In this document: piece by piece, positions 1 to 64,000 of the stretch | Layout of the letters: each line of letters starts with the position of its first letter | Numbering within the stretch: position 1 is the stretch's first letter | Source of the DNA: Tolypothrix sp. PCC 7910 | GTDB lineage: Bacteria; Cyanobacteriota; Cyanobacteriia; Cyanobacteriales; Nostocaceae | DNA length: 64,000 bases | Reading direction: 5' to 3' | NCBI RefSeq assembly: GCF_011769525.1 | Contig: NZ_CP050440.1 | Location: forward strand, 5,147,501 to 5,211,500 | The notes under the pieces: generated by a model | Seen by the model: the letters and a program-made list of their open reading frames with translations, nothing else | The model's database searches: none | Told to the model about the DNA's origin: nothing | Translations under genes and position numbers: made by a program

Positions 1-3
1 AAA

Positions 4-216
4 TCAAATCGGATTCCTATATCTGTCACAAACATTATTTGAATTGGTATCAGCCTCAGCAACCAGAGAAATTGTCAAGTTCCCTGAGTCACGTAAAGCA
101 TTCACAATCAACTGTTCAGTGTGGCTACTATACGGCATATTCAGAAACGCCGCTGTTGTCAAAGCTTCAATGTTAGCAACATCACCAGGCACTTCTTTTC
201 GTATTGTGATATTCAT
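4..216 (-). pseudogene. GNAT-family N-acetyltransferase, truncated
   Basis: The first ~55 residues (MNITIRKEVPGDVANIEALT...) match the N-terminal part of GNAT acyltransferases, which move an acetyl group from acetyl-CoA to an amine. The frame reaches a stop at positions 4-6 after 70 codons. Family members run to about 160-170 residues and should next show the core beta strands and the acetyl-CoA loop (R/Q-x-x-G-x-G/A), which are absent. After LVAEAD the sequence becomes unlike the family (TNSNNVCDRYRNPI). I chose the ATG at 216 because the homology begins there; an upstream in-frame ATG at 252 is less likely. Either the gene is broken by an insertion or rearrangement whose edge is near base 1-45, or it is a diverged remnant. 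The window edge prevents a decision. Confidence 0.55.
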
Positions 217-275
217 TATTGGTGTTCTAGAATCTGCGCTATATGGCAGCATTCACAATCAACTTAGAGAGATTT

Positions 276-308
276 AGATCCCCAACTTTTTCAAAAAATT
301 GGGGATCT
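276..308. terminator. Palindromic hairpin between thrC and the GNAT remnant
   Basis: A perfect 10-bp stem (AGATCCCCAA / TTGGGGATCT) with a 13-base A/T-rich loop lies 25 bases beyond the thrC stop codon. It could act as a terminator for thrC read on the minus strand, although no long T-run follows. The same GATCCCC...GGGGATC design is a common dispersed palindrome in cyanobacterial genomes (recalled), so it may simply be a repeat. Confidence 0.5.
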
Positions 309-333
309 GCTGATCAATCCAAATTCTAAAATT

Positions 334-1425
334 CTAAAATCCCATTGCTTCAGCAACCGCGCCTAATTCTGCCTCAATTCCTTGTTTAAATTGGCTGTGG
401 CTGTGCTTAATGGCTGTATCTGGGTCTTTTAAACCATTACCGGTGAGGACGCACACAACTGTTGCTCCTGAAGGAATTTGGTCTTTCACTTGCAACATTC
501 CAGCTACGGAAGCTGCACTAGCTGGTTCGCAGAAAACGCCTTCTGTTGATGCTAGCAATCTGTAAGCATCAAGAATTTCCTCATCAGTAACAGCATGGAA
601 GTTTCCTTGACTAGCTGATTTAACTGCCACAGCTTTTTCCCAACTTGCAGGATTACCAATGCGAATCGCTGTTGCTATTGTTTCGGGATGCTGTACTGGC
701 TGACCGTTAACTAAAGGCGCTGCACCTGCTGCTTGGAAGCCCATCACCTTGGGTAGGCGATCGCATTTCCCTACTTGGTGGTATTGACAAAATCCCATCC
801 AATATGCTGATATATTCCCCGCATTGCCAACTGGGATACATAGCCAGTCTGGGGCGTTACCTAAAACATCAACAATTTCAAAGGCGGCTGTTTTCTGCCC
901 TTCTAAACGATAGGGATTGACAGAATTCACCAAGGTGATGGGGTAGCTTTCTGCCATCTCACGAACAATTTCTAAGGCGCGGTCAAAATTTCCTTTTACC
1001 GCCAGCACTTCTGCCCCATATAGTAAAGCCTGTGCTAACTTACCCAGCGCTACATAACCATCGGGAATCAGCACAAAAGCCTTCATTCCTCCACGCCTAG
1101 CATAAGCGGCGGCTGCTGCTGAGGTGTTACCTGTACTGGCACAAATTACCGCCTTTGCCCCTGCTTCCTTCGCCTTGGAAATTGCCATTGTCATTCCCCG
1201 GTCTTTGAAGCTACCAGTGGGGTTAAGACCATCGTATTTGACAAAAACGCGGACTTGTCTGCCAATACGTTCTGCGATCGCTGGCACTGGAATTAGCGGT
1301 GTATTCCCCTCTAATAAAGTGACAACGGGCGTTGTTTCGCTGACAGGCAAGTATTCCCGATAGGCTTCGATCAGTCCGGGCCAAGGTTGGCGATGAGATT
1401 TAGCAGCAGATAGGCTTACAGTCAC
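334..1425 (-). CDS. thrC: Threonine synthase
   Basis: This 363-residue PLP enzyme converts O-phosphohomoserine to threonine and phosphate, the last step of threonine synthesis in the cytoplasm. The PLP-lysine motif [12 protein letters not shown] is intact (Lys about residue 74), as are the [15 protein letters not shown] phosphate-binding loop and a late GNGLKDPD motif. Length matches the bacterial short form. The start is a GTG at 1425 (MTVSLSAAK); no ATG fits the family N-terminus better. It is monocistronic as far as can be seen, with a 348-bp gap upstream and a hairpin downstream. Codon use looks native. Confidence 0.95.
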
Positions 1426-1773
1426 GGTAATTTATATCAGTTTTTTTCGTGCAAACAGAAAAATTTCAATGGTAAACATCTTGCACCAAGAGACGCTCTC
1501 ATCACAAGAACAAAGTAATTTTTATAGTGCGGGCGTTTTACCTAGATTTTTATTTACCATTTTCCAGTCAGCTTTGTCAGAAGTTTTGCTAAAAGCGAAT
1601 CTCATCTGTGATGTTTTTTCTGGAACACAGCCATCACAATTTGAGTCTCTTATCACAAAACTATAAACCCATTAGAGTAAATGATTGAAAGTATACAATC
1701 ATTTAACAAAGCTTAAAACTACATTATTATATTATCTCTAATGGTGTGAGTTGAGTTGTGGATTTAAATAACT
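1426..1773. other. Gene-poor spacer upstream of thrC
   Basis: This region lies between the divergent thrC and the small protein gene at 1774, so it should hold both promoters. It includes a 65-codon open frame (1469-1666, plus) with no recognisable features, which I do not call as a gene. The 1680-1745 stretch is very A/T-rich. I see no convincing operator or RNA. Confidence 0.4.
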
Positions 1774-1968
1774 ATGTCTACCAGTTCTTCTACTAGTGTT
1801 TCCGATCGCTCTTCCCAAGAACTTTGGGCCAGCCAGTTAAATAAGGCTTATTACCAAGACGATCAACAAGCTAAATTAATGCACCTGCGAGCAGAGGTTG
1901 AATCTTTGCTGTTACAGTTGCAAAGCCTGAAGGAGCAACGTCTGTCTGCTGATTGCCAAGAGCAATAA
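1774..1968 (+). CDS. Small conserved cyanobacterial protein
   Basis: This 64-residue hydrophilic protein has a Ser/Thr-rich head (MSTSSSTSVSDRSS) and then a strongly helical part (NKAYYQDDQQAKLMHLRAEVESLLLQLQSLKEQ) with heptad-like leucines, so a short coiled coil is likely. It has no signal peptide or membrane segment. Proteins of this shape are recalled as widespread and uncharacterised in cyanobacteria. The start ATG at 1774 begins the Ser/Thr-rich stretch. It stands alone, convergent with the large gene at 2122-4488. No function can be assigned. Confidence 0.65.
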   Translation: MSTSSSTSVSDRSSQELWASQLNKAYYQDDQQAKLMHLRAEVESLLLQLQSLKEQRLSADCQEQ

Positions 1969-1978
1969 GTTAAGCACA

Positions 1979-2113
1979 GGCTGAAGGTTGAATTCTGGAG
2001 GCTCAAGGCTAAAACAGCCAATTTTTTGCACCCCTAGATTAAACTAGATTTCCTGATAGGGTTGCGCCTAAGACAACTAAATTCATCCTTTATACTTCAG
2101 CCTTCAACCTTCC
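1979..2113. repeat. Imperfect inverted repeat between convergent genes
   Basis: GGCTGAAGGTTGAA near 1979-1992 is mirrored by TTCAGCCTTCAACCTT at 2095-2110, with about 100 bases between. It sits in the gap between convergent genes and may be a folded terminator or a decayed repeat. The evidence is only the paired arms. Confidence 0.3.
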
Positions 2114-2121
2114 TGCGGCTG

Positions 2122-4488
2122 TTATTCAAAGCGTTGATTTTTCTTTGACCAGCGCTTGAGGCTATATTTATCACCATTTTCTACTAATAGCGCTAGAGAT
2201 TGTCCCTCTGCAAGTTGGGCTATCCCTGTTAGTGTTTGGTGGTAATTTTGCTGAAACTCAGTATAAATTACCTTACCACTATCAGACAAGATTAAAGTGC
2301 GGGGACGAGAAAAATTTTTTGCTGCTTCTGCGTCAACCCCTAGATGATTTAATGATGCGATCGCTTCATCTGAGATAGTTAGCACACTTTCTGGATGAGG
2401 GTTATTGGTTAAATTTAAGACTTGCACGGGCCAATAGCCTATTTGTTGCAACATTTGTGGCAGACTAGGCATGGCACCATTGGGAATTTGACCTGATTGT
2501 TGTAAGGACTTCCATACTGTTGGTAACATTGCTGACACTCTGGCTGGATCTTGTTTTGATAGTTCTTCCAGAGTGATAGGGGATGGTTGTACCCATTCCA
2601 GCGCCGCATCTGTTAAAGCTAAAGGTCGGGGTTGGAGATGATTTTGATTTTCAGCTATTGGTTGTCCGGATACAAGGAGGCGTAAAACACCTGCTTGCAA
2701 TTGCACTCCTTTGATTGTGGCGGTGGTCATTTGTTGTTCTCCGTTGGGCAACCAAACCACTATCAAAATTGTTGGGTCACTGCTAATACCCAAGGTATCC
2801 CACATAAATTTGGCAGGAGAAATCTTAGGTAATTGGAAATTCCCAAAGGGGAAATTTAGCCAGCGTTTACCGTCGTTAAATGCACTCACCTCTACTTGAT
2901 ACCAAACTTCGTTATCTGTGAGTTGTAGTTCTGTTGTGAGGTTTGGTCTGAGCCAGTCAGTTTTGTTCACTTGGGTGACGAGTTGCACTGAACCAATAAT
3001 CCGACTGGGCTGAGTAGAAAGGATTTTTGGTCTGATACCCTCGTTACTTAAGCTGCTTAACAAACCTTCAATATAAGTGATTGTCTCTGGGTTAATTTTG
3101 GGTTGTGCTTTCAACCAAGAAATAGCGTGTTCTTCTCCCCGTTGAACAGCTAATACCAATGCACCCCAAGCTATAACCTCTGGCCGATTGGGATTGACTC
3201 GTAATGCTGTGGTGATGCGATTCCATAACCGTCCCCCATCCATTTGCAGCAGAGTCGCAATTTCTGGGACATTTTGCGGCGAAGCTTCAAATACCTCTAA
3301 AGCTTTTTGCCAGCGACCATCAATTAAATCTGCTAGCACTTCTTGAGAGGGAATTGCCCAAGTTTTATCAGCTTCGGTTTTAGTAAGTTGGGAATGTAGG
3401 TGAATCACATCAATTTGCGCTTGTGCTGCTACGGGAAGCGTGGCTTTTTGCTTTTTTTGTAATGATTGCAACCACTCAAAAGAGGGAGTCCACAGCCCAC
3501 TCCGGGCTAGTAATAAAGCATTTTGGTAAGCAGGAGTTTTTAAGGCTGGTATTTTTAAGGAAATTTCTTCTAAAGCAATGGGATGGGGAAATAATTTTAA
3601 AGGTTTGATTTGGTAAATGCGTAACCGTGGTTCTAAACCTATAGTTTGATCGACAACTAACTCTTTAACACTATCTCCAGTTACCTGCTGCCATTTCGGT
3701 AGTTGTCCATTGGGGCTTTTCCAAGTCAACATCTGTTGCAAAGTACTACGTTCTGGATTGTAGTAGACAATGTTACCGTAGGCGATCGCACTGGTTCCCT
3801 GGGGCAGTTTACCTTGTAAATTTAGCCATAACCCTGATGATGTGCCACCCGGAAAGCGATTTACTTCAGTTAAAGGTAAGGGTTGGCTGTTTTCTGGGTT
3901 TTCTAATTCCACTTCATCAGCAGTAGAAACTACAAAAGATTCTTCTGGCCCAGTTATGGCTAGCTGACTGGCTAGACGGTAGTATTTTTCCGTTGGAGAT
4001 GGTAATTCTAAATCTTGAGATTGTTGATAAACCCTCAGTTCTACCAAGGCTTGACAATCATTCAGGCAATCAGGACGCTGTTGAAAAACTGGCAGCAAAA
4101 AAGACTGTTGTTTATCCTTTGGTACAGCTATAGTTTCCCCAGCTATGAGTTTTTTTTGACTCAGGCTAAGTTTAATTTGTTTGAGAGTCAGGGGTTTATC
4201 TTTGTAATTCCCCCGAGATATTTGTGCCCATTCTGGTAAAAATTTATTCATCCAGATAATTTGTTCTGGATTAAATATATAGAGAATACTGAGCCAAGCA
4301 AAAGAAATTAATATACCAACACTACTCAACAATATGGCGATCGCTAGGGTTGATGTCAGCCTATTTCCCCATTGAGAATTTTTTTTGGGTGTTGTGGAGG
4401 CATCTTGATTTCTCCCAACATCAGTCTGATTTTGCCATGAGGGTTTTAAAGTTAGCTTTCGCAATCGATTGACCATGTTGGTTTGCAC
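2122..4488 (-). CDS. Large conserved single-span membrane protein, function unknown
   Basis: This 788-residue protein is not recognised. A short basic N-terminus is followed by one hydrophobic helix at about residues 45-70 (STLAIAILLSSVGILISFAWL). The rest is a large soluble domain, probably outside the membrane, rich in Gln, Pro and Leu. A helical middle part (about 330-480) resembles TPR-like repeats and the C-terminal 150 residues look globular. There are no catalytic motifs. Two starts are possible: GTG at 4488 and ATG at 4476 (MVNRLRKL); neither has a clear ribosome site, and the ATG is equally plausible. It is divergent from the porin gene at 4663, so the 174-bp gap carries both promoters. 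Confidence 0.75.
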   Translation of the reverse strand: MQTNMVNRLRKLTLKPSWQNQTDVGRNQDASTTPKKNSQWGNRLTSTLAIAILLSSVGILISFAWLSILYIFNPEQIIWMNKFLPEWAQISRGNYKDKPLTLKQIKLSLSQKKLIAGETIAVPKDKQQSFLLPVFQQRPDCLNDCQALVELRVYQQSQDLELPSPTEKYYRLASQLAITGPEESFVVSTADEVELENPENSQPLPLTEVNRFPGGTSSGLWLNLQGKLPQGTSAIAYGNIVYYNPERSTLQQMLTWKSPNGQLPKWQQVTGDSVKELVVDQTIGLEPRLRIYQIKPLKLFPHPIALEEISLKIPALKTPAYQNALLLARSGLWTPSFEWLQSLQKKQKATLPVAAQAQIDVIHLHSQLTKTEADKTWAIPSQEVLADLIDGRWQKALEVFEASPQNVPEIATLLQMDGGRLWNRITTALRVNPNRPEVIAWGALVLAVQRGEEHAISWLKAQPKINPETITYIEGLLSSLSNEGIRPKILSTQPSRIIGSVQLVTQVNKTDWLRPNLTTELQLTDNEVWYQVEVSAFNDGKRWLNFPFGNFQLPKISPAKFMWDTLGISSDPTILIVVWLPNGEQQMTTATIKGVQLQAGVLRLLVSGQPIAENQNHLQPRPLALTDAALEWVQPSPITLEELSKQDPARVSAMLPTVWKSLQQSGQIPNGAMPSLPQMLQQIGYWPVQVLNLTNNPHPESVLTISDEAIASLNHLGVDAEAAKNFSRPRTLILSDSGKVIYTEFQQNYHQTLTGIAQLAEGQSLALLVENGDKYSLKRWSKKNQRFE

Positions 4489-4662
4489 TCTATCTAGAGA
4501 GTAGTTTGAGGCTGCATAATTTATCTTTTATACTCGCGGTTTTTAAATATTGCCCAAAAATTTTTAAGTCAAATTTGACACAAAATCAGTAAATTTCCTC
4601 AAGCCATTTGTCATAAACGTGAATACACTCATGGCCTAAGTATGGAAGCAGAGTAGAAACCA

Positions 4663-6306
4663 ATGATACGCCCCACGAAAAGAAAAACCTGGATGCTTGT
4701 ATGGTTAATAATTGCGGGCGTAAACGGATTTTGCCAAAAAGCGATCGCTCAAGATTATAGTCTGCCATCTGCTAGCGAAGAATCTTCTGTAGAAAATCCA
4801 GAACCGATGGCGCAAGTAACATCGGTATCACAGCTAAAAGACGTACAACCTACAGACTGGGCGTTTCAAGCATTACAATCTTTAGTAGAACGCTACGGTT
4901 GTATCGCAGGTTATCCCAATAGTACTTATCGTGGCGATCGCGCTTTGACACGCTATGAATTTGCTGCAGGTGTCAATGCTTGCTTAGATAGAGTTAACGA
5001 GTTAATCGCTACAGCTACCAGTGACTTAGTTAGCCGCGAAGATTTAGCCCAGATCCAAAAATTACAATCAGAATTTGCCCCTGAATTAGCAGCTTTACGG
5101 GGTAGAGTTGATCAGTTAGAAGCCCGCACCGCTGAACTTGAAGCCAATCAATTTTCCACAACAACTAAACTCAGTGGCTTAGCCATCATTGGCGTGCAAG
5201 GAAGAAATAGCAATCGTGGTGACGTTAGCCCTAGAGACGGCATCAAAGATACAAATGACTTAGGTACAAATGCCAATGTCATCTTGATGAGTCAGCTATA
5301 TTTAACTACCCAATTTACGCCGCGTAGTTACTTATTTACAGGTCTTTTACATGGAATTGGTGCTAGCAGTCCGAGGTTTAACAATAGTGTTTCTCGCAAT
5401 GATGTTTTGTTGGGCTACGAATTTCCTACAGATGGCTTCATCATTAGTGATCTGCATTATCACTGGTTAGTTGCTGACAACTTAGCGTTGATGATCGGTA
5501 CAGAAAACGTGAATATGACAACCGCTTTTCGCGGCCTAAACCGCGCAGAAAGCGGTGCTACAGGCCCACTATCTCTGTTTGCTCAACGCAACCCCATTTT
5601 AAATATAGGGTTTGGTCATGGTGGTATAGCTGTGGATTGGCAGATTGCTAAACGCCTCAGTTTACAGGCACTTTATTCTAGTTATACTCCTGGTAACCCT
5701 GGTAAAGGTACTGGCTTATTTGATAGTAATACTACGACTGGTATACAGTTACTTGTAACGCCAACGGATGCTGTAGATTTAAGTGTTTATTATGTGAATA
5801 ATTACTCTTCAGATGGTTGCTTACTCAGTTTTGTAGGTGATGAGTGCTTAAGTGCAAATTCCCAGCCTCTACAAACCAATGCTGTAGGTGCAACAGTCAC
5901 TTGGCAAATTTCGCCCCGCATTACTCTCGGTGCATGGGGTGGTTATACCAGTTCTTACATTCCTGGGCAAACAGGAAGTGTAGAAACAACAAATTATATG
6001 GCGTTTGTTAATTTCCCAGATTTATTTGCTAAAGGAAATTTGGGTGGAATTTATATCGGACAACCACCAAAAATTACTAACAGTAACTTACCAACAGGTA
6101 GCAATGTTCCTGACACAGTTAATACAGGTTTGGGACGTGCAGGTGGACAACCAGGAACGACATTGCAAATTGAAGGTTTTTATCGCTTTCAAATCACAGA
6201 TAGTATTAGTATTACGCCGGGAATCATTCATATATTAGAACCCGGACATACACCTAATAATGACCCTGTGACTATTGGTATCCTTAGAAGTACTTTTCTT
6301 TTTTAA
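4663..6306 (+). CDS. SLH-OprB outer-membrane porin (iron uptake porin family)
   Basis: This 547-residue outer-membrane protein has a signal peptide (basic MIRPTKRKTW, hydrophobic core, AIAQ cleavage region near residue 30). An SLH domain follows (about 52-115: DVQPTDWAFQALQSL, GYPNSTYRG, LTRYEFA), which anchors to peptidoglycan-linked polymers, then a short coiled coil (about 118-160) and an OprB-type beta barrel ending in a C-terminal phenylalanine (STFLF). Cyanobacterial members pass inorganic ions, and some are linked to iron uptake. The convergent gene at 6618-8285 is a paralogue with a nearly identical SLH/coiled-coil part but a diverged barrel, suggesting an old inverted duplication. 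The substrate cannot be read from the sequence. Confidence 0.9.
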   Translation: MIRPTKRKTWMLVWLIIAGVNGFCQKAIAQDYSLPSASEESSVENPEPMAQVTSVSQLKDVQPTDWAFQALQSLVERYGCIAGYPNSTYRGDRALTRYEFAAGVNACLDRVNELIATATSDLVSREDLAQIQKLQSEFAPELAALRGRVDQLEARTAELEANQFSTTTKLSGLAIIGVQGRNSNRGDVSPRDGIKDTNDLGTNANVILMSQLYLTTQFTPRSYLFTGLLHGIGASSPRFNNSVSRNDVLLGYEFPTDGFIISDLHYHWLVADNLALMIGTENVNMTTAFRGLNRAESGATGPLSLFAQRNPILNIGFGHGGIAVDWQIAKRLSLQALYSSYTPGNPGKGTGLFDSNTTTGIQLLVTPTDAVDLSVYYVNNYSSDGCLLSFVGDECLSANSQPLQTNAVGATVTWQISPRITLGAWGGYTSSYIPGQTGSVETTNYMAFVNFPDLFAKGNLGGIYIGQPPKITNSNLPTGSNVPDTVNTGLGRAGGQPGTTLQIEGFYRFQITDSISITPGIIHILEPGHTPNNDPVTIGILRSTFLF

Positions 6307-6330
6307 TGATTTTTCACTTATTAAAAAGTC

Positions 6331-6402
6331 AGATCAATTGGGGGATTCTCCCCCAAGCCCCCGATTGGGTGACGGTTGCGTCCCCCAAACCCCCTCCAAA
6401 AT
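6331..6402. repeat. 72-bp dispersed repeat, copy 1
   Basis: The block begins AGATCAATTGGGGGATTCTC and runs through GATTGGGTGACGGTTGCGTC to CCCTCCAAAAT. It is nearly identical to 25507-25578. It contains a nested GGGGGA/TCCCCC palindrome near its left end. It lies just after the 4663-6306 porin, so it may also act as a transcription stop. Both copies are in the same orientation. Confidence 0.85.
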
Positions 6403-6525
6403 TATTGTTCTGTTTTTTTGTTGAGTAACTAGTTTTTTGGTTTTGTTATTAATTAATTTTCTGAAATGAACTGTATTTGCCTTTAGCAATAATTTTTTAT
6501 AGTCAAAATTCCCGAATAAATAACT

Positions 6526-6586
6526 ATAGAGTGGACACTATTGGATCTTCGGTTCAAAACCTAATGATCGCAAGTGTCCACCCTAT
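6526..6586. repeat. Inverted repeat with 14-bp arms between convergent porins
   Basis: ATAGAGTGGACACT at 6526-6539 pairs with AGTGTCCACCCTAT at 6573-6586 (13 of 14). The 33-base centre is itself partly self-complementary. It sits 32 bases after the stop of the minus-strand porin. It could be a bidirectional terminator or a small MITE-like repeat; no flanking target duplication is obvious. Confidence 0.6.
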
Positions 6587-6617
6587 AAAAATTCCTGATA
6601 ATTAAGGAATCGGTGTT

Positions 6618-8285
6618 TTAGAAGGTGAAAGTGGTTCTCAGAGTACCAATGATGGCATTATCGCTATTAGCAACTTGACCAGGATTAGTTAACCAAATTA
6701 AACCAGGGGTAATGGAGATATTATCGCTGACACGATATTTATAGAACCCTTCAATATGGTAAGGGCGATCACCTCCAATACGACCTAAGTAAGGCTGGGC
6801 ACCAGCAAAAATACCTAAAACATTACCTTGTCTGCCGAAATCTGGTAAAGCTACGCCAATACCATAGCTCCAAACTTCATCATTGTTGTTGCCGACGACG
6901 CTGTTAATATCGCTGTAAAGCACAAAGCCACTAATCGAGAGTTTGTCGCTAGGTTTGAAAGCGGCTTCAAAGCCATAGGAATTACTGTTATATGGGTTAT
7001 TACCGCCAACTAAATTGGCCTCTCTAGTACCCACTACACCAATATTTCCGGCTCCACCTAGGTCAAATAAAGCAGTTCCAGCATCATGATATCCATGCAC
7101 GTAGGTAGCAGCAAAAGACAGGCGATCGCCTACGTTCAAGTTTAATTGAGCCAGTGCTGCGTAGTTACCTTCAAATAAACCAGCGCGCGCTCCTGGGTTA
7201 TTTCCTTGAGATGCTAAATAACCTACAGTTAATGAAGGTTGGAAAGCAGCGTTACTCTTACCAAAAACAAAATTAACGCCACCACCTGCACCACCGCCAA
7301 TCCGATAAATTGGGCTTTCAGATGCAAAGGTAGATAAAGCACCGTTACCACCGTCAAACCCTTCAAAGTAAGGATTGAGCGTAGGAGCGTAATCGCTATG
7401 AATACCGCCACTGGCTGCTATATATACTTGGGAGTTACCCAGTGGGAAGTAATAAGACAACCAATCTATAAAAGCACCATTATTGGTGCTAGGAGATAAG
7501 TTAAAGGTTTGAGTACCTTCAAATGTGCCATTACGTAAACTTAGGGTATTGGCGTTACCAGCCGCAATCCGGGTGTGTAAGGTATCTTTACCCGTGAAGC
7601 TGGTTTGTAAATCTAAACGTACCCTATCTTGAAATACAGTGTTGTTATTGTCGTTATTACCAAAGTTATCGGTAACTGCAAAAATTGCTTCACCAACTAG
7701 CTTGGTTGTAGTAGAAAATTGATTGGCTTCTAGTTCCGCAGTACGTGCTTCTAAAGAATCTACTCGACCGCGTAAAGTTGCTAATTCTGCAGAGAATTCT
7801 TCTTGCAAACGCTGGAGGGTGGCTAAATCTTGTTTTGTCACCAAGTCAGCTGTTGCTGTGGCAATTAGTTCATTAACTCTATCTAAACAAGCATTCAAAC
7901 CTGCGGCAAATTCATAACGAGTTAAAGCACGATTTCCGCGGTAAGTTCCATTAGGATAACCCGCAATACAACCGTAGCGTTCAACTAAAGACTGCAAAGC
8001 TTGGAATGCCCAATCAGTTGGCTGTACGTCAGAAAATTGAGAAACTGACGTAACTTGAGACATTGAATCCTGGCTACTAACTTCACTTACTAAAACTCTA
8101 TTTTCATCAGTTTTAGCTTGAGCAATTAATTGCTGATTAATGTTTGCTTTCTCTGTGGCAATTCCTGCTGCTTTTGAGTCAGAAGCGTTTAATATTCCTG
8201 CTGCCATCACGCTGGACGAAGCCGATGCATAGGCAGCCAAAAATACTGGAAGTAATACCAGATTTTTCCACAATATATTAGACAT
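6618..8285 (-). CDS. SLH-OprB outer-membrane porin, paralogue
   Basis: This 555-residue porin has a signal peptide (MSNILWKNLVLLPVFLAAYA... to about residue 29). A spacer leads to an SLH domain at about 75-140 (SDVQPTDWAFQALQS, GYPNGTYRG, LTRYEFAAGL), a coiled coil (about 142-185) and an OprB barrel ending TTFTF with the outer-membrane C-terminal Phe. The SLH and coiled-coil parts are almost identical to the neighbour at 4663-6306; the barrels differ, so pore selectivity may differ. A purine-rich ribosome site (GGAGAGGAAAACGG) precedes the ATG. A stem-loop lies in the likely 5' leader (8312-8352). Confidence 0.9.
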   Translation of the reverse strand: MSNILWKNLVLLPVFLAAYASASSSVMAAGILNASDSKAAGIATEKANINQQLIAQAKTDENRVLVSEVSSQDSMSQVTSVSQFSDVQPTDWAFQALQSLVERYGCIAGYPNGTYRGNRALTRYEFAAGLNACLDRVNELIATATADLVTKQDLATLQRLQEEFSAELATLRGRVDSLEARTAELEANQFSTTTKLVGEAIFAVTDNFGNNDNNNTVFQDRVRLDLQTSFTGKDTLHTRIAAGNANTLSLRNGTFEGTQTFNLSPSTNNGAFIDWLSYYFPLGNSQVYIAASGGIHSDYAPTLNPYFEGFDGGNGALSTFASESPIYRIGGGAGGGVNFVFGKSNAAFQPSLTVGYLASQGNNPGARAGLFEGNYAALAQLNLNVGDRLSFAATYVHGYHDAGTALFDLGGAGNIGVVGTREANLVGGNNPYNSNSYGFEAAFKPSDKLSISGFVLYSDINSVVGNNNDEVWSYGIGVALPDFGRQGNVLGIFAGAQPYLGRIGGDRPYHIEGFYKYRVSDNISITPGLIWLTNPGQVANSDNAIIGTLRTTFTF

Positions 8286-8311
8286 ATTTCCGTTTTCCTC
8301 TCCACGAAATA

Positions 8312-8352
8312 CCCCTAATTAATTGCTAAAAAAACAATTAATGGGGTTTTTT
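8312..8352. promoter_or_regulatory. Stem-loop in the porin 5' leader
   Basis: CCCCTAATTAATTG (8312-8325) pairs with CAATTAATGGGG (8335-8346) with one bulged base, and six T residues follow on the plus strand. In the porin transcript (minus strand) the structure lies about 27 bases upstream of the start codon. It could control translation or mRNA stability, or end antisense transcription entering from the porin. Confidence 0.5.
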
Positions 8353-8914
8353 CTGCACACCTATTAAAGTAAGATACGTTACATTGATTCGTTGTATAAA
8401 GTCAAGTCCTAGCTGATGAAATATAGACAAATGGCTTGCACTTTTATAGCCTTTATTCAACGGCTATTTATCTGTAATTTCCACAACTTTGACCAAATGC
8501 AACATTTATCAAGGGTTATTAAGAGCTATTGCATTTAGATGAGCAATAAAGAGCGATTTACTCTTGCTATCTAATGTAAAAACCAGATTTTTTGCCCATG
8601 ATATTTGTATCTATTATGCATAAAAATTAGTGATTTTATACAGAAATTTAAATCTTTCTATGCATAAAATTCATTTTAATGATGCGGAAGTATCAACGGC
8701 AATATTCTGTAGCGAAATTTACAGAAACTTAAATTTTAAAATATAAAAATTTTACTCACTTGTATCGATTATAGAGAGTAAAAATTTTCAATAAATAATA
8801 CTTAAATCAATTGAGAAAGTATTGTTTGATAGTGATGTAAATACTGCTGCTCTAAGCCTGTCGTAAAATCTAATTTTTACAACGTTAGGTTATGGCAGTC
8901 ATATTTGATGTAGG

Positions 8915-8956
8915 GAATTGGTAATTGGTAATTGGTGATTGGTAATTGGTAATCGG
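8915..8956. repeat. Heptanucleotide tandem repeat (TAATTGG type)
   Basis: Six 7-base units of the form TAATTGG/TGATTGG/TAATCGG in a row. Short tandem repeats of this kind are typical of heterocystous cyanobacteria. Confidence 0.85.
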
Positions 8957-8995
8957 AATTATCCCCTTGTCCCCCCCTGCTCCCCTGAAAGTCCC

Positions 8996-11734
8996 TTAGT
9001 CAAGCGGATCGAAATGCTGCAAGATGAGCGCTATCACTATGACTGGCAAACCTATAGCTACACAAATGAGGGCTTGGGTAAATGTTAAAGGTGTGGTTTC
9101 AAAAACTTGGTTCATGATACTCCATTGACTGAACAGACATTGTAAGGTGACTACAACCACAATGCCAATTACAGGGGCGTAGGCTATGGGTTTGCGTTTA
9201 CCTTGAATTCTGGCAACTATAGATGGCACAAACTGGCTAATGCTGAGTAGATAAAAAACTTCTGCTGCTACTAACCCATTAATTGCCATTGTGCGAGCTA
9301 AGGCTTCATTGCCTGTAGTTTGCAGTATCCATTGAAAAACGCCAAAAATTACCAGCCAGTTGAAGAGAGAAATTGCCAAGATGCGCTGGAGTAAGCTACC
9401 CGATAACAGCCTTTCTCTGGGGTTGCGTGGTGGTTGTTGCATCACCCGTCGAGATTTTGGCTCAAAAGCGAGGGGAACAATCAAACCAACTGAACTCACC
9501 ATATTTAGCCAGAGAATTTGAATTGGTAAGATAGGAAGTGCGATCGCCAAAAAAATGGCAATCAAAATTGTCATAGATTCGCCAATGTTGATTGGTAGCA
9601 AGAAGGCGATCGCTTTGCGTAAGTTGCGATACACTCCCCGTCCTTCCTCTACAGCGGCTTCTATAGCAGCGAAGTTATCGTCTGTTAACAGCATATCTGC
9701 AGATTCTTTAGCAACTTCCGCTCCAGCTAAACCCATCGCTACACCAATATCTGCTTGCTTGAGCGCTGGTGCATCATTGACACCATCTCCAGTCATCGCC
9801 ACAATTTCACCTTGATGCTGCAAGGCTTTGACTAAACGCAATTTTTGTTCTGGTGCAACTCGCGCAAATACCCTACCTTGATCCGCTGCTTGGCTGAATT
9901 CTGCTTCATCCATCTGAGCTAATTGCTTTCCTGTAAACACCTGTTCTTCAGCCGAGCAAATTTCCATTTGGCGAGCGATCGCAGCTGCTGTGAGTGCATG
10001 ATCGCCGGTGATCATTTTTACTTGAATCCCAGCAGATTGACAAGCAGCAACAGCCGCGATCGCTTCTTCACGAGGCGGATCGATGATGCCTTGAAGTCCT
10101 AAAAATACTAGTCCTGTATCGATATCATGACGCTCCAAGAAACGCTTACCAGTAACTTTTTTACTGGCGAAGGCTAGCACTCGTAAACCTTGCTTTGCCA
10201 TCTGCGCCACTTCTTGTTCCACTACCGCAGGATTGAGTGCAGTTGGTTGTCCTTGAGCATTGAGCTGGCGATCGCAGCGTTGGAGAATAGCCTCTACAGA
10301 ACCTTTGACATAAATCACATTTTGTTTTTGCTGATTATCTAATTTATGCAAAGTCGCCATGTATTGAAATTGAGACTCAAAGGGAATAGTATCGATTCTC
10401 GGTAATTCTTCTGGGGTCAATCCCGCTTTATTAGCCACAGTAATCAATGCTCCCTCGGTGGGAGTTCCTACTAAACTCCACTGTTCGTCTTTCCATTCGA
10501 TGTGAGAATCGTTGCACAGCAATCCGGCCGATAGAGTTTCCCAGAGAGCAATCTGTCCTTCTGTATAGACATCAACAGGTTGGCGATTCAGCAAAATTTC
10601 GCCATCTGGAGCATAACCAATACCGCTAACAGTGTAGTGTTGTTCACCTGCGTAAATCCGCTGCACCGTCATCTGATTTTCGGTTAACGTGCCAGTTTTG
10701 TCAGAGCAGATAACGGTTGTACTTCCCAATGTTTCCACAGCAGGTAACTTGCGAATAATCGCGTTACGTCGCGCCATACGGGAAACGCCAATAGACAAAA
10801 TGACTGTGACAATTGCAGGTAAACCCTCAGGAATTGCGCTCACAACGAGGGCTACAGCAGCTTTGAAAACATCAATCCAAGATTCGCCTTGTCCTAATCC
10901 AACTGCAAAGGTGAGGGCAGCTAAACCTAAAATGGCATACAGTAAAGTTTTGCTTAACTTGTCAATATTCCTGGTGAGTGGTGTTTTCAACCCCGTGCTA
11001 CTTTCAATTAACTGCGAGATGCGGCCTGTTTCAGTAGCATCTGCGATCGCCACTACCATCCCTTCTGCTTGACCAAAGCTGACAAAACTCCCAGCATAAG
11101 CCATATTGCTGCGTTCGGCTAAGGGTGTGTCTACAGCCAGCGATGCAGTGGTTTTTTCTACTGGAACCGATTCTCCAGTTAAAGCCGACTCATCAACTTG
11201 TAACTCGCGCACAGTTAATAGCCGCAAATCTGCAGGTACTTTATCCCCAGAGGCTAATAGTACCAAATCTCCTACAACAAGTTCAGTGGAAGCCAAACGA
11301 GTTTTTTGACCGTCGCGAATCACAGTAGCTTCTGTAGTCACAGCTTGAGATAGAGCTGCGATCGCATCTTCTGCTTTTGATTCTTGAATGTAGCTAATGA
11401 TGACATTAATCAGGGTGACGCTAAAAATTACTCCTGCATCTATCCAATCTCGTAATAGTAAAGTCACCACTCCGGCCGCTATTAATATATAGAGCAGTGG
11501 TTGATGAAATTGCTCGATAAATTTTAGCCAAGGGCTTTTTCTCGCTTGAATATTCAATTGATTAGCACCCATCTGTTGATGCCGCTTGGTTGCTTCTTGA
11601 TGGCTCAAGCCTGCTTCTGAATGACTAACTAAGGTTTGCACAACCTCTGTTTCTGGTAGAGTATGCCATTCATAATTGAGTACATCTTTTGTGAGATGGC
11701 AATAATTATTTGTATTGATGGTATTTGCTGGCAT
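8996..11734 (-). CDS. P-type cation-transporting ATPase
   Basis: This 912-residue P2-type membrane pump couples ATP hydrolysis to cation transport. It has an N-terminal cation ATPase domain (about 20-90), the actuator motif TGES (186-189), M4 PEGL (302-305), phosphorylated Asp345 in DKTGTLT, the hinge motif TGDGVNDAP and a C-terminal block of transmembrane helices. Overall it resembles Ca2+/Na+ type II pumps. The M6 region reads NMVSSVGL where SERCA pumps have NxxTD, so the usual ion-binding Asp is missing and the ion is uncertain. An AGGA ribosome site precedes the ATG. The 177-codon gene upstream (11838-12368) is on the same strand 103 bases away, and the two are probably co-transcribed. 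Confidence 0.92.
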   Translation of the reverse strand: MPANTINTNNYCHLTKDVLNYEWHTLPETEVVQTLVSHSEAGLSHQEATKRHQQMGANQLNIQARKSPWLKFIEQFHQPLLYILIAAGVVTLLLRDWIDAGVIFSVTLINVIISYIQESKAEDAIAALSQAVTTEATVIRDGQKTRLASTELVVGDLVLLASGDKVPADLRLLTVRELQVDESALTGESVPVEKTTASLAVDTPLAERSNMAYAGSFVSFGQAEGMVVAIADATETGRISQLIESSTGLKTPLTRNIDKLSKTLLYAILGLAALTFAVGLGQGESWIDVFKAAVALVVSAIPEGLPAIVTVILSIGVSRMARRNAIIRKLPAVETLGSTTVICSDKTGTLTENQMTVQRIYAGEQHYTVSGIGYAPDGEILLNRQPVDVYTEGQIALWETLSAGLLCNDSHIEWKDEQWSLVGTPTEGALITVANKAGLTPEELPRIDTIPFESQFQYMATLHKLDNQQKQNVIYVKGSVEAILQRCDRQLNAQGQPTALNPAVVEQEVAQMAKQGLRVLAFASKKVTGKRFLERHDIDTGLVFLGLQGIIDPPREEAIAAVAACQSAGIQVKMITGDHALTAAAIARQMEICSAEEQVFTGKQLAQMDEAEFSQAADQGRVFARVAPEQKLRLVKALQHQGEIVAMTGDGVNDAPALKQADIGVAMGLAGAEVAKESADMLLTDDNFAAIEAAVEEGRGVYRNLRKAIAFLLPINIGESMTILIAIFLAIALPILPIQILWLNMVSSVGLIVPLAFEPKSRRVMQQPPRNPRERLLSGSLLQRILAISLFNWLVIFGVFQWILQTTGNEALARTMAINGLVAAEVFYLLSISQFVPSIVARIQGKRKPIAYAPVIGIVVVVTLQCLFSQWSIMNQVFETTPLTFTQALICVAIGLPVIVIALILQHFDPLD

Positions 11735-11837
11735 TTCTACATCCTGATTTAACTATCTATTGCAGTAATTTTTTGTTCAAATTCATCAGCTTTAATTTCT
11801 TTGGAAATCTGTAGTTTTTTAGTTAAAATTGCTGTAG

Positions 11838-12368
11838 CTACAGTATTCTTTCGCTCAGTTCATAAATATGCCACTCTCGCACACCCCAGTAGCGAAGAAT
11901 ATATTCTGCTTGCTGAATTTCGTCTGCTGTCCCCTCTATCTTTACCAAGAAATCTTCGCTAGGCTGCCAAAGTTTAACTTGATTTTCAGGAGCAAACCAA
12001 CCTTGAAATGCACCACATAAACTACCAAATATTGCACTTGATCCACCCGCCAGTAATGTAGTTAAAACAGATTCAACCGCTAATGCAGGGCCAAAACCGG
12101 GAATCATTAAAATACCAAGTCCAGTGGTAAATGCTAACACTCCTCCTGCTGTCCCTCCTTTAATTGCACCTGCCTTAGCTCCTTCAATAGGAGTCACAAT
12201 TTGATTACCGGAATGAGTATTGTGCAACTTTTTTTGTTTTGATTCCGTAGCAAATACAGAAATTTTTTGCATAGGAAAGTCAATCGCTATCAGTTCATCA
12301 AGCACTTGTGTTACAGCCTGACGATTAGAAATAATGCCTATAGCATTTTTTACGGAATTGGCATTCAT
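11838..12368 (-). CDS. General-stress-like protein with glycine-zipper segment
   Basis: 176 residues. The N-terminal part (SVKNAIGIISNRQAVTQVL...) resembles the GSP17M-like domain of general stress proteins. The centre (about 65-120) is a Gly/Ala-rich hydrophobic stretch (GAKAGAIKGGTAGG, GLGILMIPGFGPA) that probably inserts in or packs on a membrane. The C-terminus (VKIEGTADEIQQAEYIL) returns to a small alpha/beta fold. I start at ATG 12368, with AGGAG eight bases upstream; a GTG one codon earlier is also in frame. Its position before the P-type ATPase suggests a shared response to ion or osmotic stress, which is inference. Confidence 0.7.
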   Translation of the reverse strand: MNANSVKNAIGIISNRQAVTQVLDELIAIDFPMQKISVFATESKQKKLHNTHSGNQIVTPIEGAKAGAIKGGTAGGVLAFTTGLGILMIPGFGPALAVESVLTTLLAGGSSAIFGSLCGAFQGWFAPENQVKLWQPSEDFLVKIEGTADEIQQAEYILRYWGVREWHIYELSERIL

Positions 12369-12371
12369 CAC

Positions 12372-12855
12372 AACTTCTCCTCTGTAAATAATTAATTTAA
12401 AAAATTAGTGTTATTTAAATATAAATAGGTAAAATGCTAGCGAAATAATATTGATTTGTTCAAAACTATCTCTTTTATTCCTGATTTGCGTCATCAGCAA
12501 TGATTTTAAGAAATAGCATCGGAATGCTATAATTTTCCAGCAGAAGTAACTGTAGAGTTAAGCATGATTTTTAACCCTCAGTTCGATTATTTTTACTCAC
12601 ATCCTTTTTTTAGGATTACAGATAAATGTGAATGAAAAGTGAACGCGGATGCTCTTGAAAAGAATATCTATGAATTAATTTCACGTAGGATGCGTTAGTG
12701 ATAGCGTAACGCATCAAGGCTGAGAATATAGTGCGTTACGGCTTAGTGAGTTTTTTTCAGAAATCAAATTATGTTTGCGACACATTGATATATCCTAGAG
12801 GGCAAGGCATTGCCATGCCCCTACCAATGATGTTGTATTCTATTTTCAAAACGCC
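12372..12855. other. Spacer between ilvD and the stress-protein operon
   Basis: 484 bases. It carries the promoter of the 12368-8996 operon at its left side, a GCGTTA palindrome at 12689-12715, and otherwise A/T-rich sequence. No gene is supported. Confidence 0.45.
12668..12715. repeat. GATGCGTTA palindromic dispersed repeat, copy 1
   Basis: GATGCGTTA (12689-12697) and TAACGCATC (12707-12715) flank a 9-base loop. The left flank TTTCACGTAG is shared with copies at 41240-41289 and 53171-53214, all in the same orientation. Confidence 0.75.
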
Positions 12856-14559
12856 TTACTTAAATAAATCCAAGTCTGTGACAGCACCAACACTGCTGGA
12901 GGAAACTAACTTAGCATATTTAGCTAAGGTGCCTTTTGTATAACGAGGTGGACGAGGTTGCCATTTAGCGCGGCGACTGGCTAATTCTGCATCGGAAATA
13001 TTGATTTGCAGTAAGCGAGAATGAGCATCGATAGTGATGCGATCGCCTTCTTCAACTAGCGCGATCGCACCACCAACGGCGGCTTCGGGAGCAACATGAC
13101 CAACTACCATTCCGTAAGTACCACCGGAAAAGCGTCCATCGGTAATTAACCCAACTGCATCACCTAAACCTGCACCAATAATTGCAGAGGTGGGTGCTAA
13201 CATTTCTCGCATCCCCGGGCCGCCTTTGGGGCCTTCATAGCGAACAATAATTACATCACCAGCTTGGATTTTATTTGCCAGGATGGCATCTAAGCATTCT
13301 TCCTCGGAGTCAAATACCCTCGCTGGCCCGGTAATACAGGGATTTTTCACTCCGGTAATTTTAGCTACTGCTCCCTCGGTAGCGAGATTTCCTTTTAAGA
13401 TGGCTAAGTGACCTTGAGCATACATCGGGTTATTCCACGGACGAATCACATCTTGATTGCTGGGTGGTTCATCGGGGATATCTGCTAAAACTTCAGCGAT
13501 AGTTTTACCTGTGATGGTGATACAGTCGCCGTGGAGTAAACCATGCACAAGTAACATCTTCATGACTTGGGGAATACCGCCTACTTTGTGCAAATCTGTA
13601 GCCACATATCTACCGCTAGGTTTTAAATCGCACAATACAGGTACGCGACCGCGGATAGTTTCAAAGTCATCTAGACTCAGTTCTATACCAGCTGCATGAG
13701 CGATCGCGAGAAAATGTAATACAGAATTTGTAGAACCACCCACAGCCATAATTACAGAGATGGCGTTTTCTATAGATTTGCGGGTGATAATTTGTCTGGG
13801 TAAAGTTTGATTGCGAATTGCTTCTACTAATACTTTGGCTGATTTTTCTGTACTGTCGGCTATTTCATCGTCTTCAGCTGCCATTGTAGAAGAATAAGGC
13901 AAACTCATTCCCATCGCTTCAAAAGCAGAAGACATGGTGTTGGCTGTATACATCCCTCCGCAGGAACCAGAACCCGGACAAGCTTGACGTTCAATTGCTA
14001 ATAGTTCATCTTCGTCAATTTTATTGGCGCTGTATTCACCAACAGCCTCAAAAGAACTGACAATCGTCAAATCTTTACCCTTGTGCTGTCCGGGTTTGAT
14101 AGTGCCACCATAAACAAAAATAGCAGGGATATTCATCCGAGCGATCGCAATCATTGCCCCTGGCATATTCTTATCACAACCGCCGATGGCAATCACTCCG
14201 TCCATACTTTGACCATTACAGGCGGTTTCAATGGAGTCAGCAATTACTTCTCGTGACACTAGGGAATATTTCATCCCCTCAGTTCCCATAGATATGCCAT
14301 CACTAATGGTAATTGTGCCGAACATTTGCGGCATTGCCCCAGCTAGTTTAATTCCCTGTTCAGCTCTTTGTGCGAGCCGATTAATTCCCATGTTGCAGGG
14401 AGTGATAGTGCTGTAGGAATTCGCCACACCCACAATTGCTTTATTAAAATCCCCATCTTGGAAACCAACTGCACGCAGCATCGCTCGATTTGGCGCTCGT
14501 TGCACTCCTTGCGTAACGGCTTTACTGCGAAAATTTTCGGTGATTGTTTTCTCAGACAT
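12856..14559 (-). CDS. ilvD: Dihydroxy-acid dehydratase
   Basis: This 567-residue enzyme (from the chosen start) dehydrates dihydroxy acids to 2-keto acids in valine, isoleucine and pantothenate synthesis. The iron-sulfur ligand motifs GGCDKNMPG and [16 protein letters not shown] are intact, as are the late RFSGGTYG and [11 protein letters not shown] motifs. Length fits the IlvD/Edd family. I place the start at ATG 14559 ([10 protein letters not shown]), preceded by GAGG eight bases away. The longer frame to 14622 adds residues unlike the family and would run into the LysR promoter. The LysR gene at 14664 is divergent and may control it. Confidence 0.95.
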
Positions 14560-14663
14560 TGCTCTAGCCTCGTTCAACATGGTTGTACGAGTATGATATG
14601 TATACTTTTTTGAGATGTCCAATATATATTTATTTAAAATTGATATCTTTTAAATATTAAAAA

Positions 14664-15545
14664 ATGGAACTACGACACCTGCGTTACTTTATTGCTGTAG
14701 CTGAAGAACTACATTTCAGTAAAGCTGCAGAAAGGCTGCACATAGCGCAACCGCCTCTCAGCCAACAAATTCAGCAGCTAGAAACAGAACTAGGAGTAGA
14801 ACTTTTTCATCGCAAAACCAAACGACAGGTACAGCTAACAGAAGCGGGTAAGGTTTTTTTACAAGAAGCTTATGGATTATTACTACAACTAGAAACTGCG
14901 ATCGCACTAACTCAAAGGATTGGTAGAGGTCAAACTGGTCAACTACGAATAGGATTTACAAGTTTGGTAATCTACGAATTATTACCCTTAATTTTGCGCC
15001 AATTTCGCGAGCAATTTCCCGACGTAGAACTAGTTTTACGAGAGTTAACTACCAGTCAACAGGAGCAAGCAATCAGAGATTCCGTAATTCATGTGGGTTT
15101 TGCTCATCCACCCTTAGAAGATGACACGCTATCTTATCAATCTATTCACCAGCAAACTTTAGTTGTAGCTTTACCGTCAAATCATTCCTTAGCTCAAGCA
15201 GAACATATTCAGGTGCAGGAATTAGAGGATGAGCCTTTGATTATGTTTCCTCGTTATCTAGCACCAGGACTTTACGATTCGATTATGAGTCTTTTTCGGC
15301 AGAGAAATATTAAACCGCAAATTACTCAGGAAGCAGTTCAAATGCAAACCATTATTGGCTTAGTATCTGCTGGAATGGGTGTAGCGATTACACCATCTGT
15401 TCTGCAAGATCTGCAACGGTCTGGAGTCACTTATCGTCCTCTACGAGAACAAGCACCTGTAATCGAAACTGCTGTCATCTGGCACGAAAATAGTCTCACA
15501 CCTCTTGTAGAGAATTTTTTACACTTCACGCAAAAGTTTATCTGA
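14664..15545 (+). CDS. LysR-family transcriptional regulator
   Basis: 293 residues. A winged helix-turn-helix occupies about 3-62 (LRHLRYFIAVAEELHFSKAAERLHIAQPPLSQQI), with a linker helix to about 90 and a periplasmic-binding-like effector domain from about 92 to the end. The helix-turn-helix resembles the AlsR/BenM group. It is divergent from ilvD across a ~104-bp gap, the classic arrangement for a LysR protein controlling its neighbour. Branched-chain intermediates would be natural effectors, but nothing in the sequence identifies the ligand. The gap includes the A/T-rich ATATATTTATTTAAAATTG, with no clear T-N11-A box that I can defend. Confidence 0.93.
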   Translation: MELRHLRYFIAVAEELHFSKAAERLHIAQPPLSQQIQQLETELGVELFHRKTKRQVQLTEAGKVFLQEAYGLLLQLETAIALTQRIGRGQTGQLRIGFTSLVIYELLPLILRQFREQFPDVELVLRELTTSQQEQAIRDSVIHVGFAHPPLEDDTLSYQSIHQQTLVVALPSNHSLAQAEHIQVQELEDEPLIMFPRYLAPGLYDSIMSLFRQRNIKPQITQEAVQMQTIIGLVSAGMGVAITPSVLQDLQRSGVTYRPLREQAPVIETAVIWHENSLTPLVENFLHFTQKFI

Positions 15546-15718
15546 TTTCTCCAATATGTCTTGTTCGCTATTCTTTTTTCAACAACTCCAGTTCTCAATA
15601 CCAGTTAAGTAAGCCAGTGGGAAAAACCAAACTAAATTAAGAAAGGTAAACAAAGCTATAACCCTCTTCCCTCCTGCCTAGCCTGCGGCAACGCTTGCGC
15701 GAACTGCCTCCTGCTTCA

Positions 15719-16870
15719 TCATTGGTGTGGCTGGTAGATGTTATTGTTTTCAATTTTTAAAGCTGGTAGGATAACGGTAAATGTTGTACCTACTCCCAGA
15801 TTGCTATCAACAAAGATTTTGCCCCCATGTGCATCAACACACTTTTTGGTAATCGATAAACCCAAGCCTGTACCGGGAATTTTGTTAACATTAATTCCTC
15901 GATGAAAAGGTGTAAATAGCTTTGCCAAATCCTTTTCTGTGAGTCCAATTCCTTGGTCTTGAATTTGAAATTCCACGTAATCTGGCTCACAGCGTAAGTT
16001 AAATATAACTTGGCTGTCGTTTGGGGAATATTTCAAGGCATTTTCTAGTAAGTTGTTAAGGATATGTTGTAATAGGTTAGGATCGAGTTCATAAAAAAGA
16101 TTTGCTGTTTCATCACATCCCGAAACATTTAAAACCAATCTATCTGTATTTTGAGCACGGGATTGTAAATCCTCTACTAAGAAAGAGCAAAACTGGGAAA
16201 TATTAATTGGTGTTGGTTGACAATGAAACTGCTCTTGTTCTACTTGACCTAGAACCAACACATCTGTAATTAATTGCGCCATGTGCTGGATAGCTGCTTT
16301 ACCCCGTTCAATATGAGCTTGTCGTTTTTGGGGATTGAGTACATCTGGTTGTTCTAAGAGTTCTAGTGTCAACAGAATAGAACTTAAGGGATTGCGAAAT
16401 TCATGGGAAACAATGGACACAAATTGGGATTTAAGCTCATTTAGCCGTTTTTCTGTTTGTAGTGCTTGCCGAATTGCTTGTTCGGCAACATGGTTAGCTA
16501 AAGCTACTTGAATCGCAATAATCAGATCTTGTTCTTCAAAAGGTTTAACGATATAGCCGTAGGGATGGGTAGCGATCGCTTCTGTTAAAGTTGACTCATC
16601 GGCATGGGCAGTTAGAAATACAACAGGTATCTGAAACTGTTGGCGAATTTGATCTGCTGCCTCAATTCCGCTTTTGTCGCCTTGCAGGTAAATATCCATC
16701 AAAACTAGATCTGGTTTGTTTGTAGCAACTAGTTCCAAAGCTTTTTCGGCAGAATTAGCAGTACCAGAGACGTTGTATCCTAACTTTTTCAAATGCTGTT
16801 TGATATCTAAAGCAATTACCCATTCATCTTCAACAATTAGGATAGTGGGTTTAGAAGAATGTTGTGGCAT
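15719..16870 (-). CDS. Response regulator-histidine kinase hybrid (REC-HisKA-HATPase)
   Basis: 383 residues. A receiver domain (about 8-125) has acidic-pocket residues in VEDEW and phospho-acceptor Asp59 (LVLMDIY). A dimerisation domain follows with His156 (IVSHEFRNPL), then an HATPase domain (about 250-375) with the N, G1 (DQGIGL) and G2 (GTGLGLSI) boxes. There is no sensor domain or membrane segment, so input probably comes through the receiver. It starts six bases after the stop of the large kinase at 16877-20656, indicating one transcript and probably one pathway. Confidence 0.92.
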   Translation of the reverse strand: MPQHSSKPTILIVEDEWVIALDIKQHLKKLGYNVSGTANSAEKALELVATNKPDLVLMDIYLQGDKSGIEAADQIRQQFQIPVVFLTAHADESTLTEAIATHPYGYIVKPFEEQDLIIAIQVALANHVAEQAIRQALQTEKRLNELKSQFVSIVSHEFRNPLSSILLTLELLEQPDVLNPQKRQAHIERGKAAIQHMAQLITDVLVLGQVEQEQFHCQPTPINISQFCSFLVEDLQSRAQNTDRLVLNVSGCDETANLFYELDPNLLQHILNNLLENALKYSPNDSQVIFNLRCEPDYVEFQIQDQGIGLTEKDLAKLFTPFHRGINVNKIPGTGLGLSITKKCVDAHGGKIFVDSNLGVGTTFTVILPALKIENNNIYQPHQ

Positions 16871-16876
16871 ATCATG

Positions 16877-19800
16877 TTACAACCTTTTTTTCAAGAAAAT
16901 CTTAAACTGGCTGCCTCCTTGTCTATATAGTTGCAGTGTACCTCCAAGTTGTTCTACTAAACCGTGTATAAGTTGCATTCCCAAGGAAGTAGTACACTGA
17001 GGATCAATATCTACAGGTATGCCAATTCCATTATCTTTGACAACTAGGCAATAATATTCAGGATCGTACAGCCAAAATTGCAGCGTAATTTCGCCTTTTT
17101 GGTTGGGGAAGGCATATTTTAAGGCATTAGAAATTAGCTCATTAATGATTAAGCCGCAAGGAACAGCAGCATCTAGATCTAGCTCTAACTCGCTCACCTC
17201 AATAACAAAACGGATATTTGATTTATTCGAGGTATAAGAGCGCACTAAATCGCTGACCAGGTGTTCCACGTAAGTTGCGAAGTTAATCCGAGCCAGGTTT
17301 TCTGAACGATAGAGACGCTCGTGGACTAGTGCCATTGTTTTGACTCGACGCTGGCTTTCGGTGAGTAATTTAAGTACTGCAGGGTCATCAATGCTACTGG
17401 ACTGCAGACTTAACAGACTAGAAACCATTTGCATATTATTTTTGACCCGGTGATACACCTCCCGCAATAAAACTTCTTTTTCCTTAAGAGATGCTCGGAT
17501 CTGTTGTTCAATTTGTCGGCGTTCTTGCAGTTCGGTTTGTAGTTGCTTGTAAAGTTCAGACTGCTGAATAGCGATCGCCAATTGGTTTGCTATTTGTTGC
17601 AATAGATCTATCTCCCAAGGTTGCCAAGAGCGAGGAGCCGCATTTTGGTAAACTGCTAATAACCCCCACAGATTTTCTCCAAAGAAAATAGGAGCGATCG
17701 CATAGGCTCTAGCCTGAAATTTTTCTAGAATCGCAATATGGCAATCCTGATGCCCAACCGTGTAAATATCCGCAACAGCAAAGGTTTCGTAATTTTTGTA
17801 GCGTCCTCCTTGGGTTTCTTGCAAATAAGTATCTTCCCACAGTGGTTTGATGTTGGGTTGAACCAGTTTCACCCAACCTGGGGCAACTGATTCGACAATA
17901 AAGTTGCCACTCCAATCGGCATTGAAACGATAAACCGCCACCCGATCAACTTGCAATGTTTGCCTGACTTCATTGACAGCAGTTGTGAGGATGGCATCTA
18001 AATCTAGAGACTGACGAATTTCGTGGGTAACAAGTCGGAGTAATCGTTCTTGCCTAGCTTGCTGTCGGATAGCTGCTTCTGCCTGTTTGCGATCGCTCAC
18101 GTCTAGCAAAACTCCATGCCAAGCAAAAGCTCCGTTGTCCCGTGGTTCAACTTGAGAATTGATTTGCAGCCATTTGAGCCTTCCCGAGGGAGTAATGATG
18201 CGATATTCCATGAAAAAAGGTTCTAAGTTCTGGATGCAACGAGCCATTAAGGCAGCGCGCTTGGGTAGATCAGCTGGATGAATGAGCTTGAGTAAACAGG
18301 AAGCATCTTGCATTGCTTGCTCTGCTGTTACCTCCAGGATAGATTTACAGGCTGGGCTGATATATTCAAACCAAATGTGACCATTGGCTTCTTGAACCAT
18401 TGTGTAAACTACTACGGAAATCTTTTGGCTAAAATTCTGCAACCACCTTTCGCTGCGTCGCAAAGCGGCTTCTGATTGTTTGCGATTGGTGATATCCATA
18501 GCAATTCCCATTAGCCGCACAGGTTTTCCTTGTTTATCCAGTACACAAGCGCCTCTGGCATACAACCAATGCATACTGCCATCTCGCCAGATTAGACGAT
18601 ACTCGATGTCATAGGAAGAACCTTGTGTTAAGGCTTGCCGGACTTCTTGCACCACATAGTCTTGATCCTCGGGATGAACACAATTCAAGAACAACTCGAA
18701 GGTCGGATAAGGACTAATTTCTTTGCCGTTTAGATCTAGAACACGACCTTGAGCATCGCTTTGAAAGCCAAATAGCTGATATTCTTCAGGCGACCAGTGG
18801 ACGATGTTCTTCTCTATATCCCAGTCCCAAGTTCCCATTTTGGCGGCAGAAAGCGCCATTTGGAGTTTAGCAGTTCGTTCTTGAACTCGCTGTTCTAGCT
18901 CTTGGTTGAGTTGTTGCAATGCAGCTTCAGCACGTTGGCGATCGCGCAGTTCTTGCTGCACTTGTTGATAGAGTTGTGCTTGCTGAATTGCGATCGCTAA
19001 CTGATCTGCTATTTTTCCAGCGATTTCTGTCTCTTTTTGGCTCCAAGGCGCTTCTGTAGCAGGCTTAGATATCGATAAGCTGCCCCAAATTTTACCGTTA
19101 ACAACAATGGGTGTTAACAACCATGCAGGAGGAGCAAGCTGTGAAATCTTGAGATTAATTGGATCTTGAATGCTATCTAATGTATCTACCTGCACTACCC
19201 GGAGTTGTTTGAGTTGTGCAGCATAGGGGTTGTCTTGATCGGGAATTTCTAACCCTGTTGTATCTGTTAGTGATGCATCTTGGCGATGAGCTGCCAGCAC
19301 TTGCCAACATTGGCGTTCTGGTAAATACTGCACAATAGTAGTTCTCTGAAGCCCCAACAATTGAGTAATTTCAGCTATTGTGGTAAAAAAAATCGTCGAT
19401 AAATCCAGGGAACTACGAATTCTCTGGACTACTCGATTTAAAGTTTGTTCTTGCTGTGCCTGAAGCTGTAAAGCAATTTGGGCGGCTTTGCGCTCGGTAA
19501 CATCTCGTGAAATACATAGTATTGACTCAATCACGTTGTCACGAGTCAACTCAGGTGCAATTACCATTTCAAAGGAACGCACTCCTTTCAGTGTCGGGGT
19601 TTCAAATTCAATAATCTGCTTTTGCCCTGTTTCTAGTAGCGCTTGGGCCGCAGTTTCCCAAGAGTTAATCATTGCCTCTGGCATTCCTAATTCCCGGCAG
19701 GTTTTACCTAAAAACACTTCTTTAGGAATACCTGTGAGTTTTGTGAGGGCTGGACTAGTGTAAAGATGTCGTAACTGGGTATCGAAGCGTTCAATAATAT

Positions 19801-20656
19801 CAGGAGAATGTTCCACCAAAGTTTGGTATAGCTGTCGCGACTCTTGCAACGCCGTTTTGGCGGCTTTACGAGCCGTAATATCTGTGACAAAGCCCTCTAA
19901 ACAAAGGAGTTCACCATTGTCTGAAAATATACCCCGTCCCCGTTCCCAAACCCATTTTTCAGATCCTGATTTCGTAATAATCCGAAACTCAAACTCATAG
20001 GGTTGCTGAAGTGTAACTGCTTGCTGAACCATTTCCCAGATGCGATCGCGGTCATCGGGATGAATTTTTTGCCCACCAGAAATTGTGCGTTCTATTAAAT
20101 ACTCTTCTTGGCGATAACCAGTAACATTAAATACGCCTTCACTGATAAATTCAGGAGTGTAATTGCGATCGTTCGCCACTCGATACACATAACCAGGTAG
20201 GTTACTAATCAAAGTAGTTAAGCGACGTTCGCTATTTTGTAAAGCTTGATCTGCAAGCAACTTAGTTTGAGTTTTCTCCCAAACACTCATAACTGCTTGC
20301 GTCAATCGGCTGAGATTTACGGGTGACTTGATTAGATAATCATCCAACCCTGTTTTCATAGCTGCAACAGCAATTTCCTCGCTACCAGCATTTGTAAACA
20401 TAATTACAGGGCAATTGCTGCTGTAGGCTTTGAGAGTCTGCAAAACATCCAGTCCGTTTGTCCACGGTAACTGATAATCAGTGATGACCAAATCAAAATT
20501 ACGCTCTGCAATCGCCTGTGCTAACTCATCAGCATTCACAATTTCTTCAATGTGAAGTCCTGGTAAATCTTGAGTTAGTGCTAGGACAATGAGAGCGCGA
20601 TCCTCTGGGTTAGCATCGATTAGCAGAATTCTTTGCATTAACTGCTCTCGGCTCAT
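16877..20656 (-). CDS. REC/PAS/GAF multi-sensor histidine kinase (HisKA_2 type)
   Basis: 1259 residues, soluble. Domains in order: receiver (about 9-130, DLVITDYQLPW), PAS (145-270), PAS (280-395), GAF (405-570), coiled coil, PAS (610-735), PAS (745-870), GAF (885-1050), then a HisKA_2-type dimerisation/phosphoacceptor region with HRVKNNMQMVSSLL (about 1075) and an HATPase with DNGIGIP and SLGMQLI. The HRVKNN form is typical of kinases tied to light, stress or general stress responses. The GAFs lack an obvious bilin Cys motif. I use ATG 20656; ATG 20638 (MQRILL) is an alternative. It is followed after six bases by the smaller hybrid kinase. Confidence 0.93.
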   Translation of the reverse strand: MSREQLMQRILLIDANPEDRALIVLALTQDLPGLHIEEIVNADELAQAIAERNFDLVITDYQLPWTNGLDVLQTLKAYSSNCPVIMFTNAGSEEIAVAAMKTGLDDYLIKSPVNLSRLTQAVMSVWEKTQTKLLADQALQNSERRLTTLISNLPGYVYRVANDRNYTPEFISEGVFNVTGYRQEEYLIERTISGGQKIHPDDRDRIWEMVQQAVTLQQPYEFEFRIITKSGSEKWVWERGRGIFSDNGELLCLEGFVTDITARKAAKTALQESRQLYQTLVEHSPDIIERFDTQLRHLYTSPALTKLTGIPKEVFLGKTCRELGMPEAMINSWETAAQALLETGQKQIIEFETPTLKGVRSFEMVIAPELTRDNVIESILCISRDVTERKAAQIALQLQAQQEQTLNRVVQRIRSSLDLSTIFFTTIAEITQLLGLQRTTIVQYLPERQCWQVLAAHRQDASLTDTTGLEIPDQDNPYAAQLKQLRVVQVDTLDSIQDPINLKISQLAPPAWLLTPIVVNGKIWGSLSISKPATEAPWSQKETEIAGKIADQLAIAIQQAQLYQQVQQELRDRQRAEAALQQLNQELEQRVQERTAKLQMALSAAKMGTWDWDIEKNIVHWSPEEYQLFGFQSDAQGRVLDLNGKEISPYPTFELFLNCVHPEDQDYVVQEVRQALTQGSSYDIEYRLIWRDGSMHWLYARGACVLDKQGKPVRLMGIAMDITNRKQSEAALRRSERWLQNFSQKISVVVYTMVQEANGHIWFEYISPACKSILEVTAEQAMQDASCLLKLIHPADLPKRAALMARCIQNLEPFFMEYRIITPSGRLKWLQINSQVEPRDNGAFAWHGVLLDVSDRKQAEAAIRQQARQERLLRLVTHEIRQSLDLDAILTTAVNEVRQTLQVDRVAVYRFNADWSGNFIVESVAPGWVKLVQPNIKPLWEDTYLQETQGGRYKNYETFAVADIYTVGHQDCHIAILEKFQARAYAIAPIFFGENLWGLLAVYQNAAPRSWQPWEIDLLQQIANQLAIAIQQSELYKQLQTELQERRQIEQQIRASLKEKEVLLREVYHRVKNNMQMVSSLLSLQSSSIDDPAVLKLLTESQRRVKTMALVHERLYRSENLARINFATYVEHLVSDLVRSYTSNKSNIRFVIEVSELELDLDAAVPCGLIINELISNALKYAFPNQKGEITLQFWLYDPEYYCLVVKDNGIGIPVDIDPQCTTSLGMQLIHGLVEQLGGTLQLYRQGGSQFKIFLKKRL

Positions 20657-20870
20657 GAACGTCAGTTTCCAATACCCTTAAAAAGAAATATATATATTTT
20701 GATGTTGATCGTAATATATCCAGTTAAGCGGCACTAGCTATGAAAGCTGAAGTCATAAAAATTCTTATAAAAATACACTTGATGGTTGCGTAGTTAGGTA
20801 TCCATTAATTCTTTCTGCTCTGTCCCCTCTCTACGCAAGTGATTTCAGCAATTAAATTTGATTCCTATAG

Positions 20871-22046
20871 TTACAATTTCAACAACGGCAGTATGACAGT
20901 AAAAGTCGTACCTATGCCTACTTTGCTATCAACAAAAATCTCTCCGCCATGTGCATCAACACATTTTTTCACAATCGCTAAACCTAAGCCTGTACCAGGA
21001 ATGGAACCCACGTTTCCGGCGCGCTGAAAAGGCTGAAACAAGCGTTGTTGGTCTAATTCAGGAATGCCAATACCCTGATCTTGAATGCGAAAGGCGATCG
21101 CATTTTGTTGACCAATGAGTTCAAAATTTACTGTACTCCCTGGTGGTGAATATTTAATTGCATTGGTGAGTAAATTGCCTAAAATGTGGCGTAGTAGGCT
21201 CTCGTCCCACAGTGCATCTTCTATAGTTCCACTACTGTGAAAAGCCACAGCAATCTGTTTTGCTCCACTAGCCAGTTGAATTTCATCAACTATTTGCAGA
21301 CAAAAAGCTTCTAAATTTAGACATATCAAATCGCATTGTAATCTCCCAGAATCAGCTTGACCAATTAAAGAAACTTCATCCAAAAGCTGCGCCATGTTTT
21401 TGATGGCGGCGCGAATCATTTGGAAGTGAGAGTGTTTTTTTTCTGTAGTTAATTGATTTTCGTTGTCCTGTAGCAATCCAGCGGCCAGCAGAATAGTGTT
21501 GAGGGGATTGCGAATGTCATGAGAAAGCATGGAAACAAATTCTGATTTGAACTGGTTAAGTTCTTTAGCTCTTACCAGTTCAGCTGTACGTTCTTCAACC
21601 CGATTTTCTAATGTTTGATTGGTTGTACGTAATGATTCTAAAACCTGCTTGCGCTCAATTGCATAATGTATGGAGCGCACTAACAAATCTACATTCACTT
21701 GGCGCTTGACTAAATAATCTTGTGCGCCTTGTCGCACTGCTTCAATTGCTAGTGCGTCGTCATTAGTATTTGTTAATACAACAATCGGAATACTAGGCAA
21801 ACAGTTAATTAATTTTGGCAAGGATGATAATCCCTCACTATCAGGTAGTGTGAGATCCAACAAAATGACATCGTAAGCCCCAAATAACTCGTTTCTGCTT
21901 AATTCCTTAACTCCATCTTGCAAGCGCTGAACATGAACAACACTAAACTCTTTAGATTGGGCTTGCTTGAGAAACTCTTGTAACAATCTCGCTTCTGCCA
22001 AGTTGTCCTCAATCAACAAGATTTTTACGGAGCCTGTCACCGTCAT
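20871..22046 (-). CDS. Response regulator-histidine kinase hybrid
   Basis: 391 residues. A receiver domain (about 7-130) has Asp64 in ILLDLTLPDS. A coiled-coil linker (about 135-165, RVEERTAELVRAK) leads to HisKA with the active His in SMLSHDIRNPL (about 176), then an HATPase with DQGIGIP and GTGLGLAI. It is organised exactly like the kinase at 15719-16870 and the two are similar through the catalytic part, so they are likely paralogues. GGAGGTGA lies 12 bases before the ATG. It follows the phytochrome/Rcp1 pair on the same strand after a 120-bp gap filled with repeats. Confidence 0.92.
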   Translation of the reverse strand: MTVTGSVKILLIEDNLAEARLLQEFLKQAQSKEFSVVHVQRLQDGVKELSRNELFGAYDVILLDLTLPDSEGLSSLPKLINCLPSIPIVVLTNTNDDALAIEAVRQGAQDYLVKRQVNVDLLVRSIHYAIERKQVLESLRTTNQTLENRVEERTAELVRAKELNQFKSEFVSMLSHDIRNPLNTILLAAGLLQDNENQLTTEKKHSHFQMIRAAIKNMAQLLDEVSLIGQADSGRLQCDLICLNLEAFCLQIVDEIQLASGAKQIAVAFHSSGTIEDALWDESLLRHILGNLLTNAIKYSPPGSTVNFELIGQQNAIAFRIQDQGIGIPELDQQRLFQPFQRAGNVGSIPGTGLGLAIVKKCVDAHGGEIFVDSKVGIGTTFTVILPLLKL

Positions 22047-22064
22047 TTTTTGGTTTCACCTCCC

Positions 22065-22158
22065 GATTTGGTATTTGGTCTTTGGTGTTTGGTGTTTGTA
22101 TTTATTATTCCCATTACCCATTACCCATTACCCATTACCAATTACCCATTACCCAACC
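22065..22158. repeat. Two heptamer repeat runs (TTTGGTN and CCCATTA)
   Basis: Around 22065-22098 there are units TTTGGTA/TTTGGTC/TTTGGTG, and at 22110-22158 units CCCATTA/CCAATTA. They separate the hybrid kinase from the Rcp1-like gene and probably weaken co-transcription or form an RNA spacer. Confidence 0.85.
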
Positions 22159-22166
22159 CCCAATCT

Positions 22167-22613
22167 CTACTCCGACGGCAATGTTGCAGTAGAGAGCCAG
22201 AATTCTTCAATACCTTTGACGATTTGAAAAAGCTGGCTCAGGTTGCGAGATTTGGTGATGTAGCAATTGACGTGCAAGTCGTAACTATGAAAAATATCGT
22301 CCTCGTTTCTGGAGGTGGTTAGCACGACTACAGGAATGCGTTTGAGTGTGGGGTCGCTTTTGATTTCAGCTAATACTTCACGACCATCTTTTTTAGGCAG
22401 GTTCAAATCCAAGAGGATGAGGTCAGGACGCGGTGCATTGGCATATTCGCCTTCTTGACGTAAATAGGCCATCGCTTCCATACCATCTCTGACCGTCACT
22501 ACTTGGTGTGGTACAGTGCTGTTTTTTAGCGCTTCTTGGATTAAGCGGATATCAGCTTTGTTATCCTCGACCAAAAAGATCTGTTTGTGTTTTTCTTCCG
22601 TTTCTACGCTCAC
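22167..22613 (-). CDS. rcp1: Single-domain response regulator, Rcp1-like
   Basis: 148 residues, essentially one receiver domain: acidic pair in FLVEDNKADIRLI, phospho-acceptor Asp69 (LILLDLNLPKKDG), Thr in VVVLTTSRNEDD, and Lys in NCYITKSRN. It has the extra residues and C-terminal EFWL typical of Rcp1, the partner of phytochrome Cph1. I place the start at GTG 22613 because GGAGG lies eight bases upstream; a longer reading would begin at 22655 without such a site. The gene overlaps the phytochrome gene end by 53 bases, which implies translational coupling and a matched ratio of kinase and regulator. Confidence 0.9.
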   Translation of the reverse strand: MSVETEEKHKQIFLVEDNKADIRLIQEALKNSTVPHQVVTVRDGMEAMAYLRQEGEYANAPRPDLILLDLNLPKKDGREVLAEIKSDPTLKRIPVVVLTTSRNEDDIFHSYDLHVNCYITKSRNLSQLFQIVKGIEEFWLSTATLPSE

Positions 22614-24864
22614 GCTCGCGGCCTCCAACTGGAATCGTAAAGTAGAAGGTAGCACCTTCGCCGAGTTGTGACTCTACCCAGATTCGTCCCCGATGGCATT
22701 CGATAATTTTCTTACAGATTGCTAGGCCCATGCCTGTACCGGGATACTCTTCTCTGGTGTGTAGGCGCTGAAAGATGACGAAAATGCGATCGCTAAATCT
22801 TGGTTCTAAGCCAATACCATTATCCCGGACTGAGAATAGCCACTCATCTTCTAACCTTTCGGCTCCGATGTGAATTTGTGGTGGTTGTTCGCTGCGGAAT
22901 TTAATGGCGTTGGCGATGAGGTTTTGAAATAGCTGCATCAATTGTGTACTATCAGCCATCACAGTTGGTAAGGGGTCATGGGTAATCATAGCCCCAGTTT
23001 CATGAATGCGCCCACGCAAATTGCTGAGGGTGCGGTTTAACGGCGTTGTTACCTCAGTTAACCCAAAGGCGATCGCCTGCATATCTACTTTGGAGTATGC
23101 TAGTACGTCATCTATCAGGGTTTGCATGAGGCTGACTCCCTCAACGGCGAAGTTGATAAATTCTTTTGCGTCTTCGTCAAGTTCGTCTTCGTAGCGCATC
23201 TCTAACAGTTGCACATAGTTTGCTACTTGATTTAACGGTTCTTGTAAATCATGGGAGGCGACATAAGCAAACTTTTTCAATTCCGCATTCGAGCGTTCTA
23301 AGTCGTGCGCTAACTGAGCCAGTTCATCGGCCTGACGCAGCACAATATTAATGATGGCTTTGCGTAATTCCAGTGCAGCTTGGATTTCTACAGATTTCCA
23401 GCGTAGAGATGTTAACTGAACGGTTTCTTTCCACAATTCAAAGGATTTACGCGGCACTAAGCGCATATTTCCTTCTGTTTGGCTGACTTCAAATGCTTCA
23501 TTGGGATTACCACCCCAATTTACTGTTTGAATGACTTCTGGGCGAAACCATAAAACATAGTTGCGCTTGGAAATAGGAATCGCTAATAAACCACTAGCAA
23601 CGTTTTTAAACTTTTCCGCGTCTGGATAAATCCGGGGTAAGGAATCTGTGTAGAATACTTCCTCATGGACATTATTTTTCAGCCATTGCAGTAAAAAGCT
23701 GAGGTCTTCTTCTTTGGGAGTTTCGCCAATTACCGTACAGCGATCGCCAAAACAAACAGCCGCACCTTGAGCGCTGGTTAAATTCAATAAATTTGGTTTA
23801 TGTTTAACCAACCCATCAATAAAGTTTTCCTCTTGTGACATATATTCCATCAAAACTGATTGAATATATGTCAAATTCATCTGATAGCCGTAATCTTCTG
23901 TTTCTTCTCTGGTGGAGATTTCTGTAAATATGACTCTACCTAAAAATTCGCAGGCTTTCCGCAATTCATAAGAAACATATTTAGGTGTTTGGTGATGACA
24001 AGCAATTAATCCCCAAAGTTGACCATCTTTAATCAAAGAGATGGTTAAAGAAGCACCGACACCCATGTTGTGTAAGTACTCTAAATGACAAGCCGCAGCA
24101 TTTCTGAGAATTGAGTTCGTTAAATCAATTGCTTGTTGGCTTTGGGGATGATTTATCGGCAGAATTTGTACTGGTTCTGCATGAGCATCGGGGATTAATC
24201 TGATGAAATTAGAAGCAAATAGCTTTCTCGCTGGTTTGGGAATGTCTGACTCTGGATAATGTAAACCTAAATAAGGTTCCATGCTGTCTAACTTTTCTTC
24301 AGCTATGACCGAGCCATGCCCATCATCATCAAATTTATAGAGCATCACTCTATCAAACCCAGTCACGTTGCGGACTTCTTGGACAATAATTTGGCAGAAA
24401 TCGCGCAGGTTTGTAGTTTTTTCTAGCTGGTTAATGGAAGCTCTTGCTAGATGGTAAAAACTTAAAAATGGAATATTTTCTTGAGAAATTGCTGGTTCTA
24501 ATTCTAAAATCAAAATTCCTTCGGGATTGCGATGAAATACGGCATCAAATACTACGTATTCATCACCTTTTTTTCTGATCCAGATTTTCGTCGGGTTAAT
24601 ATAATCAAGATTGCCATCTAATATTCCGGCTTTAATTCTTTGGATTTGGAAGGGATCGAGTAAGTCTTCTAATTTTTTTTGCAATACCTCTTCGGGCAAT
24701 ATCCCGAAAACACTCCAAGTATTACTACTAACTTGTAATATCTTAAGCTCTGGTTCCCCTAATACCAAGAGGACACCGTGAGGCTGAATTTGACTAGAAA
24801 CGTGAATAGCTGCTTCTTTCAAGCTATTAACATTAATACTTTGTGCTTGGAATTCGGATACCAT
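22561..24864 (-). CDS. cph1: Phytochrome histidine kinase, Cph1-like
   Basis: 767 residues, organised PAS-GAF-PHY-HisKA-HATPase. The N-terminal knot segment has IQPHGVLLVL. The GAF domain has PESDIP (Asp207) and the bilin-attachment pair Cys259-His260 (AACHLEYLHNMG), so phycocyanobilin attachment at the Cph1 position is expected rather than biliverdin at an N-terminal Cys, which is absent. The PHY tongue motif PRKSF is at 471-475, and the kinase has His538 (ASHDLQEPL) and an HATPase with DNGIGL and GTGMGLAI. Numbering of these sites agrees with Cph1 as recalled. AGGAG lies seven bases before the ATG. It is a red/far-red photoreceptor acting on the overlapping Rcp1-like protein. Confidence 0.96.
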   Translation of the reverse strand: MVSEFQAQSINVNSLKEAAIHVSSQIQPHGVLLVLGEPELKILQVSSNTWSVFGILPEEVLQKKLEDLLDPFQIQRIKAGILDGNLDYINPTKIWIRKKGDEYVVFDAVFHRNPEGILILELEPAISQENIPFLSFYHLARASINQLEKTTNLRDFCQIIVQEVRNVTGFDRVMLYKFDDDGHGSVIAEEKLDSMEPYLGLHYPESDIPKPARKLFASNFIRLIPDAHAEPVQILPINHPQSQQAIDLTNSILRNAAACHLEYLHNMGVGASLTISLIKDGQLWGLIACHHQTPKYVSYELRKACEFLGRVIFTEISTREETEDYGYQMNLTYIQSVLMEYMSQEENFIDGLVKHKPNLLNLTSAQGAAVCFGDRCTVIGETPKEEDLSFLLQWLKNNVHEEVFYTDSLPRIYPDAEKFKNVASGLLAIPISKRNYVLWFRPEVIQTVNWGGNPNEAFEVSQTEGNMRLVPRKSFELWKETVQLTSLRWKSVEIQAALELRKAIINIVLRQADELAQLAHDLERSNAELKKFAYVASHDLQEPLNQVANYVQLLEMRYEDELDEDAKEFINFAVEGVSLMQTLIDDVLAYSKVDMQAIAFGLTEVTTPLNRTLSNLRGRIHETGAMITHDPLPTVMADSTQLMQLFQNLIANAIKFRSEQPPQIHIGAERLEDEWLFSVRDNGIGLEPRFSDRIFVIFQRLHTREEYPGTGMGLAICKKIIECHRGRIWVESQLGEGATFYFTIPVGGRERERRNGRKTQTDLFGRG

Positions 24865-25687
24865 TAAGATTCTCCTCTAGTTTACCGGAGCATCAAAAGC
24901 AGAGTATCAATAAATGTTAACCATTTACTGAAGTTTGCACCCTACTTAGATGTGGAAATTGAACTGCAGATGTTGGGAAGGAATGCTCGCAATTCACCAG
25001 TTGCCACGGGCAAAAGATAAAAAATACAAATTATAAAAACCTTATAAATTCACAAATTAACAAAAGTTGGTCATTTATTTGACTATATAGCTAATTCTCT
25101 GAAGCTGCACTACTTGACTCATTCTGATGTTGTTAATCTTTTACTTTTACGTGGCATCACGCAGTATCTCCCTTGTCTGCTTGCATTCACAGTTTAACAG
25201 GCAGTCAAGTTTTGTAGAGATAAGATATATGAATAACAGGTGATTAATTGATTCGTTTGTATGTAGTTGTGTTACGTATTTTCTATTGTTAAATCATTGT
25301 TAAATATTATCACATGCACGCAGAAAGTAAGTGATAACTGTCGATAAAGGCAGATAATGGCTGGTTAATTGTTTATATAGATTAATTGAGAAAATGCAGT
25401 AATCAATAGCAGCAAGCTCAACAATTTTCTATTGTAGTTACTGCTATATATCAATACAGTTCAGATAAGAGCATTAGTGATTAATTTGTCAGTTGTGAAA
25501 ACAGCTAGATCAATTGGGGGATTCTCCCCCAAACCCTCGATTGGGTGACGGTTGCGTCCCCCAAACCCCCTCCAAAATGATTTTTTTGTTGACATTTAAG
25601 GGTAATTTGCCGGACATCATATTATGGCTTGTTGTGTATTTTTTGGAAAAATTCTGCATTTATAGCGCCATAACGCACCACGCATGA
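24865..25687. other. Gene-free region upstream of the phytochrome gene
   Basis: 823 bases without a credible gene. They should contain the phytochrome promoter (right after 24864) and the 3' end of the mannosyltransferase transcript. A 72-bp dispersed repeat lies at 25507-25578. The rest is A/T-rich with no recognised RNA or operator. Confidence 0.5.
25507..25578. repeat. 72-bp dispersed repeat, copy 2
   Basis: Nearly identical to 6331-6402, with only one or two differences within the core (for example AAACCCTCGAT here against AAGCCCCCGAT there). Same orientation. It ends about 110 bases from the mannosyltransferase stop. Confidence 0.85.
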
Positions 25688-27172
25688 TTAAATCCAGGAA
25701 TTAAACAACATCCGGAGTTTATAACCCTCGGAAGTAAGAGGTAAGCCTAAATAAATTGGCATCCAGAAGATAAAAGCAGCCAAAATCATAAAACTAATTG
25801 TGACCCCTAATGCTCGGAGTTGGCGGTGATAGCTGCGAAGACATTGATCGACAAACCAGGCGATCGCTAAAAATACAAAGACTACCGCACAGATATAATG
25901 GTAAATAAACACGCATCTCGTGACTTTTACCCAGGGTAATAAATTAGCTGCATAATTTATGACTATGTACAAAGCAATCCAGGTATCCACAGCAAGATTG
26001 CCAGGTATAGCTAAACGCTGGTTTTTAAACATGGGAATTGCTAATTTTGACAACAGTATTGTGGCTATAAATAATATGGCAGCCATCCCAAACCACCATA
26101 AAAACGGATTACCCATTGCATGGACATCATATATTACCTGTCCATCAGCAGCAGGTAAATTCGGCCCCATCACAGGTAATGGATCGCTGAAATTACGCGC
26201 CGTTTGATAATAATAAGCCATCGGTCGCGTCATGAAAGGCCATTTATACCAAGCTGCACAATAAGGATGCACGGCTGGAGTATTACCACCCATGTGCAAG
26301 TGAAAGTTTAAAATTTGCCGATGTACTTCAATAAAATCGAATCTTGTATCTAAACGCAGATGAGGAATCCAAATCAAGCTATAGACTATAGACGGGATGA
26401 TTCCTAAATAAGAGATCATCTGCCAAATATTTAGCTGAGTCAGATTTTGTAGCGGTGTCTGAACTTTGGTTAATAATGGTTCTGTAGCTGCTTTATCTAT
26501 ACTTCCAAAAAGGCTTTTTTGGCTAGTCCAAGAATGTAAAAACCGAATTAACCAAGCTGTTATCCAAAGTAAATAAGCACCTAACAAGAACCATAAACCA
26601 TTCCATTTAGTACCAGTTGAAGCACCAAAAGCAATACCAGATGCAATTAACCATAAAGCACGGCGCTGTTTTTGATTTTCTAAGGCTAATAATAAAAACC
26701 ATTGCCCTAAAAGACCAAAGATAACAATATAAATATTATTGAGTGCATAACGAGATTCCACCAAAAATAGACCATCACAAGCAGTAAAGAAGCCTGCTAG
26801 TAAAGCAAAGCTGCGGCGATGACTAATTTGATAAGCAATAGCAGCGACAACTACAGGAATAAATGAACCAGTGAGAGCATTTATCCAACGATAATTCCAA
26901 GGCGATAATAAAGAACCTGCTAGCCCATTAACTGGTTCTTGCCCAAAATGAAAATGACTACCAAGCCAAATGCCGATACCAATAATATATTGACTTAATG
27001 GCGGATGAGCATTGAAAAACGGCTTATTGATGAGATAGTTATTACCAAATGTGGCGAAATAAACTTCATCAAATACAAGAGTATTGAATCTACTCAATCC
27101 CCAAAAACGCAAAGCGAATGAGAAGAGAAATATACTTGCTAACCCAATTCGGAACCATTTTTTATTTGTCAT
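25688..27172 (-). CDS. GT39/PMT-type protein mannosyltransferase
   Basis: 494-residue polytopic membrane protein with about ten hydrophobic helices. The first periplasmic loop has the acidic motif FDEVYFA (about residue 36) and the HPPL motif of the PMT/GT39 fold, which uses a lipid-linked sugar to glycosylate proteins outside the membrane. A later loop has RPMAYYYQ, also typical. The sugar and target cannot be read. The ATG at 27172 lies inside a run of heptamer repeats (27165-27227), so no normal ribosome site exists. It is separated from neighbouring kinases and is probably a single-gene unit. Confidence 0.85.
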   Translation of the reverse strand: MTNKKWFRIGLASIFLFSFALRFWGLSRFNTLVFDEVYFATFGNNYLINKPFFNAHPPLSQYIIGIGIWLGSHFHFGQEPVNGLAGSLLSPWNYRWINALTGSFIPVVVAAIAYQISHRRSFALLAGFFTACDGLFLVESRYALNNIYIVIFGLLGQWFLLLALENQKQRRALWLIASGIAFGASTGTKWNGLWFLLGAYLLWITAWLIRFLHSWTSQKSLFGSIDKAATEPLLTKVQTPLQNLTQLNIWQMISYLGIIPSIVYSLIWIPHLRLDTRFDFIEVHRQILNFHLHMGGNTPAVHPYCAAWYKWPFMTRPMAYYYQTARNFSDPLPVMGPNLPAADGQVIYDVHAMGNPFLWWFGMAAILFIATILLSKLAIPMFKNQRLAIPGNLAVDTWIALYIVINYAANLLPWVKVTRCVFIYHYICAVVFVFLAIAWFVDQCLRSYHRQLRALGVTISFMILAAFIFWMPIYLGLPLTSEGYKLRMLFNSWI

Positions 27173-27227
27173 TGGTCATTTGTCATTGGTCATTTGTCAT
27201 TTGTCATTTGGTATTTGGTATTTGTTA
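27165..27227. repeat. Nine-unit heptamer repeat overlapping a start codon
   Basis: Nine consecutive 7-base units: TTTGTCA, TTGGTCA, TTTGTCA, TTGGTCA, TTTGTCA, TTTGTCA, TTTGGTA, TTTGGTA, TTTGTTA. The start codon of the mannosyltransferase is at 27170-27172, within the first two units. A second heptamer run (GGTAATT/GGTAATG) follows at about 27251-27290. Confidence 0.9.
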
Positions 27228-27338
27228 AGAGGCAAGGGTCAAAAATAATAGGGAATTGGTAATGGGTAATTGGTAATGGGTAATGGGTAATTTTTTCTCT
27301 CCTGCTCTCTTCACCCTCATCTCTCTTGCATTCAGAAT

Positions 27339-30300
27339 TTATCGGGGGTTAATGATTTGTTGTTTAACTAACTCGATCGCGATCGCAACTACTGTATTCG
27401 GATCAATTGGCTTAACGATATGCCTTTGAAAACCTGCGGCGATCGCTTTTTGCTGGTTCAATTCTCCCGCATAAGCAGTTAAGGCGATCGCGGGCAGAAA
27501 TTGATCTGGCTGTGAGGCGCGAATAGTTTGCATGAGCATATAACCATCCATCTCTGGCATACCAATATCGCTAATTAATAAGTCGGGAACTGCTTGTGCT
27601 AAAACTTTGAGCGCTTCTGCTCCGGAGGCTACGGTTGTCACTGTTGCTTGATGTTGTGTGAGCACAAAGGTGAGAAACTCACGGGAGTCTGGCTCGTCAT
27701 CCACGACTAAAATATTGATACCCTCGAGATTGACATTTTGTTGCTCTGATGCTGGTAATGCAAGTGTCGGCACCGCATTTTTTGCTAAGGGTATATACAC
27801 TGTAAAAGTTGCACCTTGTCCTTCGCCAGGACTAACCACTCCTACAGTACCACCATGCAGTTCTACTAGCTGGCGCACAATCGCCAATCCCAACCCCAAA
27901 CCCCCAAATTGACGAGTGGTGGAACCGTCTTCTTGTTGGAAATGTTCAAATACATAGGGCAAAAACTCAGCACTAATACCTTTGCCTGTATCTCGTACCT
28001 GAATTTGGGCATTTGTGCCCACACAGGTTAAACCAACTTCTATTTTTCCACCTGAGGGGGTAAATTTCACAGCGTTGGATAAGATATTCCACACTACCTG
28101 CTGTAATCTTGTGGCATCCCCAATGACGCTGACCTTTGGGGTTATATGGGTGTGAATTTCTAAGGACTTAGCCTCAGCGGCTAATCGCACCGTTTCTAAA
28201 GCTGATGAAATGATGCTACATAAATCCAGGGGGATGGCATTTAAGACCAATTTACCCCGGAGAATCCGCGAAACATCCAGCAAATCGTCAATTAGTTGTA
28301 CTTGTAACTTGGCGTTGCGCTCGATTGTCGCCAGTGCTTCGGCGGTGGCGCTGGGGCTGAGTTTACCATTTTGCAACAACTTCGACCAACCAAGAATTGG
28401 GTTGAGGGGGGAGCGTAATTCGTGAGAGAGGACGGCGAGAAATTCATCTTTAATGCGGCTGGCTCTTTCGGCTTCTTCACGGGCGGCGCGTTCCCGTAGC
28501 AGTAATAGTTCTCGCTCTTGTTCAACTTGTTTGCGATCGCTAATATCCTCAGCAACGCCAGCGATGCGGTATGCTTGTCCATCCTCATCGCGGACTAAAA
28601 AACCGCGATCGCGTATCCAGCGAATCGTCCCATCAGGGCGGACAATGCGGTATTCTTCTGTATGATTACCGTTAGTTATGCATTTCTCTGTAGCTTTGAT
28701 TACTAAGTCTCTATCATCTGGGTGAATCGTCTCTATCCAACTGCTTAAGTTGTGATAAAGAATTTCTGGGGAACGCCCCCAAACTTGCTCATAAGCAGGA
28801 CTGACATAAAGTAATTTGTTTGCTGTAGCATCGGATAGCCAAAAGACGCTTTCAATTGTCTCTGCCATTTGCCGAAAGCGTTCTTCGCTATCACGCAGAG
28901 ATGCTTCGATTTGTTGGCGATCGCTCAATGCAGCTTCGGCTTGCATCCGTAAGTCTTTTTCGCGCAATTGTGCTTCTTGCCGTAGGTGCGATAATTTTAG
29001 GCTTGCTTCTACACGTGCCAGTAATTCTTTGGCTGAAAATGGCTTAACAATATAATCATCGGCTCCAGCTGCTAGTCCTTCAATCCGCGATTCTTCCCCG
29101 GCTCTAGCTGACAATAAAATTATCGGGATATATTGAGTTTTGGGCTCGTTACGTAGCGATCGCAATAATTCAAAGCCATCAATTCCTGGCATCATCACAT
29201 CAGTTAACACCAAATCGGGTGGATTTTCCCTGATTGCATTCAACGCCGCATTTCCATCCCCTACCGTCTCTACCTGATAGTAATCACTCAAAAACCGCTT
29301 GAGATAATCGCGCATATCCGCATTATCATCAGCCAAGAGAATCCGAGATGGGGAGGCTGGGGGAGTTGGGGAAGAATCGATAATAAATTCTCCCCCTGCT
29401 TGTAGAGACGCGATTAATCGCGTCTCTACCCTGCTCTCTTGCGTTCCCCAACGCCGCGCTTCCTCGACATAGGGAGTTGCGCCTAAAGCTGTGGAAGGTG
29501 ATGTGCGACTAGCGTGGAGGGATTCTGTGGGTAAGTGCTCATAGCCTGTAGGAATTGTCACTGTAAAACAGCTTCCCCCTCCCCAAACACTGGTAACGCT
29601 CACCTTTCCACCATGAAGTTCTACAATTTCTCGCACTAGCGATAATCCAATTCCTGAACCTTCAAAACTTCGCCCGTGGGAACCTTTAATCCGATGAAAT
29701 CGCTTAAATAAATTGGGAATTTCTTGGCTGGGAATGCCTATACCTGTATCTTTAACTGATAAATTAACGTGGTCTGGAAAATAGTTTAATTTAACGGTAA
29801 TTGTGCCAGAAAATGTAAATTTAAAGGCATTAGATAACAAATTAAATACAATTTTTTCCCACATTTCCCGGTCAACATAAATTTCTGCGGGTAAGGGAGG
29901 ACAATCAACAATTAGCTGTATTCCCGCCTGTTCAATTGTGGAGCGAAATGCACTGGCAAGTTCTGCTGTAAAGGTAGCTAAATCCGTCGGTTCATATACT
30001 GCTTGAATTCGTCCGGCTTCAAGGCGAGAAAAATCGAGTAATGTATTAACTAATTTTAATAACCGCAATCCATTGCGCTGGACAATTTCTATTCTTTCTC
30101 GTTGAATCTCGGGTAAGGAAACAGTGTTATCTGTTAACGCATCCTCAAGAGGCCCTAACATTAAAGTTAATGGGGTGCGGAATTCGTGGGAGACGTTACT
30201 AAAAAACTCGGTTTTGGCGCGGTCAATTTCTGCGAGTGCTTCTGCGCGCAGACGTTCGGCTTCGTAGGCGCGCGCATTTGCGATCGCAGTGCTAATTTGT

Positions 30301-31274
30301 CCTGCTACTAAATCCCAGAAGCCTTGGTAATCATCATCAAGCTGACGACGGGGACTGATACCTGCAATCAAAAATCCGCTCAGCCGTTCTTGTGTCGGGG
30401 TGGTGAGGGGTAGGACTACAGCTGTTGTGGGTGATTCAGGCCAAGCACCACCGGGTAAATTACCAAAACCTGATTTTACCAAATCCACTACCTGACTTTT
30501 CCCATCAGCAATGACAGCAGGAAGTAACCAGCGATCGCATATTTGGCTATCGGCGTTGATGCCTATTACTTGCGGACTAGCTGTAGTTCCTGGGGCTAAT
30601 CTGGTTGTACCTACTAGTTGCGCCTGGGTTACTTTCTCATCGAGCAAATAAAGCAAGGCAAAAGGCACATCATAAGGATTATTATCTAACGTTTTAGCGG
30701 AAATCTCACAAGCATCTTCAACAGTTTTCGCATCTGCGGTATTCGCTGCTAATTCTCGCAAAATCCGCAATCTGCGATCGCCCACAACACGACGGGTTTC
30801 TTCAGTACAAGCGCAGAATACCCCACCTACAGCCCCATCGTCCTGAGGGATGGGACTGTAGGAAAAGGTAAAGTAGGTTTCTTCTGTGTAACCATTGCGC
30901 TGCATCACTAAGAGCAATTCCTCATTCCACGAAGATTGCTCTTTTTGCATCACAGCTTCCGCTTGTGGCCCCAGAGTGTCCCAAATCTCCGCCCATACTT
31001 GGGATGCTGGCTGACCTAGTGCTTGAGGATGGCGTTGACCCAAAACCGGAATGTAAGCATCGTTATAAAACTTGGTTAGCGACTCTCCCCACCACACAAA
31101 CATGGGGTAGCGCGACCCTAACATGATGCGAACAGCAGTTTTTAAGCATTGCGGCCAAGTTTCGACAGCACCAACAGGGGTCGTTGACCAGTCACGAGAT
31201 CGCATCAATGCCGCCATCTCGCCTCCACCTGTCACAATATTTTCACATGCTGCTGATTTTTGCTGAGTGCCCAC
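27339..31274 (-). CDS. Double hybrid histidine kinase (PAS-GAF-HK-REC-PAS-HK-REC)
   Basis: About 1311 residues, soluble. An N-terminal PAS-like part (GGGEMAALMRSRDWS), a GAF region (about 180-340), first kinase (NVSHEFRTPL; HATPase with GSGIGLSL), a long linker (about 585-640), receiver 1 (LVLTDVMMPG), PAS (about 800-915), second kinase (VLSHELRSPL; GLGLGLAI) and receiver 2 (LLISDIGMPEMDG). Two full kinases and two receivers in one chain suggest an internal relay. The frame is open to a GTG at 31322, but GTG 31274 has GGAG eight bases upstream and keeps the conserved GGGEM region. A palindromic repeat is embedded in the linker (29402-29429). Confidence 0.9.
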   Translation of the reverse strand: MGTQQKSAACENIVTGGGEMAALMRSRDWSTTPVGAVETWPQCLKTAVRIMLGSRYPMFVWWGESLTKFYNDAYIPVLGQRHPQALGQPASQVWAEIWDTLGPQAEAVMQKEQSSWNEELLLVMQRNGYTEETYFTFSYSPIPQDDGAVGGVFCACTEETRRVVGDRRLRILRELAANTADAKTVEDACEISAKTLDNNPYDVPFALLYLLDEKVTQAQLVGTTRLAPGTTASPQVIGINADSQICDRWLLPAVIADGKSQVVDLVKSGFGNLPGGAWPESPTTAVVLPLTTPTQERLSGFLIAGISPRRQLDDDYQGFWDLVAGQISTAIANARAYEAERLRAEALAEIDRAKTEFFSNVSHEFRTPLTLMLGPLEDALTDNTVSLPEIQRERIEIVQRNGLRLLKLVNTLLDFSRLEAGRIQAVYEPTDLATFTAELASAFRSTIEQAGIQLIVDCPPLPAEIYVDREMWEKIVFNLLSNAFKFTFSGTITVKLNYFPDHVNLSVKDTGIGIPSQEIPNLFKRFHRIKGSHGRSFEGSGIGLSLVREIVELHGGKVSVTSVWGGGSCFTVTIPTGYEHLPTESLHASRTSPSTALGATPYVEEARRWGTQESRVETRLIASLQAGGEFIIDSSPTPPASPSRILLADDNADMRDYLKRFLSDYYQVETVGDGNAALNAIRENPPDLVLTDVMMPGIDGFELLRSLRNEPKTQYIPIILLSARAGEESRIEGLAAGADDYIVKPFSAKELLARVEASLKLSHLRQEAQLREKDLRMQAEAALSDRQQIEASLRDSEERFRQMAETIESVFWLSDATANKLLYVSPAYEQVWGRSPEILYHNLSSWIETIHPDDRDLVIKATEKCITNGNHTEEYRIVRPDGTIRWIRDRGFLVRDEDGQAYRIAGVAEDISDRKQVEQERELLLLRERAAREEAERASRIKDEFLAVLSHELRSPLNPILGWSKLLQNGKLSPSATAEALATIERNAKLQVQLIDDLLDVSRILRGKLVLNAIPLDLCSIISSALETVRLAAEAKSLEIHTHITPKVSVIGDATRLQQVVWNILSNAVKFTPSGGKIEVGLTCVGTNAQIQVRDTGKGISAEFLPYVFEHFQQEDGSTTRQFGGLGLGLAIVRQLVELHGGTVGVVSPGEGQGATFTVYIPLAKNAVPTLALPASEQQNVNLEGINILVVDDEPDSREFLTFVLTQHQATVTTVASGAEALKVLAQAVPDLLISDIGMPEMDGYMLMQTIRASQPDQFLPAIALTAYAGELNQQKAIAAGFQRHIVKPIDPNTVVAIAIELVKQQIINPR
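29402..29429. repeat. 28-bp palindrome inside a kinase gene
   Basis: A perfect 28-base palindrome centred on ATTAAT, with arms GTAGAGACGCG / CGCGTCTCTAC. The inner 20 bases recur at 48709-48728 between rnhA and cruG. Here it is translated, in frame, as part of the linker before receiver 1 (RVETRLIAS). Confidence 0.9.
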
Positions 31275-31544
31275 AATCTTTACTCCGCTCTGGAAAAGTA
31301 TTTCATAAAACCTCACGGTCACGAAGGAAATTCGCTTTTTGAGAGGCGGGGTCAGATGAACAGGGTGGCTTGAGTTTGTGAATTAAGTTCATTGTTAAAG
31401 GGGAGGGGGTTGCCAGTCCATTCTCCCAAAAATGAATTTGGGGAAGCTCAACCCCTATGGGTAATTCTGCCAAATAAACAATGTCTATTGTAATTTTTAA
31501 GTAGAATTACCTGTTATGTCTATATATCCTGAGAAAGAATGAAT

Positions 31545-34046
31545 TTAACGCTGATTCTCCTCCACTTTGGCAATTTCTAACATTGTTTTTAATACTGAAT
31601 CTGGATTCAAACTAATCGAATCTATGCCTTGTTCTACTAAGAACTGAGCAAATTCTGGGTAGTCGCTGGGTGCTTGCCCACAAATCCCAATTTTGCGATT
31701 ATACTGTTTTGCCGCTTCGATGGCCATTTTTACCATGCGTTTGACACCAGGAATCCGCTCATCAAATAATCGCGCTACTAAGGCGGAATCTCTGTCTAAT
31801 CCTAGCGTTAGCTGAGTTAAGTCATTGGAACCAATCGAAAAGCCGTCAAAAACCTCCGCGAATTCTTCCGCCATGATTACGTTATTGGGTAACTCGCACA
31901 TCACATAAACTTGTAAGCCATTTACACCTTGCTGTAAGCCGTTTGTTGCCATTTCCGCTAATACTAAACGTCCTTCTTCGGGAGTACGACAGAAGGGAAT
32001 CATCGGGATGACATTGGTTAAACCCATCTCTTCCCTAACGCGTTTAATGGCGTAACATTCTAAAGCAAACGCGTCTCTATAACCTTCATCATAGTAACGT
32101 GCTGCCCCGCGCCAACCTAACATCGGGTTTTCTTCATGGGGTTCAAATTGTTGACCACCTAAAAGATTGGCGTATTCATTACTTTTAAAATCTGACATCC
32201 GCACGATGACGGTTTTCGGATAAAATGCAGCAGCAATTCTGCCGATACCTTGAGCTAATTTATCGATAAAATATTGGGGTTTATCCTCATAAAGTGCAGT
32301 AATTTCGCCAATTTTAGCTTTGACAAATTCATCTTTTAAATTGTCATAATGGACTAAAGCCATAGGATGAATTTGGATTTGATTGGCGATAATAAATTCT
32401 GTCCTGGCTAAACCTACACCATCATTAGGAATAGCAGATAAGCTAAATGCTTCTTGGGGATTACCCACATTCATTAAAATTTGCGTGCGCGTGCGGGGTA
32501 AGTTTTCTAAGGGAACTTCTTTGACTTCAAAGGGTAATAATCCGGGGTAAACCCTTCCTTCTTCTCCTTCCGCACAAGAAATCGTTACTTCTTGCCCAGT
32601 TTTTAAGATTTCCGTCGCATTTCCGCAACCGACAATTGCAGGTACACCCAATTCTCGCGCAATAATCGCTGCATGACAGGTGCGACCCCCAGAGTTAGTG
32701 ATAATTGCACTAGCCCGTTTCATAATCGGTTCCCAGTCGGGGTCGGTTCTATCGGTAACTAACACATCCCCAGCTTGGAACTGGTCAATTTTATGCACAT
32801 CTAAAATCAGGCTGACTTTTCCTTGACTAATTGCTTCCCCAATCGCACGTCCAGTTACCAAAGGGACAGGTAATTCAGGATTATGGATGAGGGATTGGAA
32901 AGATTTTTCCCCAGCCCCTAGCCCCCATTCCCCAGTCCCCAACAACAAGCGATAACTTCGCAACACGTTACCTAACTTCTGTGATTGCACAGTTTCTGGA
33001 CGTGCTTGGACGATAAATAATTGATTAGTAATGCCATCTTTTGCCCACTCTATATCCATTGGGGTGTAATGGCCGTGCACGTGAGAATAATGGTCTTCAA
33101 TCGCACAAGCCCAACGCGCTAGTTGTAAAATCTCCTCATCGTTGAGGACAAATTTACTTCTTTCGCTGGGAGGAACCAGGACATTTTTCGTAAATTTTGA
33201 GCCGTCGTCATAGACCATTTTTAATTCTTTACTACCCAATTTTTTATCGACAATTGGGCTAAAACCAGCTTTTAAAGTTGGTTTAAACACATAATATTCA
33301 TCGGGATTGACTGTTCCCTGTACAACATTTTCACCTAAGCCGTAAGCAGCAGTAATTAACGCCGCATCCTTAAAGCCAGATTCCGTTTCAATGGAGAACA
33401 TCACCCCAGCAGATGCTAAATCCGATCGCACCATTTTTTGCACGCCCACAGCTAGAGCCACACTAAAATGGTCAAAACCTTTAGTATGACGATAAGAAAT
33501 AGCGCGATCGGTAAATAGGGAAGCAAAGCACCGATGACAAGCGCCTAAAACCCCCGCCGCACCCACAACGTTGAGGTAAGTTTCCTGTTGTCCAGCAAAA
33601 CTTGCATCGGGTAAGTCTTCCGCCGTAGCGCTAGAACGGACAGCGACATCTGTATCTGCATTGTAAGACTCACACAAACTGGCATAGGCATTGGCGATCG
33701 CACTCCGCAATTCTGGGGGAAATGGTGTATGCATTAATAGCGATCGCGCTTTTTTACCCCGTTCTTGTAAATTTTTGACATCCTCCACATCCAAATCCGC
33801 AAATAGTTCTCGTAGCTTGGCTTCTAACCCCGCAGACTCGATGAAATAACGATACGCATAAGCAGTAGTAGCAAACCCCATAGGCACATTAACGCCTTTG
33901 GGTGTCAACTGTTGAATCATCTCCCCTAGTGAGGCATTTTTCCCGCCTACTAAGGGAATATCCGCAATCCCCACCTCATCAAACCAAAGGATCAGCGATC
34001 GCTCTTTGGCATCAACAGACAAAGTATTTTTAGCTACTGTTACCAT
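31545..34046 (-). CDS. ppsA: Phosphoenolpyruvate synthase
   Basis: 833 residues. It makes PEP from pyruvate and ATP for gluconeogenesis. It has an N-terminal ATP-binding domain (GGKNASLGEM, RSSATAEDLPDASFAGQQETYLN), the phosphohistidine domain with the catalytic His in TNSGGRTCHAAIIAREL, and a C-terminal PEP-binding barrel (GLARTEFI, GSNDLTQLTLG, GICGQAPSDYPEF). Length is close to normal, with one insertion. Between the ATP domain and the His domain a Gly/Leu-rich stretch (LLLGTGEWGLGAGEK) is encoded by an in-frame repeat at 32908-32942. Catalytic motifs are intact, so the enzyme should be active. Confidence 0.95.
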   Translation of the reverse strand: MVTVAKNTLSVDAKERSLILWFDEVGIADIPLVGGKNASLGEMIQQLTPKGVNVPMGFATTAYAYRYFIESAGLEAKLRELFADLDVEDVKNLQERGKKARSLLMHTPFPPELRSAIANAYASLCESYNADTDVAVRSSATAEDLPDASFAGQQETYLNVVGAAGVLGACHRCFASLFTDRAISYRHTKGFDHFSVALAVGVQKMVRSDLASAGVMFSIETESGFKDAALITAAYGLGENVVQGTVNPDEYYVFKPTLKAGFSPIVDKKLGSKELKMVYDDGSKFTKNVLVPPSERSKFVLNDEEILQLARWACAIEDHYSHVHGHYTPMDIEWAKDGITNQLFIVQARPETVQSQKLGNVLRSYRLLLGTGEWGLGAGEKSFQSLIHNPELPVPLVTGRAIGEAISQGKVSLILDVHKIDQFQAGDVLVTDRTDPDWEPIMKRASAIITNSGGRTCHAAIIARELGVPAIVGCGNATEILKTGQEVTISCAEGEEGRVYPGLLPFEVKEVPLENLPRTRTQILMNVGNPQEAFSLSAIPNDGVGLARTEFIIANQIQIHPMALVHYDNLKDEFVKAKIGEITALYEDKPQYFIDKLAQGIGRIAAAFYPKTVIVRMSDFKSNEYANLLGGQQFEPHEENPMLGWRGAARYYDEGYRDAFALECYAIKRVREEMGLTNVIPMIPFCRTPEEGRLVLAEMATNGLQQGVNGLQVYVMCELPNNVIMAEEFAEVFDGFSIGSNDLTQLTLGLDRDSALVARLFDERIPGVKRMVKMAIEAAKQYNRKIGICGQAPSDYPEFAQFLVEQGIDSISLNPDSVLKTMLEIAKVEENQR
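32908..32942. repeat. CCCCAGT-type heptamer repeat within ppsA
   Basis: The plus strand reads in units of CCCCAGC/CCCTAGC/CCCCATT/CCCCAGT. The same repeat word occurs outside genes at 50014-50052. Here it adds codons to a PEP synthase linker without breaking the frame. Confidence 0.85.
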
Positions 34047-34347
34047 CAGTATTACCTCACAAGTAAATGCTCTGGTTGTAAGTGCGAAATCGCTAGTACT
34101 GCTACGCGGAATTGGATAAGACTCAAGCAGAAATAATCAGGGATCAATAATAAGCAGGTATTACTCGGGAATTCTCTTCGTTTGTCTAGAATCTTTATTT
34201 CCGCCGTGGTGTGCTAGTATCTTTTGCCCATGTTTAATTTTAGATATTAAATTTGGGATTGTGCTATAAATTGCCAGGATTTAGTCAAGAAAAATTAACA
34301 ATAATTGGCGATAATATCTCTATTGAGAATTAGGGATATAATATAAG
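34047..34347. other. Spacer upstream of ppsA
   Basis: 301 bases, divergent promoters for ppsA and the small membrane protein at 34348. No RNA or operator is recognised. Confidence 0.4.
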
Positions 34348-34749
34348 ATGGCGCAATTAGAACAATTACTGAAAATGGCAGAAGACGAGCTAACAGAGTA
34401 CAGTACTGATGCTCGCAAAATCGAAAAACTGCGTCGTAAAATTGGTTTATCAGTATCTTTAGCAGAGCAAAGGCAAATCAAAGCCGCCTTATTAGCTACC
34501 ATGCAATCAAATCAAATTGCTCAAATTGTCGAAGAACAAAGACAAGTTGTTGCTTTACCATTTTGGGGAATTGCTGGTTTAGGCTTATTATTAGGAATTT
34601 CTTTAAATCAACCGATAGGATTATTAGCAGCGATCGCTGGTAGCGTCGCTGCTTTTAGATTGCAAAAATGGGGTTGGCAATTACAAGCAAAACGTTTATT
34701 ACTGCAAACTTTTGAAGATATCGAAGAGCGGATTGCTCAACCTAAGTAG
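34348..34749 (+). CDS. Small conserved two-helix membrane protein
   Basis: 133 residues. A charged helical N-terminal half (LEQLLKMAEDELTEYSTDARKIEKLRRKI) is followed by two hydrophobic segments at about 67-85 (FWGIAGLGLLLGISL) and 88-103 (IGLLAAIAGSVAAF) forming a hairpin in the membrane, then a basic tail (about 105-133). No catalytic residues are visible. Proteins of this shape are conserved and uncharacterised in cyanobacteria (recalled). It is divergent from ppsA. A hairpin at 34788-34851 may terminate it. Confidence 0.65.
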   Translation: MAQLEQLLKMAEDELTEYSTDARKIEKLRRKIGLSVSLAEQRQIKAALLATMQSNQIAQIVEEQRQVVALPFWGIAGLGLLLGISLNQPIGLLAAIAGSVAAFRLQKWGWQLQAKRLLLQTFEDIEERIAQPK

Positions 34750-34787
34750 ACCACCAGAATTAAACATAACTGTATTCATCAAGATTT

Positions 34788-34851
34788 GGGGAAAGGAGAA
34801 AAGAAGAACTCGGTACTAGGGGGTTTTACCCTTTAACCTTTCTCCTTCCCC
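34788..34851. terminator. Long hairpin after the small membrane protein gene
   Basis: GGGGAAAGGAGAA (34788-34800) pairs with TTTCTCCTTCCCC (34839-34851) apart from one bulge, with a 38-base loop. It lies 39 bases after the stop codon. A similar purine/pyrimidine inverted repeat is at 47627-47692, so it is both a possible terminator and a repeat family. Confidence 0.5.
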
Positions 34852-35399
34852 TTTAGGGTGTGTTTCCAAACTCTCTAGGACTGACTCACCCAAAGAACTG
34901 AGCGATCAAGAATGCGATCGCTCGCTTAAAATCATGTTTTGCAGATGAATCTGTAAAATAGCAATATGCAAAAATGATCACCATATTGTCCAAGTGATTG
35001 ATACTTTCTGAGCAGGTAAATTACCTTGTGTAATATCCACAGGCTAGGATAATGCCAAGTTGTAATCAAAGTTTGTATCTGTCATTTCCACTCAAACGCA
35101 GTAGTTGTAAGCTTACTGCATACTTTATTTTTTGATATTCCCGCAGCGGTTTTATATATTTTTCATCTAATTTCAGTCTCATCATTATTTTGTATCTTTT
35201 CAACCGCATCAAACTCACATTAAATTCATGAGAATTTAGGTAATCACGCTATATCCGCGCTTCAACATAACTTGCCATGATGTTATTAAAGCAACTAAAG
35301 CTTTAATACATTGCATATATGCTTTACCGAATCTTGTTTCATTAATAGTGCCATTTTCAGAGATTTTGTTGATTTTCAATATTCATAAGCAATTTAACT
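34852..35399. other. Gene-free spacer before the CHAP/DUF4214 gene
   Basis: About 550 A/T-rich bases with a HIP1-like element near 34915. It likely contains the promoter of the gene at 35400. No other structure was recognised. Confidence 0.4.
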
Positions 35400-37658
35400 A
35401 TGCTTGACAATCTGGAATTTCGCATCGATTCTTCTTGCCAAAAATTGAATAATGCATCAAATTTTCTAGATAATAATTCGCTAAATCTTTTACAACCCGA
35501 TTGGAAAGACTTCGGTTCACAGAAACTTTTGACCTTAGCAGGTGAGACTCTCATCAACGCATGGCAAAACCAAAATAATCCAATCTCAGCAATGGTTTAT
35601 GCTACTGGGAGTATTTTTAAAAGTAACTTTGCTGCTAATGCTCACATTGCCTTCGGAGAGGCGTTTGATGTTAATAAAGCAGAAACATTAGGTACTGAGA
35701 TTTTGGGTGGAAACTATGGTGTATTGCCAGATGTGCAATTTCTCTCTAATGCTCAGATGAATGGTGCATTAGGTGCATACGCTAAAAGTACAAACACTAT
35801 TTACATTAACAGTGGTTTTCTGACAGAAAATGCAGATAACCCAATCGCTATAGGCAGAGTTATTGTCGAAGAAGAAGGACACTTTTTAGATGCTTACGCT
35901 AATTCTACTGACTCCCCTGGCGATGAAGGTGAGATATTAGCGGGACTGGTAGAGGGCAAAATCTTCAATGAGGGTGAACTCATCCCATTAAAAGCTGAGG
36001 ACGACTCTTCTGTTTTCACAATTAACGGACAATCAGTATCTGTTGAACTTGCCTCTCCTTCGGATTTTGGCATCAATTTAAACTCTAATTCTTACACAAA
36101 AGCAGGCGGTAATATATTCAGGTATGATGTGCTTGATCAGTGTACAGAATTTGCCTATGGACGTGCTCTAGAGAAAGGCTTAATCAATCCAAATAGTGGC
36201 GTTGGTGCAAAAATTCGTGGCAATGCGGGGCTATGGGATGATCAAGCAGGCTCTTGGAGTAACCAAGCCAAAGCCAATAGCTTCGTAGTGTGGGATGCTA
36301 ATCAAGGCGGTGCAGGTAGTGTTGGACACGTCGCTTTTGTAGAGCGTGTCAATGCTAACGGTTCTTTCGTGATTTCTGAATTCAACTGGAATTACGGCGA
36401 TGGCAAATTCAATTCTCGCACGATCAATCCAGGAACAAGCGCTTTTAACACTGCTAAATTCATTCACTTAGACAGTACTATCATTGCCAATAGTAATGAA
36501 GCTAGAGATAAAGTCAGCAATTTCTATCGTGATATTCTCGGTCGAGAACCTGATGCTAATGGACTACAAAGTTGGCTAGATGCTTTGAGTAAAGATAAAA
36601 CATTAGCTCAAGTCCGTTCTGGTTTTGGACATAGTGATGAAGCCAAAGCAAAAGTCACTGCTTTCTATCGTGATATTCTCGGTCGAGAACCTGATGCTAA
36701 TGGACTACAAAGTTGGCTAGATGCTTTGAGTAAAGATAAAACATTAGCTCAAGTCCGTTCTGGTTTTGGATATAGTAATGAAGCCAGAGGAAAAGTCACT
36801 GCTTTCTATCGTGATATTCTCGGTCGAGAACCTGATGCTAATGGACTACAAAGTTGGCTAGATGCTTTGAGTAAAGATAAAACATTAGCTCAAGTCCGTT
36901 CTGGTTTTGGATATAGTAATGAAGCCAGAGGAAAAGTCACTGCTTTCTATCGTGATATTCTCGGTCGAGAACCTGATGCTAATGGACTACAAAGTTGGCT
37001 AGATGCTTTGAGTAAAGATAAAACATTAGCTCAAGTCCGTTCTGGTTTTGGACATAGTGATGAAGCCAAAGCAAAAGTCACTGCTTTCTATCGTGATATT
37101 TTACGTCGAGAACCTGATGCTAATGGACTACAAAGTTGGCTAGATGGATTGGGTAGAGATATGACATTAGCTCAAGTTCGCTCTAGTATTGCTAATAGTA
37201 ATGAAGCAAGACGTTTAGGTGGATCACCTAAAGGTTTGATGGCTACTTCCGATAACCTAACAAAACTTTTGAATGGACAGTTCAATGGTCAATACATTGA
37301 TGTAGATAATACTGGATATAACACTGGTAAAAATGGAGCATTTACACTTTATCAATGTTGGGATTTTGTTGCTCTCGTAACCAACACGACAAGCATGAGT
37401 ACTAGCAATTGGAAAAAAGGAGCAAATATAATTGAAAATCGCAAGGTTGAGCTGGGTACAGCCATTGCAACTTTTGGATCTAATGGCAAATATGAAGGTC
37501 ATACTGCAATTTTTGCTGGTTATGGAACTGAGAATGGAGTATCAGGCTTCTATGTATGGGATCAGAATTGGGATGGTTCTTCTGTCCAGAAACACTTTAT
37601 TAGAACTGACCGCTCAGGAACTAGTGATGCAGACAACTACTATGTTGTTCAGGTTTAA
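35400..37658 (+). CDS. Secreted-type protein with two Cys/His peptidase-like domains and five DUF4214 repeats
   Basis: 752 residues. The N-terminal ~225 residues resemble the leader part of large cyanobacterial exported proteins, including an EEEGHFLDAY segment and DSPGDEGEI. Next is a CHAP-like domain (about 238-335) with Cys248 (LDQCTEFAYG) and His310 (SVGHVAFVE). Residues 367-601 are five DUF4214 units of exactly 47 residues (FYRDILGREPDANGLQSW). The C-terminal domain (about 615-752) looks BPSL0067-like, with Cys653 (LYQCWDFVALV) and His701 (YEGHTAIFAG). There is no Sec signal peptide, so type I or another export route is likely. It would fit a peptidoglycan-cleaving or cell-surface protein. 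Confidence 0.82.
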   Translation: MLDNLEFRIDSSCQKLNNASNFLDNNSLNLLQPDWKDFGSQKLLTLAGETLINAWQNQNNPISAMVYATGSIFKSNFAANAHIAFGEAFDVNKAETLGTEILGGNYGVLPDVQFLSNAQMNGALGAYAKSTNTIYINSGFLTENADNPIAIGRVIVEEEGHFLDAYANSTDSPGDEGEILAGLVEGKIFNEGELIPLKAEDDSSVFTINGQSVSVELASPSDFGINLNSNSYTKAGGNIFRYDVLDQCTEFAYGRALEKGLINPNSGVGAKIRGNAGLWDDQAGSWSNQAKANSFVVWDANQGGAGSVGHVAFVERVNANGSFVISEFNWNYGDGKFNSRTINPGTSAFNTAKFIHLDSTIIANSNEARDKVSNFYRDILGREPDANGLQSWLDALSKDKTLAQVRSGFGHSDEAKAKVTAFYRDILGREPDANGLQSWLDALSKDKTLAQVRSGFGYSNEARGKVTAFYRDILGREPDANGLQSWLDALSKDKTLAQVRSGFGYSNEARGKVTAFYRDILGREPDANGLQSWLDALSKDKTLAQVRSGFGHSDEAKAKVTAFYRDILRREPDANGLQSWLDGLGRDMTLAQVRSSIANSNEARRLGGSPKGLMATSDNLTKLLNGQFNGQYIDVDNTGYNTGKNGAFTLYQCWDFVALVTNTTSMSTSNWKKGANIIENRKVELGTAIATFGSNGKYEGHTAIFAGYGTENGVSGFYVWDQNWDGSSVQKHFIRTDRSGTSDADNYYVVQV
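36498..37202 (+). repeat. Five tandem 141-bp repeats encoding DUF4214 units
   Basis: Units begin at 36498, 36639, 36780, 36921 and 37062, each 141 bases (47 codons). The second, third and fourth are almost identical at the DNA level, so they arose recently or are homogenised by recombination. The fifth diverges at its end (LDGLGRDMTLAQVRSSIAN). Confidence 0.97.
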
Positions 37659-37689
37659 CGCCAAACTTGACTTGATAGAGTAATTGTTG

Positions 37690-37845
37690 TGATGTCTTGA
37701 AATTTAAGCGATCGCATTCTTTCATCTCAGGTGCGATCGCTTGGATATTCTCATACATCAAGTGCGTAGACGCAGCCCGCCGCAGGTATTCGCCTTTGTG
37801 TGATTGTGGATGAAAGAGCGAGATCGCTTTTTTCCACAATCCTGT
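37690..37845. repeat. HIP1-rich repeat cluster
   Basis: Several GCGATCGC/GCGATCG elements and a GCGTAGACGCAGCCCGCCGC segment. A related GCGTTGGCGCAGCCCGCCGC occurs at 38801-38820, so this is one dispersed repeat family placed on both sides of the Rpn gene. Confidence 0.55.
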
Positions 37846-37856
37846 AATATCATTTT

Positions 37857-38759
37857 ATGATTGACCATGACCAATTATTCAAAAAGCTCTTAGAAAACTT
37901 CTTTCCTGAGTTCATAGAGCTATTTTTCCCCGATATTACTAACTACTGGGAACGTGACAGCATCGAATTTCTACCCCAAGAGGTGTTTACAGATATCACT
38001 GTGGGGACAAAGAAAATAGTTGATTTACTTGTCCGGGCATCTTTTCGCAATCAAGATTCATTATTTATCATCCATACCGAACATCAATCATCTAGTGAAT
38101 CTGATTTTAATGCGCGGATGTTCACCTATTTTGCACGTCTACACGAAAAATATGCCTTGCCAATTTACCCGATTGTCTTATATTCTCACGACTCACCCCT
38201 AACCCGCGAACCAAACATTTACACCGTTGAGTTTCCTGGTTGGAAAGTCCTAGAATTTAACTATAGGGTAATTCAATTAAACCAACTCAATTGGCGCGAT
38301 TTTGTCAATACACCCAATCCAGTTGCAAGTGCTTTAATCTCAAAAATGCGGATGGACAAACAAGAACGTCCCACCGTGAAATTATTGTCATTACAGTTAC
38401 TTGTAAGTTTGGGACTCAATCCCGCACAAATTGAGCTAATTTCCCAATTTGTTGATGTTTACTTGGAATTAAACACTCAGGAAGAAGCCATTTTCCAATC
38501 ACAACTTGCTACCATTGAACCAGCACAGGAGGAAGAAGTTATGGAGATTGTCACAAGTTGGGAACGTAGAGCAAGTCAGAGGGAAGCTGTAACGATGGTT
38601 CTGCGACAACTCAATCGTCGTGTCGGTGCGTTAACTCCCCTGTTACAGGAACGGATTCAACAGCTATCAACCCCTCAGTTAGAAGATTTGGGTGAAGCCT
38701 TGTTAGATTTTAGTGCGATCGCCGACTTAGAAAACTGGTTGATTGCTCATGAAAATTGA
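37857..38759 (+). CDS. Rpn-family nuclease with DUF4351 C-terminus
   Basis: 300 residues. The N-terminal two thirds fit the Rpn/PD-(D/E)XK family of recombination-promoting nuclease/transposase-like proteins (DHDQLFKKLLENFFPEF, IVDLLVRASF, FIIHTEHQS). The His-Thr-Glu-His-Gln motif and the preceding Asp are the expected nuclease residues. The C-terminal 60 residues (LRQLNRRVGALTPLLQERI, LGEALLDFS) match the DUF4351 domain common in cyanobacterial copies. These are usually multicopy. The stop is followed by HIP1-rich repeat sequence. It is not joined to any transposase here. Confidence 0.85.
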   Translation: MIDHDQLFKKLLENFFPEFIELFFPDITNYWERDSIEFLPQEVFTDITVGTKKIVDLLVRASFRNQDSLFIIHTEHQSSSESDFNARMFTYFARLHEKYALPIYPIVLYSHDSPLTREPNIYTVEFPGWKVLEFNYRVIQLNQLNWRDFVNTPNPVASALISKMRMDKQERPTVKLLSLQLLVSLGLNPAQIELISQFVDVYLELNTQEEAIFQSQLATIEPAQEEEVMEIVTSWERRASQREAVTMVLRQLNRRVGALTPLLQERIQQLSTPQLEDLGEALLDFSAIADLENWLIAHEN

Positions 38760-38846
38760 GGATAAGTAAAAGCGATCGCCTTGGTAACTACCCACAGTGC
38801 GTTGGCGCAGCCCGCCGCAGGCATCGCTTTCTCATTTTCAACCTTC

Positions 38847-40775
38847 CTACGATTCTCTTCCCGAAGTCCAGGTATCACGCCATTTCACAGTACCTTCTTT
38901 GGCAATTACCCAGCGACGAGGAACGGTATTCTCGCGCAGGGGCGATCGCCCTTCGCGCCACATGGCATATTTATAACTAATTAACTTACCGGTACTCTCA
39001 TCAAAGGGAATCTCTGCAAACCAGGTGTTGGTGTTGATGTACTCTAGGGGATAGGCTTTGCTAATATCCCAGTTACCCAACTCTGGACAATCCCCGGTAA
39101 CTACAATGGTTTCACCTGGTAGAGTTTGTACGCCATTTAATTGTACGCGGACAATTGTTTGGGCTTTGATTCTTTCGCCAACGTGGCTAAAAACAATCAC
39201 TCCCCGTTCTGCAAGTACTAAGTTGTGAATTTTGCCGTCTTTGACTTCATACTTGTTACGAGTGACTATACAAGTATGTTCGCCATCTGGTAGTTCTGTT
39301 TCGACTGATTCTAGAGTGACTTCTCCCCCGCGATTCAATGCGACAAAGCACAAAGAATCACGATAACGGCGTACGTAGCAATAAACATCTTCAGTTAAGT
39401 ATTTTTGCCAGTGGCTACCCATTGATATGGCTGGGTTTAATCGCCGCAAACCAGATAATAATCTGACGTAACGGTAAATTTCTGTATCAGTATCCCAATT
39501 TTCCATCATTGGGCGATTATAGGGATCGTTACCGCCATCGGTATCGTTATGCAGATATTGTTCTGTGCCGTAATAGATGCAGGGAATACCACGACAAGTC
39601 ATAATGAGAGCGATCGCTACCTTTAACATCGCTGGATCGGGGTTCAGCGATTGGAAGCGAGACATATCGTGGTTATCGATAAAGGTAATTAACTCTGTAG
39701 CGCCACTGTAGCGATGGTCTTGGTCAAAGATATATTGAATGGTATGGAAACCGTTTTCTGAACCTTGAGCTAATGCGGCTCTAATTGCTACACATAACCC
39801 AAAGTCTAGAATTGTCATCCCAGAATTATTGGCAAATTCCACAGAGCGATCGTCACTGGGACTACTATAAATCCATTCGCCAAAAATAAAGACATCTGGC
39901 TTGTGATTGCACATATCACCAGTGAATTCTTGCCAAAACCAAATCGGCATATGCTTAACAGTATCTACCCGCAAAGCATCTACACCCCTATCTAGCCATT
40001 GTTTAATCGCTGACTTGATATATTCACGGTATTCGCTATTATTTTCATTAAAGGTTGCTAGACCAGCTAATTCGCAATTTTGTACTTGCCAATCGTCTTC
40101 CCAGTTTTGCACTTCACCGTAGTGATGATACCAATGATTAACATCATCATTAAAGTCAGCAATTTTCACGCCATCATCATATAATTCGCCTTTGCTACCA
40201 CTTGTATCTGGAGTGCTATGGTTACAAACAATATCTAGTATTAACTTCATGTTACGCTTATGCATTTCTGCAATTAAGCGGTCAAAAGTTGTATCTTTTG
40301 TCTCTTGAGTAGCGTTTAAAGAAGGGTTTTCATCTTTAGCAATGAATCGAGGATTAAGCCGCTTAAAGTCTTTTGTCCAATAGCCATGTATGGCAGCATT
40401 ACCAACAAATAATTCTTCAACTTGCTCAAATAAAGGAGTTAGCCATATAGCTGTTACTCCCATATTTTTCAAATAGTCTAATTTATCAATTACACCTTGT
40501 AAATCGCCACCCCAGTATTTACCCCAGTCTTGCCCAGTGGGGTCATAGAGTTCCGAGTTAATACCTTCGCTATTATCTGGATCGCCATCATGAAAGCGAT
40601 CAACTACAAGAAAGTAAATAGTTTCTTGACGAAATTCAATATCCCTAGTGTAGAGAAATTCTAAATTAATTTCTGTCTCGCTAGGTGGCGATTGAATAAT
40701 ATTTTCTACTTCTTGATTGGGTGCATCTACTTTGTATTGCTCTGGAGAAAATTGAGATGGGGGAGTCTGTACCAT
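38847..40775 (-). CDS. Alpha-amylase family enzyme with CBM20-like starch-binding domain
   Basis: About 642 residues, GH13. The (beta/alpha)8 barrel has nucleophile Asp271 (RVDTVKH), acid/base Glu300 (FGEWI) and Asp370 (FIDNHDMSR), plus the early LKNMGVTAIWLTPLF strand. The C-terminal ~100 residues (VRVQLNGVQTLPGETIVVTG, ELGNWD) form a CBM20-like module that binds raw starch or glycogen. It likely acts on glycogen or an external alpha-glucan; CGTase-like features make the exact activity uncertain. I start at ATG 40775; the frame is open to GTG 40799. No Sec signal is evident, so it may be cytoplasmic. Confidence 0.9.
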   Translation of the reverse strand: MVQTPPSQFSPEQYKVDAPNQEVENIIQSPPSETEINLEFLYTRDIEFRQETIYFLVVDRFHDGDPDNSEGINSELYDPTGQDWGKYWGGDLQGVIDKLDYLKNMGVTAIWLTPLFEQVEELFVGNAAIHGYWTKDFKRLNPRFIAKDENPSLNATQETKDTTFDRLIAEMHKRNMKLILDIVCNHSTPDTSGSKGELYDDGVKIADFNDDVNHWYHHYGEVQNWEDDWQVQNCELAGLATFNENNSEYREYIKSAIKQWLDRGVDALRVDTVKHMPIWFWQEFTGDMCNHKPDVFIFGEWIYSSPSDDRSVEFANNSGMTILDFGLCVAIRAALAQGSENGFHTIQYIFDQDHRYSGATELITFIDNHDMSRFQSLNPDPAMLKVAIALIMTCRGIPCIYYGTEQYLHNDTDGGNDPYNRPMMENWDTDTEIYRYVRLLSGLRRLNPAISMGSHWQKYLTEDVYCYVRRYRDSLCFVALNRGGEVTLESVETELPDGEHTCIVTRNKYEVKDGKIHNLVLAERGVIVFSHVGERIKAQTIVRVQLNGVQTLPGETIVVTGDCPELGNWDISKAYPLEYINTNTWFAEIPFDESTGKLISYKYAMWREGRSPLRENTVPRRWVIAKEGTVKWRDTWTSGRES

Positions 40776-41163
40776 AAAAATAATCAAAGTTATAGACACT
40801 AAAGGTTTGCAGCCCTAAAAATATTTTTTTGCTTTGAACGTAATTCATGTAACTGCAAACATGGGTATTATCTAATCATGTTTCTGCTTTAGGCATCTAT
40901 CTCCAGTTACTAACAGCTTATGCCTTTGGTATGACTTCAATCAATCATCTCTATATCTTGGGATATTAATAGCTACAGAGCAGGCATTTTATAGAAGCGA
41001 TCGCTGTATGGAAACAAACGCTGATTTTATTATTAATGGAATGTGTAATATCAATTCACGACAACATCAATCAAGACAGATTTATCGTCTGAACAATGCA
41101 AGATTGTTCTACCCTTATCAAGTTATTTGTAAATTACTAAAAACATTTTCATTAATAAAATAA

Positions 41164-41193
41164 AAAAGCTTTCATATTTAAATGAAAGCTTTT
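41164..41193 (-). terminator. Rho-independent terminator for the 41291-41644 gene
   Basis: A perfect 12-bp stem AAAAGCTTTCAT / ATGAAAGCTTTT with a 6-base loop. On the minus strand it is followed by the T-rich TTTATTTTATT. It lies about 100 bases beyond the small secreted gene. Confidence 0.7.
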
Positions 41194-41239
41194 CAAGATT
41201 TTATATGGTTCTAAAAATTATTATAGAACTCATATTTGA

Positions 41240-41289
41240 TTTTTGAAACTCACGTAAAGTAGAATGCGTTAGCGATCGCGTAACGCATT
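41240..41289. repeat. GCGTTA palindromic dispersed repeat, copy 2
   Basis: Left flank TTTTTGAAACTCACGTA, then AATGCGTTA and TAACGCATT around a GCGATCGCG loop. It ends next to the stop codon of the gene at 41291. See also 12668-12715 and 53171-53214. Confidence 0.75.
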
Positions 41290-41290
41290 T

Positions 41291-41644
41291 TTATGGCTTT
41301 TGTTCTGCTTGCGGACTCGGGATAACATTAACAGGTGAAATATTCTGAATTGGTTGTTGAATATTACTTCTACCTTGTCTATGTACTTGGTTTTGAGCGC
41401 AATTAAGCTTACCAGTATATTCACGTTTCTTTTTTGCTGCATTCAAGCAATGAACATAAGCAGCTCGTTCGCGTCCTCGAAGTCTCCCACCAGCATTGGA
41501 GCGAATGTTATTCACTGGTAAATTGGAATTATCTGTTGATACATTAGGGTTGGTCTGCTCAAATTTAGGTTTAGCTGAAACACTTGGTATTGTCAGCAAA
41601 GAAAATAAAAGCACAATTGAAGCTGTGTAAAAATATCTCTTCAT
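41291..41644 (-). CDS. Small secreted protein, function unknown
   Basis: 117 residues from ATG 41644 (MKRYFYTASIVLLFSLL), with a clear signal peptide and a cleavage region near VSAKP. The mature part is Asn/Gln/Arg-rich, with two cysteines (YVHCLNAAKKK and KLNCAQNQVH) that could form a disulfide, and a GGRLRGRERAAYVHC stretch. An upstream in-frame ATG at 41659 would only add five residues. Not recognised; probably periplasmic. It appears to be a single-gene unit with its own terminator. Confidence 0.65.
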   Translation of the reverse strand: MKRYFYTASIVLLFSLLTIPSVSAKPKFEQTNPNVSTDNSNLPVNNIRSNAGGRLRGRERAAYVHCLNAAKKKREYTGKLNCAQNQVHRQGRSNIQQPIQNISPVNVIPSPQAEQKP

Positions 41645-41930
41645 AGCTATGTATGCCAAAAATTAATAATTTAGAGATTGGACTCTTAGATTAAAAATGG
41701 CATTAAATAATCAAATAAATAATGGTGTAAGCACCTAATATTAATGCTTGCTTATTAAATGATGCTAGTGTAAATTATCATCTAATTGTACGTAAAAATA
41801 TTTATTATTTATGAAATTTTTCTAAAAAACAGTCAAAAGTCAAATGTCAACAGCCTTTATTAGAAGTTATGTAATTTAGACGCGTATTAGCTTACAGGTT
41901 TTTTTCCTCATTTCACAACAATTTAATAAG

Positions 41931-42212
41931 TAAAAGCAGATATTGCTTACTCAAAAGCAGCTTTTACTTTCTCATTGCAGTATATTGAGCAAGTAAAAGC
42001 AGATATTGCTGACTCAAAAGCAGCTTTTGCTTTCTCATTGCAGTGTATTGAGTAAGCAAAAGCAGATATTGCTTATTCAAAAGCAGCTTTTGCTTTCTCA
42101 TTTCAGTGTATTTAGCAAGCAAAAGCAGATATTGCTTATTCAAAAGCAGCTTTTACTTTCTCATTTCAGTGTATTTAGCAAGCAAAAGTAGATATTGCTT
42201 TCTCATTTGCGT
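41931..42212. repeat. 63-bp tandem repeats
   Basis: Units begin at 41931, 41994, 42057 and 42120, with a shortened fifth from 42183. Each contains AAAAGCAGATATTGCT and the palindrome CAAAAGCAGCTTTTG. The period is 21 codons; an open frame of 61 codons (42006-42191) results from the repeats and is not supported as a gene. The period is too long and the spacing too regular for a CRISPR array. Confidence 0.93.
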
Positions 42213-42290
42213 AATTCCTTCCAGGAATCGCATCGCATCACCTCGCAAGAGCATAGAAAAATTTATAAAGTAAAAATAAAATTATTGTAG

Positions 42291-42356
42291 GATGCGTTAG
42301 GCGCTGGTTTCCAATATGATTTTTCACAAAAGAACTATCCTAGCGCCTAACGCATC
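42291..42356. repeat. 66-bp inverted-repeat element, copy A
   Basis: Perfect 15-bp terminal inverted repeats, GATGCGTTAGGCGCT at 42291-42305 and its complement at 42342-42356, around a 36-bp centre. The centre matches the reverse complement of the element at 42601-42666. Confidence 0.85.
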
Positions 42357-42424
42357 ATCTATGCGGCGGTGCGTTACGGCTAAATTCCATTGTCTCTGTG
42401 TCCCAAATCCTTTCATAGCCGTAA

Positions 42425-42553
42425 CACAATGCCACTTGCTACAACGCGGAGGTTTATTTCTTTGCTACAAATATTGATATTCGCAATGAGAATGATGCTC
42501 CGGTTCGCATTGAAATTACTCGGCGTAGTCTCAAGGCTTTAGGGTTGCTATGA
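42425..42553 (+). pseudogene. 3' remnant of an unidentified gene
   Basis: A frame with protein-like composition and no start codon ends in TGA at 42551. It includes YFFATNIDIRNEN and ends TRRSLKALGLL. A stop (TAA at 42422) lies immediately upstream in the same frame, and no long frame continues past it. This looks like the tail of a gene lost by rearrangement. Its family is not recognised. It sits between two inverted 66-bp elements. Confidence 0.45.
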
Positions 42554-42600
42554 GGTAGATTGTGTAGTTAATACATCCTTAACGCACCACCCCATAATAT

Positions 42601-42666
42601 GGTGCGTTAGGCGCTAGAATATTTATTGTGTGACAAAAAATATCGAAAAAAAGCGCCTAACACACC
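42601..42666. repeat. 66-bp inverted-repeat element, copy B
   Basis: GGTGCGTTAGGCGCT at 42601-42615 and AGCGCCTAACACACC at 42652-42666 (14 of 15 paired). It has the same length as copy A and a related centre in reverse orientation. The two may be copies of one non-autonomous element. Confidence 0.85.
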
Positions 42667-42704
42667 CTACAACTACACAAATATTTCAGATTAATCAGCT
42701 CTAT

Positions 42705-44213
42705 TTAACTAAAACGATTCGCTTTTTTGCGGCGTTTAATTTCTGCTTGAATAGCATTTACAACAGTTTCTACTACCTTGACTCTGGCATAGTATTTATT
42801 ATTAGCTGCAACGATTGTCCAAGGCGCAGTTGGGGTGGTAGTACGTTGAATTGCTTGATTAACTGCTACTTCGTAGTAAGGCCACTTTTCGCGATTGCGC
42901 CAGTCTTCATCGGTGAGTTTGTACTGTTTAAATAAATCGTTTTGGCGTTCAGTGAAGCGCCTCAGTTGTTCCTCGGGGCTAATGTGTAGCCATAACTTGA
43001 CTAAAACGTAACCTGCACTAGTTAATTGGGCTTCAAATTCGTTAATTTCTTGATAGGCTCTGCGCCACTCGGTTTCTAGCGCGAATCCTTCGACTCGCTC
43101 AACTAAAACGCGCCCATACCAAGAACGATCAAAAATACCAATTGTCCCAACTGTGGGTAATCGTCGCCAAAATCGCCAGAGGTAATGATGAGCTTTTTCT
43201 TCATCTGAAGGTGCAGCAAAGGGATGGACGAAGTAACTCCGGGGATCGAGGATATCAGTTAAACGCTTAATAGCCCCACCTTTACCTGCTGCGTCCCAAC
43301 CTTCAAATAGTACTAATACAGGAATTTGATGTTTGTGGATGCTTAATTGTAGCTGACGCAGTTGTATCTGTTCTCTAGCTAATTGCTCCTCGTAGTCTAC
43401 TTCTGAAAGACTCTGACTTAAATCAACCTGGGCAAGTAAATCCGGTTCTGTGGGTTCTAAATGCGCTTGTGGAGGTATTATCGGCGCAGGAAGCTTGATT
43501 TGTTGTCTATCCAGCGCAGTTGTTAAAGTAGCTACTAGATGAGTTAGCACTTTTACCCTAGCCCAGCGTTGGGAATCCCCTTCTACTAAAGTCCAGGGAG
43601 AACTACCAGTACTAGTTTGCACTAGCATTTCCTCAGCAAAAGCCGTATAGCGATCATAATGTTTTTGTTGCTGCCAGTCTTCCTTACGTACCCGCCAAGC
43701 TGTGAGGGGATCTTTGGCATATTCTTTCAAGCGGCTTTTCAATTCTTTACTGCTGAGATGTATCCAAAATTTGGCGATCGCAACTCCATCATCTACCATT
43801 TGCCGTTCAAAAGAATTAATTTGCCCCATTAAAGTGGGGATTTGAGTGTTTGACACGCGCTCAAATAAACGGTCTTCTAAAACATGGGTGTACCAACTAT
43901 GATAAAAAATGCTGATTACACCTTGGGGGGGTAGTTGTCTCCAAAACCTCCAGAGAAAGGGATACTGGCGTTCTTCGGGTGTAGCAGCCCAAATAGGATG
44001 AACTTTAAATCCACGGGGGTCAATATAAGATACCATTTGCTTGACCAACCCACCTTTACCAGAAGCAGCCCAACCTTCCAAGACGACAATCACAGGTAAT
44101 TTTTTTTCCCAACATGCAGTTTGCAACACCCGCAGTTGATACATGAGTCTGTCAATCTCAGACTTATAAGTTGCTTTCTCTAAAGTCAAGCTTAAATCTA
44201 GTGTATCTAACAT
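42705..44213 (-). CDS. pap: Polyphosphate:AMP phosphotransferase, two PPK2 domains
   Basis: 502 residues. It contains two PPK2 domains in tandem, each with a Walker-A-type motif: EGWAASGKGGLVKQM (N-domain) and EGWDAAGKGGAIKRL (C-domain). Walker-B-like and lid motifs follow in each (FDRSWYGRVLVERVEG in the second; FYHSWYTHVLEDR in the first, where Asp is replaced by His). In class II PPK2 proteins the C-domain is the active one and the N-domain is degenerate, matching what is seen. The reaction moves phosphate from polyphosphate to AMP. Start ATG 44213. Confidence 0.9.
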   Translation of the reverse strand: MLDTLDLSLTLEKATYKSEIDRLMYQLRVLQTACWEKKLPVIVVLEGWAASGKGGLVKQMVSYIDPRGFKVHPIWAATPEERQYPFLWRFWRQLPPQGVISIFYHSWYTHVLEDRLFERVSNTQIPTLMGQINSFERQMVDDGVAIAKFWIHLSSKELKSRLKEYAKDPLTAWRVRKEDWQQQKHYDRYTAFAEEMLVQTSTGSSPWTLVEGDSQRWARVKVLTHLVATLTTALDRQQIKLPAPIIPPQAHLEPTEPDLLAQVDLSQSLSEVDYEEQLAREQIQLRQLQLSIHKHQIPVLVLFEGWDAAGKGGAIKRLTDILDPRSYFVHPFAAPSDEEKAHHYLWRFWRRLPTVGTIGIFDRSWYGRVLVERVEGFALETEWRRAYQEINEFEAQLTSAGYVLVKLWLHISPEEQLRRFTERQNDLFKQYKLTDEDWRNREKWPYYEVAVNQAIQRTTTPTAPWTIVAANNKYYARVKVVETVVNAIQAEIKRRKKANRFS

Positions 44214-44599
44214 AAATAAGCGTAAAAATAATTACTAAATCTTAATAACCTACTACAGATTACGAATTACGAATTTTTAAGTATACAGATTGCTGAATTA
44301 TAGATAATATGCCGAAAATATGAGACTACCCATAAATGGCGAGTTGAAATATAAATTTATTAACAACTATTTAAGGAATTTAGCTTCATGCTCGTGACAG
44401 TATAAGTAGCAGCTGCCTTTCTGCTAAAGACTGTACACAAAAAGTAGTAGGCATGGATAGCTTATCCTAGTCAGCTATTCACGCTAGGTTTTGGCACAAA
44501 CAAGGATGAAAATCTTAATCCTTCTGCCTCCTGCCTCCTGCCTTATTTTCAAGTTAGCTACTAAGGGCAAAATTTTTTCTCTACAAACTGGTAATTGGC
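44214..44599. other. Spacer between divergent genes
   Basis: 386 bases between the PPK2 gene and the hydrolase gene; both promoters are expected here. Near 44522-44545 there is a heptamer run of CTCCTGC type. No gene is seen. Confidence 0.45.
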
Positions 44600-45847
44600 A
44601 TGACTGAAACACCGATTAATGTGAGGTTTCCTCAAGGACGCACAGCTTTTTTGCTGATTCATGGGATTGGTGAACAAAATCCTTATGAAACTGTAGACTA
44701 TTTTGCTCAGAATTTGCTCAAATATTTTCAAGAACAAAATTTACAAACTGAATTAGAACATTGCATTGCTAGGCGTAAACTAGCTAATGGTGGTGTGTGG
44801 ACAGAAAGCTTTGTTAGGTTAAGCCCTCCTAAAAATGAACAAGATGTAATTGATGTTCATGAATATTATTGGGCACCTGATACAGAAAATAAAATTACTG
44901 TACCTGAGATATTGCAATGGGCAGAACAAACACTAGATGGGACAATTAAGTTTTATAACCGCAAGGGAAATGAAGATTTATTAGATAAATTGTTGGATAA
45001 TCCACATCGTCAAAACGTTTTTAAATTTCGTTTGCGATGGCTTACCTTATTCTTGCGTTTATTTAATTTCTTCTACCCTATATTACGCTTGCTAGTTTTG
45101 TTAATTTTGTTATTAGTAGGCCCGGTTTTACAAGGACGTTTTCTGCAATCAGCATGGAAACTCAGTAAAAAACTGATCACGCCACCTTTAGTTAATTTTG
45201 TTGGTGATGTTTCTATATACACTAAAACTAATCCCAAATCACCTTACCAAAAAATTCGACAGCAAGTAATTGCAGATTGCCTCACATTGCTGCAACAAAT
45301 TAGCGAAGACGAAGAAGGAAAGTACGATCAAGTTATTATTGCTGGACATTCTCTAGGTAGCTGTATTGCCTACGATACTTTAAACCTTCTCTGTATTGAG
45401 GCTAGCCTTCCTAATGTTTCTAGTCCAAGTTCTGGTATTGATAAGCTTAAAGGATTAATTACCTTTGGTTCACCTTTAGATAAAATTGCTTTTTTCTTCC
45501 GCGAAACTGCACAGGAACAACAATATATTAGACAGCGTATTTTAGAACACCTTAATTCTTTCCGCGTTAAGCAAGAATTTGCAATAAAAATTCTTGATTC
45601 ATCTAAAAATCCAGTAAATTATTTATCTAAAAATCCAGTAGAGTATAAACTCGATCAACTTAAGTGGGTGAATTATTACCACTTGAAAGACCCCATTAGT
45701 GGTAATTTAGATTACTACGAAAATTTAGAAAATGAGGAAATGACCGATCAAACAAAATGGGGAACTGATGGACACCTAATTTACTGGACTAGTATGAAGT
45801 TCTATGAAAGCATTGCCAACCGCTTTTTGTATGCCTCGAAAAAATAA
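44600..45847 (+). CDS. Lipase-like alpha/beta hydrolase with membrane segment
   Basis: 415 residues. The oxyanion-type HGIGEQNPYE motif is near residue 23. A hydrophobic stretch at about 150-200 (FLRLFNFFYPILRLLVLLILLLV) probably spans or enters the membrane. The nucleophile is Ser251 in the lipase box AGHSLGS. Possible acid/base partners are the late Asp and a His in TDGHLIYW. The substrate is unknown; a lipid ester is plausible because of the membrane contact. A strong terminator (45927-45956) follows. Confidence 0.8.
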   Translation: MTETPINVRFPQGRTAFLLIHGIGEQNPYETVDYFAQNLLKYFQEQNLQTELEHCIARRKLANGGVWTESFVRLSPPKNEQDVIDVHEYYWAPDTENKITVPEILQWAEQTLDGTIKFYNRKGNEDLLDKLLDNPHRQNVFKFRLRWLTLFLRLFNFFYPILRLLVLLILLLVGPVLQGRFLQSAWKLSKKLITPPLVNFVGDVSIYTKTNPKSPYQKIRQQVIADCLTLLQQISEDEEGKYDQVIIAGHSLGSCIAYDTLNLLCIEASLPNVSSPSSGIDKLKGLITFGSPLDKIAFFFRETAQEQQYIRQRILEHLNSFRVKQEFAIKILDSSKNPVNYLSKNPVEYKLDQLKWVNYYHLKDPISGNLDYYENLENEEMTDQTKWGTDGHLIYWTSMKFYESIANRFLYASKK

Positions 45848-45926
45848 GGCCACAGAAAATCTGTGCATACACTAAAAGTTACTCATTTTTTGTTAAATAA
45901 ACTTTAAATAAATTATGGCTACAACG

Positions 45927-45956
45927 GCGAATCTCCGTTAAGGGAGATTCGCTTTA
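45927..45956 (+). terminator. Rho-independent terminator
   Basis: A perfect 10-bp stem GCGAATCTCC / GGAGATTCGC (45927-45936 / 45943-45952) with a 6-base loop, followed by TTTATT. It lies about 80 bases after the hydrolase stop. Confidence 0.85.
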
Positions 45957-46024
45957 TTGCGAAACTTGCCATTCTCTCTTTTAATCAGTGATGAATAGAA
46001 AGCTATTTTTTGGAGGTAGCAATA

Positions 46025-47074
46025 ATGACTCGTTATGATAAGATTTTTAACTCAAAAGAAACCACAGAAGAAGTATTGAATCCAGAAGAAGCTGTAGCGG
46101 CGATCGCGGTGATTACTGCGATCGCAGATTCTTCTCTAGAAGATGTGGATGCGGAAAGTTTAGCCAGTGTCCTGTGGGATTTCGAGATTTTTGAGGAATA
46201 TTCAGAAGAGGAAATCACCGAAATCGTCTATAGATTAATCGACATCGCAGAAACCGAAGGACTCGGCGCTTTGTTTAATATCGCCAGTGCAGCCTTGGGG
46301 GATGATATTGTACTGGATGGTTTTGCGGCTGGTGCGATCGTACTGGTAGACGAAGAATTGACTATTCCGCCAGCAAAACAGGCTTATCTCAAAGAATTAC
46401 AAGCAGCGTTGGATCTAGAAGATGAAGAAGCACAGGAAATTATTCAAGAGGTAATTGCTGCTGTTGAAGAAGGAGAAAATGCTGAGTTCGCAGATGACGA
46501 AGCTGAAATTACCTTACCTGAAGACTATATTGATTCTGTGTATGAATCGCCTTTAGGGAATTTTACAGTTCCCATTCCTGTTAAATCAGAAAATGGAGGT
46601 AGAATTCAAAGCCAAGAAGGAGTAGTTGGCTTTTCTGATGATGTGGGTACTTTATTGCGAATTGATTATTATCCCATTCTCCCAGAATACCTTGAGGATA
46701 TAGAAACTGTAGGACAGGAAGAATATCTCCAATCAATTTTAGTAGAAAAATATGTACCTCAGGCAATTTATGCCAATGTCCCAAATTCTGAAATCAAGTA
46801 CGCTGAATATTTAGAAGATATCCTAGATGGTGCTTATTACGTATTAGTTGATATGCCACAAGGCTCAACAATTTCTAAGCAAGAAAGTAACGGCAATGCT
46901 AAAAGGTTAGATGCGTACCGAGGATTAATGACCTTTATGAATTCTGACTTTTTATATATAGTCAGCAATCAGCGCAGCTTTTTGAATGGCGACAAACCTG
47001 CACCTTTAGAAGAAGAAATCGAGAACATTAAAGAACAGATTTTAGATTTTGTAGAAAGTATCGATTTTAATTAG
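46025..47074 (+). CDS. Acidic protein with TerB-like N-terminal half, function unknown
   Basis: 349 residues from ATG 46025 (MTRYDKIFNSKETT), with a strong GGAGG eight bases upstream. An upstream frame extension to 46010 uses a TTG and would consume that site. The N-terminal ~145 residues are very acidic and helical (LNPEEAVAAIAVITAIADSS..., FEEYSEEEITEIVY), similar in layout to tellurite-resistance TerB-like domains. The C-terminal half (about 155-349) looks like a separate alpha/beta domain (SPLGNFTVPIPV, LLRIDYYP). It has no signal peptide or membrane helix. Probably cytoplasmic; no function can be assigned. Confidence 0.75.
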   Translation: MTRYDKIFNSKETTEEVLNPEEAVAAIAVITAIADSSLEDVDAESLASVLWDFEIFEEYSEEEITEIVYRLIDIAETEGLGALFNIASAALGDDIVLDGFAAGAIVLVDEELTIPPAKQAYLKELQAALDLEDEEAQEIIQEVIAAVEEGENAEFADDEAEITLPEDYIDSVYESPLGNFTVPIPVKSENGGRIQSQEGVVGFSDDVGTLLRIDYYPILPEYLEDIETVGQEEYLQSILVEKYVPQAIYANVPNSEIKYAEYLEDILDGAYYVLVDMPQGSTISKQESNGNAKRLDAYRGLMTFMNSDFLYIVSNQRSFLNGDKPAPLEEEIENIKEQILDFVESIDFN

Positions 47075-47127
47075 CAAAATTGCGGCAATCCCTCTGTGAT
47101 AGTGAAAGCAGGGGGATAAATAATCAA

Positions 47128-47158
47128 TTCAAAATTCAAAATTCAAAATTCAAAATTT
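47128..47158. repeat. TTCAAAA heptamer run
   Basis: Four or more units of TTCAAAA in succession, a short tandem repeat of the type seen across this genome. Confidence 0.8.
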
Positions 47159-47172
47159 AAGCAACTTTTCTC

Positions 47173-47249
47173 AGGGTGTGTTACGTCGTAGGCTAACGCA
47201 CCTTCTATGATTTGTTGACGGTGCGTTGCGCTTCGCGACAACACACCCT
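47173..47249. repeat. AGGGTGTGTTA inverted-repeat element
   Basis: AGGGTGTGTTACGTCG on the left pairs imperfectly with CGCGACAACACACCCT on the right (47173-47249). The centre has GCGTT-type steps. It belongs to the same broad group as the GCGTTA elements at 42.3, 42.6 and 12.7 kb. Confidence 0.6.
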
Positions 47250-47276
47250 ACGTTAAATTTATATTTCTTTTCTATC

Positions 47277-47573
47277 ATGCAACCAATACAAGCCTCTGAA
47301 CTGAACAGACCAAGCTTACTACAGCCCTGGCTTAAATTTAGTCGAGAATTATATCAAGACAATCCAGGGCATAATCGACCTAGAGCAAACCAAAAGCGAT
47401 CGCAGGTATCGGGCTAGCAACTAGTCAAATCGCCTCTGCTGTAATCTTGGACAGAAACCCCCAAAGACAAAAACCCTATTTCCTACCAAACTACAGCTTT
47501 TAATATCAGTTTGGTTATAGGCTTGATTTTTGCTGCACTAACCTATATAGTTCTTCGCATCTTTCGCCGCTAA
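47277..47573 (+). pseudogene. Small membrane protein broken by two in-frame stops
   Basis: An ATG at 47277 begins [18 protein letters not shown] and stops with TAG at 47415. In the same frame after TAA at 47442 the sequence resumes as a plausible protein ending in a hydrophobic segment (FNISLVIGLIFAALTYIVL) and RIFRR, with a stop at 47571-47573. The two parts look like one small single-span membrane protein interrupted near a HIP1-type GCGATCGC. Alternatively the parts are unrelated chance frames. Confidence 0.4.
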
Positions 47574-47626
47574 ATTACTGAATGTACCCATGCGGTTACT
47601 TCATTTTCTAATACTTTTCGGTTAAG

Positions 47627-47692
47627 AGGGAAAAGGCGAAAGGGGAAAGGAAAAGAAAATACCTTTAACCCTTATCCTTTCCCCTTTTCCCT
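47627..47692. repeat. Purine/pyrimidine inverted repeat
   Basis: AGGGAAAAGGCGAAAGG on the left and CCTTTCCCCTTTTCCCT on the right form an imperfect hairpin with A/T loop. It is similar to 34788-34851. It precedes rnhA by about 45 bases. Confidence 0.5.
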
Positions 47693-47737
47693 AAACTAAA
47701 TTATGAATTCAAAATACTTAACTGGATAGTATTGTCT

Positions 47738-48643
47738 ATGTCCCAACGCACAATCCAAAGCATATATACTGATGGCGCTTGCACAGGAAATCCTGGCCCT
47801 GGGGGTTGGGGTGTTGTCGTTTACTTTAGTGATGGCTCAATTCACGAAATCGGCGGCGCATCTACCCATACCACCAACAATAAAATGGAAATGCAAGCTG
47901 CGATCGCAGGTCTGCAATTTCTGCAAACATCTAGACAAACTCAACCTATTACCCTTTATACCGATAGTGAATATTTAATCAACTCTGTTACTAAGTGGAT
48001 CAAAGGTTGGAAACAGAGAGGTTGGAAAAAAGCAGATGGTAAACCTGTACAAAACCAAGACCTGTTAGAAACTTTGGACGAACTTAATAGTTATATAGTA
48101 AAGTGGGAATACGTCAGGGGTCATTCTGGTAATGTAGGTAACGAGCGTTGCGATGTCATCGCTCGTACTTTTGCTAGTGGCAGAGTTCCAGATCTCAAAC
48201 AATCTTTTACCACAGATGCCGATCAATCTCTACCACAAACAAATCAAATAAATGTAGCAAAAGTAACTGAATCTTCAGCAACCTCTACAATAATTGACAC
48301 AAGGACACCAGAAATCAGTACTCTTGCATCAAATCTAACAAATATGGAGCCAACTATCACAAATTCTAGTAGTTCAATTGATGAGAAGCCACCTGGCCTC
48401 CGGGTAGCACAACTACGTGACCTAGTCGAAACTCTACGCATTGCTGATGAAATTGCCACCAAAGGTTATTTAATCACCAGTTCTGAACTCGCCGACCTCA
48501 TGGATGTTCATGCTAGTGCTGTTACCAGTCGTGGAGACCAATGGCGCTGGCGAAATTGGATAGTCTCACGGGTACGACGTGAAGGTAATCAAATTCTCTG
48601 GGAACTGGAACGTGGCGATCAAGTAGGAGGTGAGGAGGAGTAG
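47738..48643 (+). CDS. rnhA: Ribonuclease HI with C-terminal extension
   Basis: 301 residues. The N-terminal ~150 residues are RNase HI, cutting RNA in RNA/DNA hybrids. Catalytic residues are Asp12 (YTDGACTGNPG), Glu51 (NNKMEMQAA), Asp76 (YTDSEYL), His129 and Asp139 (NERCDV). Then a low-complexity spacer rich in Ser/Thr (about 160-220) and a C-terminal domain (about 225-300, VAQLRDLVETLRIADE, ITSSELADLMDV) unlike RNase H and helix-turn-helix-like. Start ATG 47738; a TTG two codons upstream is in frame but unneeded. The C-terminal domain is probably a cyanobacterial addition. Confidence 0.92.
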   Translation: MSQRTIQSIYTDGACTGNPGPGGWGVVVYFSDGSIHEIGGASTHTTNNKMEMQAAIAGLQFLQTSRQTQPITLYTDSEYLINSVTKWIKGWKQRGWKKADGKPVQNQDLLETLDELNSYIVKWEYVRGHSGNVGNERCDVIARTFASGRVPDLKQSFTTDADQSLPQTNQINVAKVTESSATSTIIDTRTPEISTLASNLTNMEPTITNSSSSIDEKPPGLRVAQLRDLVETLRIADEIATKGYLITSSELADLMDVHASAVTSRGDQWRWRNWIVSRVRREGNQILWELERGDQVGGEEE

Positions 48644-48732
48644 CGGGGATTGGGGATTGGGGATTGGGGACAAGGAAGAAATAATTGTGACTCTTGACTC
48701 TTGAGTACAGACGCGATTAATCGCGTCTCTCC
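48644..48732. repeat. GGGGATT heptamers and 20-bp palindrome
   Basis: 48644-48671 holds four units of GGGGATT type. At 48709-48728 lies a perfect 20-base palindrome, the core of which is also within the kinase gene at 29402-29429. It lies between the convergent rnhA and cruG genes. Confidence 0.85.
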
Positions 48733-48748
48733 AATTGACTCTTGACCC

Positions 48749-49957
48749 TTAACTATACTTCCTTCCCCGCCACTCTTTAGGAGAGCGGAATGCAGATAAG
48801 AAGATTCGCAGCACAGCTAGAGGATCGGTTAAAGGTGAAAGCCAGAACAACCAGCCGCCTTTAGCAGTTGTGCGATCGTAGGAAGGTGCGATCGCCAGTA
48901 GCATTGCAAAGCGAATCACTAGCAAAAATATATTGAGTCCCAATAGCAAATTCAGAGGAAGTAGGGACGGCTGAGGAAATAGGAAAGCAAGCAAGCCGTA
49001 ACTAAGTAATATTAGTAGGGGTAAACCTTGCACTGCTGAGAGTAGCCATAAATCCCCCCAAATTTGGGCACGGGGCGATGCATCTTTCAGGTCTAGGCTG
49101 CGTCCCCATTCTTTCCATGTCTCGATTGCGCCCTCATACATTCGCACCTTTAGCACCTTCGCACCATCTAAAAAGCCTACTTTAAAGCCTTGAGCAGCAA
49201 TATAACGAGCTAAGGTGACATCATCACAAAAAGAACCACTGGCGCTGGTATAACCATCTACAGCGGCTAAAACCGAACGCCGACATAAAAAGCATTGGCC
49301 ATTAGCCATTACCCTTTCTGGTTGTTCTGTATTTACGCCAGCTGGATCAAATCGGTAAAGCAGAGTCATTAACAAAGCTGGTTGTAGCAAACATTCCCCT
49401 GGATATTTGAGAATAAACTGAGGTGAAAGGGATACCAAGTCATAACCTTGGGCTTTGGCTGTCTGCACCAAACCAGCAACCAAGCCCGGATGGGGCACAG
49501 TATCAGCATCCATGCCTAAAAACCATTCACTCTCTGGAGAACTCTGCAAAAAGCCATTATGTAAAGCCCAAGGACGACCCACCCAGCCAGCAGGTAACGG
49601 ATCATCTGTAAATAATCGAAAGCGAGGGTCTTGCTGTTGAGCAGCTTTTACCAATTGTGGCGTACCATCTTGCGACCTGCTATCTACAACAATCGCTTCC
49701 CTAACTTCATAACTTTGTTTACTTAAGCCAGTTAACAACGGGCTAATACGCGCAGCCTCATTCAATGTTGGCACTACAACGCTGACATTACCCAAAATAT
49801 CTGGTGTCGGCTGTTGGGGTTGAATCGGCGGATGGCGTGTCGGCCCCTTAAATAATCTTGAAAGTAGAATCGCTGTTGCTGGGATTTGCAGTAATAGTAA
49901 TAAAAGCGATAGGTTGCTAACTAAAATCAAAGCATCATCTCCTAGGGCATGGGGCAT
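48749..49957 (-). CDS. cruG: Carotenoid 2'-O-glycosyltransferase, CruG-type
   Basis: 402 residues, a GT2 glycosyltransferase. A hydrophobic N-terminus (about 8-36), then the GT-A domain with VSVVVPTLNEAARI, DxD-type MDADTVPHPG and, further on, FCDDVTLARY and WKEWGRSLDLK, and three or so membrane helices at the C-terminus (about 300-385). This matches CruG, which glycosylates the 2'-hydroxyl of myxol to form myxoxanthophyll. The assignment is strengthened by cruF immediately upstream on the same strand. The start at 49957 lies in a C-rich repeat stretch and lacks a clear ribosome site. Confidence 0.88.
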   Translation of the reverse strand: MPHALGDDALILVSNLSLLLLLLQIPATAILLSRLFKGPTRHPPIQPQQPTPDILGNVSVVVPTLNEAARISPLLTGLSKQSYEVREAIVVDSRSQDGTPQLVKAAQQQDPRFRLFTDDPLPAGWVGRPWALHNGFLQSSPESEWFLGMDADTVPHPGLVAGLVQTAKAQGYDLVSLSPQFILKYPGECLLQPALLMTLLYRFDPAGVNTEQPERVMANGQCFLCRRSVLAAVDGYTSASGSFCDDVTLARYIAAQGFKVGFLDGAKVLKVRMYEGAIETWKEWGRSLDLKDASPRAQIWGDLWLLSAVQGLPLLILLSYGLLAFLFPQPSLLPLNLLLGLNIFLLVIRFAMLLAIAPSYDRTTAKGGWLFWLSPLTDPLAVLRIFLSAFRSPKEWRGRKYS

Positions 49958-50013
49958 TGGGCAGTGCTGAGTTCTGAGTTCTGAGTCAAAAGTTATAGCT
50001 TCTTTATTTCATT

Positions 50014-50052
50014 CCCCAGTCCCCAGTCCCCAGTCCCCAGCCCCCAGTCCCT
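50014..50052. repeat. CCCCAGT heptamer repeat
   Basis: Five or so units of CCCCAGT lie between cruG and cruF. The same word is embedded in ppsA (32908-32942). A related TGAGTTC run is at 49972-49987. Confidence 0.9.
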
Positions 50053-50057
50053 CAAAA

Positions 50058-50963
50058 CTACTTCAAAGCAACTTTGACATTTGCTACTGAAATTTCCTGA
50101 GTTGCAGGTTCCATAGCAACAGGTTGTCCATTTGAACCTTGCCACCAAAGTGCTACAGCTGGAGCCACACCTATTAACAAGCCAAGCAATACAGGAATAG
50201 AGAAGCCAGCGGCCAAACTCATCACAGTAGCGAAAGTAAAGTTGCCTAAGTAAACGATCAAAGGCAAATTGAGTTGCGATCGCTCTAATTTAATGGGGTT
50301 GTTTCTCCACAGGAATGCTGCCACAGTCATAAATAGCGCTCCTGTTCCCATCCAGCCAGCAAAGTTTTGGTAAGGCATCCCAAAGAATGGGCCTGGTTGT
50401 TGCCAGTACCAGAAGGGGAGAGATGTTTGACTCATCGCTGGATCGAGTACAAAATCCCAAGAAGTTAATAACAAAGCACCTAATGCGATCGCACCTATAT
50501 GACGCAACAAGCTGGGCTTTTTGTCTACTTCTAAGCCAGCACGCGCCAACAGGTAAGAAACACATCCTACATAAAACCACGACAAAGGAATTGTGAAAGG
50601 CACTAAACCAGCAATTTTATAGCCCAGTCCACTTAGGTAACTATAGTGTCCAAAAGGAAAGCCTGTGCTGGTTCCCGACAGTTCACTTCCTAAGGAAATA
50701 AACACTGATGGCAGCAAAAATGCCAAAGCGCGACCCAATCCCAACGTCCGGTAGGCATACAAAAAGACAGCCGCTGCGCCCAAAATCATATAAACAACAC
50801 CGCCTCCAGCCATACTCCACTGCATGGCGGTTTGTCCAACCTCAGTTAGGTTCATAATAATTTCTGCATTCGGCACAACTAGTAGTATGCCTACAAGTCC
50901 AAACACCATTGACACGATATGACCAATCAGGCATACGCGCTCAGCAATAACAAGTTGTCTCAT
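50058..50963 (-). CDS. cruF: Carotenoid 1',2'-hydratase, CruF-type
   Basis: 301 residues with about seven membrane helices. Motifs include SELSGTSTGFPFGHYSY and TSWDFVLDPAMSQ, typical of CruF-like carotenoid hydratases (related to bisanhydrobacterioruberin hydratase). It adds water to the psi end of gamma-carotene-type precursors in myxoxanthophyll synthesis, before CruG. Start ATG 50963. It is directly upstream of cruG, 100 bases away, so the two are probably co-transcribed. Confidence 0.9.
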   Translation of the reverse strand: MRQLVIAERVCLIGHIVSMVFGLVGILLVVPNAEIIMNLTEVGQTAMQWSMAGGGVVYMILGAAAVFLYAYRTLGLGRALAFLLPSVFISLGSELSGTSTGFPFGHYSYLSGLGYKIAGLVPFTIPLSWFYVGCVSYLLARAGLEVDKKPSLLRHIGAIALGALLLTSWDFVLDPAMSQTSLPFWYWQQPGPFFGMPYQNFAGWMGTGALFMTVAAFLWRNNPIKLERSQLNLPLIVYLGNFTFATVMSLAAGFSIPVLLGLLIGVAPAVALWWQGSNGQPVAMEPATQEISVANVKVALK

Positions 50964-51498
50964 GATAATTCCTTAACAAGATGTGACACGCGGCTACTCG
51001 GCTGCTAACAGTTTACAAATGTTTAAGAAAAAATTTAACTAGTTTGTCTGCAAATTCTCTGTGAACTTGCTTGGCTATTTGGGCAAAAACACTATCAACG
51101 ATTGCTAGACGCTAGAAAATACAAGCAATTTTTTTATCTTTGGTACTGCTCCCCTTTTGTTCAAATCCTGATGATTACTTTGCCGATACTGCCCATCTGG
51201 AAGTGACAGGCACTTTTACAAGATGTCAGTAAGAGCATAATCTGACGATTGCTAGCAGCTAGAAAATATAAGATGATAGAGTAATAGTCTAAGGCATCAG
51301 ATTAAAAATCTATACCTTTGGCTTAGACGTTCCTTGACTATGCGATCGCCCCGAACCACATATTCATAAAGTCTTACCCTCAAGGAGCAGTTTGGGAGAT
51401 ATACTTGGAAAAACTACGCAAACTACATTAAATTAAGCCTTTTATTACCCCGTTTAGTTGGGTAATAATGGTTTAAATTGCTACCATAAACCTAACCC
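50964..51498. other. Spacer with paired direct repeats
   Basis: 535 bases hold the divergent promoters for cruF and the membrane protein at 51499. Two 23-base or longer similar blocks occur at 51098-51120 and 51245-51267, each with a CTAG...CTAG palindrome, and a hairpin lies at 51442-51468. Confidence 0.55.
51442..51468. promoter_or_regulatory. Hairpin in front of the 51499 gene
   Basis: TTATTACCC (51442-51450) pairs with GGGTAATAA (51460-51468), a perfect 9-bp stem with a 9-base loop. It lies 30 bases upstream of the start codon. It may be an operator or a leader structure. Confidence 0.45.
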
Positions 51499-51945
51499 AT
51501 GTCGATTTTGCAGCGCGTTCCTTGGGTTTCCTTGACACTATTATTACTGAGCTACAGTACCCTCGGCTGGGTCATATCCGAGACAAAAGCCTCTTTGTTT
51601 GTCTGGGTAATAACTGTGCTTGCTATCTTGCTGTTTGTAGGCAGCTTAACTGTTCCCTGGACAAATTTGGCAAGACTTTCGAGTACTGTATTTAAATCCA
51701 GTACCAGGACTTTTGTATTTTCAGTTTTCGCAGCATTCTTATTTTTTGTCATGCTTGCTTGGTTTCGGATGTTCCTTGACACGTTACTAATTATTGCTGC
51801 CGCTATCTTAGCGAGAATAGATTTTCAGGCAGCAGGTGTGAAGGAAGGGCAAGCTTTTTGGCTGACATCTCTACTGTCATTGGCGGGTGTCGCTTTAGGT
51901 GCAGCAATGCAAATGCTATTTGTGCGCCACGTGTTGATTCGCTAA
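51499..51945 (+). CDS. Conserved four-helix membrane protein
   Basis: 148 residues, almost wholly hydrophobic, with helices at about 9-27, 31-50, 70-100 and 122-143. Charged loops are short. No catalytic residues or known motif are visible. Its position next to the ribosomal L21-L27 genes and a bidirectional terminator is a common cyanobacterial arrangement (recalled weakly). Function unknown. Confidence 0.7.
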   Translation: MSILQRVPWVSLTLLLLSYSTLGWVISETKASLFVWVITVLAILLFVGSLTVPWTNLARLSSTVFKSSTRTFVFSVFAAFLFFVMLAWFRMFLDTLLIIAAAILARIDFQAAGVKEGQAFWLTSLLSLAGVALGAAMQMLFVRHVLIR

Positions 51946-51991
51946 GTTGGCTCAGTTAAACAACTTCAAAGTTTATTGAGTATAAATTTTT

Positions 51992-52018
51992 AAGGGTGGG
52001 CAATGCCCACCCTTTTTT
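51992..52018. terminator. Bidirectional terminator
   Basis: A perfect 10-bp stem AAGGGTGGGC / GCCCACCCTT with a 3-base loop and a T-run on the plus strand. It serves the gene at 51499-51945 and lies immediately after the rpmA stop on the minus strand. Confidence 0.9.
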
Positions 52019-52300
52019 CTAGCTCGCAGTTGCCTCAGCAACCGCAGCAGGTGCGTAAACACTAACTTTTTTACGGGTTTTACCTTTTCTTTCAAAGGTA
52101 ACAACGCCATCAATTAAAGCAAACAAAGTGTCATCACTACCAATGCCAACATTGTTACCAGGGTGGAATTTAGTGCCGCGCTGGCGCACGAGAATATTGC
52201 CAGCACGAACAACTTGACCGCCGTAGCGTTTTACACCTAGACGCTGAGCATTAGAGTCACGACCGTTGCGTGTACTACCTGTTCCTTTCTTATGAGCCAT
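52019..52300 (-). CDS. rpmA: 50S ribosomal protein L27
   Basis: 93 residues, with the conserved N-terminus [16 protein letters not shown] and [11 protein letters not shown]. It sits near the peptidyl-transferase centre of the ribosome. It lies 30 bases downstream of rplU in one transcript, the usual order L21-L27. Confidence 0.98.
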
Positions 52301-52330
52301 AATTTCCTTTTGTGACCTAACTGTTATTGA

Positions 52331-52717
52331 TTATTCAGCAGCGGTTTCTTCAGCAGAAGTCACTTCAGCGGCTTTTGCTTCTTCCACCGCTAGGACTGTA
52401 CCATTGAGGTTAATAGAATTAATCAACAGTCTAGTGATTTCCTGGCGATGTCCGCGTTTTTTGCGGGTTTTCTTTTTCGGCTTCATTTTGTATACCAGGA
52501 CTTTACGACCTCTGAGATGTCGTAGTACTGTCCCTTCTACAGTCGCCCCTGCAACTAGTGGCTGTCCAATGTTGACTTCGCCATCGTGCTGTATTAGTAA
52601 AACCTTGTCTATTGTAACTTTCTCATCTGGTTGGGCAGTCAGTAATTCGATATCGTAAAAGCGACCAGCCTCAACTTTAAGTTGTTTGCCGCCAGTTTCA
52701 ATAATTGCGTAAGTCAT
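52331..52717 (-). CDS. rplU: 50S ribosomal protein L21
   Basis: 128 residues. [18 protein letters not shown] start and [22 protein letters not shown] are family hallmarks; it binds 23S rRNA. An AGGA site lies upstream of the ATG. The C-terminal ~20 residues are an acidic Ala/Glu-rich tail ([12 protein letters not shown]). It is the first gene of the rplU-rpmA operon. Confidence 0.98.
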
Positions 52718-52859
52718 GAAATTGTCCTTGAGGTTGCCGTACAGGTATCTGGCTAATCTCTGTTATTGAGATGCGATTTAGCGCTTTTGCCAGCTTTTGT
52801 AGGATGTCTACCTGATCCGAGCAGGAATTAGACAGACAATCTAAAATCATATTTGATTA

Positions 52860-52975
52860 ACTGCTATAGAGTCAACACCCTCGACGGATTTTAGATTTTG
52901 CGAAAAGTTGCGTGCGGGGGTTCCCCCGTTGAGCAAACTTTTCAAGACGGATTTGCGATTTTGGATTAAAAGTCT
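52860..52975. repeat. Dispersed stem-loop repeat upstream of rplU
   Basis: GCGGGGGTTCCCCCG forms a tight hairpin, and AAAAGTTGC with GCAAACTTTT form an outer stem. Similar GGTTCCCCC repeats with GATTTTAGATTTTG flanks are recalled from Nostoc genomes. It lies about 170 bases before the rplU start. Confidence 0.55.
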
Positions 52976-53170
52976 TGTCTGCAAAGGGTTTTGACTAATT
53001 ACTGTGTAAGTGAGTCAAAAAATATCAGATTTTTTCCAAAAATTTTGAGTTAATTAGCGAAATCGAGATATGCGCTGCTGTAGTTAGGTGAGACACAGAA
53101 CAGCACCGACAAGTCTGAGTAACAAGAGATGTTGCTCAGATTTTCTCTATTTACCAGCACTTCTTTTAAT

Positions 53171-53214
53171 TTTTGAAATTCATGTAGGATGCGTTAGCGA
53201 TAGCGTAACGCATC
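53171..53214. repeat. GCGTTA palindromic dispersed repeat, copy 3
   Basis: Left flank TTTTTGAAATTCATGTAG, then GATGCGTTA and TAACGCATC around GCGATAGCG. Same orientation as the copies at 12668 and 41240. Confidence 0.75.
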
Positions 53215-53360
53215 TGTAAAAATGCTTGTTGTGCTGATATTTTTCAGAAATTAAATCGGCTCTCCATAGCACTTCATTGCATTTCTGATTGAATAATAAC
53301 CTAGGAAACTAGGGTATTTAGCTGGCAAATTTATGCAATTTAAATGTGCGAAAGATTAAC

Positions 53361-53681
53361 TTAACGATTACTAATGACTAACAAAAAACAACTACCATTT
53401 AATAAAGCTGTAATCACAGCACCAATAATTACACCTTTCATCATTGCTAGGCGCTGTTGTCTTCTGAGCAAAATGCATAAAGGGATGACATATAAAAGCT
53501 GCCAAATAAAAAATCCCCAACCGCCGATCAGCCAAATACCTAAATAACTATAATTAGTATAGCCAAATATTTGACCAGCAAGTAAACCTAATCCAAATAT
53601 GATGCCTACTGCTATCAAATGCAAACTAAATAAAATTAATATTCCTAAAAAAATCTGTAAACTTTCATTCCTTTGAGACAT
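53361..53681 (-). CDS. Small membrane protein in the Lgt-like/radical SAM cluster
   Basis: 106 residues with three predicted membrane helices (about 10-36, 45-72 and 80-104), short polar loops and a basic RRQQR in the second loop. No motif is recognised. It starts 36 bases after the radical SAM gene on the same strand, so it probably belongs to the same transcript. It may be a partner or lipid-binding subunit, which is inference from position only. Confidence 0.65.
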   Translation of the reverse strand: MSQRNESLQIFLGILILFSLHLIAVGIIFGLGLLAGQIFGYTNYSYLGIWLIGGWGFFIWQLLYVIPLCILLRRQQRLAMMKGVIIGAVITALLNGSCFLLVISNR

Positions 53682-53717
53682 TAATTCAGTCCTGTAGATA
53701 ACACTGATAAATTAGAT

Positions 53718-55136
53718 TTACGAATTACGATTATTCACTAAATGGTAGCCAGTGCTGCCTTCGCGGTAAAACATATTAAATGTATCAAATGGGATAATCC
53801 TACCATCTGGATGCACAATATGAATACAAGACCGCTTAACAGAACGGGCATCAAAGTTAAAAGCATCAAGAAACTGCACAATCATTACCCGAAATACATT
53901 GGAGTAGTTAATACCGTCTGGTACAGCAATCATTGGCAGACAACACAAAAGCTGCTTGAGCGATAAAGCCGCAGAGTTGGGTGAATGACTTGTTGAAAAT
54001 AATTCAAATATTTGTTTTTTTAGTTCTTCGTTTTGTTCATAAAGTACACTATTGGGCATAATTTTCACAAAAATATCTGGATTAATTAACCCAGTTAACG
54101 GTATTACTTGACCATTTAGCTTTAATGCATAAGCCATAGCTAAAGAATCAGGATGGCAGGGGACAGGGAGAATATCTTCTGGTTTAAAATAAGGACTCTG
54201 TTCTAAAATAGAGCGTCGGACTTCTGTTAAGGTATATCTGTCTTGCTTAGGGTCGAATCCTTCTAATCTTCCGGCTGCTTGTATTGGTTGAAATGTTACA
54301 CCTCTAATACATTTCTGCTGCAAAGCATACTCAATAATTTTCCCGATTTCTCCATCATTCAGCCCCTTTTTGAGGGTAACAACCAAAGTTGTAGAGATAT
54401 TATATTCGTTGAGATGTTCAATTGCTTTTTCCCTAACAGCCCGTAAATCCGCACCGCGTAACTCTTTTAAAGCTTCTAATTCAAAGCTATCAAATTGTAA
54501 ATATATCTCAATTCCCGGCATATATTGGCTGAGGCGATCGCAAAAAGATTTATCCTTAGCAATCATCACACCATTAGTATTGATCATCAAATGCTTAATC
54601 GGCTTAGTTTTGACAATATCGAGAATTTGAAAAAACTCAGGATGAATCGTAGGTTCTCCACCACTTAACTGCACTATCTGTGGTTCTCCTTCATTGGCGA
54701 CAACCGCATCAATCATTTTTTCAATTTGTGCTAGACTCCGATGCAGTCTTGCTTGATGGGAGATTTCTGAAAACTCTTCTGCACCGGAATCGGCATAACA
54801 TATAGGGCAGGAAAGATTACATTTATCTGTAATTTCTATTAATGTTAAACAGCTATGCTGTTCATGATCGGGGCAAAGTCCACAATCATAAGGACAGCCA
54901 TATTTTATAGGTGTATTAAACTTTAATGGCATATCTCCAGGTTTAATAAACTCTAGAGATTTTTTATAATATTCAATATCATCCGCGATTAAAACTTCTT
55001 CTCGTCCGTGGGTAGGACAGTGCTTTACTAAGTAAACACAATCATCTTGAAATATAATTTTTGCTTCTACCTTGACTAGGCATTTTGAACAAACACTATT
55101 AGTTAAGGCGTAAAATAGATAATTACGAGTAGGCAT
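53718..55136 (-). CDS. Radical SAM protein, Tes/MJ0619-like
   Basis: 472 residues. The N-terminal ~95 residues carry several cysteine pairs (Cys16/19, Cys33, Cys40, Cys81, Cys85, Cys88, Cys96; CPYDCGLCPDHEQH), as in the MJ0619/tetraether synthase group. The radical SAM core has CxxxCxxC at Cys106, 110 and 113 (DKCNLSCPICYADSG) and the GGEP motif. The C-terminus ends in a conserved-looking SCIHIVHPDGRIIPFDTFNMFYR block. Enzymes in this group act on lipids or couple alkyl chains. It is likely cytosolic or membrane associated. Upstream is the Lgt-like gene, 54 bases away. Confidence 0.85.
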   Translation of the reverse strand: MPTRNYLFYALTNSVCSKCLVKVEAKIIFQDDCVYLVKHCPTHGREEVLIADDIEYYKKSLEFIKPGDMPLKFNTPIKYGCPYDCGLCPDHEQHSCLTLIEITDKCNLSCPICYADSGAEEFSEISHQARLHRSLAQIEKMIDAVVANEGEPQIVQLSGGEPTIHPEFFQILDIVKTKPIKHLMINTNGVMIAKDKSFCDRLSQYMPGIEIYLQFDSFELEALKELRGADLRAVREKAIEHLNEYNISTTLVVTLKKGLNDGEIGKIIEYALQQKCIRGVTFQPIQAAGRLEGFDPKQDRYTLTEVRRSILEQSPYFKPEDILPVPCHPDSLAMAYALKLNGQVIPLTGLINPDIFVKIMPNSVLYEQNEELKKQIFELFSTSHSPNSAALSLKQLLCCLPMIAVPDGINYSNVFRVMIVQFLDAFNFDARSVKRSCIHIVHPDGRIIPFDTFNMFYREGSTGYHLVNNRNS

Positions 55137-55190
55137 GATAATTATGAATGATAAATTAAATTATTAAAAGCCTTCAGAGCCAAAGGGAAA

Positions 55191-55934
55191 TCAGGTTTGA
55201 AATTGAAATATCTGAGTAATTGTGCGGCGATAGTACACAATAGTTAATAAACAAGCAGCTTGAATCGCACTCAAACCTAAGAATGGATGGAAATTTGGTT
55301 TAATGAAATCTACCAGAAAACGAAAGGTAAAATAAGAAATTAAATAAAATTTAAATAAATCGCCATTTTGATATTGATAGCGACTGCGAAATTGCAAAAA
55401 TATAACTAGCAAGCTTAAAAATAAGACTTCATACAATTGTGTGGGGTGGCGGAGAATACCATCACCAAAATCTATACCCCAAGGTAATTTCGTAGCGATT
55501 CCATAAGTGCGATCGCTCAATCCTGTGAGAAAGCATCCAATTCTACCAATGGCTGTGCCTACAATCAAAGGATAAACAAATACATCACCTGTAGACTGAT
55601 GAACTCCAATGATTTTTTTGGTGGTTTCTACACCAATCAATCCCCCTAAAAGTGCCCCGACGACTGTTTTACCCTGGAGTAAGAGTAATATAAACTGCTG
55701 TTGATTTTGCCAAATCAAATCAATATGTTCCAGCCCTACTAAAAGTTTTGCTCCAATTAAAGCGCCTATCATACCACCAACAATTACAGAACTACGCTGG
55801 CTAGGTGCGATCGCATCTTTACGGATGCGAAGTAGTAACAAGCGAAAGGATATAGCATAAGCTAAAGATTCAAACAAAATATGAGGATGAATGCTTAACG
55901 AACCTAACCAAATATAAACAGGGAAAGTCATCAT
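55191..55934 (-). CDS. Lgt-family membrane protein lacking canonical catalytic residues
   Basis: 247 residues from ATG 55934 (MMTFPVYIWLGSLSIHPHIL), with about seven membrane helices. The Lgt signature region is present as GRIGCFLTGLSDRTYG and RHPTQLYE. Compared with E. coli Lgt (recalled), Asn146 is Cys, Glu151 is Leu, the His103 motif HGG is replaced by ALLGG, and Arg239 is Lys. It is therefore unlikely to be the housekeeping prolipoprotein diacylglyceryl transferase. The frame extends upstream to ATG 56006, but the extra residues do not look like the family. It is next to the radical SAM gene. Confidence 0.8.
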   Translation of the reverse strand: MMTFPVYIWLGSLSIHPHILFESLAYAISFRLLLLRIRKDAIAPSQRSSVIVGGMIGALIGAKLLVGLEHIDLIWQNQQQFILLLLQGKTVVGALLGGLIGVETTKKIIGVHQSTGDVFVYPLIVGTAIGRIGCFLTGLSDRTYGIATKLPWGIDFGDGILRHPTQLYEVLFLSLLVIFLQFRSRYQYQNGDLFKFYLISYFTFRFLVDFIKPNFHPFLGLSAIQAACLLTIVYYRRTITQIFQFQT

Positions 55935-56207
55935 AATTCGTAATTTGTAGTTAGAATCAGTGCTAATACAAGTTCCAATAATTTTGGAAACATATAAATT
56001 ATTCATAAGGACACAACAATGTTGTGCCCCTAAGTATCATCGCATTCTTTTTCAGCATTAAATTGGTAATTTTTATATCAATTACAAGCCTTAAGCAAAA
56101 AATCTAAATAAAGTCGTTTGACAATAATTTGAAAACTTTTTGGTTGAAATTAAATATGAATTACTAGCGCTTTATGCTTACCATAAAATATTATGATTTG
56201 GTAATTA

Positions 56208-57005
56208 TTACTCGATTTCCTCACAGCGAATTAATAGCCTTTCCATCGCCTCAGCTAAGGAAATTAAATCTATCCAAGAGGAACCAGTAACTAAATTTTG
56301 CGCGTGCGCTAATCGGTTACGTAGCTGTTCAGCAGATTTAAGGAAACGTTCTCCAGAACGCTTTGATTTCAGTTCAAGTTGCTGAAGCAGTTCTGGTTGA
56401 TTTAAAACTAACTCTCGTTTATCGCAAAATTGCAGATAATCTAACAAATCTGTGGCTTCATTTCGCTCTTGACTTTCGCGCCACAGGCGTTGTGCTACTT
56501 GTAATCGTTCAGGTTTCAGAACTTTTTGCCAGGAATCTTGAGGATAGTAAAGCCGCACCAGTCGCAATAAATTCATCTCTAGCAGCGTTACTAAACCAAA
56601 TAGCAGCATTCTTGCAGGTGCTTTTTGTAAATCTCCACAAGTAACAATCCCCGTTACCTGATTGCAGTCAAGCACAAATAATCGCGGAGTTTGTTGGAGT
56701 ATAGGTAACAATTTCATCAGTGGAGTAGAAATAGCGATCAGTTCTTTAGGATGAAACACTCGTTGATAGTCGCTGCACTTACCAGCTTTGGCTTTCATCA
56801 AGCTGCTGCGTTCTACATAACCGCTGATAATGTCTCCCGACTCCACACCCACAACATCAAAATCCTGTGCTTGCATCCAATGCAGCACCTCTATAACATC
56901 ATCTGTCGCTGAAACTGCTTTTAGGGGTTCTGCAACGTATTCAATCGTGATGTTGTTCTCAAACAAACTCCGCAAATCTTGAGAACGCGATTTAAGATGT
57001 TTCAT
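56208..57005 (-). CDS. CBS-domain-like regulatory protein
   Basis: 265 residues. The first ~130 residues contain two CBS-like repeats (VSATDDVIEVLHWMQAQDFDVVGVE and ISTPLMKLLPILQQTPRLFVLDCNQVTGIVT), which usually bind adenosine nucleotides. The C-terminal ~130 residues are alpha-helical, with Arg-rich segments and an R..H...(NRLAHAQN) motif near the end. It is on the same strand as the Lgt-like/radical SAM genes, but 273 bases before the Lgt-like start, so it may be separate. No enzyme domain is seen. Confidence 0.65.
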   Translation of the reverse strand: MKHLKSRSQDLRSLFENNITIEYVAEPLKAVSATDDVIEVLHWMQAQDFDVVGVESGDIISGYVERSSLMKAKAGKCSDYQRVFHPKELIAISTPLMKLLPILQQTPRLFVLDCNQVTGIVTCGDLQKAPARMLLFGLVTLLEMNLLRLVRLYYPQDSWQKVLKPERLQVAQRLWRESQERNEATDLLDYLQFCDKRELVLNQPELLQQLELKSKRSGERFLKSAEQLRNRLAHAQNLVTGSSWIDLISLAEAMERLLIRCEEIE

Positions 57006-57380
57006 CTGCGTTTATTAATAAGTCATCCGCAGTATCAGTATTTCATGACAGTCTGCATCGTTTCAGTGCAAACTGTATCCTAGCTGTGGATGGCAACCTG
57101 CTTACTAATTAAAATATTAGGCGATCGCTTCGATAAATCAAAAATCTAGTATGAGGCTATTATCTAGGTACAGCTAGTACTGGTTGTATGAACTAGAAAA
57201 AGCGATCGCACTTGTGGACAACAGTCGTCATGAACGGCATACACCAGCACCCATGAAAATCTCTTCTTCGAGTCACCAGTCATCCGTCAATCGTTCACAC
57301 TATTTCCAAGCCAGTATTTTTAAAGAGTGACTGGCAAACTTTTTTAAAATTAAAATAATTTATTTTCCGGAGAGTATCAT

Positions 57381-57416
57381 CATGGGAGAACGCATCCTGC
57401 GAATGTCGAAGGTGTG
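57381..57416 (+). other. Possible 11-codon leader peptide
   Basis: ATG at 57381, codons for MGERILRMSKV, then TGA at 57414. CCGGAGAG precedes it with about seven bases of spacing. It is too short to judge as a gene; it might be a leader peptide or simply a well-placed start. Confidence 0.25.
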
Positions 57417-57484
57417 AGACAAAAATCATCCCATCAATCAGCAACACCTAATTTTCCATCTACAATTGGCATGGTCAACCTATA

Positions 57485-57652
57485 TTAGCTATTTAACCAG
57501 CGCTTTAGGTCTTCTTTAGAAGATACTGTGCATTGACGAAAGTCTAAGGTAAACAAGACAGTTGCTATTGCGGGTGCAGCTATAGAAGGTATATATGAAC
57601 CTAATTTGATATTCTTAGGATTTAAATCAATGTGGTAAACAATACTCCATAT
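57485..57652 (-). pseudogene. Short protein-like frame without a start codon
   Basis: About 55 codons open on the minus strand, ending at 57485. The sequence includes NPKNIKLGSYIPSIAAP and LDFRQCTVSSKEDLKRWLNS, which looks like real protein. It has no ATG or GTG start in frame and begins just after a stop. It may be the 3' remnant of a lost gene or a gene with a rare start codon (ATT). Confidence 0.35.
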
Positions 57653-57981
57653 TTAATTAATGAACGTAAATTGAATGCATACGACTAAAACGGCAGTAGC
57701 AATGAATATACTATTCACAGATTGCCAGCGTCTCCTCAAATAATTTTAATTTTCACAAAGCCAATTATCAGATTTATGAGCAGTGAGTAAAGCTATAGTG
57801 TATTTAGCCATGCCGCAGTGACAGCAGTCCCAAAATAGTATATGAGACTTCTAAAACTTAAAATCCTGGTACAGCAGACAATTTTTGTGCAAAATCCCAA
57901 CGAGATTGCTGTAATGCGGCTAAGCTGAAATTCTCATGCCCAAGTATTTTAATAATTAGTTGAGACACGCACTCTAACTCG

Positions 57982-59349
57982 ATGACAGGCAAATACTCAA
58001 GACATAATGCATTTCTGCGGCTAGTGTCTGGTAATGGAGCACCATCAAGGTCAGAATCCCGCTACTCGCTGCTCCCCAGTAAAGAGATGATAATTGGACG
58101 CGACCCTAGCTGCCAAATTGTCTTGGATGCCATGATGTACCGGATGGTATCTCGTCGTCATGCTGTGGTTCGTCCCCTCTCTTCATCTCCAGATAACAAG
58201 TTCAGCTGGCTAATTTGTGATTTGAATAGTGCGAATGGCACATATTTAAATGGACAACGGTTACAAGGTTGTCAGGAATTACACTCAGGCGATCGCATTT
58301 CTTTGGGTACTGATGGCCCCCAGTTTGTGTTTGAGCATGAGTATATCTCCCAAGCTACAATTATGACCAGGCCGGCAAACCCCCTACCTTCAGCCGGGAG
58401 CTTCCCAGGTCAGTCTAAATCGGATTCGGTGAGTTTTACTCAACTGTTTCCTATTATTTCTACTGGTAAAGATTTAACTCGTAAAGCTTACCTAGTTCCA
58501 GGAATTTTGACAGTTGTTTTTGTGGTACTCATGTTTGCTACGGTAGGCCAACCGCAAGCAAATCAAGTTATTGTAGCGAGTTATATAGCTTTTGCTGCCT
58601 ATTACTTTGTTTATCAACTTTGCGGCAAACAAAAACCTTGGTGGGTACTTTTATCTGTGGCGTTGGGTACGGCACTGATTTTGAAAAGTCCCTTGCTGGA
58701 TTTATTTATCTTTGTTTTTCGGGGTATTTTGCCTGGTAGCTTACCCTCTGCCCAAGATTCGATTACTTTCACCGAATTACTAGTGCGAATGTTCTTTGGT
58801 GCTGGTTTAATGGAGGAGTTACTGAAAGCATTACCTGTATTAGCAGCACTAATTATCGGTATTTTATTGCCCTCACCTTGGCGAGAACGTATCGGCATCT
58901 GGGAACCTTTAGATGGAATTCTCTTGGGTACTGCTTCTGCTGTAGGCTTCACCCTGTTAGAAACTCTTGGTCAATATGTGCCTGTAATTACTCAAAATGT
59001 TGCTCAACAAGCGGGAGTAGGAACTGGTCAATTAGTAGGATTGCAATTACTAATTCCGCGCATTTTAGGCTCTGTCGCCGGACACATGGCTTATAGTGGC
59101 TATTTGGGATATTTTATTGGCTTGGCTGTTCTGAAGCCGCGTCTAATTTGGCAAATTCTGCCAATTGGTTATGTTAGCGCTGCAGCACTCCATGCATTGT
59201 GGAACGCTACTGGTTCGATTAATGCTTTGCTATTGGTAATTGTCGGGGTGTTGTCTTACGCCTTTTTGATGGCGGCAATTTTGAAGGCACGGGCGCTCTC
59301 GCCAACGCGATCGCAGAATTTTGCTACCCGTTTTCTGGGGCCTAGGTAA
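57982..59349 (+). CDS. FHA domain fused to a PrsW-type intramembrane protease
   Basis: 455 residues. The N-terminal FHA domain (about 20-118: MIIGRDPSCQIVLD, VSRRHAVV, SNANGTYLNG-like NSANGTYLNG) binds phosphothreonine. A linker leads to a PrsW-like membrane domain with Glu278/Glu279 (MEELLKALPV), His368 (AGHMAYSG) and His404 (ALHALWNAT), the expected metal-ligand pattern of intramembrane metalloproteases. It would cut a membrane protein when its FHA domain meets a phosphorylated partner; the substrate is unknown. Two genes nearby also carry FHA or PP2C domains. Confidence 0.88.
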   Translation: MTGKYSRHNAFLRLVSGNGAPSRSESRYSLLPSKEMIIGRDPSCQIVLDAMMYRMVSRRHAVVRPLSSSPDNKFSWLICDLNSANGTYLNGQRLQGCQELHSGDRISLGTDGPQFVFEHEYISQATIMTRPANPLPSAGSFPGQSKSDSVSFTQLFPIISTGKDLTRKAYLVPGILTVVFVVLMFATVGQPQANQVIVASYIAFAAYYFVYQLCGKQKPWWVLLSVALGTALILKSPLLDLFIFVFRGILPGSLPSAQDSITFTELLVRMFFGAGLMEELLKALPVLAALIIGILLPSPWRERIGIWEPLDGILLGTASAVGFTLLETLGQYVPVITQNVAQQAGVGTGQLVGLQLLIPRILGSVAGHMAYSGYLGYFIGLAVLKPRLIWQILPIGYVSAAALHALWNATGSINALLLVIVGVLSYAFLMAAILKARALSPTRSQNFATRFLGPR

Positions 59350-59646
59350 AAAAATGGGGGTTAGAGATGCAGGGGAACAGGGGATGAGCAAGCGCAGGAA
59401 GCAGAGGGAGCAGAGGAGAAATGAAAAATAACTTTTGACTCGTGACTCATGACTAATATTCTCTGTCTTTAGGTAGATAGTACTGCTTTTGTAATCAGCC
59501 TATAGTTTTAATTATCTTGGATTATTAGTGCTTAAAAATAATAAGCAAATAATTATAATACCCGCAATACAAGCGTTGTCGAGTGCGGGCAAAGCTAAGA
59601 GTCTCCTGAACAGGCTCCCAATTATCGGGATATAAGACTACTAAAT
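59350..59646. other. Spacer after FHA-PrsW gene
   Basis: About 300 bases between the convergent 57982-59349 gene and the 59647-60285 gene, with purine-rich repeat-like sequence near 59380-59420. No gene. Confidence 0.4.
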
Positions 59647-60285
59647 TTAGGATTCTGACTGAAAGCTATTTAATTCTGTCAGGGCATAGTAAGAAATCGC
59701 TAAACTAACCTTTGCTTGCTCGACTTCCGATAAACTTGTCCAATCGCGCTTGCCAAGCTTCGAGATCATCATTTTTGGGCATTGGGGTTCGCCACTACGC
59801 ATAGCATAAGCATAAGGACGGGCTAAAACTAAGAGGTCATCCACACCCCAACTTGGTAATACATCTTGAACGCATTGCACCAGTTGCTCGCCAATAGGCT
59901 GTTGAGAAGCAAACATCTCAGCCGCTTTTTGGGCAATAGTATTAAGCCAGCTTTGAGGTACAGATGCAGCAAAAGCTTCTTGAAGATTAGCCATCAAAAT
60001 CTGTCCTATATGGCTTTTGGAAGCTGAATCAACACTCTCTGCAGGCCAAAGATTATCAAGGTGACTATAAAAATCTTGCGATCGCTTGGTAACCTCTTCT
60101 TCTTCCCATAAATCATCGCTCAGAAACTGTTGTTCTAGTTCGTTAAAATAAGCTTCTGATTCTGGGTCAGCAGGATTCCAAGGATAAGTTGCATCTGCTG
60201 GCTCTAGTAAAGCTGCTAGAAAATCTAATTCCACTTGAGATGGTAAAGAATTGAAAGTATTTGAGTTGTTAATGTTGTTAATCAT
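59647..60285 (-). CDS. Conserved cyanobacterial protein, function unknown
   Basis: 212 residues, soluble and acidic. The N-terminus is Asn/Ser-rich (MINNINNSNTFNSLPSQVE), then helical parts (LDFLAALLEPADATYPWNP; AYFNELEQQFLSDDLWEEE; QNLQEAF-like segments) and a C-terminal region (ARPYAYAMRSGEPQ, EVEQAKVSLAISYYALTEL). No signal peptide and no catalytic motif. It is the last gene of the minus-strand group that includes CHAT-FHA and PP2C genes, with 258 bases to the CHAT gene, so it may act with them. Confidence 0.65.
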   Translation of the reverse strand: MINNINNSNTFNSLPSQVELDFLAALLEPADATYPWNPADPESEAYFNELEQQFLSDDLWEEEEVTKRSQDFYSHLDNLWPAESVDSASKSHIGQILMANLQEAFAASVPQSWLNTIAQKAAEMFASQQPIGEQLVQCVQDVLPSWGVDDLLVLARPYAYAMRSGEPQCPKMMISKLGKRDWTSLSEVEQAKVSLAISYYALTELNSFQSES

Positions 60286-60543
60286 GTGACGCTCCCGATT
60301 GTTTATTTAGCGGTATTGACAGCTACAACTGTCATGATCGCGTTTCCGCAAAAATAAATTGAAATTTGTCTAGAGTAAAAAAAATCTTTTCAGGATGTTG
60401 TTAGGCTGTTACAGATTTAAATTGCAAATAGACTGATGCTAGTTGTCATTTGTTATCTGTAATTTGTCATTTTTATGAAGAAATTGCTAATTACTAATAA
60501 CGCTTTTGTTCAGCAACAGAGAATACCTAAGCACATTCACTGA

Positions 60544-62133
60544 TTAAGACTCTTCAATCAGAAATTCCCATGTTTCACCTCTAGAACTACCAAACTTTAA
60601 CTGCATTCCCGATGTTAGAAGGACTTCCTCGCGGAGGATTTGTTGCCAACCATTAGCACTAAAAACCCAAGTAGTCCCATAGGTAGATAAATCTTGCAAG
60701 TAATAAGTTCTTACCGGAGTATTACCAGCGAAAGTATTGCGGCAGATAATTTCCGCATGGCGTTTAGAAACTGAAGGTTCTGGAATAATAATATCGTTGT
60801 CTTTTATGCGACCAATCCGAGTGACTCCAGAACGTAACAACCAGGTTTTACCTCCTGGTGAAAGCGATCGCAAAAAAGCTGTAGGTACCGAGGCAATTAT
60901 ACTCGGAATAGTAGTATCTGGTAGCTCTGTAATTCCCTCATCAAAACTTTTAATCAGTTCGCCACAAAAATCTGGATGCTGATAGAGAACTGGTAAAGTC
61001 CATGCAGGTTGATTGAACTTATATACTGTTAATAATTCTTGTCTAGCTTCTGCTACAGCCTCATCAATTGGCTTGCGCGATCGCAATGCTTCGGTAAAAG
61101 CTTGAATAAAACTGTGGCTTTCTTGATCAGCAATTTCATCGCGCATTCCTAACACTGCTGGTACGCCATGACGAATTAGCACTTCTGCCAAGCTACTAGA
61201 CGGTATAGCTTGGTTATTTGCAGATGCCGGTTGTGCACCCCAACAAGCATTAAAAACTGCTAATTTCACACCATTTCTAGTCAATACTTGGGCTAATTCT
61301 ATGCCATTTAGCCTCATCCCCGGCCGTAATAATAGTAAACCGCCATCTGGATCGGGAAAACCATGTCCGGCATAGAAAAAGACGTTGTAAGCTTTAGTTT
61401 CCAACTCCTCAATCAACTCTTGGGGGGTGGGTTGCAGCAACGTATGTACCATACATGGTGCATATCCTTGGGAATTGCTACCTAATGGCCCAGCCTTTGT
61501 TAGGGTTTGGGTTAAAATGTCTGCTTCTTTCTCCAAATCTAAATCCTGATCTTCTCCTAAAACCAAGAGAATATTCAAAGCTTGATCTGTTCGTAAATAA
61601 GGCAGTGATTCGACTTCACTGGTTGTCCGGCTAAATACTATATCTTGGGAGAGAGACATTGCCGATTGACCCGGCTCGCGTTGCATAATCTCCCAAGGTA
61701 AAGCAATCAAATCTGGATCACGAATTTCCAACCGCAAGCGCAAGCGTGTATGCAGTCCCATAGCCATACCTCGACTGCGTTCTAAACTGCCAAGAATTGG
61801 CCCATCAAATAACCAGCGCCACAAACTAATTCCCAGGTATTGCATTAAGCGGCTACTGTAGCCAGCCGTTTGACCTGAAGGGGATGAAACTATGTTCAAT
61901 GGTAATGGCGCTGTCTGTGGCAGTGCTGAACGCGAGGAAATACCTAAGGGAGTATGACCAGCAAACATTTCTTGCCATTCTTGCCAAACTTGAGAGAGTT
62001 CAGCCGGCCAGATACAGTCATGCAAAACATAGCCACTAGGATAAGGAGCCTTCACAACCCAGATGGCAAAGTTATCAGTGCCGGTGTTGGTTAAACGAGC
62101 GAGCGCCAGGTTCAGGCATGGCAATGGATTCAT
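60544..62133 (-). CDS. CHAT peptidase domain fused to a C-terminal FHA domain
   Basis: 529 residues. The CHAT domain (about 180-400) has a caspase-type dyad, His257 (FYAGHGFPDPDGG) and Cys297 (VFNACWGAQ). The region before it (about 1-180) has no recognised motif. The C-terminal FHA domain (about 425-520) has RIGRIKDNDIIIPEPSVSKRHAEII. It may be a protease activated or located by binding a phosphothreonine peptide. No signal peptide. The PP2C gene is 201 bases upstream and may control the phosphorylated partner. Confidence 0.88.
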   Translation of the reverse strand: MNPLPCLNLALARLTNTGTDNFAIWVVKAPYPSGYVLHDCIWPAELSQVWQEWQEMFAGHTPLGISSRSALPQTAPLPLNIVSSPSGQTAGYSSRLMQYLGISLWRWLFDGPILGSLERSRGMAMGLHTRLRLRLEIRDPDLIALPWEIMQREPGQSAMSLSQDIVFSRTTSEVESLPYLRTDQALNILLVLGEDQDLDLEKEADILTQTLTKAGPLGSNSQGYAPCMVHTLLQPTPQELIEELETKAYNVFFYAGHGFPDPDGGLLLLRPGMRLNGIELAQVLTRNGVKLAVFNACWGAQPASANNQAIPSSSLAEVLIRHGVPAVLGMRDEIADQESHSFIQAFTEALRSRKPIDEAVAEARQELLTVYKFNQPAWTLPVLYQHPDFCGELIKSFDEGITELPDTTIPSIIASVPTAFLRSLSPGGKTWLLRSGVTRIGRIKDNDIIIPEPSVSKRHAEIICRNTFAGNTPVRTYYLQDLSTYGTTWVFSANGWQQILREEVLLTSGMQLKFGSSRGETWEFLIEES

Positions 62134-62334
62134 TAAACTAAAAGGTAAAAACGAATTATTAATAACAATTTCTCAAGGTAAAGATTGTAGGGCATTGGAC
62201 ATTGGGTATTTGTTATTTCTCCCTATTCTCCTTTTCCCCTTGTATACCTAGTATCTAGTCCCTAACCCCTAGTCCCCTATTCCCTAGCCCTTACCTGTAT
62301 TATTTCAGTTTTTATGAGTTTATGGGGTGTGGGG

Positions 62335-63999
62335 CTAAGTTTGATTCCCATCTTTTTGTGGCGTTGTTGCTGGCGGTTGGTTCACTGGTGCTGGTGCTGT
62401 GTCCTCACATGGATTAGTTTCGCCTGGTTGTAACACAGTGGCGCTATTTTGGAGTTTGGAGAGTTCAATGCGTAAGGTTTTCTTGGGTGGTTGTGATGCA
62501 GACGCGTCTTTTGGGGGAGGGGTTGTGTCTGGATTAGGACATTCTTGGAGAGTCACCAAAGAGTCTTTATTAGCAGAATTAGGAATTGGTTTTTGCTCAA
62601 TAACTTGAAAATAAGTCCCATTGGGAAACTTTTGTTTACTATTGGCTATTTCACGAGTGGTTTCGATTACCCATCCTTGTGAAAGGTTATTAAGGGTGCG
62701 CTCTACTGATGATGGTTCTGGAGTAGGCTGCACAGTGGTATCGGGATTAGATGCAACTGGCTGAGTTAAGGGCGATCGCAATCGCATCAAGAAGTAGCCA
62801 AATGTACCAGCTGCTGCAATTAATATTAAAGGCACAATCCAGTGTAGAGGTAGTTGAGCAATTTTGGCCCGTGGGTTATCGGGAATTACTTGGGTTTTGG
62901 CATTGGAATTGCTTAAGTTGGTTGTTTGTGATGTTCTGCCAGTATCAGGGGCTTTTGTGGGCACATTTTCGGGAATGAAGGGAGTCAGGCTTGACTGTGG
63001 TTCTACATATTTGACTTGATAATGTACTAAAGCGATGGTGACATTATCATGTCCATTTTTCGTATTTGCGATTTCTACTAATTTCTCTGCCACCTCTACC
63101 ACATCGGTTTGCCCTGTCAGTATCGGCAATACTTCTGTTTCCCAGTAATCTTCGACGCGGTCAAAATCACTTAAGCCGTCTGATGTCAGGAGAAAAACCG
63201 CATCTTCATCCAAAATAAACCGCTGGGAAGTGGGATGTAATGAAGTACTGGGGCTCATGCCTAAAGCCTGTACTAGAGAGCCAGAACCACTCTGTTCGAT
63301 TGCTTCCCGATAAACAGCATAACCTAAACGCACTTCGCGAGAGGCGACATCATCGTCTAAAGTAACTTGATAACAACCTTGGCGTGTAATCCAGTAGGCG
63401 CGACTATCACCAACGTGGGTAATGTACATTTCATGGGCTATGGGCAATGCCATTACCAAAGTAGTGCCCATGCGTTTGCGCCCTTGGCGATTTTCGCTGT
63501 CGTTACGCTGGCTGATTTTATCATTCACCACTGCTACAGCCGATTCTAGATCTGTTAGCAGCATTGCCGGGTCTATATGGTCAGAAGGTACTTTAGTTAA
63601 TTGGTTTACTTGGTGTTGAATCGTTTCAATAGCTAAATTTGATGCGACATTGCCGCCTTCATGCCCACCAATACCATCGCAGACAATCGCTAAAGCTGTG
63701 GGTTGTGGCGGTTTACTCACCAAAGTGTCAGGCGGGGGATAACAAGCATCTTCATTCCGTTGGCGACTAGGGCCAGTATCAGTTTTGGTAAAAATTTTAA
63801 TTGTCGGCTTTTGCGATCGCCCTAGCTGAGACAAGCCATAATCTATAACTGCTATTAATTGTTCCGCCGATCTAATTTCTTCGTTAATTAAAGAACTACT
63901 GATTTTGTGAATTAATTCCGTGATCGCAGGTTTTGCCTGCTTTTGTAACTGCTGCCAAAATTCACCTAAGTGAATTAAGGTAGGCGCTGTTGAGTCATC
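62335..63999 (-). CDS. PP2C-type Ser/Thr phosphatase, partial at the window edge
   Basis: The PP2C domain has DTGPSRQRNEDACY, VCDGIGGHEGG, ITHVGDSRAYW, LTSDGLSDF and NGHDNVTIALVHY, all the metal-binding and catalytic motifs. A single membrane helix (LHWIVPLILIAAAGTFGYFL) follows and the C-terminus is a Pro/Ser-rich domain probably outside the membrane. Upstream of the PP2C part the frame stays open without a stop to the right edge of the window (TPTLIHLGEFWQQLQKQAK-type residues), so the real start is beyond 64000. A TTG at 63834 is not needed as a start. It likely removes phosphates read by the FHA proteins nearby. Confidence 0.9.
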   Translation of the reverse strand, partial: DDSTAPTLIHLGEFWQQLQKQAKPAITELIHKISSSLINEEIRSAEQLIAVIDYGLSQLGRSQKPTIKIFTKTDTGPSRQRNEDACYPPPDTLVSKPPQPTALAIVCDGIGGHEGGNVASNLAIETIQHQVNQLTKVPSDHIDPAMLLTDLESAVAVVNDKISQRNDSENRQGRKRMGTTLVMALPIAHEMYITHVGDSRAYWITRQGCYQVTLDDDVASREVRLGYAVYREAIEQSGSGSLVQALGMSPSTSLHPTSQRFILDEDAVFLLTSDGLSDFDRVEDYWETEVLPILTGQTDVVEVAEKLVEIANTKNGHDNVTIALVHYQVKYVEPQSSLTPFIPENVPTKAPDTGRTSQTTNLSNSNAKTQVIPDNPRAKIAQLPLHWIVPLILIAAAGTFGYFLMRLRSPLTQPVASNPDTTVQPTPEPSSVERTLNNLSQGWVIETTREIANSKQKFPNGTYFQVIEQKPIPNSANKDSLVTLQECPNPDTTPPPKDASASQPPKKTLRIELSKLQNSATVLQPGETNPCEDTAPAPVNQPPATTPQKDGNQT

Positions 64000-64000
64000 A

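Follow-up and report, generated by a model that had tools for sequence, protein, structure and literature searches.

The window analyzed here is a stretch of 64,000 nucleotides from Tolypothrix sp. PCC 7910 (contig NZ_CP050440.1), whose 8.8 Mb genome (G000) is of the Nostocales type, and the closest named loci belong to Nostoc carneum and N. linckia. Three of its genes are arranged in the order Lgt-like protein, radical SAM enzyme, and small membrane protein (Table 1), with intergenic gaps of 54 and 36 bases; the three-gene minus-strand layout described in the initial annotation is borne out by the coordinates of the open reading frames. An in-frame ATG is also found upstream of the Lgt-like gene at position 56006, outside the conserved start of the family.

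Table 1. Genes and protein features of the locus, in window coordinates.
Feature	Position	Strand	Basis
Lgt-like integral membrane protein, 247 aa, Y26H/H103V/N146C variant	55191..55934	(-)	PF01790, Lgt fold, tree position among radical SAM-associated Lgt-like proteins
Radical SAM enzyme of the Tes/TrsS superfamily, 472 aa, altered C-terminal auxiliary-cluster ligands	53718..55136	(-)	Pfam and NCBIfam profiles, 7TOL/7TOM model match, ligand table
Small membrane protein, 106 aa, approximately 3 TM, third system member	53361..53681	(-)	Homologues encoded immediately after the radical SAM enzyme
Variant Lgt signature GRIGCFLTGLSDRTYG, residues 130-145, N146C, in the Lgt-like protein	55500..55547	(-)	Alignment and tree
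Cys398-Cys399, pair specific to the family, radical SAM C-terminal domain	53940..53945	(-)	Present in 46/48 family rows, absent from Tes-side proteins

At 97 bits, the Lgt-like protein clears the cut-off of the Pfam LGT family (PF01790; 24.9), and it does not reach the NCBIfam equivalog TIGR00544, for which it scores 53 bits (cut-off 118.9). The ordinary lgt of the host genome is located elsewhere and scores 285 bits versus 97; the gene in the window is therefore a paralogue, and its identification as the ordinary Lgt of the host was rejected. In terms of predicted fold, the sole significant PDB match is E. coli Lgt (5AZB; probability 1.00, TM 0.56), and the tree places every radical SAM-associated Lgt-like protein in a single clade (100/100), separate from the canonical Lgts of the same genomes.

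Residues were compared in an alignment with E. coli Lgt and 46 relatives, using E. coli numbering. R239, R143, Y235, D129, H196, G142, and G145 are kept in all 47 aligned family members, and R143, R239, and Y235 are retained in every complete member of the alignment and tree set. Relative to the E. coli enzyme, Y26 is replaced by His, H103 by Val, N146 by Cys, and R246 by Lys; the first three of these replacements recur in essentially all members of the family, the His103 position being hydrophobic in nearly all of them, and the Glu151 region instead has an invariant Asp (GLxDxTxG), within the family signature GRxGCFxxGLxDxTxG. The initial annotation had listed His103, Asn146, Glu151, and Arg239 as essential residues that are replaced, which stands for the first three and fails for Arg239; likewise, a loss of all Lgt catalytic residues was rejected in view of the conserved R143 and R239. 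R143, R239, and Y235 line the phosphatidylglycerol (PG) site of Lgt (PMC4728403); both arginines of the E. coli enzyme are essential, as are H103 and Y26 (PMC4728403, PMC13251419). Because R143 and R239 are conserved while H103 and Y26 are replaced, the residue pattern suggests that the PG donor site has been kept and that the acceptor side has been changed. N146C was also considered as a hallmark of the group and discarded, since it is present in ordinary-looking acidobacterial Lgts.

The fold, R143, R239, Y235, D129, H196, and the GRxG motif are thus held in common with E. coli Lgt (5AZB), from which the Lgt-like protein differs by its four replacements (Y26H/H103V/N146C/R246K), by a clade of its own, and by its presence in archaea that have no other Lgt. 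A second Lgt homologue of M. smegmatis, MSMEG_5408, is likewise reported to carry Y26H and N146C, and no radical SAM link was found for it or for divergent Lgt subgroups in the relevant portion of that report (PMC13251419); the most divergent subgroup described there lacks R143 and R239, both of which are kept in the present family.

The second protein combines a Pfam Radical_SAM domain (79 bits) with an HMPTM/MJ0619-type zinc ribbon (62 bits), and its best relative of solved structure is tetraether synthase (Tes; 7TOL, E 1e-60), in agreement with the N-terminus of MJ0619/tetraether-synthase type first read from the sequence. Its predicted model matches 7TOL and 7TOM with TM 0.78-0.80 over the whole length, and ligands are kept at three of the four Tes metal sites, namely the rubredoxin-type site (C-x2-C-x20-C-x2-H), the N-terminal auxiliary cluster (C-x3-C-x2-C plus a His), and the radical SAM site (CX3CX2C), all of which, together with the fold, are common to Tes/GDGT-MAS (MJ0619; 7TOL, 7TOM). 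At the fourth site, for which C455 and C470 of Tes are assigned as C-terminal cluster ligands by inference from conservation, the two positions are invariant in Tes and Cys in nearly all other relatives of the ligand table, but Ser/Thr/Ala and Asp/Glu, respectively, in all 48 rows of the window's family. Since these C-terminal cysteines are replaced and a new Cys-Cys is present, the radical SAM enzyme is not a Tes. It scores 268.6 bits against the NCBIfam Tes profile NF045702 (cut-off 450), and its family is split from Tes by a fully supported branch in a tree built by a quick method; its Lgt-like partner is a further difference, with no Lgt-like neighbours of Tes-side proteins found in the flanks examined. 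The new Cys398-Cys399 lies inside residues 356-405 of the model, where pLDDT falls below 50, and it is the C-terminal domain, which would close the lipid pocket, that is poorly modelled there. Two sister lineages (L210 and L211) have neither the Cys-Cys nor a detectable Lgt-like gene, a co-loss that, as a single event, is no more than suggestive.

Given Tes as the closest solved relative, the radical SAM enzyme could be thought to perform Tes/Mss-type tail-to-tail coupling for membrane-spanning lipids, with the Lgt-like protein adjusting head groups or supplying substrate, as bacterial Tes/Mss homologues have been proposed or shown to make such lipids (PMC8941075, PMC13274423). However, the work on Tes metal sites and mechanism has tail coupling run through the C-terminal cluster (PMC9433317), and because this cluster has lost its Cys ligands throughout the family, tail coupling is possible but not favored, and rather unlikely in our estimate; the lack of Lgt-like neighbours on the Tes side in those flanks speaks against it as well. 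In Acidobacteriota, moreover, the family occurs in 12 of 199 genomes, with a separate longer Tes-like protein in most of the matching genomes. Such a rare distribution is therefore unlike the wide one of iso-diabolic acid, which is reported to be common in subdivisions 1 and 3 (a title cited in PMC11868695). Bacterial Mss, compared by description only, is reported to have the Tes architecture likewise and is described with Ger in iso-diabolic acid-making anaerobes, with no Lgt partner mentioned (PMC13274423).

Among the NCBIfam profiles, the best match of the radical SAM protein is TrsS (NF045646), covering the whole length at 309.6 bits, below the cut-off of 490; the best E-value of this profile among 28 family members is 5.6e-99, to which the window's protein is close (2.8e-92). 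A sulfur or selenium lipid pathway common to TrsS-type systems, or another, non-lipid TrsS-like reaction, would be in keeping with an enzyme that is nearer TrsS than Tes by score and apart from Tes in the tree, with one Bacillota relative whose pair precedes genes for a permease, a Se/S-carrier-like protein, and a sulfur-transport/PEMT fusion, and with another relative having an in-frame TGA shortly after a Cys-Cys. The window's family, on the other hand, has no such neighbours, the window's enzyme has no Sec, its C-terminal ligands differ from those of the TrsS-like relatives examined, and the paired proteins tested all fall below the TrsS cut-off, while we know of no substrate for TrsS itself. 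The sulfur link of the system is only hinted at, and this explanation is considered very unlikely.

No match to Pfam or NCBIfam was found for the small protein, in which the motif QxxYxxP...KG...LLNxxC can be recognized. In cyanobacteria, Paenibacillus, Acidobacteriota, and Planctomycetota, homologues are encoded immediately after the radical SAM enzyme. Other phyla often show a 4-base overlap between the radical SAM stop and a small membrane ORF whose relationship to this protein is uncertain. The earlier description of an unclassified three-helix membrane protein is consistent with its approximately three TM helices and the absence of profile matches, yet the protein belongs to a conserved family.

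A radical SAM enzyme of 51-98% identity together with an Lgt-like protein is encountered in Cyanobacteriota, Acidobacteriota, Planctomycetota, and Verrucomicrobiota, and the pair extends to Gemmatimonadota, Bacteroidota/Chlorobi, Bacillota, and marine group II (MGII) archaea. The genome tallies refer to samples and mostly to drafts, and kinship inflates simple significance figures. Among 386 cyanobacterial genomes, 10 contain the radical SAM enzyme, and the Lgt-like protein is present in 9 of these 10 and in none of the others (hypergeometric approximately 2e-17, hand-calculated with kinship ignored). Where the neighbour is unlinked or missing in cyanobacteria, the Lgt-like gene is located elsewhere in 11 of the 13 genomes searched, the two misses being MAGs, and no other shared partner was found at the unlinked Lgt-like loci; four radical SAM genomes (G004, G1048, G988, and G1074) have no detectable Lgt-like gene, most genomes being drafts. 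All 12 acidobacterial genomes with the radical SAM enzyme also possess the Lgt-like protein, and the sole apparent Lgt-like orphan of this phylum (G418) is situated at a contig end. In Planctomycetota, the enzyme occurs in 18 of 199 genomes (51-67% identity, E <1e-140), the majority of the genes having an Lgt-like neighbour within short flanks, and in Bacillota it occurs in 2 of 199; more distant pairs, some with reversed gene order, are found in Planctomycetota, Bacillota, and Acidobacteriota. The pair is carried by 6 of 119 MGII genomes (G390, G624, G636, G642, G658, and G666), each of which has exactly one Lgt-family gene, the paired one, and no Lgt-family gene was found in seven MGII relatives without the pair; an MGII contig (L067) bears archaeal genes including PCNA, as read from its sequence. 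The pairing proposed in the initial annotation, for which a survey of co-occurrence and synteny had been suggested, is thereby upheld, as the gene neighbourhood is conserved, and so is co-occurrence at the genome level, across phyla and in archaea. No link between Lgt and a Tes-type radical SAM enzyme was found in open-licence papers.

The two proteins also diverge together: distances among radical SAM enzymes and among their Lgt-like partners are correlated with a Mantel r of 0.84 over 52 pairs, a value reached in 0 of 9999 permutations. In both trees, some members of the cyanobacterial phylum are grouped with Acidobacteriota and Planctomycetota, the pattern expected of joint transfer. Coincidental neighbours with unrelated functions, an explanation that could draw on the unlinked genes of several cyanobacteria, are essentially refuted by the co-occurrence in those unlinked genomes, the existence of both gene orders, the shared inter-phylum transfers, and the correlated distances.

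Since the three genes are found repeatedly side by side, or at least within one genome, in many bacterial phyla and in marine archaea without an ordinary Lgt, they probably constitute an undescribed membrane-lipid-modifying system. The simplest reading of a lipid-type radical enzyme that travels with an Lgt derivative retaining the PG site is that both act on one membrane lipid; it is on balance probable that they form a small, horizontally mobile modification system that uses a phosphatidylglycerol-type lipid, the radical SAM and Lgt-like enzymes contributing to the same lipid product. What the analysis shows is homology, fold, the patterns of metal ligands and catalytic residues, co-occurrence, correlated divergence, and occurrence in archaea that have no other Lgt; the lipid substrate, the use of PG, the acceptor, the order of steps, and the product, like the chemical step as a whole, are inferred. 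The radical SAM protein, either cytosolic or peripheral, would abstract hydrogen from a lipid alkyl chain, and the reaction would be completed at the re-ligated C-terminal iron-sulfur site. The Lgt-like membrane enzyme would still bind a phosphatidylglycerol-type lipid via the two Lgt arginines and would transfer or rearrange the diacylglyceryl group, with an acceptor that is not the ordinary prolipoprotein lipobox cysteine, and the small three-helix protein may serve as an accessory or anchoring subunit. Membership in the Tes superfamily by itself does not prove a lipid substrate; in two distant relatives, genes of the phospholipid/isoprenylcysteine-methyltransferase type lie close by (the L124 ORF was read by eye). 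Cyanobacterial lipidomes are well studied, and we know of no unexplained major lipid among them.

In a more specific version of the proposed system, regarded as rather unlikely, the radical SAM enzyme would activate a lipid tail, which would then accept diacylglyceryl from the Lgt-like enzyme, such that a class of radical-made, Lgt-capped lipids would occur in cyanobacteria, acidobacteria, planctomycetes, and MGII archaea. Tail activation might involve sulfur that the re-ligated C-terminal cluster donates or holds. This would account for a thiol-type transferase encoded next to a radical enzyme for lipid tails, whose known relative passes through a carbon-sulfur intermediate.

Judging by residues and gene distribution, a role of the Lgt-like protein in general lipoprotein maturation is unlikely, because pair-bearing bacteria keep their own Lgt and pair-bearing archaea have no other, and because the His103 position is hydrophobic and no conserved lipoprotein gene lies nearby. 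The hydrophobic His103 position and the lack of another Lgt gene in MGII archaea also weigh against a specialized lipoprotein system, in which the Lgt-like protein would have a single dedicated protein as its lipidation target, whose lipid or peptide the radical SAM enzyme would modify further. Such a system would accord with the Lgt ancestry of the protein and with the lipobox protein that adjoins the pair at a few acidobacterial and planctomycetal loci (L052, L059, L060, and L061), but a search for a conserved lipoprotein substrate returned candidate lipobox ORFs near only 10 of 102 loci, not resembling one family, and this explanation is deemed distinctly unlikely. Of the earlier suggestion that a divergent lipid enzyme beside a lipid-type radical SAM enzyme marks a new step in membrane-lipid or lipoprotein chemistry, the predicted pairing has proved conserved, and the lipoprotein half is weakened by the archaea without another Lgt and the lack of a conserved lipoprotein gene.

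Lgt has so far been considered to serve lipoprotein maturation alone. If the proposed lipid-modifying system is real, a branch of the Lgt family dedicated to partnership with a lipid-type radical enzyme, occurring even in archaea that have no other Lgt gene, would represent a second function of the Lgt fold and would imply that soil and mat cyanobacteria, as well as marine archaea, contain a membrane lipid not yet described. Among the bacterial and MGII "Tes homologues" listed as potential GDGT producers are proteins that fail the Tes ligand test, and the Tes-like proteins found in the six MGII genomes belong to the Lgt-paired family and provide no evidence of a GDGT synthase. Culturable hosts, such as Nostoc, Fischerella, Terriglobus, and Paenibacillus, render the system directly testable.

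Several minor observations were made alongside. Tes-like radical SAM proteins of 630-860 aa, with an N-terminal extension and without the N-auxiliary cluster motif, are found in L110, L113 (Terriglobus roseus), and many Acidobacteriota, and this family is a candidate for the coupling enzyme of iso-diabolic acid or brGDGT. In a few Acidobacteriaceae (L059, L060, and L061), a lipoprotein-like ORF with AC-FLPP at the lipobox lies upstream of the radical SAM gene. A Bacillota cluster (L226:8770-14642) encodes a TrsS-like radical SAM protein, an Lgt-like protein, an ArsP-type permease, a Se/S carrier-like protein, and a sulfur-transport/PEMT-ICMT fusion. At L229:8253-9617, an Lgt-paired radical SAM relative has an in-frame TGA at codon 382, shortly after a Cys-Cys, possibly a selenocysteine or a sequencing error; another Bacillota relative (L179) was rejected as a selenoprotein, since its reading frame has no internal TGA. 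Elsewhere in the window, as read from the sequence, a glycosyltransferase gene adjoining a membrane protein resembles the carotenoid CruF/CruG pair (48749-50963, minus strand), an FHA-domain protein has a PrsW-like membrane part (57982-59349, plus strand), and an apparent fusion joins a CHAT-type protease to an FHA domain (60544-62133, minus strand).
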